A DNA stretch of 64,000 nt from Aspidapion aeneum (taxonomy: Eukaryota > Arthropoda > Insecta > Coleoptera > Brentidae), in the NCBI GenBank assembly GCA_963576565.1, contig OY755047.1:25613171-25677170 (forward strand), in the 5' to 3' direction. Both the position numbers and the translations under genes were made by a program. Below, piece by piece: positions 1 to 64,000 of the stretch. The notes beneath the pieces were generated by a model. That model searched no databases. It was not told the DNA's origin and saw nothing but the letters and a program-made list of their open reading frames with translations. Within the stretch, counting starts at the first letter, position 1; each line of letters begins with the position of its first letter.

Positions 1-599
1 TAGGTCAGATTGGGTTTAGAGCAGGTTAGGTTAAGTTATATATCTAACCTGCCCTAAACCTAATCTAACTGAACCTGAACTTAAACTCGAACTCAAGTAG
101 CCTGACCTGATCACATCACTAAACCACTAAAGATTTTTTGAAAAACTTGGTAAACCTCAAATAAAAAATCTCAATAGATTCATATGTTTTAAAGAAAAAA
201 AAACACTAGATCCTTTATACCTATTTCTTTTAGAAAATAATGAGATAAAGCTCACCCTTAATTTGATTAATTGATTTGTTTTGTGACGTCCCCACTTTTT
301 CCTTCACTAGTTTTTGAGATATTGATTGCTTGTAATTGTTGTAACACTACATTAATTAATTGTTATTTAATTGCTCTATATTAATTAGGTTAGAACCAAC
401 GTAAAAAATCATTAATTGCTTTGCTAGCTTTAGCAAAGCACCAAATTTAAAAAAAAAGACATAATAAAAATCAATTTACAAGGTTTTAATATTTAATTGC
501 TCTACATTCACCGTGTCAGTACCAACCTCGGTACCATTTTATGTATGCTTTTCTGCTTGCTGTAGTCAAGCAATAGACACAGAAAAGACGAGGAAGATA
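1..599. other. AT-rich flank with one hairpin
   Basis: No gene seen. Bases 7-71 can fold into a stem of about 22 bp (GATTGGGTTTAGAGCAGG against its near-complement) with two mismatches. The GGTTAGGTTAAG words resemble the insect telomere unit but are not arrayed. Confidence 0.5.
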
Positions 600-839
600 A
601 ACGTTAATTGTTAAGTATGGTAGGGCCATAGAGATACGAAAAAACTACACCCTGTGTCAAGATTCGGAAAAACGTCATTTAGCCAATTTTAGGGTAAGAC
701 CAAAATAGCCAAATTTTGAAAATTCATATTTCAAAAACTATATAGTATATCAACAAAAGCACCGAGTTGCAGTATGGAAGAGCAATAAAGATGCGAAAAA
801 ACTAAACCATGCGTTAAGATTTTTTTTTCATAACACCCT

Positions 840-950
840 ATGCATGCCCACCCCGATTCAAAAAACGTATCAGGTGACACTGCATTTAAAACCGGAGCAA
901 ATCCATGGGCCATCACGTGATGCGTTTTTTGAATCAAGGTGGGCATGCAT
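840..950. repeat. Palindromic insertion in satellite, arm pair 1
   Basis: Arms 840-868 and 922-950 (TGCATGCCCACC.. against ..GGTGGGCATGCA) are about 28 bp with few mismatches around a 53-bp centre. It interrupts the first satellite monomers. Confidence 0.8.
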
Positions 951-959
951 TGGTGGAAA

Positions 960-1020
960 CTAGAGTCCCTGTCTGTGACAGATATTGGCCGCCAATATCT
1001 GTCACATACAGGGACTCTAG
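960..1020. repeat. Near-perfect 61-bp palindrome
   Basis: Arms 960-989 and 991-1020 start and end with CTAGAGTCCCTG / CAGGGACTCTAG and meet at GGCCGCC. It forms a long hairpin directly after the previous palindrome. Confidence 0.85.
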
Positions 1021-4000
1021 TGGAAGCAGGGTATAAGACCAAAATAGCCAAAATTTGAAAATTCATATTTTAAAAACTATACAGTTTATTAACAAAAGCA
1101 CCGAGTTGCAATATGGTAGAGCCATAGACATGAAAAAAAACCATACCCTGAATTAAGATTCGGAAAATCTTCATTTAGCGAATTTTAAGGTAGGGAATTC
1201 CATAAGACCAAAATGGCCAAACTTTGAAAATTGATATTTTAAAAACTACACAGTTTATCAGCAAAAGCACCGAGTTGCAGTATGGTGGGGCTATAGAGAT
1301 GCAAAAAACCACACCCTGAGTCAAGACTCGGCAAAACATCATTTAGCGAATTTTAGGGTAGGAAACCAAAATGACTAAACTTTAAAAATTCCTATTTTAA
1401 AAACAATACAGTTTATCAACAAAAGCACCGAGTTACAGTATATTAAGGCCATAGAGACGCGGAAAATCTACACTCTGAGTTCAGATTCGGAAAAACGTCA
1501 TTCAGTGAATTCCAGGGTAGGGTAGGGAATCCCATAAGACCAAATTGATATTTTAAAAACTATACAGTAAATCAACAAAACCACCGAGTTGCAGTATGGT
1601 AGGGCCATAGAGACGCACAAAAACCACTGGCTGAGTTAAAATTCAGAAAAACCGCATTTAGCGAATTTTAAGGTAGGAAATCCCATAAGACCAAAATGGC
1701 CAAACTTTCAAAATTGATATTTTAAAAGCTATACAGTTTATCAACAAAAGCACAGAGTTGCAGTATGGTAGGGTCATAGAGCCGCGAAAAAACCACGCTC
1801 GCAGTTAAAAAAATTGCCAAATTTTGAAAATTCATAATTTAAGAACTATACAGTTTATCAACAAAAGCACCATGTTGCAGTATAGTAAGGCCTTAGAGAT
1901 GCGAAAAAACCACACCCTGGGTTAAAATTGGGAAAAACGTCATTTAGCGAATTTTAGGGTAGGGAATCCCATAAGACCAAAATGGCCAAACTTTGAAAAT
2001 TGATATTTTAAAAACCATAAAGTTTATCAAGAAAAGCACCGAGTTGCAGTATGGTGGGGCCATAGAGATGTAAAAAATCCACACCCCGGGTTAAAATTCG
2101 CAAAAACGTCATTTAGCGAATTTTAGGGTAGGGAATCCCATAAGACCAAAATGGCCAAACTTTGAAAATTGATATTTTAAAAACCATAAAGTTTATCAAC
2201 AAAAGCACCGATCTGCAGTATGGTGGGGCCATAGAGATGCGAAAAATCCACACTCTGAGTTAAGATTCGAAAAAACGTCACTTAGCGAATTTTAGGGTAG
2301 AGAATCCCATAAGACCAAAATAGCCAAATTTTGAAAATTGATATTTTAAAAACTATAAAGTTTATCAACAAAAGCACCGAGTTGCAGTATGGTGGGGCCA
2401 TAGAGATGCGAAAAGACCACTCTGAGTTAAAATTTGAAAAAACGTCATTTAGCGAATTTTAGGGTAGGAAATCCCATAAGATCAAAATGGCCAAACTTTG
2501 AAAATTCATAATTTAAAAACTATACAGTTTATCAACAAAAGCACCGAGTTATAATATAATAATAGGGCCATAGAGATGATAAGACCAAAATAGCCAAACT
2601 TTGAAAATATATATTTTAAAAACTATAAAGTTTATCAACAAAAGCACCAAGTGGCAGTATAGTAAGGCCATAGAGATGCGAAAAAACCACATCCCGGGTT
2701 AAAATTCGAAAAAACGTTATTTAGCTAATTTTAGGTTAGGGAACCCCATAAGACCCAAAATAGCCAAACTTTGAAAATTGATATTTTAAAAACTACCTAT
2801 ACAGTTTGTCAACAAAAGCACCAAGTTGCAGTATAGTAAGGCCATAGAGATGTGAAAAAAGCACACTCTGGGTTAAGATTCGGAAAAACGTCGTTTAGCG
2901 AATTTTATGGTAGGGAATCCCATAAAATCAAAATTCCCAAACTATGAAAATTCATAATTTAAAAACTATACAGTTTATCAACAAAAGCACCAAGTGGCAG
3001 TATAGTAAGGCCATAGAGATGCGAAAACACCACACCCCGGATTAAAATTCGGAAAAACGTCATTTAGCGAATTTTAGGGTAGGAAATCCCATAAGACCAA
3101 AATGGCCAAACTTTGAAAATTGATATTTTAAAAACCATAAAGTTTATCAACAAAAGCACCGATCTGCAGTATGGTGGGGCCATAGAGATGCGAAAAATCC
3201 ACACTCTGAGTTAAGATTCGGAAAAACGTCACTTAGCGAATTTTAGGGTAGAGAATCCCATAAGACCAAAATAGCCAAATTTTGAAAATTGATATTTTAA
3301 AAACTATAAAGTTTATCAACAAAAGCACCGAGTTGCAGTATGGTGGGGCCATAGAGATGCGAAAAGACCACTCTCTGAGTTAAAATTTGAAAAAACGTCA
3401 TTTAGCGAATTTTAGGGTAGGAAATCCCATAAGACCAAAATGGCCAAACTTTGAAAATTCATATTTTAAAAACTATACAGTTTTTCAACAAAAGCACCAA
3501 GCTGCAGTATAGTTAAGGCCATAGAGATGCGAAAAAAACACATTTTGGGTTAAGATTCGGGAAAACGTCAGTTAGCTAATTTTAGGGTAGGGAATAAAAC
3601 CATAAGACCAAAATGGCCAAACTTTGAAAATTGATATTTTAAAAACCATAAAGTTTATCAACAAAAGCACTAGTATGGTGGGGTCATAGAGATGCGAAAA
3701 ATCCACACTCTGAGTTAAGATTCGGAAAAACGTCATTTAGCGAATTTTAGGGTAGGGAATCTCATAAGACCAAAATAGCCAAACTTTGAAAATTGATATT
3801 TTAAAAACTATAAAGTTTATCAACAAAAGCACCGAGTTGCAGTATGGTGGGGCCATAGAGATGCGAAAAAACTACTCTCTGAGTTAAAATTTGGAAAAAC
3901 GTCATTTAGCGAATTTTAGGGTAGGAAATCGCATAAGACCAAAATCGACAAACTTTCAAAAACATATTTTAAAAACTATACAGTTTGTCAACAAAAGCAC

Positions 4001-4095
4001 CGAGCTGCAGTATGGTAGGGCCATAGAGATGAGAAAAAACCACACAATAAGTTCAGAATCGGAAAAACGTTATTTAGCAAATTTTAGGGTAGGGA

Positions 4096-4372
4096 CAATG
4101 AGTATATGACCCATATAGTGGCAACCGGCGAGCCTTCCAGAATTAAGGGGCAGATGGCGCTGAAATAAATTCATCTAGTACGCAATATTCGGAGACAACT
4201 AACATCTAATGGCATTTGTATTGTAGGCATGAGCCTCGGAACTCGCACATTCAACTAAATCGTACTATTAGTCTCTGAATATTGCGTAACAGACGAATTT
4301 GTTTCAGCACCATCTGCCCCTCAATGTTGTAAGGATCGCCGGTTGCCACTCTATATGGGTCAATACTCATTG
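4096..4372. mobile_element. MITE with long terminal inverted repeats, inserted in satellite
   Basis: A 277-bp element has ends CAATGAGTAT..ATACTCATTG and inverted arms of about 100 bp (CAACCGGCGA, GGGGCAGATGG and their complements). It is flanked by a GTAGGGA duplication (4089-4095 and 4373-4379), which can be read as 8 bp GGTAGGGA. The interrupted sequence is a satellite monomer. An 8-bp duplication would suggest a hAT-type mover. A related left half occurs at 53451-53555. Confidence 0.85.
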
Positions 4373-4379
4373 GTAGGGA

Positions 4380-5405
4380 ACCCCATATGACCAAAATGGC
4401 CAAACTTTGAATATTCATATTTTAAAAACTATCTAGTTTATCTACAAAAGCACCGAATTTTGACAACGCTTCAATGTTATACAGATCTGGGGCTAATAAA
4501 TGTTTCTACATTTTTTTTATTACAAAAGGAATCTTTGTACAAGGAGAAGAAAAAAATTAGGAGTATGTAAGATAAAAGTTTTAGGTTTAACAAAAAATAG
4601 GCGCTGTAGTAAATAAAAGTTATGTAATATACAATAACGTGTATATTTATAAATATAATTTGTTTTTAAATTAATTTATTGTATATATTTTAAAACTTCC
4701 ATAAAGACTATTAAACTCTTAATATTTTTAAAGCTAGAAAATTTGCAACAAGATTTAGCTAGCTAAAGCAAAATTTTAAACAATCTTGAAAAATAAAAAA
4801 ATAAGTTTGTGGGCAAATCCTCAAAAGTAGGGTAACAGTAGCTCGTATACTACACGGGAGTTTCGGCCTTGTTGGGCACTTCTCAGTACGAGCGTAACCA
4901 ACGTAAGTGAGCGATGAATGGTGATGATATCTTTAAATTTTGGGTCTTATTTTGTAGTAAGTAATCATTTATAAAAGATAAATAAATAATTAATTGGCAT
5001 AATTTATAATAAAAAATGTCTCAACACTGTTTAAATTTTTGCTTTAATTTACTTTAAAATAAAATAAAAGTTTGCAAATATCTTTATAATAAAAACAACG
5101 AAAAACCACTACCTAAAATTATTTAATAGGTGTCATTGATTAGGGATTTTTAATCAATGTTAATTAATACTTTGATTCATATAAAGTCATACTGATCAAT
5201 AAAACTGATATAGGTTGTGTTTTCTACTTTTTGGGGCAAATGTGTCAACATAGTTAATTGTAAATCCTTTTTTCCAATAAGATAAGCTAAGCTGTTGGTA
5301 ATTTTATTTGCTATTCTTAAATTTTTCACTTATTTTTTTCTTTCATTGTTATTTTAAGTGAAAAGGAAAAATTACTTATGGGTTCTTAAAGAGTATCAGG
5401 ATTAG
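4380..5405. repeat. 1-kb dispersed repeat, copy A
   Basis: This stretch aligns with 7655-8665 in the same orientation over about 1 kb (for example GGAGAAGAAAAAAATTAGGAG, TAGCTCGTATACTAC, ACTATTAAACTCTTAATA), with scattered substitutions and small indels. No coding capacity seen. It carries a short block (4848-4905) also present as a palindrome arm near 62880. Confidence 0.85.
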
Positions 5406-5480
5406 GATCAGATTTTGTGTGAGTTAAAGAAAAAGAGAAATTTTTTGTTTGAAACTCGTAGACAATGATTGTGTAGAAAA

Positions 5481-5650
5481 AAAATTTCGGACTTCCATTG
5501 TCTTTATATATTTTAAAACACGACGTTTCGGTTAGTAAGTATCTCTAACCGTTATCAAGTGTAAACTAAACAATCTAGTCTCTAGGCTACTACTTATACT
5601 ACTTGGTGTGCAGTCAGGTGTGACGGTCCGCCCCCTTTTTTAATCCTAAG
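5481..5650 (-). repeat. Penelope-like element left terminal arm (inverted)
   Basis: Reverse complement of 7080-7249 with no length difference. Starts at AAAATTTCGGACTTCC and ends at TTAATCCTAAG. Confidence 0.88.
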
Positions 5651-6807
5651 AAGTATGCTGAAAATATCCCGGACGCTGCTAGATCTCGCCTGACTCCACA
5701 CCACAGTAAGGCACCACATTTTTATGGATTACCAAAGATCCATAACTGCGACCAATTACCAGCTCCAGGGACTCACCGACCAGCACTTTGTCGAGGTTTT
5801 TGTTGGACATAATTCAACCACTACAGGGTAAGTCCGAATCTTTTGTCAAAAACTCGGAACATTTTGTGGAGGTTTTAAAAGGTATCGAATTAGATCCCGG
5901 CGATAGATTTGTAAGTTTTGATGTAGAAAGTCTCTACACCAACGTGCCAATAAATGAGTCACTCAGTATCATTAAAAACAAATTACAAACTGATGATACA
6001 CTTCACGAGAGAACAACGCTATCGGTAGAGGGGGTGATGGATCTTTTGGAGCTCTGTCGCTGTAACTCTTACTTTCAAGTGAAAGATAAGTTTTACGCGC
6101 AAAATGATGGACCCTCATCTCTTTCGCCAGTGGTAGCAAACATCTACATGGAGTGGTTCGAGGGCCATGCGATCAACACAGCAAGATTCAAACCAAAACT
6201 ATGGCTACGATACATGGATGACACAATTATTATATGGCCGGAAAATGATGACGAACTACAAAATTTTCTACACCATTTAAACGGTATTCGACCAACAATC
6301 AAGTGCATCATGGAAATTGAAAAAGATTCGGCCTTACCTTTTTTGGATGTTCTTGTCAAACGATTAGACAGAAACATTCAAACCACTGTATATAGGAAAC
6401 CTACACACACGTGACAGTACCTAAATTTTAAGTCTAATCATTCTGTTGCAACAAAACAAGGAGTTATAAGAAGTTTGTATTTAAGAGCCGTAAATATTTG
6501 TAGTAATAATGAAGAATTAACCACAGAAATTAACAACATTAAAAAGGACTTACAACAGAATGGTTATTCCGAGAAATTAATAAACTCAACGATATTTAAA
6601 ATTAAAAACAAACTAAATGTACCAAATTCTCAAAATAATAATCCGTTAGGTGTTATTAACATTCCATATGTTCAAGGGATTTCAGAAAACATAAGACGAA
6701 TAGCTAAACACTATAATATAAAAACAGTATTTTCTTCGGGAAATACGATAAGAATATTAAGGAATGTATTTACCAAATCCCGTGTGAGTGTGGTAAATCA
6801 TATGTAG
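5651..6807 (+). pseudogene. Penelope-like reverse transcriptase, broken
   Basis: RT of a Penelope-like element. Visible blocks: HFYGLPKIH (about 5719-5745), FLLDIIQPLQGKSESF, FVSFDVESLYTNVPI, LSPVVANIYMEWFE, catalytic box RYMDDTIIIW (from about 6208), LPFLDVLV and VYRKPTHT, then YLNFKSNHS and QGVIRSLYLRAVNIC in the thumb region. Damage: a frameshift between about 5745 and 5788, and a TGA at 6412-6414 within the THT-YLNF block, after which the same frame stays open to 6804. No N-terminal part is present upstream of the left arm boundary. Confidence 0.9.
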
Positions 6808-7136
6808 GTGAAACGAAACGCCCTCTTCAGGTTAGAGTAAATGAACATCTAAAAAGTACCCAATTAGGGGATATTGAAAAATCCGGTTTAGCAGATCATG
6901 CATGGTCAAATGATCACAGGATTCAGTGGTCAGAAGCTAAAGTTTTACATAAGGAGTCGCATTGGCGAAAACGAAAGTTTATTGAAGCTGCGTATATAAT
7001 GCAGAATAAAGAAGTTTTCAGTCAACCAAGCACGGACATACCAAACATATGGAAACCACTCCTTAAGGAAAACAGGCGTCTTAGGATTAAAAAAGGGGGC
7101 GGACCGTCACACCTGACTGCACACCAAGTAGTATAA
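6762..7136 (+). pseudogene. GIY-YIG endonuclease domain of the Penelope-like element
   Basis: A 124-codon open stretch in another frame than the RT begins ECIYQIPCECGKSYVGETKR, followed by PLQVRVNEHLKS, SGLADHAWSNDH and RKRKFIEAAYI. IYQI..SYVG is the GIY-YIG signature, with the downstream Arg and the Glu of FIEA in the expected order. It is out of frame with the RT by a frameshift near 6760. The stop falls inside the right terminal arm. Confidence 0.88.
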
Positions 7137-7249
7137 GTAGTAGCCTAGAGACTAGATTGTTTAGTTTACACTTGATAACGGTTAGAGATACTTACTAACC
7201 GAAACGTCGTGTTTTAAAATATATAAAGACAATGGAAGTCCGAAATTTT
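7080..7249 (+). repeat. Penelope-like element right terminal arm
   Basis: Inverted partner of 5481-5650. It includes the end of the GIY-YIG frame (stop at 7134-7136) and the hammerhead-like motif at 7167-7214. Confidence 0.88.
7167..7214 (+). ncRNA. Hammerhead-like ribozyme motif in the Penelope-like terminal arm
   Basis: Order seen: ACAC, TTGATAA (core-like, 7172-7178), stem II GGTTAG/CTAACC around a short loop, GAAACGTC, then GTGT pairing back to ACAC as stem I. Relative to the CUGANGA..GAAA core, two bases differ (first C is T, G8 is A), so activity is doubtful. Hammerheads with a minimal stem III are known from Penelope-like elements. An inverted copy lies in the left arm (about 5516-5563). 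Confidence 0.6.
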
Positions 7250-7654
7250 ATTTCTAAAAAGAGAAATATTATACAATGCTGCCGGTTTTTTACTTTAGTT
7301 GCATTAAAAATAATGTTTTCTTTTACTCTAGTAGTTAAAGTAAAATTTTTGATACTGCTATTGTCATCTTTACGATAAAATGCCAAAATAAGCTTACCGA
7401 ATTAATGCCACACCAATTCGGCACAGAAGCCTGTAAAGTCAATCGAGATGTTTTTTACCGTTGAAGGAGAAAACCCCCGTGACGTTTATCGATCTTAAAT
7501 TTTTTTGATTTTCGAATCTGTAATTTTTAAAAAAAAGAAAATATACAGTTTATCCGCAAAAGCACTAAGCTGCAGTATGGTAAGGCTATAGAGATGCGAA
7601 GAAACCACACCCTGAGTAAAAATTCGGAAAAACGTCATTTATCGAATTTTAATC

Positions 7655-8665
7655 CCATAAGACCAAAATGGCCAAACTTTGAAAATTTATATTTTACGAA
7701 CTATCTGGTTTATCATCAAAAGCACAGAATTTTTGACAAAGTGTTAATGCTATACAGATTTGGGGCTAATAAATGTTTCTATATTTTTTTTCAGTACAAA
7801 AGGAGTCTTTGTACAAGGAGAAGAAAAAAATTAGGAGTATGTAAGGTAAAAGTTTTAGGTTTAACAAAAGATAGGGCTGTAGTAAACAAAAGTAATGTAA
7901 TATACAATAACGTGTATATTTATAAATATAAATATAATTTGTTTTTAAATAAATTTATTGTATATTATATTTTAAAACTTCCATAAAGACTATTAAACTC
8001 TTAATATTTTTAAAGCTAGAACATTTGCAACAGGATTTAGTTAGCTAAAGCAAAATTTTAAACAATCTTGAGAAATAAAAAATAAGTTTGTGGGCAAATC
8101 CTCAAAAGTAGGGTAACAGTAGCTCGTATACTATACGGAAGTTTCGGCCTTGTTGGGCACTTCTCAGTACGAGCGTAACCAACGTAAAGGAGCGATGAAT
8201 GGTGATGATATCTTTCAATTTTGAGAAATTTTGGGTCTTATTTTGTAGTAAGTAATCATTTGTAAAAGATAAATAAATTAAAAATTGGCATAATTTATAA
8301 TAAGACATGTCTCAACACTGTTTAAATTTTGGTTTAATTTAAAATAAAAGAAAAGTTTGCAAATATCTTTATAATAAAAACAACGAAAAACCACTACCTA
8401 CAATTATTTAATAGGTGTCATTGATTAGGGATTTTGAATCAATGTTAATTAATACTTTGATTCGTGTAAAGTCATACTGATCAATAAAACTATTTGGGGA
8501 AAAATATTTAATTGTCAAACATTTTTTTCCAGCAAGCTAAGCTGTTGGTAATTTCATTTGTTATGCTCAAATGTTTCACTTATTTATTTGTCTCATTGTT
8601 CTTTATCTACATTGTATCATTATAAAAAATTGCTTATAGGTTCCTAAAGGGTGATCTAGAATTAG
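7655..8665. repeat. 1-kb dispersed repeat, copy B
   Basis: Direct-orientation relative of 4380-5405. It starts in a satellite-like monomer and fades out near TCCTAAAGGGTGATCTAG. No gene seen inside. Confidence 0.85.
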
Positions 8666-9696
8666 CATCTTAATAAGCCAAACAAAAATGCTTTATAGAT
8701 TTTGTAAAAAATATTTTTTTTAAAAGAAAATTTATTTATTTTTAAAAATAACTTTTCCCACAGATGCAGAACCCAATCTTTGAGTTAAAAAAAATACTTT
8801 GAATTATGTTACCAACAATATCTACTTTTAATCTGTAGTAGCAACCACGGCTTATGCCCGTCTCTTTGTTTCTCATTTCATTTTATGTCTATCTATACTC
8901 TAACACATGGCCTTTTGCCATCCTAGATCTAGCTTTAAGAACCCTGTATAACATATTTATCTATATAACAGCCATTTGCACCAAAACTCCACAAATAATT
9001 TGCTGAGTTAACTAACACTTTATTTTATTAAAATTATTATTTAAACCACTTGAATTAACTTGAGATAAGTGGTGATTTAAACCCAACATACCTAATTTTG
9101 GTGCAAGCCAAAAATCGATGAAAGTTTTAAGTACTTGGTTAAAACTTTGGTGCAAGTGGTCGAAAAATAAATGTATTTTCCGAGGTTTTTTCACTTTAAA
9201 TTGATTTTTTTACAGAATGATTCTAATTGGTCAGTTCTAACCAATGTCTTATTCTTTTAGTAAAAAGGCACTATGTTTAAACATTATGTTTGCATAAAGG
9301 CATCCTATAAAAAATTTGCTTACATATTTCTAAAAATACTTTTAGTAATACAGTTCGTTTAAAAAAATCATTAAAAAAACAAAAACAAAATGGAATGGCA
9401 TAACGTTTAAAAAAATGCTTTTTGGAATGAATTCGGTTATTGCCCATCAAAAGTAGATTTTGAATATTATTAAAATTTATGGAATTATAGCCAAATAAAA
9501 AATAAATCAATAAAGTCTAAAGAATTAAAAAATTAATAAAAACTTTGGCAAGTTTGAATATTACTGTATTATTTCTAATTAGCTGTTTCTTTACTTATTT
9601 TAGTAAATTTTTCTAAAGACTCCAATAAACTCTACTTATACTTAACCTTTTAGATATATGTATATAATAACTCTAGCTGTCAAATTTTGTCAAAAA
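8666..9696. other. AT-rich 3' flank of myosin VI
   Basis: No gene seen. It should contain the myosin VI 3'UTR (minus strand). The nearest minus-strand AATAAA I see is near 9020, so either a variant poly(A) signal is used or the UTR is about 0.7 kb. TTGGTGCAAG repeats near 9100 and 9150. Confidence 0.45.
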
Positions 9697-40592
<30,896 letters not shown>

Positions 40593-40614
40593 GGTGGTCA
40601 AGTCTCACGTTAAC

Positions 40615-42070
40615 CTGCAAAAATATACAGTATGAAAATATATTTTTTGTCTTCTATTATAAGATTATGAATTTTAAAAATGATAAAGATATCATAGGAT
40701 AATTTGAGTACCCCTAAATTTAGAAAATTTAAATTGTAGAAAAGTTTTTAAAAGAAGCTTAAAGCCCATATTTCGTAAAAATCGAAATTAATAAAAACAA
40801 AAATACTAGGAAACTCACTTATATAGATATAAAACGTACAAAACATAAACAGTGGAAATGGTTCATTCATCTAAGGATAGAGGGCGCTGTCAGCGGCGTT
40901 AGCCCTGGTCTTAGAGAAAAAATAGATTGGGAGACTTGTTTATCACGAGGCGGTAATGAGAGGGTTATGCACTGCACTATGTTGCCAGTTCTACATGTTA
41001 GTATGAAATTGTAGGATGTAAATAAAGGCGCGGAGGAAGGAGAGGGCATTTATGAATAATATCCGAAAAGTTCTTTTTTATAAAAGCATTGTTTAAAAAG
41101 ACAGTCATAAAACTGACGACACTGCGACATTTGACAAATTTTGAACACACACTGTTGTCAAAACGCATTTATTCGCAAAACGATTTTTTTAAATCAGCTC
41201 TCCGGTTACTATTGGGAGGTCGAAATTGTAGTTAGCCTAACCTAGGTCAATTGATCGACAAGGTATCCCAAACACGATGTCCGGACACGCCCAGGCTGGT
41301 TAGGTTATGATCGGTTTACGATCAATTGACCAAGATTTGGTTAACACCGATTTCGCCCTCTCAAATAAAGTCGGACAGGGTGATCTAAGCTATCTTAAGA
41401 AAAAATAAGTTAGTAGGACTTCTCTTAATTCCCTTCAGTACAAGCAAAAACTACAAAAATTCGTGTCGATAGTGGCAAAACAAAAATTTACCCTACTAGA
41501 TTTGCTTCTAATAATTTTTCGCACCTAATTTTGAAACGATACGTGTGCGCGCGCTGCCATTTGGCAACGATGCCAGTGTGCATCATTTTTGCAGAGCATA
41601 AAAAGACCAATTTCAATAAAAACGGTATTAACAGATCTAAATAACAAAAAACTAAACTTACTTAACAAATTCATAAGAAGAAATCAAATAAAAATTTGAA
41701 AAAACAACAAAACCAAGAACTGCCAAAAATCAGAAACCAGAGCATAACCACGGACCACCTTTGTTGGATGATCCGTGGCATAACCCTCTCATTAACCATT
41801 AACCCTCGAGTTTTATCTGGGTTTTGACTGAAACCTATCCTAACCTAACTAATGCAAGCCTATTCTGACGTATGTTTATTTAAATTAGTTCTACCTCGGC
41901 CTTGAGGGCAGAAATCAGATTTAAGACATCACCTAAAAACAAAAAGTTCTCGAAAATAATTAATTTAAAAAATTTGACAAAAATCGGAATATATTTTTGG
42001 GAAGTTATACTCTAATCGCCTTGTTTTTCTACGGCCACAACTGGCGCAGCTGACAGCGCCCTCTATCGGT
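40615..42070. other. 5' flank of myosin VI with a long inverted-repeat pair
   Basis: No gene. GAGGGCGCTGTCAGC at 40881 and GCTGACAGCGCCCTC at 42049 are inverted, as are TAATGAGAGGGTTATGC (40954) and GCATAACCCTCTCATTA (41779), implying one element of about 1.2 kb (40878-42066). The core near 41210-41350 resembles 21140-21180. The promoter and leader exon of myosin VI should lie upstream but are not recognised. Confidence 0.55.
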
Positions 42071-42131
42071 ATATCAAACAATTCGATAAACTATTATGTT
42101 ATTAACTCAGTTTTCTATGATTTTTACATTA

Positions 42132-42600
42132 CTAGCCCGCGCAGCATGGCTAGAGAAGTTATTATTTTCAACGAAAAACAAGATAACGTCGAAAATGTGA
42201 TGCTTGGGTGTAGTTTGACCTATCTTAGCGATATCGTCATGATGTCTTGTATGTTTGTATGTGTCTGTCCGTAACACAGTAGCTCCTAAACCGCTGAACC
42301 GGTTTTCATGAAAAAGTGTTAGATACTGTAACGAGCTGATTAGATTTTGGTCAAAATTTATTAATGCTAATGACAGTTTTTTGACATTTTAAAAATTGAA
42401 AATATGCTAACTTTTTAACGGAGCATCGCATTAATAGGCGGTTTTCGGAATATAGTAGAACATATTTTTCTCAATAATTTGGTTTATAACCAAAAACTGA
42501 GAAGCTTTCGTTTCTGAGTTATAAAAGAAAAATATTTTCAAGACTGATATAGAGTGGAATGTGTTAATGGGCCAGGAAGGATGGATGGGTGGATCCATTT
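42132..42600 (-). repeat. Dispersed repeat R-A, copy 2
   Basis: Reverse-orientation relative of 62190-62600 (TAGCCCGCGCAGCATGGCTAG, CGATATCGTCATGATGTCT, TCCTAAACCGCTGAACCGG). Confidence 0.75.
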
Positions 42601-43822
42601 ATTTTTTGTTCCATTACAGTTTCTTTTCTTTATCATTTCTACAAAATACCTTTTTGCATTTTTTTTAGATTGCATTTTTTTTCATATGCGAGCCCAGTAA
42701 TTTTTTGATTAGGTATAACATGAATGGTATAGTTTTTGGAAAGAATAACTCCTAATACGGGGTTCTATCGATTTCATGAAATTTTGCTTCATTCTGCCGT
42801 TCAAAAGTCATCCAAATTCATACAAAATCCTCCTGGTATAATTCAACCCTACCGACACAGAAGAGGCGCGGCTCTTTGCGGTCCGAGCACAAAGTATTTG
42901 TTTTCCGACCGACCGAGTCTAGGTGGATGGACGGCACCTGATAGGCAGATTTTTTTGAGATGCCCTTTTAATTGCTCTCGGGTGTGCTTTTCGGGACCCC
43001 TTTAGTCGGCAGTATGCAGAGTCAGAAAATAAATCATTGTCGTTTCTGTAGGTATAGGAATAGAAAGTTTTATTATCTATTTTTATTTCTTTAGTTTACG
43101 CCATAATTAAATGAAATAATTTTCATGAGTATATCCACCGCCGCCCATGTCACTTTCTATAAAGGATATGCCGATGGTCGGATTTTATCTTTGTTCAACT
43201 GACTTTGCAAAAACTATACCTACCAACGTTAGTGGAAAAACAACGAAAAAAGTCGTATTATATTGTAACCCTGTACTTAAATATAAATTTAATCACTGCA
43301 TGGGGACAACTTGTATCACGTAAAATATGCGACATTACTGTAGAGTACGATTTTTCCCACATAATTCGATTTTTGCCACAGCAAGCAACATTATTATTTG
43401 ACTTTCAAATAAACAAATGATAATAATATACCGCTAATAATCTATTAAAGCTTATGCAATACTATATTATTATGGAAACCATAAAAAATGTACACAAGGT
43501 ATTATTCTCATTTGTGCTGTGCTATTGACATTTTCTATTTAGAAAAATCATTCATGCACTAGTTTACGACTGATACTGTTTAATATTGTTTTGCTTTATA
43601 TTAATATTCTACAATATAGAAAATACAAATAATAAAGAAATACTAATATAACTATTTAACAAAATAACTTAAAGCCTAGACAGTACTAAGCGGAACTGTT
43701 CCGTGTTGCATATTTTTGTAAGGGATATTTCAATCAAATTCAAATTAAATAATATTTGACCGCGTCGTATTGCGCAGGTGCGCTGCAGTACAGTTCTGCT
43801 TAGTGCGGAAGCTTAAAACTAG
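42601..43822. other. AT-rich spacer
   Basis: 1.2 kb; no element or gene recognised. Short open frames here have no family resemblance. Confidence 0.5.
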
Positions 43823-44530
43823 AAACCCTATATGATGATGATTGATGATGATTCATATGTGAGTGGGCCTTGCAGCCCTTCCACTGCGATCACCAGTAGG
43901 TCTATTGTGGCTCACTTTTGAGTGGTTTCTCACTACTGTATGCCTAATCCTCCAAAAACGCCGTTTCAGTTTGGGTGAGACATTGTTCAGAACTTCTGAG
44001 TCAATCTGAGGTTTACCAAAAGTGTTCTGACGTAAACGTGCAATAGCCGGACATTCGCACAAAACATGTCTGACTGTTTCGTCATCCTCCATACAGAGTC
44101 CACATTCGGTCTCTTCGGTTAGTCCCATTCTGTGCATGGGTACTCTCAGTCGACAGTGACCCGTAAAATGACCAGTCACTAGACGTATCTCCTGTCTGGT
44201 AAGTCCAATGATGTTTCTGGCTCTGTTTCTACAAGGTCCTTTAATTAACTCTTTAGAGTGAGCCAGTTCTGGTATATTTATCCAGTATTGTTGGAAGGTA
44301 CTCTCCAATCATTTTAATATAGTTGATTTAGCAGCATTGTATGATATCCCGAGAGCTAGCTCAGGGCCGAAAAATTCGGCAGATGCCGCTCTCCTAGCTG
44401 CTAGGTCTGCGGCCTCATTTCCTTCGTCACCAAAACGCCCTGGTATCCATACTAATGACACATTGTTAGCGCCACCAAGCGCATTCAGCGAATAACTACA
44501 GCTCCTCACGGTTCTCGATGAGACCGTATA
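43823..44530 (-). pseudogene. LINE fragment: RNase H and zinc-knuckle C-terminus (R1/I-like)
   Basis: The frame has an RNase H part (VSLVWIPGRFGDEGNEAADL), then, after a TGA at 44309-44311, the tail with LVTGHFTGHCRLRVPMHRMG and ECGLCMEDDETVRHVLCECP. The CxxC..HxxC knuckle follows RNase H in R1, I and Jockey-type LINEs. Only the 3' end is present. It finishes with an (ATC)-rich tail on the minus strand (43823-43850). A shorter copy of the same 3' end lies at 28088. Confidence 0.85.
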
Positions 44531-44575
44531 GGAATCATAATAAAATCTTAATTAACTTCTTGACAGTCGTTACTA

Positions 44576-44874
44576 GGGACCTATTGCAATAAAGCCAGGC
44601 ACAAATTGTGCCGGGCACTATATTGACAGTTTCGCATTAAAAACTGAGAGTTGATCTTTCAAAATTGACATACCAAAGTCGAATTTAGAAATCCAGTCGT
44701 TTATTTTCCATTAATAGTGGCGTCACTATCAATTCCGGCTCTTATAATACACAATGGCCTTATTTTGAAAGAAGACAGCTGTTCATACATAATGTGAAAC
44801 TGTCAATACATAATTTGAAACTGTCAATATAGTGCCCGGCACAATTTGTACCTGGCTTTATTGCAATAGGTCCC
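44576..44874. mobile_element. TA-flanked MITE, copy 3
   Basis: 299 bp, ends GGGACCTATTGCAATAAAG and its complement, TA flanks (44574-44575, 44875-44876). Longer than the other copies through an internal duplication of about 25 bp (GTGAAACTGTCAATACATAAT type). It sits just upstream of the LINE fragment. Confidence 0.9.
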
Positions 44875-44876
44875 TA

Positions 44877-45510
44877 TTGTCCTGTTACATTCGTTGTCAG
44901 TAATCCACCGGGCAGAGAGACCCTATACATTTGGCAGATGTGGTGCAAAACAACTGTCAAAATTTATCGAGGATCTATACAAATTTAAGTTATGATAAAA
45001 GGCTTCTTAAGATGAGTGCTTAAAGCCGAAATGTGTCATGCCATCTGCATAAGAAGCAAAAAAATTATAGATTCATACATTCAAAATGGGAAATGCATAC
45101 AATGCAAAACAGACATTTAATGCACATATATCGTATATTATTATATCCGTTATATTAATACTCGGATATTTCAATAAAGGTAATGACGTCATTTTCTGGT
45201 ATCTATGTTTATTATATTTACTGACGTTATTTTTGTGCCATTGTTATTTACATTTTTTAAATTTTTACGTCATTACCATCATTGAAAAATCTGAAAAAGG
45301 TCATTTTTTGAAAGTCTGCTCGACAGGAAAAGATTCTTGTGTCTGTTCTATAAATTATTATTTATTATTTTTTTAGAAATTTTGTTTTAACTTAATTTAC
45401 TAGATACGTTAAAAAATTCCAGTTCTTTAGTTCTACCCCCTTTAGTTATCTACCCCCTTTAGTTATACCGTAAAACATAATTTTGTTGTGTTTATAGCAT
45501 TATTTTGTTT
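44877..45510. other. AT-rich spacer
   Basis: No element recognised. A 96-codon hydrophobic frame at 45086-45376 has no recognisable family and is not called. Confidence 0.45.
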
Positions 45511-46380
45511 TATACAGTGCAGACCTAAATAGTCCCCCTTCTAACTTTTGAACAAAAAGAGATATCGATTTCTGGTAAAGTCTTTTTAATGGGACTCTTT
45601 TTGAGGGTATTTCAGCTAAGTCACAGTTATTTCAAAATAACCTGATGTCAAAAATTTCACATAACATCAACATTTTTAAATTGGAAGGGGAGCATGTAAT
45701 ACCTCTTTCGAAAGGCATTTTGATTCTCTATACAACACAATCGGTTTAGTTTTCTAGGAGATATCTTAATTTTTCTTCGCGGTCGACTAAAAAAGTCAAT
45801 TTTTTATCAAAAAAAATAAAATAATTTAAATTCATTTATTTAATCAATAATTGAATTTTTATGCTTCTAAGTTATGTTAGAACCTAAAAATAAGTTAAAA
45901 CATTTAAATTGAAAACCGTGACAGTTACCATGGAGCTTAAACAAGTATGTCTACAAAATTTTTATAAAGCCATTTAATACAAAAATTAAATTATTTTAGA
46001 ATAGTTTGTACACATCACGCTTTCCTTTAAAAAGTTTTAAACTTAATTCTACGTTTTGGCACAAGTAAGAAGCATAACAAATAAATTTTTTATAAAACAA
46101 ATAATTTAAAAAAAAAATTGTTTAAGTTAACTTTTTCAGAGTCGACCGCGAACAAAAAAAATTAAAATTAACCGATTTTAAAATGTTAAATTGTTCTGTA
46201 TAGACAATCAAAATACCTTTTGAAAGAGGTATAACATGAGCCCACTTTAAATTTAAAAATTTTATTGGCACCTATGTCAAATTTTTGACATTAGGTTATT
46301 TTGCTGTCACTATGCTCAAATATCCTTAAAAAAAATCCAATTAAAAAGAATCTAGGGTCTATTTGGGTCCGGACGGTATA
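45511..46380. mobile_element. Foldback element, 870 bp
   Basis: Ends TATACAGTGCAGACCTAAAT and its diverged complement ATTTGGGTCCGGACGGTATA. Inner pairs: GTCAAAAATTTCACATAAC region against GACATTAGGTTATTT region, and GCGGTCGACT against AGTCGACCGC. Arms about 280 bp, diverged. Confidence 0.8.
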
Positions 46381-46794
46381 TTTTATTTCGTTTACTACCT
46401 CAATCTTCGATATGTATTATTGCTTTATAAAAAATAGAATCTATAAATAGTTAAATCTAAAACCTACTCCCTATTTTTATTAGCCAAATAATCAATTAGT
46501 TTTTGATATGTTATCAATAAGAACAGTAGAAATCTAATCTGCGTGAATCAATCAATTTTTAGACACCACCAAAAATTATTGGAAGTCAATCAGTCATTAC
46601 AAATACATACAGAAATGTGTCTGGATTCTGGGAGTCTATTCTTCAAACACGAATCTTATAAAATCTTAAATAGAAAACAACAATTTTTGGTGGCTAAGCG
46701 AGAATAAAAAGATTTTGTTTCTCCTGTATTTTTCCGTGGGAAGCTCGAAAACTGTACACACACAGGGGTCCAAGATCTAATGGACACCTATTAA

Positions 46795-46840
46795 GTTTTG
46801 ACAGTTAACTGTTTCGTCCTTACGGGACTCTTCAGAACAC
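46795..46840 (-). ncRNA. Type I hammerhead ribozyme, canonical core (copy e)
   Basis: Read 5' to 3' on the minus strand: stem I strand GTGTT, core CTGAAGA, stem II GTCC-CGTAA-GGAC, GAA, stem III ACAG-TTAA-CTGT, cleavage C, then AAAAC as the stem I partner. All invariant core bases (C3 U4 G5 A6, G8 A9, G12 A13 A14, A15.1-U16.1, H17) are present. Stem I has one mismatch of five. The 4-bp stem III with UUAA loop is short, as in dimer-active hammerheads of animal retrozymes. Confidence 0.88.
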
Positions 46841-47284
46841 TGCATGGTCAATGTGACACTTTTGCAAAGCTACAGAGACGGTATATTTTCATTTTACGAT
46901 CTTGGTAAGAGAAATGAATAAATAATGCCTACGATACCGTATCCTTTTACATAAGTGGCGACAACTACAAATACAAAAGAAACCAGAGTAAAAATAAAAG
47001 GAAGGCAGATGAAACAAAAACAGTACTCATGACCGTGACATAACTTGTCCCTCAGGTCGGGCATATTGCATTTTTTCCGCCTTCGCAACGTTTTATGTGG
47101 AGTCAGCGGAGCGTGAGCTAAAAATACTACAAACGTGAAGTTTAGTACCCGTAAATAAAAAAAAAAACAACAGCTTTTCGTGGCTAAGCGGGCATGGATA
47201 GATTTTGTTTTTCTTGTATTTTTCTGTGGGCAGCTCGAAAGCTGTACACCCACGGGGGTCCAAAATGTAATGGATACCTATTAA

Positions 47285-47330
47285 GTGTTGACAGTTAACT
47301 GTTTCGTCCTTAAGTGACTCTTCAGAACAC
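47285..47330 (-). ncRNA. Type I hammerhead ribozyme, weak stem II (copy f)
   Basis: Core CTGAAGA, GAA, stem III ACAG-TTAA-CTGT and cleavage C are intact, and stem I GTGTT/AACAC pairs fully. Stem II has one loop-side mismatch (GTCA/GGAC). Confidence 0.83.
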
Positions 47331-47474
47331 TGCATGGTCAATGTGACACTTTTGTAAAGCAACAGAGACGGTATATGAATCTCATCTTACGATATTGGTA
47401 AGAGAAATGAATAAATAATGCCTGCGATACCGTATGCTTGCACATAAGTGGCGATATCTACAAATACAAAGTGA

Positions 47475-47660
47475 AATAAGGACGAAACAGTTAACTGTCA
47501 ACACTTAATAGTTGTCCATTAGATCTTGGACTCCAGTAGGTGTACAGCTTTCGAGCTGCCCACGGAAACATACAAGAGAAACAAAATCTTTCTATGCCAG
47601 CTTAGCCACGAAAAGTTGTTTTTTTTTATTCACGGGTACTAAACTTCACGTTTGTAGTAT
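47475..47660 (+). repeat. Inverted partial retrozyme-like unit
   Basis: Plus-strand fragment starting inside the hammerhead (GGACGAAACAGTTAACTGTC) and running to TTCACGGGTACTAAACTTC. It lacks the CTGAAGA half. With 47136-47475 it forms an inverted arrangement. Confidence 0.8.
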
Positions 47661-49000
47661 CTTAAATAGACTTCGTATTCGAATCTATTTGAAGAATAAG
47701 CTCCCTGAACTATTCTTATTTGACTCATTAATGGGAAAAGTGGATTAGTGACCCAGAAAAGGAGCGATACGGTAGAACACAATCGTAATCGTCATAACAA
47801 CTGTATTGGATTTACTTGAAATGGTTTTCTATAAAGATGTCGCTTTATCCTATTATGGGAAGAAAGCATTGTAAACGTCAAAAATCTAATCACTATTATT
47901 GTTAGCAAAACAACAAACTAGAATCATAAAAAATAATTTTTGGAAAGGAAAAATTAATAACAGCATGAAAATTGTTGAAAATATGCCACAGTCAATAGAA
48001 AAATAAATTAGACTCGATCCGTGTTACTGGGGTGAACTTTTAAGGTGAATAATGCATTTTTACCATTTTCGTCAAAATAGGACCTTCTGTCGAAAAAAGT
48101 TAAATGTAAAAGTTATACATGACCTTATTTTAAAATCGGCAGTATTGTGACAGATTTACATTTAAAAAGCAGCTGGTTTCTTTCAAGATTCGGCCTGCTT
48201 GTATTTAGCGACCGGATTTATTAGTGTCTTTATTTTTAAATTTGACTTTGGTATGTCAATTTTAGAGGTTGTTTTTTTTTGTAAATCTGTCAGAATAAAG
48301 GAGACTAAAATAAAGTTAGGTTTTATTTCAATAAGTCCATAAATAAAACAGTCTACAACTTACATAACCTAAAATTTTCCGAGAGAAATCGAAAAAACTG
48401 GATTCTTCATTTTGTATTTTTATCTCGCACATTTATTAAAGGGTATCAACAGCTATTAAGCCCATAGCATTATAATAGTTGATGGTGGTCATTGTGTTTG
48501 CTGTTCTCGGGTCATAAGGTTAGTAAGGGAGGTACAAATTTTAAAAAATCATAACTCGAGAACCACATCACCTATACGCGAAATGCGGTTTTCATATTTT
48601 GATTGATAAAGTCGAGAATTACTTTCCTAACAAGTGTGCAAAGTGACATTTTTCCGCACGTAAAAGCAGTTAGAAGAAAAATGCAGAGCGGAGTTCGGAT
48701 AAGCTTTAAGTGTGGAAAAGATTTGCGCACGTGGTCAAAACCCAGTTTTGTTTATGAAAGTTAAAAAGGTTATATTAAACATAAATATTTTATTCTGTAA
48801 TTTGCACAATAAGTTCATTTCCTTGTAGGAAATTATGTTTTATTAATAAAACGATTACAGTAATTTTCATAGAGTATCTGTTCATATTTTATTTAAATTT
48901 CTTTAAAGCCTTCTTCAAAATTGAAGAACTTAAATTATTGACGTGAAGATAAAGCATCTGCAACTAACGGTTCTCTAGTTGCTTCTATTTAAAACAGTTA
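47661..49000. other. Spacer with a diverged MITE relative
   Basis: Near 48240-48340, GACTTTGGTATGTCAATTTT and TTTCAATAAGTCC match, in part inverted, the internal and end words of the TA-flanked MITE family, so a decayed copy is likely. Nothing else recognised. Confidence 0.45.
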
Positions 49001-50614
49001 AATACTTGAAAATAGAAGACAGCTCAGCTGACAATTTATTATCAATGAAAAATATATTGTTTTTTTTCTACAAATGACTGCAAAGAAGCTGTTTTGCGCA
49101 CACTTTTGCATATGTAAAGTAGCACTTTATCGCAATTTCGCGCGGGATAAATTTTTCCTGCACTTATTTTAAGGCAAAATGACCATATTTTAGACGCGCT
49201 TTTGTGTCCAATGAGGTTTGTAGCCTTTGCATACGTTGTCATACAATGCTTTCATGTGAGTTTAAAGTTCATCAGTGATAGAGACCCTGTATGTAGGGTC
49301 TCTAATTAGTGAGAAGCATTTCGATGTGGTGTGGATGTGTGTTGGCTTATTTTCCTTATAATTTAATTTTTTATGTTTTCCTCACATTCGAAGAAAAAAT
49401 ATTGTTAATGACACATGTGCAAAGTAGTTTTCTAGTATCCGAACTGCGCTTTGCGTCGGTCGTAACTGCTTTCGCCTTTGGAAAAACAGACATTTGCGCA
49501 CCGATTAGGAAAACTACTATTTTAAATATAAAAAACAACCATGTTTTGTATTATGATTGATTTTTAGATAAAAACAAATAATAGTATACCTATTATATAC
49601 AAAGGTTGTAACAAGATCGTGGCGAGGGCTACAACTCATAGAGAGATAAAAAAGAACCTATTTTTGCACTTTAAACTTATTTTCGAAGATTTTTATTTTT
49701 GCTTTTTCCCATTTGTAGAACAGCTGAAATTTTTTATTTAAAAAACAATTAATTGTTTTTGAATCACTGTTGGAAATTTTTGTTTTTATCTTGGTCACCT
49801 GACCACTGTTTGTGTTTTTCTGATCACGCCTTGGTTTTTTGGAAGCGCAATGCGCGTAGCCAAAGAACACTTCACTTCGCAACGAATCGCCGCACGACAG
49901 AAGAAAGAAATAAGTGACTCGCGGTTTTATTCAAATAATTTCATAATTGGCCTGCTGGCAAAATTTCCTTTGTTTTTTCCCTTTATGAATTCCCAAAGGG
50001 GGTGAAGAACTGTTAAAGAAAAACTTTTCTAAAGTTTTAATTTGATTTCCTTTGGACACATTCAAGATTTTGAGGTTTAAGATTTTTTACTTGTTATCCT
50101 TGATCTGGTACTTATCCCTGATTTTTACCTAATGACCCTGATCTGTCACTTTTTATCCCAGATTGTAACTTTTTATCCGGGATCCGTTACTTTTCATCCA
50201 AGGGATAAAAAGTGACACTTCTATCCTTAAACTGAGGGGTAGAAAGTGCACTTCTTATCCCTAAAATGCGAAATATATATAAAAAGAGGGTTTTTATCTA
50301 TAGCTAAAGTATACAATTTATTTACAGTGATATTTTTAACAAACCCTTAAAATAAAAATAATAAGTACACTCATTCATTATCATTGTTATCTTCCATGCT
50401 ATCGGCCGATAACTGTGATTTTTATGATATCGTTTTTTTATAACCAAATTTTGGTAAGCGAATAAAACTGTATGTTCTGCTAAATAATCTCTGTTTGCTC
50501 TACTTACGAGATGAACACGATTTTTACACATGACCTAGCTTAGATAACTAAAGTTAACTTTCATATTCCATTTATTTAGGCACCACGCATCAGTCTTTTA
50601 TTAATATTACCTTC
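49001..50614. other. AT-rich spacer
   Basis: No gene or element recognised. Around 50095-50275 a loose repeat of TTATCCCTGAT / ACTTTTTATCC words occurs about every 30 bp. Confidence 0.5.
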
Positions 50615-50975
50615 CTAGCCCGCGCAGCAATGGCTAGAGCAGATATTATTTTCGAATAATTTTTTTTTTGAGAACGCCGAAAATGTGTTATTTGGATGTA
50701 TTTTGACCTATCTTAGCAATATAGTCGTGATGTCTGTCTGTGTGTGTATATGTTTTTCTGTTTCCATTAATGCTAATGACAGTTTTTTGACAATTAAAAA
50801 GTTTAAAAAATTATAAATTTTTAACACAGCATCGCATCAATATTCCGTTTTCGGAATACAGTAGAGTACATTTTGCGCAATAATTTGTGGTATAACCAAA
50901 AACTTCGTAGAAACTTTAGTTTTTGAGATATTTTAAAAAAACTGTTTTCAAGGCTGTTTTTTTTTTGGGACGTCA
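50615..50975 (-). repeat. Dispersed repeat R-A, copy 3
   Basis: TAGCCCGCGCAGCAATGGCTAG, TATCTTAGCAATATAGTCG and CCATTAATGCTAATGACAG match the family, same orientation as 42132-42600. Confidence 0.75.
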
Positions 50976-51073
50976 AATCAAACGCTCGAGCCTATGAACA
51001 CCCCCTAACATTCATTCATTTTCAGCCCACGCATCAGTTAAAAAACACTTGGGTCATACCATCCTCTTAACCT

Positions 51074-51087
51074 CCCCCCCCCCCCCC
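51074..51087. repeat. Poly-C run of 14
   Basis: An uninterrupted run of 14 C, notable in AT-rich DNA and prone to sequencing error. Confidence 0.9.
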
Positions 51088-51121
51088 ATGAAAACCCTTT
51101 AGCGTAATCTGTTTGTCAAAT

Positions 51122-52115
51122 TTGAGGTCTATCTATCTATCCATTTAGCCTTCTTCGATCCATCTTTGGGCATAGGCCTCCCCCAATATCTTCCACTCTA
51201 CTCTGTTTGTCGCCGTGTTCATCCATCTAGTGTCCGCATGTTTCTTTAAATCGCCTTTCCGCCCATCTCATTTGGGTCTTCCCCTACTTCTTGTATTTTC
51301 CCAAGGTCTCCAGTTTACAATACATTGTTCCATCGATCGTCTTTCTGTCTGACATTATGACCGGCAAATTTCCATTTTAATTTTGCTACTTATCCTCTGA
51401 CATCCCTTACTTTTGTTTTATTTCTTATCCATTCATTTCTTTTTCTATCTGTCAACTTTACATGTAACATTTGTCTTTCCATTGATCTTTGGGCTTTTGT
51501 TACCTTATCCATGTTTGATTTTGTGTCCAGGTCTGGGATCCATAGGTAAGTACAGGAAGGATACATTGTTTATAAACTTTAACTAAATATCAACAAAAAA
51601 AACATCTTCTAGGGCCTGGTTAAATAGTTTTGGGGATATTATGTCACCCTCTCTGACACCTTTTCTTATAAGGATTGATTCCTTCGTGGATTTTGATTGA
51701 TGTTGTTGCTTCGCTTTATATATTGGCTATTAAGTCTGTGTATCTGTTGATCTATTGGGCTATTAATTAAAGACGCTTTCACTGCACAGTGCTCAATGCT
51801 ATCGAAAGCTTTTTCAAAGTCTACAAACGCAATATATAGTGAAATGTTGTATTCGTTGGCTCGTTCTACTAGGATTTTTATGGTTAATAGGTGGTCAACT
51901 GTACTGAAACCTTCTCTGAAGCCTTTTTGTTTTTTTGATTGATATCCGTCAAATTTTGCTGTTAGTCTATCTGTTAATATTTTCGTGAAAAGCTTATAAA
52001 TGACATTGAGGAGTGTTATAGGTCGGTAGTTTTTTAGATCTGCTCTATCGCCTTTCTTGTGTAGAATAATGGTTACTGATTCTTTCCAGTTGTTTGGGAA
52101 TATTTCTTTTTAGTA
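51122..52115 (-). pseudogene. RTE-like LINE, internally deleted and 5' truncated
   Basis: On the minus strand the RT reads NNWKESVTIILHKKGDRADL, NYRPITLLNVIYKLFTKIL, KKQKGFREGFSTVDHL, YIAFVDFEKAFDSIEH, then GVREGDIISPKLFNQALEDV, after which the catalytic-loop region is missing. The C-terminal part continues with MERQMLHVKLTDRKRNEWIR, KLKWKFAGHNVRQKDDRW and LGEAYAQRW-like words, with several stops. The 3' end carries TAGATAGATAGA. This order and wording match RTE-type endonuclease/RT elements. Dead copy. Confidence 0.87.
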
Positions 52116-53047
52116 TTTTATTCAGAATATGGAACTACAGCTTTACCACCGTACTTTAGCATTTCTGCCGTTACTTTTGTTTTCCAGGTGATTTGTTATA
52201 TCTCAAAAACTGCAGTGGTAAAATCATATACATAAGGAATTATGTATATGTGCTGACCTAACTTAGGTGAAGACATATTATGTAGATAACTAAAGTTAAC
52301 TTTCATAAAAACAGTTCGGTCGTGGCACCCCTGATTAAAAAAATACGCAATTCTAAGTAAAATCAACTGATTTTTTAAAGCAAAAATTGTTGTTATCAGT
52401 ACAGTTTTAGGTAAAATAAGTCATTTTGGTAAAAAAAGCCTACCCACGCAATTTTGTGATAGTGTCTGTCTGGGACACGACAACCCAGAAACTAATAGAC
52501 CGATTTTAATCAAATTTGGCACAAAAATCGCAGTTATTAAGATACAAATTAATTTTTTTAATTTTTCACATTTTGATTAAAAATTTAATTTTAACAAAAA
52601 TAAAGCTAACACTAGATCTTATGCTCATGGATAGGTGTACGTGCCTGATGGCGCAAATTTTTTATTTATTTTAAAAAGAAAATTCAAATTTACGGTTACA
52701 TCATCATATGTTTTGTGATAATTTGTACACTTCTTCCAGACTATACGCAAGGGTTTACGGAACTTGAATGTAGGTCATGTCTATAGACAAAAATCTATTT
52801 TACTGCGTTTGTAAGGCTTTTAATTATTTTTAAATGATCTATATTATGTATGTAGCGCAATAATTATAGCAAATTTTAATTAACGAATTACTATGCATTC
52901 GTTCTAAACACACCATTAGAAATTCATATTTCATGTAACATAAAATTATATCTTAAAACTTCAAACAGAAAAATATCTGCAAAATAAGAGAAGTGTTTGT
53001 GCTAGAGCACATGTTAGTTAGGGTTCCTGTATGTTGGCACGACTTGG
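52116..53047. other. AT-rich spacer
   Basis: No gene recognised. GTCTGTCTGGGACACGACAAC followed by ACCGATTTTAATCAAATTTG near 52460-52515 is a repeat-like phrase of the same style as R-A. Confidence 0.45.
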
Positions 53048-53368
53048 TATAGTCCTTGCCATAGGCAGTTACTAAGGACACTCATCGTAAAGCTTGCTTT
53101 ACGATGAATGACCTTAGCAGTTACCCTTTTGTGACATTTCCAACCTCTTTGTTTATCATGTGCATAATGACAGCAACAAGAAAAATTCTGGAAAACGGCA
53201 TTTCTTTGAGTTGTTTTTATCTGTGCGTTTATTTTGTCAAAATACAGTTTTGCCTTTAATTTTATACCAATAAGACATATTTAATTTTTCAAACATGTCT
53301 GGTTAGGAAATATGTTTACATCATGTCAAAGTCACAAAAGTGTAACTGCATATGACAAGGACTATAAT
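53048..53368. mobile_element. TA-flanked MITE (TATAGTCC family), copy 1, with nested palindrome
   Basis: Ends TATAGTCCTTGCCATAGGC and its complement ATATGACAAGGACTATA. A small palindrome (about 53071-53125; CATCGTAAAGC/GCTTTACGATG) is inserted in the left terminal repeat, duplicating GGCAGTTAC-like flanks. Copy 2 is at 59778-59942. Confidence 0.82.
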
Positions 53369-53450
53369 AATAATAAAGTTTTTGGAACCATAAGTTTGTG
53401 TGTCAGCAAAAATTATTGTAAACTGAAGGTGTCAGTCTCTTAACTATAAT

Positions 53451-53555
53451 CAATGAGTATAATATGACCCATATAGAGTGGCAACCGGGAGCCTTGCAAC
53501 ATTGAAGGGCAGATGGCACTGAAATAAATTCGTTTAGTACGCAATATTCAGGGAC
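53451..53555. mobile_element. Half of the 4096-type MITE
   Basis: CAATGAGTATAATATGACCC, AGTGGCAACCGGGAGCC and GGCAGATGGCACTGAAATAA match the left arm of 4096-4372; the right half is absent or replaced by 53562-54038. Confidence 0.8.
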
Positions 53556-53561
53556 TTATTA

Positions 53562-54038
53562 CCCTCATATGCACCGTAAGCACTTAAGCGCGCTTATGAG
53601 TTTAATCGCGATTAAGTCTATGTTGCTCACATACAAAACAACAAAGAGGGAGAATGGATTAGCTAAGCGTTGTTACGGTGCATCTGGCACCGTAAGCACT
53701 TAAGCGCGCTTATGGGTTTAATCGCGATTAAGTCTTTGTTGCTCACATAGAAAACAACAAAGAGGGAGAATGGATTAGCTAAGCGTTGTTACGGTGCATC
53801 TGGCACCGTAAGCACTTAAGCGCGCTTATGGGTTTAATCGCGATTAAGTCTTTGTTGCTCACATACAAAACAACAAAGAGGGAGAATGGATTAGCTAAGC
53901 GTTGTTACGGTGAATCTGGCACCGTAAACACTTAAGCGCGCTTATGGGTTTAATCGCGATTAAGTCTTTGTTGCTCACATACAAAACAACAAAGAGGGAG
54001 ACAAGATTAGCCAAGCGTTGTTACGGTGCATCTGAGGG
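53562..54038. mobile_element. MITE with its core amplified in four tandem copies
   Basis: Outer ends CCCTCATATGCACCGTAA and TTACGGTGCATCTGAGGG are inverted repeats flanked by TTA (559-561 and 54039-54041). Between them are four units of about 117 bp (starts near 53571, 53688, 53805, 53922), each running from CACCGTAAGCACTTAAGCG to AGCGTTGTTACGGTG and nearly identical. Confidence 0.88.
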
Positions 54039-54041
54039 TTA

Positions 54042-55500
54042 ATAATTAATTTTGCCTACGGATCACAAAACAGGCTTTGACAGATAAATAAAGGAAGAAG
54101 AATAAAAAAATTGTGTCTGCAAAAGGTCAAAATTGGGCTTCTAAATATCACGTGACATCTGTCATTTACACCAGTATTTACTAAAGGGTCTACAGTGCTA
54201 AGTGCTACAATCCTAGGTTTAAAAGTCTACATTTTGGTTAAAGGTTTAACTCATTTTTTCCGTGAATGCAATTGTTTTTAATATTTATATAAATTGTTTA
54301 TAAATACCTTGCGATATGGGTCATCTTTTTTCGTTGTAACAAAGACATTATTTCCACACAAAGGTTATAAATAAATAAAAATAATAAAATATTTTGGTTT
54401 AAAAATGGTAGCCATATTTAAACCTCCAAACGTCACTAGGAAATGTCGAATAAAAACGGTGTAAGTCAGTGTCAGCTGTCCGTTATATTTTACATGTTAA
54501 TTTTTTAGACCAGTTAGCGGCGATTAAACCGATGCGATGGTCGATTGTTTTGGTGAATGTGTAATTGAAAAGGGATTCTAATAGATCTTGTGCTTTTTAC
54601 AATATTTAAATATTGAGACGTATTTAATACGGTAATGCATCTACAGATATAGTTTTAAGTTATTTATGTATTATTTAGCTTTCAATATATTTATATATAA
54701 GTTTTTTTGTCAATCATGGACTATTTTTATTGTTTTTCAAACTTTAACCTCAGGGGTGGTACTACAATTTGAGACTATTTTTAACGGGAAGACTACGACT
54801 ACACGGACTAAATTTCCAAAAAATGACAGTTCGTGACAAAATTTTTATGGGGTTTTTCTTTATTTCTAAAGTTAATTTGAATTTATATGAAATTAAACTC
54901 ACTGAGAAATGCTTACTACCATATTGCACATTAGGATGAACCAAATCTTTGCAGTTATTTGACCTGTGAGTATTAAAAAAATACACTTAAACCGGTCGGT
55001 ATCAAGTCTATAGACTTGATACTAAGGTCTTAATAAATACTGGTGTTAATGTCGCATTTATAAAGAATAAAAAAAGTTGGCTAAAGGAGGGCGTGCAAAT
55101 ATGTGCCGGTGCAAAACATAATACAGGCAAAGATTTGATTAGAATTAAAGGAAAAAAGCAGTGTGAAGCAAAAAGCAGGCAACAATTTAAAAGACTACTT
55201 TAACACGACCATTAAACTAATTAATTATTTATAGAACAGCTTTAATAAAGTAAAATACAACATCGTGTATACATAATCTGAAATCCGAAACCGTAAAAAA
55301 TTGTTTTAGTAGAATCGCTACACATTTTAAAACAAAATTAGTGTTTTCTTTTCATTTTTTGGTGAAAGCTTTGTAACACTAATTGCATTCATTGGGTAAT
55401 TTAATGTTTTACAGTAATTTTTTAAACTTGTACTTGTGAATTACTGCATAACTTGGTCAGTTTAAAGCAGCAGTTTATTAGAAACAATAAAATAAAAATT
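54042..55500. other. AT-rich spacer
   Basis: 1.46 kb without a recognised element or gene. A small inverted pair (CTATAGACTTGATAC) lies near 55005. Confidence 0.45.
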
Positions 55501-55680
55501 TACGAGGATGGGATGAAAAGTTTCCGGCCTAGCCTATAGCAGGCCCGATTTGCTTTTCTATTCCAACGTGTTTATGTAGCCTTGCTTGTGATCAGTATAC
55601 GCTCGAAGTTTAAAGTGAGTGCGTCAAGTACTTTTTGTCCTGCTTATTTTGAAAGTTTATACAGTGTGTCAATTTTAAAA

Positions 55681-56735
55681 GATGGAAAAAACAAGATAAG
55701 AGCCGTGATAAAATATTTTCATATCAAAGGGTTATCGCCGACCGAAATAAAAGCTGAACTGGATGCTACAATAGGAGAATCTGCTCCTTCCTATACCACA
55801 GTTAAAACCTAGGTATCGGACTTTAAACGTGGTCATACTAGCACTGATGATGCTCCGCGTTCTGGCAGGCCAAAAACGGCAACTTCTGAAGAAATGGTGC
55901 AAACCATTCACAAACTAATTCTAAAAAATCGCAGATTAAGACTGGTAGAGGTAGCTGAGGTTGTGGGCATATCAAAAGACCGTGTTCACCATATTTTATG
56001 TGAAGTTTTAGGTATGAGAAAGCTAGCCGCCCGATGGGTGCCGCGTTTGCTCATGCCAGATCAAAAGCTCGTGCGTCTAATCATTTCAGAGGAGAATTTG
56101 GCACTGTTTAGACGTGATTCAGGGGACTTTTTGGGTAGATTATTATACCCCTGAAACTAACCAACAGTCCAAACAATGGACGGCAAAGGACGAACCAGTT
56201 CCAAAGAAGGCAAAGGCAGTACCATCTGCTGGAAAGGTCATGGCAACGGTCTTTTGGGACGCTAAACGGATACTTCTCATAGATTATCTCGAAAAAGGAA
56301 GAACAATAAATTCAGAGTACTACAGCGACTTACTGGACCAGCTCAACCAGAATCTAAGCAAAAAACGTCCTGGTTTGGCAAAAAAGAAAATTCTGTTTCA
56401 TCAAGACAATGCACCTTGCCACAAGTCCGCTCTTGTAATGGCTAAAATCCATCAGCTAGGCTTCGAACTGTTAAACCATCCATCTTATTCGGCAGACCTA
56501 GCCCCGTCAGACTTTTATTTGTTTCCAAACCTAAAAAAAATTCTTGCTGGAAAAGAATTTTCCTCAGATTTAGAAGTCATTGCAGCTACAAACGCCTATT
56601 TTGACGAGTTGGATAAATCACACATCAGTGATGGCATCAAATCAGTTGAACATCGGGGACTATGTAAAAATAATGTTACGGGTTCACAACGACAAATTAA
56701 AACTCGCAATTGTTGAAAACGATACGTCAATTTAT
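55681..56735 (+). pseudogene. Mariner transposase (DD34D type), broken
   Basis: Helix-turn-helix region: KNKIRAVIKYFHIKGLSPTE, then a TAG at 55810-55812 where W is expected, then FKRGHTSTDDAPRSGRPKT, LRLVEVAEVVGISKDRVHHI and the WVPRLL linker. At about 56125-56140 a deletion and frameshift remove the block with the first catalytic Asp. The second (FHQDNAPCHKS) and third (LAPSDFYLFP) Asp remain, 34 residues apart. A second frameshift near 56650 precedes the usual GDYV end. It cannot be functional. Confidence 0.93.
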
Positions 56736-57088
56736 TTCGACAAATTATGTACAAAAACACGCACTTAAACTTAGTAATAACTTGCTAATAATTCACTACT
56801 ATAATCGGTCTATTAACTTCGTGTTAATCTCACGATCACTACAGCACTTTATCTGTGACTCACTGCCTGGTGCGCGACCCCGGCCCTATATATAGGATCG
56901 TCCATCTCTCTCGAACTTTCCGGCAGCCTTCGACGTCCGGAAAGTTCCCGCACTACCGCGACCGCAAGCCACAGACAACGCAACTAAAACCTAGACTAAG
57001 AATACAACCTTAAGATAAATCGACCTAATACTACACTAAACCTAAATAAATTCCAATTATAAAATTTAAATAACTTAAATTTGTAACA
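56674..57088 (+). mobile_element. Solo LTR nested in the mariner
   Basis: A 415-bp sequence starts TGTTAC and ends GTAACA, flanked by a 4-bp duplication ATAA (56670-56673, 57089-57092), as for Gypsy-type LTR elements. Inside: TATA box CTATATATAGG (56885-56895), a poly(A) signal AATAAA (57045-57050) and GC-rich sequence between. No internal coding region remains, so it arose by LTR-LTR recombination. Confidence 0.88.
56913..56947. promoter_or_regulatory. 11-bp perfect inverted repeat downstream of the LTR TATA box
   Basis: GAACTTTCCGG and CCGGAAAGTTC, 13 bp apart. Each arm contains a GAAnnTTC unit, the heat-shock-element form, but the spacing between units is not the usual contiguous one; it may simply be an RNA hairpin in the R region. 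Confidence 0.5.
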
Positions 57089-57605
57089 ATAAATTATTAT
57101 TTAGTCACTATGGTGTTGCGTTCTATGTTAGGCCGGAAACTTTTCATTCCATCCTCGTAGGTTAAATGACCACGCATGGTTTAAATAGGTTTTTGAAGAA
57201 TGTGCGATTTTGATAAAATTTTATTTTGTTTCAGATCCTATGATATTTTTCCCGAGATACAGAGTCGAGTTTTTGAAAAACACTTCGTTTCCGAGCTGAA
57301 TGTATTTAAAGTTATAGAGTAAGTTTACCTACATACACCTGGCATTTGTCAATAAAGCAATGGATGACTGCATTCAAGTTTATTACTTTTGTTTTAAATT
57401 GTTTTCTTTGATTTTTACCTAGGTTTTTGCAACAATAATAAAACACTTGCGTGGGTATAAAACAATATTTTAATTAAGGCGTGGGAAAGATCTGGTTTTT
57501 CTATTATAGAAGAGTCAAATTAGGAAACAGGCATTGTCGTATCTCATCCTTGGATTTTTCAACCCGACCGATATTTAAAGTATTACTTTTATTTTGCTAC
57601 TCTAC

Positions 57606-58894
57606 ACACAGTGTGCCTGAATGAAGTATAGGTTACATAAAAATGGTTCCAAGAACTAATTGCACATTTTGAATAAAGACTCTATCCTAACTTCATAGCC
57701 ATAATCATATAAATCCTAGCTGATCCTCTTCTTGAAATTTTACCAATTTTTTGCCATTTTTCTAGTTAGTCTAGGCGCTGGCTCCTGTCACGTGTGATCT
57801 AATATGTGCCCTCAGTTTGACTGCGGGCATTGTTAAACACCCATAGTAGTATAAAAAAATTTAATCATGTGGTCGAGCTCATGGTTGTTCGGCCGCCATC
57901 TTTGAAAATGGCCGCCAAATTGACAGTGGCCGGATTTTAATTTTAAGCTTGTTATACTTATTTTTTAAAGGCAAATAAATTTCGTCATTACACATTTTTT
58001 GATAAATCAAGTAGTTTTTGAGATATACCAAGATTATTAGTATTTCCGCTCGCAAAATAATTAAAATAATACCCATGCTCATTTTATTGTAGCTACAATA
58101 TTATTGACATTTGTTTTTTTTCTTACATACAAGGCTTTAAACCTTTTATAGAAGAGGATATTGACTTTAGGTTTTTAAAGTTAGATGGATGGTACCCCTA
58201 AAGACTGCCTTAAAGAGGGTGGTTTCTAAAACTGTTCACAAGATTATACAAAAAGTGAATTTGCAGCATCCATCGAACTTTAAAAACATAAAGTCAATAT
58301 CCTCTCTCTTCTGTGAAAGGTTTAAAGCCTCCTATGTAACAAATAAAAAACAAATGTCAATAATATTGTGGCTACAATGAAATGAGCATGGGTATTATTT
58401 TAATTCCTTTGCGAGCGAAAATACTAATAATCTTGGTATATCTCAAAAACTACTTGATTTATCAAAAAATGTGTAATCACAAAATTTGTTTGCCTTTAAA
58501 AAGGGAGTAAAACGGGCTTCAAGAAATTAAAATCGGACCACTGGGTAGGGAGATACGCTTAAACAAAAAATCTATCAATTTGGCGGCCATTTTCAAAAAT
58601 GGCGGCCAAACGACCATGAGTTTGACCACGTGACCAAACTTTTTTTATACTCCTATGGGTGCTTAACAAAGCCCCGCAGTCAAACTGAGCACACATATTA
58701 GTTCACACGTGACAGGATCCAGCGCTTAAACTAACTAGAAAAAAGGCAAAAATGTAATAAAATTTCGAGAACAGGATCAGCTAGGATTTATATGAATATG
58801 GCTCTGAAGTCTGGAAGGAGTCCATATTCAAAATGTGCAATTACTTTTTGTAACCATTTTTATGTAACCTATACTTCATTCAGGCACACTGTGT
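57606..58894. mobile_element. Long foldback element, 1289 bp
   Basis: Ends ACACAGTGTGCCTGAATGA / TCATTCAGGCACACTGTGT. Arms of roughly 580-600 bp are inverted copies along their length (GGCCGCCATCTTTGAAAATGG / CCATTTTCAAAAATGGCGGCC; AAGTCAATATCCTCT; TTGATAAATCAAGTAG) with moderate divergence, centred near 58240. Confidence 0.9.
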
Positions 58895-59014
58895 ACAGGC
58901 CATGTTTTTGTACTAAAACTATAGCCATAAAGCTAGCAAGGCGTTACATCCTAATAATAGAATAATAGAAACTTTTTGGACCAGTAAATTGCCTCTAAAA
59001 ACTAAAACAATAAT

Positions 59015-59520
59015 CGTAAAGTTTAGTACCCGTGAATAAAAATACAAAAACATTTTCGTGGCTAAACGGGTATAGAAAAATTTTCCGGGGGTCCAAGCTC
59101 TAATGTATGTATGTATGTATGTATGTATTCGAAAGTGGTGGCAGGCCCTACTGGACCTCCATGCACTGCGACCACAAATGGATCTATTGTGCCCATGTAC
59201 CTACATACTGAGTTTGACTAAAGTGGCATATTTTTTTTTCCACCCAGTACATGAAAAAACTCTGCAGATTACAACAATAAATGATTTAGGCTTAACACTT
59301 TGGCTCAAAGATATACCACTAAGGCCTCTGCATTATAAGATCTAATGGACACCTATCAAGTGTTGACAGTTAACTGGCCATGGTCAATGTGACACTTTTT
59401 TAAAGCTACAGAGACGGTATATAAATCTCATCGTACGATATTGGTAAGAGAAATAAATAAATAATGCCTGCGATACCGTTTACTTTCACATAAGTGGCGA
59501 CATCTACAAATACAAAAAAA
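59015..59520 (-). repeat. Retrozyme-like unit, damaged and interrupted
   Basis: AGTTTAGTACCCGTGAATAA, TTCGTGGCTAAACGGG and GGGGTCCAAGCTCTAATG, then the 59103-59335 insertion, then GTGTTGACAGTTAACTGGCC. A deletion removes most of the hammerhead core; CAGAGACGGTATAT and ACATAAGTGGCGA follow. Single unit. Confidence 0.8.
59103..59335 (-). mobile_element. (ACAT)n-tailed retroelement 3' fragment, second copy
   Basis: Inverted relative of 15866-16075; the tail appears as (TATG)n at 59103-59128 on the plus strand. Near-identical flanks AAGCTCTAATG and AAGATCTAATG form a target duplication of about 11 bp, so it inserted into the retrozyme-like unit by target-primed reverse transcription. Confidence 0.82.
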
Positions 59521-59544
59521 ACTAGCAATAGTTTCGATAGGAAC

Positions 59545-60375
59545 TATGATACCTCAAAAATTTTAATAAGGTATTGCAAAAGTTTTGAACAATATTGAGG
59601 ATATTTTACTACTTTAAAACTTAAATATTATCCAAATCCTTTAAAACAGGAGTGAAATCATAAAAACATTTCATGTCAGAAAAAGCCAAGTATGCGAAAA
59701 TGGTATTCCGTAAAAAGAATTGGAATAAAAGTAAAGCCAAGTTTTCTAATACAAATTTCAAAATGAAAGGTTCTTACTATAGTCCTTGCCATATGCAGTT
59801 ACACTTTTATGACTTTACGCACAGATAAAAACAACTCAGACATGCCGTTTTTTAGAATTTTTCTTGTTGCTTTCATTATGCACATGATGAACAAAGAGGT
59901 TGGAATGTCACAAAAGTGTAACTGCCTATGGCAAGGACTATAGATTGGAATAAATACGTCATGCTGTTATAAAATTAAAGGCAAAACGGTCATTTGGGTC
60001 ATTGTTTTCAATAAAAAGATGCTGACTGTATTTTGACAAAAAAAACTCACAGATAAAAACAACTCAACATGCCGTTTTTTGGATTTTTTCTTGTTGCTGT
60101 CATTATGTACATGATAAACAAAAGGTTGTGTTGTTGTTTTTCAAAACTTGGCTATTACCTCCGCAAATGACTCTTAGGCACAGTGCTAAATTGAACATAA
60201 AGAAGTTTGGCTGTAATAGCAAAGTTTAAAGAAACATTTTCAAACTACTAAGAACTTTTTATTTTGAGATTTGTATTGTAGAACTTGGGTTTACTTTTAT
60301 TTCAATTCTTTTTACGGAATACCATTTTCGCGTACTTTGCTTTTTTTTATATGAAATGTTTTTGTTATGATATTT
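59545..60375. repeat. Dispersed composite repeat R-B, copy 2
   Basis: Matches the right part of 37640-38765 (AAATATTATCCAAATCCTTT, GCCAAGTATGCGAAAATGG, inverted CCAAGTTTTCTAATACAAAT). Interrupted by the MITE 59778-59942 and by a second stretch (59943-60150) related to the 53048 element. Confidence 0.75.
59778..59942. mobile_element. TA-flanked MITE (TATAGTCC family), copy 2
   Basis: 165 bp with ends TATAGTCCTTGCCATATGC / CCTATGGCAAGGACTATA, inserted in repeat R-B. It lacks the nested palindrome of copy 1. Confidence 0.85.
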
Positions 60376-60820
60376 ATTTAGACATATTAATGTGACTAAA
60401 ATAAGCAGGTACAAAAAAGTAACATTTTGATCAAAAATTAAACTAAAAAAACTACTTTTGGACGACGTTGTCTAAAATACAGAATTTTACAAAACACCAT
60501 ATTATTAGAATAAGTAATAACCTCAGAGTAAGACTTACTCTAAGGTAATAACGTAGTCACTTTTTTTTAAACTAATTAAATTCAGTAGCATTTAGGTCAT
60601 TCAATAAGCGCTAAAATGATTAGTTAAATATTACCAAGCTTTTACGAAAAGCCTAAAACCCCTTCAGACTTTATATCATCGGGGAAAAATTATTCAAAAT
60701 TCTCTTAATAGCCCCAAAAAAGAGACGTTAAGGACTAAAACCCAAAAAAAAAACTCTAAAACCTTAAAAAAAAAGACTTTAAGGGAAAAGGGAACTCGCT
60801 AAAAACCCTGTATTTGTATT

Positions 60821-61269
60821 TATACAGTGTGTCCGTAAAGTCTGGAAACAATTTGTCCGTAAAGTCTGGAATTTCCGAAAAAATCGTAACTTTTTTAGAA
60901 AAAAGCTCAGACATGTCGATTTTTATTTAAAAAGGGGATTCAGAAAAAACATGCGTTATTATACAGGGTGTCTCAAAAACAAAGATATGACATAAACTTA
61001 CATTTTTTCAAATGAAACACCCTGTATATTGCTTGACAAAAAATACTTCAAATGACTTGGGGTATCCAAATATGTAATAATATACAGGGTGTTCCATTTG
61101 AAAAAATGTAAGTTTCATCATCTTTTTTTTTTGAGACACCCTGTATAATAACGCATTTTTTTTCTGAATCCCCTTTTTAAATAAAAATCGACATGTCTGA
61201 GCTTTTTTCTAAAAAAGTTACGATTTTCTCGGAAATGCGATGTTTCCAGACTTTAGGGACACATTATAT
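60821..61269. mobile_element. Foldback element, 449 bp
   Basis: Arms of about 190 bp: GTCCGTAAAGTCTGGAA / TTTCCAGACTTTAGGGAC, TCGATTTTTATTTAAAAAGG and complement, ACAGGGTGTCTCAAAAA / TTTTGAGACACCCTGT. The GTCCGTAAAGTCTGGAA word is doubled at the left end. Confidence 0.87.
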
Positions 61270-62189
61270 AAAATAATCCATTTATGGCACTTAAAATCCT
61301 GATTCTTCTAAAATGCCAAGCAGTAACATTAGAAAGGGCACCAGGAAATGAAATCTCCACCCTCATAATCGAATTTCAGCTCTAAAAATAGATCGCAGTC
61401 CACAGACAAGTCGACAGTGTCATAGAATTTAAGGGAGTGTCATTTGAAACACAGGGTGAAGACTCTAACTGGAATTATTACTGTTAGAAGATTTTTGTTT
61501 ATGGAATGAACCACTTTTTATTCGATTTAATTAGCGTAAAATTTCTTATAAAATGATATCATGCTGAATATTGTATATCTTTATTTTTTCATTATTTTTT
61601 TATATTCTTTGTATTTTTTATACTAATTGCTTTTATTATTTTTTTGAAAATTTGATCTTTCTTAGTTAGTTCAAAGCACTTTTTAAAGAGTAAATCTAGA
61701 AATTATTCAAAAATGAAAAGGCAATAAAAAAAATAATAAATCCATCCATTTTTTCAGTGATGAAGAACAGGCTGAATTTTTGTAGAACTTAATTTCTCCG
61801 AGACGCCCAACATTCTACAAAAATCCTCACACACTGCGCACTAAACCAAGCATGCGTAGCAAACGCCACAGAAAAAATTAATACTATTACTTTTTCATCT
61901 CGTATTTTGACATGTTTGGGGTGGGGATAGGTTAGGAATCACTGTTAAGAATTGTTGCAGAGGAAAACGTTCAACGAACTCCCCAAATTTTATCTTAACA
62001 GCAGGGATAAGATGTTTGACTGTTACGATATACTATTGCTTTTGGGCAGTATTATGTTATGTTATTATTAATTATGAAACATTGTATGTTAAACAATTAA
62101 AAAGATGGATTAAAAATCACAAATCTTCGTAAATTTTTAAAGAGTGGTCCAAAATACTCAAAGATAATGGTAACTTAATTTTAAAATAA
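61270..62189. other. AT-rich spacer
   Basis: No gene or element recognised. Confidence 0.5.
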
Positions 62190-62600
62190 ATGGATCCATG
62201 ACGGATCTGACACCTTCCTAGCTAGCCTATTAGAACACTTCCAGTTTTTGTAAATATTTCAGAAACAAAAGCTTCTATGAAGTTTTAGGTTTTTACACAA
62301 ATTATTGCGAAAAATTTGATCTCCTATATTCCGAAAACCGCAAAAGTTAGCATTTTTAAAAATTATTAATTGTCAAAAATTTAGCAGCTCATTACAGTAT
62401 CGAACACTATTTTACCTAAAAATTTCATAAAAATCGGTTAAGCGGTTTAGGAGCTATCGTGATACGGACAGACATATACACGCACAGCCAGACGTTACGA
62501 CGATATTGCTAAGGTAGCTTGAAATACACCCACAAATTTTCGGCGTTATCTCGATGAAAATAATACCTTCTCTAGGCATTGCTGTGTGGGCTAGGGAGGT
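62190..62600 (+). repeat. Dispersed repeat R-A, copy 4
   Basis: The most complete copy of the family: AAAATCGGTTAAGCGGTTTA, GGAGCTATCGTGATACGGAC and TTTTCGGCGTTATCTCG, ending near GCATTGCTGTGTGGGCTAGG. Confidence 0.78.
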
Positions 62601-62847
62601 AAAAATGCCCTTCCTTGGGACAGCTGAATTGGACCAAGCAAAACACAATAAATTTATTATCAGAAATATACAACAGACTCGTGCGGAAATCTGCATACAG
62701 GCGGATATGCGGATGAACGCTTTTTTCGAGGGGTTATGGTCTGATGATGGGACTTATTTATCGTTTAAAAATATCGCACCATTTGGTTTCTACACACGAA
62801 AGCCAACATTTTTTATAAAAATAAATCAATGTAAATATATTTTTTTT

Positions 62848-62988
62848 CGGGCAATTCCTCAAAACGGGGATATTAATGGCTCGTATACTAGTTTCAGTCT
62901 TGTTGGACATCGAGCGTAACAAGTGTTAGGAGGTCCAACAAGACTGAAACTAGTATACGAGCTAATAATATTCGCGTTTTAAGGAATT
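62848..62988. repeat. Palindrome with arms of about 60 bp
   Basis: GGCTCGTATACTAGTTTCAG..TCTTGTTGGAC and its complement around CATCGAGCGTAACAAGTG. One arm is related to 4848-4905 and 8117-8185 in the 1-kb repeats. Confidence 0.85.
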
Positions 62989-63189
62989 TCCCGCAAGCTT
63001 TGATGTTTTTTCGTTAAGAATGTCCTCACAATATTCCTTTCTACATTTTTTTTGTTCTTGAATAGATAGGTTTTTAAAAGATTTTAATACTAATCAAAAG
63101 AGGACCTCAAGAGCTTTAATATAAGCTATATATAGAACAAAAACCTATAAGGTTTAGACATAGACAGCGAATATTAGGTTTTTTTTATT

Positions 63190-64000
63190 AACAGGAAAAG
63201 TCTGGCGGCACGGGAGTGCTCCGCCAACTTCCCGCAACTGCTGTGCCATCTACTATGTATCATTTCTTGAAACATTTCAGCCCATACTTGACCTATCTAA
63301 AACTTTACCTCTAAATTTCATAGAGTTCTATCTAAAACAGTACCTCCAAATTTCATAGAGTTCTATAAAGCAGTAAAGTAGTTACGAAATTTTAAAAAAA
63401 GTCGAGATTGCCACTCACTCACTGACTCATTCATGTATAGATCATCAAAATTCTACTGTACTTCGAGACATGCTACAAAGCTGAAATTTGGCAGACTGAT
63501 AGAAATTATGACCAAACCCTTGGAAAAAATTACAAACCCCAAAATTCTAATTTACTCCCTCCCCCTTTATGTGTTAAAGTTATGTAAAAGTAACATTTCC
63601 CACTTCCAGAAACGCTAGAGAGCTGATCTTTAAAAGGCCGGTAGGAACTATAATAAAACTATAGGAAAAAATTTTAAAACCCCAAAATTTTAATTTACTT
63701 CCCTCTACTACAAATGTAAAGTTAGTAAAAGTAAAAGTGCCCACTTCCAGAAACTCTAGAGAGCTGAGCTTGGAATCCTCAAAATTTTAGATTGAAAACA
63801 TTCAAAAAGTTTTGAACAATATTCGGCACATTTGACTACTTTAAAACTTAAATATTATCCAAATTCTTTAAAAAAGTAGTAAAATCATAACAAAAACAAT
63901 AAAACATTTCATGTAAAAAAAAGCCAAGTATGCGGAAATGGTTTTCTGTAAAAAGAATGGAGATAAAAGTAAAGCCAAGTTCTCCAATACAAATTTCAAA
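63190..64000. repeat. Dispersed composite repeat R-B, copy 3, cut by the window end
   Basis: Same order of words as 37640-38765 (GGCACGGGAGTGCTCCG, ACTCATTCATGTATAGATC, TTCCAGAAACGCTAGAGAG, GCCAAGTATGCGGAAATGG). Confidence 0.8.

Follow-up and report, generated by a model that had tools for sequence, protein, structure and literature searches.

Dispersed hammerhead ribozyme units with Penelope-type ends in the genome of the beetle Aspidapion aeneum

A dispersed ribozyme unit and its candidate mobiliser

The window, a 64-kb stretch of the genome of Aspidapion aeneum, contains six type I hammerhead ribozyme (HHR) motifs on the minus strand, which form partial tandems with a spacing of 490-506 bp; two fragments are also present. 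All belong to a dispersed non-coding retrozyme-like element built on the type I HHR and divided into two subfamilies, A and B. Its copy number, its intact cores, its partial tandems and the conservation of the HHR between subfamilies lend good support to this reading. The ribozyme is predicted to be self-cleaving, and the element is likely copied and inserted by the enzyme of a Penelope-like element (PLE) of the same genome, since its two preferred 3' sites and the inverted pieces on its 5' side match PLE anatomy. These Penelope-type ends, absent from an earlier sequence-only reading of the same DNA, are the most informative feature of the element.

Hammerhead motifs of the window

The minus strand carries the block CTGA(A/G)GA - stem II - GAAACAG-TTAA-CTGTC at 47325-47302 and again at 46835-46812 (locus A, spacing 490 bp); blocks of the same type lie, on the same strand, at 20431-20408 and 19925-19902 (locus B, spacing 506 bp), and a further pair of them is found at 22077 and at 21571. 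The sequence-only reading had described these pairs, the latter as duplicated, and its coordinates are confirmed. Its two fragments, placed at 47475 and 59354, are real and correspond to the inverted piece beside locus A and to the solo unit (Table 1), and its predicted cleavage positions, after C 47290 in the first HHR of locus A and after C 46800 in the second, minus strand, were right. This 47-kb pair is the only one of the window with intact core and cut site, each of its HHRs having one stem mismatch. At the 20-kb pair and its duplicate the announced motif is present, but A9 is changed to G in one HHR and the other has lost the closing pair of stem III and C17; owing to these core and stem changes the four HHRs are predicted to be inactive or weak. 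The tandem duplication spanning locus B (window 19708-22800, at least 1447 bp 100% identical, offset 1646 bp) is either very recent or an assembly artefact.

Table 1. Positions of the ribozymes, units and PLE copy (numbering of the window, except where a contig is given).
Feature	Position	Strand	Remarks
HHR 1 of locus A	47285..47330	-	intact core; stem I 5/5, stem II 3/4, stem III 3/3
HHR 2 of locus A	46795..46840	-	intact core; stem I 4/5, stem II 4/4, stem III 3/3
Locus A, first unit, 5'-truncated (element 154-491)	47131..47470	-	BLAST to unit, 89%
Locus A, second unit (element 1-463)	46668..47130	-	3' end inside first preferred 3'-end zone
Inverted piece, 5' side of locus A (element 309-491)	47477..47653	+	88%; outer end at second preferred 3' site
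Locus B, first unit, 5'-truncated	20230..20526	-	HHR 20436-20391, A9 to G (CTGAGGG)
Locus B, second unit	19753..20229	-	HHR 19930-19885, altered stem III and cut site
Duplicate of locus B	21399..22172	-	HHRs 22082-22037 and 21576-21531; 100% identity
Solo unit	59012..59525	-	two blocks, 59525-59337 and 59084-59012; nested insert, HHR core deleted
PLE copy	5474..7256	+	178-bp inverted terminal repeats, 99%; RT piece 5746-6414, GIY-YIG-type piece 6717-7136
HHR of third family (locus L001, ~1507-1550)	C9:59493794-59493840	-	palindromic stem III; A9 to U in this copy

A search of the window against Rfam gave no HHR call at the gathering score, the best scores being 24.2 and 21.6 bits with RF00008 (E 1 and 5.5). 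The genome scan with a hammerhead covariance model which the sequence-only reading had put forward, carried out with RF00163 (74 scored of 155,298 candidates), detected one place, and this belongs to a third HHR family described below.

Locus B has a 268-bp terminal direct repeat flanking a 238-bp middle. An LTR-retrotransposon reading of this repeat was dropped because the 5' ends are truncated at scattered positions. Plant LTR retrozymes, in the account of PMC7761336, are of similar build, direct terminal repeats containing two HHRs being placed on either side of a short non-coding middle, but theirs are type III HHRs, accompanied by a primer binding site and a polypurine tract, and 4 bp of the target are duplicated. 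Here helix I is open in the HHR, which is accordingly of type I and not of the type III that characterises the plant elements.

Copy number and dispersal

The 35-base intact core has 3,387 exact matches (1666 + 1721) in the 1,286-Mb genome and 0 in the reversed control, so that the motif is enriched beyond chance, as had been anticipated. Scoring was applied to the best 40 candidates of each DNA search and the best 150 of the protein searches, and the A and B loci are therefore a top-scoring and not a random sample. Subfamily A gave 146 matches among the best 40 of 4,243 first-look candidates, with 79-97% identity to the query, itself excluded; subfamily B gave 151 among the best 40 of 3,841 candidates, full-length matches having 85-94% identity when the query's own two places are excluded. 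The 28 full A monomers, some of them from the same locus, are 5-8% off their majority and differ from one another by a median of 11.6%. Seven insertion loci, counting the B duplication once, are found in 264 kb of contiguous sequence including the window, and one of five further 10-kb stretches has pieces of the element.

A locus usually opens with a 5'-truncated unit, behind which lie one full unit or several; there are 1-17 units per locus (best 40 of 4,243 candidates). The unit is 490-520 bp long and has a low GC content (0.40 and 0.39). No ORF of at least 150 aa overlaps the units, which thus have no RT and GIY-YIG reading frame of the PLE kind.

Both the size of the unit and the presence of long arrays, of about 17 units at C8:9396786-9405203 and of 8 at C1:12909868, recall a satellite DNA spread by recombination rather than by reverse transcription, such as pDo500 of the cave cricket Dolichopoda (unit of 463-505 bp, PMC2837043). 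By its description there, pDo500 shares with the present element a single HHR in a unit of about 500 bp, a proposed dimeric form and an insect host. It is a satellite making up about 5% of one genome, whereas here dispersed dimers prevail: most scored loci have 1-3 units and are scattered over all eleven large contigs, and neither the preferred 3' ends nor the 5'-side inverted pieces described below are predicted by recombination. We regard a satellite origin as very improbable.

Consensus and conservation of the ribozyme

The majority HHR of the fetched copies has stem I GTGTT/AACAC, core CTGAAGA, stem II GTCC/GGAC, GAAA and stem III CAG-TTAA-CTG, followed by TC and the predicted cut. Of 51 copies, 30 show this core pattern, among them L035, which is a mis-parse due to a deletion. 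As stem III is a perfect palindrome (CAGUUAACUG), a dimeric ribozyme is possible, a form reported as demonstrated for axolotl retrozymes (PMC7229834). When the A copy of the window is compared with the B copy, identity is 87% in the HHR, 64% on its 3' side and 43% on its 5' side: it is the ribozyme and the 3' domain that have been retained in the lineages.

Within subfamily A the HHR is marginally more conserved than the rest (0.959 vs 0.933, p = 0.06), a trend only. In the HHR and hairpin stems of 56 copies 92.0% of the cells are paired vs 91.8% in shuffles; this lack of excess is explained by copies that are too alike. The compensatory changes in stems I-III looked for on the strength of the sequence-only reading were accordingly not above shuffles, and of the retrozyme-like mobile element which it proposed the dispersal, the non-coding unit, the type I HHR and the partial tandems stood, but not the covariation of stems. 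The trend within A and the absent covariation neither prove nor exclude function.

Two preferred 3' ends

For subfamily A an arbitrary element frame of 491 positions was used, in which the predicted cut falls after position 331. The 3' end could be read in 36 of 38 loci (best 40 of 4,243 candidates), and lies at 448-470, after TTGTTG(T)n, in 17, at 490-491, where it is preceded by ACTAAACTTTACGTTT or a close variant, in 8, and elsewhere in 11. One of these last (L054) ends within one base of the cut, no more than chance would give. The tail of the retrozyme is CGGGTACTAAA-TTTACGTTT. The ends of subfamily B were taken from match places alone, for the loci among the matches listed: past the cut, 16 of 39 lie at 128-144 nt, 18 at 156-183 nt and the remaining five at 90, 209, 312, 503 and 503, the last two being the edge of the query.

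In both subfamilies, therefore, two 3' sites with a spacing of about 35 bp account for most loci (25 of 36 in A, 34 of the 39 listed in B); the windows for these ends were chosen after the data had been seen, which makes their p values descriptive. Two 3' ends with a tail of 30-40 bp are the pattern of PLEs, for which an optional tail of this length between two reverse-transcription starts, and priming on two strands, have been described (PMC11167929).

Inverted pieces on the 5' side

An opposite-strand piece is present in 10 of 38 A loci (best 40 of 4,243 candidates), in all cases on the 5' side and in 0 on the 3' side; closer alignment added one in a further A locus (L041), on the 5' side too. 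Among the B loci listed, 14 of 39 have an inverted piece, again all on the 5' side with 0 on the 3' side. The outer ends of nine of these 14 fall on the two 3' sites (132, 136, 137, 175, 176, 176, 177, 177 and 177), the other five being at 87, 205, 425, 433 and 450. Two of the B loci with inverted pieces, located 3.4 kb apart on C3, look like mutual duplicates. Contrary to the rule, one locus outside the tabulated sets (L013) has its inverted piece on the 3' side; with this exception the head-to-head inverted terminal pieces, which accompany partial tandems of the PLE type, are confined to the 5' side. A LINE piece from the window, whose zf-RVT score of 27.1 bits is slightly below the cut-off, served as a control and had its 40 matches in 40 separate places; since the piece is coding, this control is partial.

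Partial tandems and head-to-head inverted pseudo-LTRs are described as typical of rotifer Penelope (PMC3846280). As portrayed in PMC11167929 and PMC3846280, PLEs resemble the present units in partial tandems, 5' truncation, head-to-head inverted ends and, downstream of an HHR, a pair of 3' ends separated by about 30-40 bp. They differ in that our units are non-coding, have a longer stem III and have no sequence in common with the PLE of the window.

Penelope-like elements of the same genome

The PLE copy of the window (Table 1) is a broken member of a candidate helper family. Its RT piece matches RVT_1 with 29.4 bits (cut-off 29.6); the Pfam search of its GIY-YIG piece gave no match even at E 10, and this assignment rests on homologues, of which P0004 has PF01541. 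The best 150 of 9,514 genome candidates for this PLE show 97-98% protein identity (query's copy excluded) and open frames of up to 858 aa: the genome harbours a PLE that is young and has long reading frames. PLE neighbours less than 6 kb apart are head-to-head in 22 cases, direct in 7 and tail-to-tail in 0 (best 150 of 9,514 candidates). There is no detectable sequence shared between the units and the PLE of the window. The PLE protein of anole is reported to cut both strands of AT-rich DNA and to start reverse transcription at internal sites (PMC11167929).

Short target-site duplications, which some PLE copies have, were sought in 19 loci and did not exceed chance: the mean shared word was 5.2 vs 4.8 in shuffles, a value reached by 7.5% of the shuffles; 9-bp matches are found in L037 and L043. 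In one locus (L053:180-272) a retrozyme 3' end directly adjoins that of a PLE terminal repeat, possibly by a template jump or by insertion at the junction. The terminal repeat of the window's PLE copy contains at 7171-7208 (+) the sequence TTGATAACGGTTAG...CTAACCGAAACGTC, which by eye looks like a decayed minimal HHR.

PLE-type ends, together with the 268-bp repeat around the 238-bp middle of locus B, would also be found if the units were internally deleted PLE derivatives whose pseudo-LTR carried the HHR, moved by the same PLE enzyme without a separate retrozyme lineage. Such an origin is unlikely: the units do not match the window's PLE, their HHR has a stem III of 3 bp plus loop, unlike the minimal PLE type as characterised in PMC7761336, and the same 5' inverted pieces are found in an unrelated HHR family with 330-bp units.

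Proposed mechanism and evidence on circles

In the retrozyme-like mechanism which we propose, dimer transcripts would be cut by their HHRs, either in cis or as a dimer via the palindromic stem III, and the monomer would be ligated into a circle. The PLE protein would bind the domain 3' of the HHR, cut DNA and start copying at one of two internal sites, the first some 117-140 nt and the second some 160-180 nt beyond the cut. Copying round the circle would yield more than one unit and would stop at variable points, hence a fixed 3' and a variable 5' end, and priming on the second target strand would add the inverted 5' piece. Cleavage by the HHR and RNA circles, the latter put at about 490-506 nt in the sequence-only reading, are both predicted steps.

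Units of the same locus have more derived changes in common than units of different loci, both over full monomers (0.54 in 20 pairs vs 0.08 in 358 pairs) and in the HHR domain (0.32 in 41 pairs vs 0.04 in 1,234 pairs); the A dimer of the window has 0 of 7 derived HHR-domain changes in common. Such sharing fits copying round one circle, and local homogenisation would give it equally. First units of A begin at the cut in 0 of 19 cases, with no peak of 5' ends. In B the first match starts 1-16 past the cut in 8 of the 39 loci listed, but position 1 is the edge of the query, so that these starts cannot decide on a peak at the cut.

The HHR might also be a passenger, with the PLE machinery copying multimers transcribed from tandem arrays in linear, uncut form and without any circle. 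In anole PLE, according to PMC11167929, insertion is normal when the HHR is mutated and the substrate is mainly RNA that has not been processed, and the missing 5'-end peak at the cut in A points in the same direction. The HHR is nevertheless far better kept between subfamilies than the 5' side, exact cores are numerous, and units within a locus share derived changes, though local homogenisation would do likewise. We hold a passenger role to be possible but rather doubtful.

A third hammerhead family and other ribozyme-like motifs

The place found with RF00163 (40.6 bits, in L001; Table 1) revealed a third classical HHR family unrelated to A and B. Its units are about 330 bp apart, with at least two direct pieces in 23 of 40 loci, and an inverted piece occurs on the 5' side in 8 of 40 loci and on the 3' side in 0 of 40 (best 40 of 613 candidates).

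Degenerate relatives of this family are present in the window at 4797-4900 and 8078-8181 (-), with 74 and 73% identity and a 7-bp stem I GCTCGTA/TACGAGC; they lie inside repeats about 3.28 kb apart, with the PLE copy in between. A pair of inverted HHR-like motifs at L011:4785 (-) and L011:5052 (+), with stem I GCCACA and a palindromic stem III CACGTG, resembles the minimal hammerheads of the PLE type.

Relation to known retrozymes

The closest description is that of the metazoan non-LTR retrozymes (PMC7229834). These, too, have a type I HHR in AT-rich tandem units that are short and non-coding, occur in thousands of copies as dimers or in longer arrays, and share their genome with PLEs. Their unit is given as about 170-400 nt, against 490-520 bp here; the PLE-type tail and 5' inverted ends are mapped in the present work, in which circles are only predicted. 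According to PMC7761336 no conserved motif of metazoan retrozymes reveals an autonomous partner, PLEs and Terminons being the likely candidates. In the open-licence literature, covered mostly at title level, we found no report of PLE-type tails or inverted ends on retrozymes.

Head-to-head 5' ends in both 500-bp subfamilies and in the unrelated 330-bp HHR family, together with the two tail-separated reverse-transcription starts of the 500-bp subfamilies, incline us slightly towards a general view of animal retrozymes as SINEs of Penelope, in which the PLE protein would copy ribozyme-made RNA circles and prime on both target strands. If true, this would explain the dimers, the inverted pieces and why PLEs and retrozymes occur together in animals, and Penelope-type ends would reveal the machinery, missing so far, that copies animal retrozymes. 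As end anatomy is a physical trace of the copying enzyme, the question of the partner can now be put to the test in any genome, and likewise with the PLE insertion assay that has been published.

Other features of the window

An ORF at 35253-35720 (-) with a Myosin_head match (Pfam, E 9.4e-26) is an exon of a host gene, and a piece of a mariner-type transposase (Transposase_1, DDE_3) is found at 56114-56716 (+). The long hairpin at 38518-38674 (+), which scores 45.9 bits with RF03557 (gathering score 100) and has repeats elsewhere in the window, is probably a palindromic DNA transposon.
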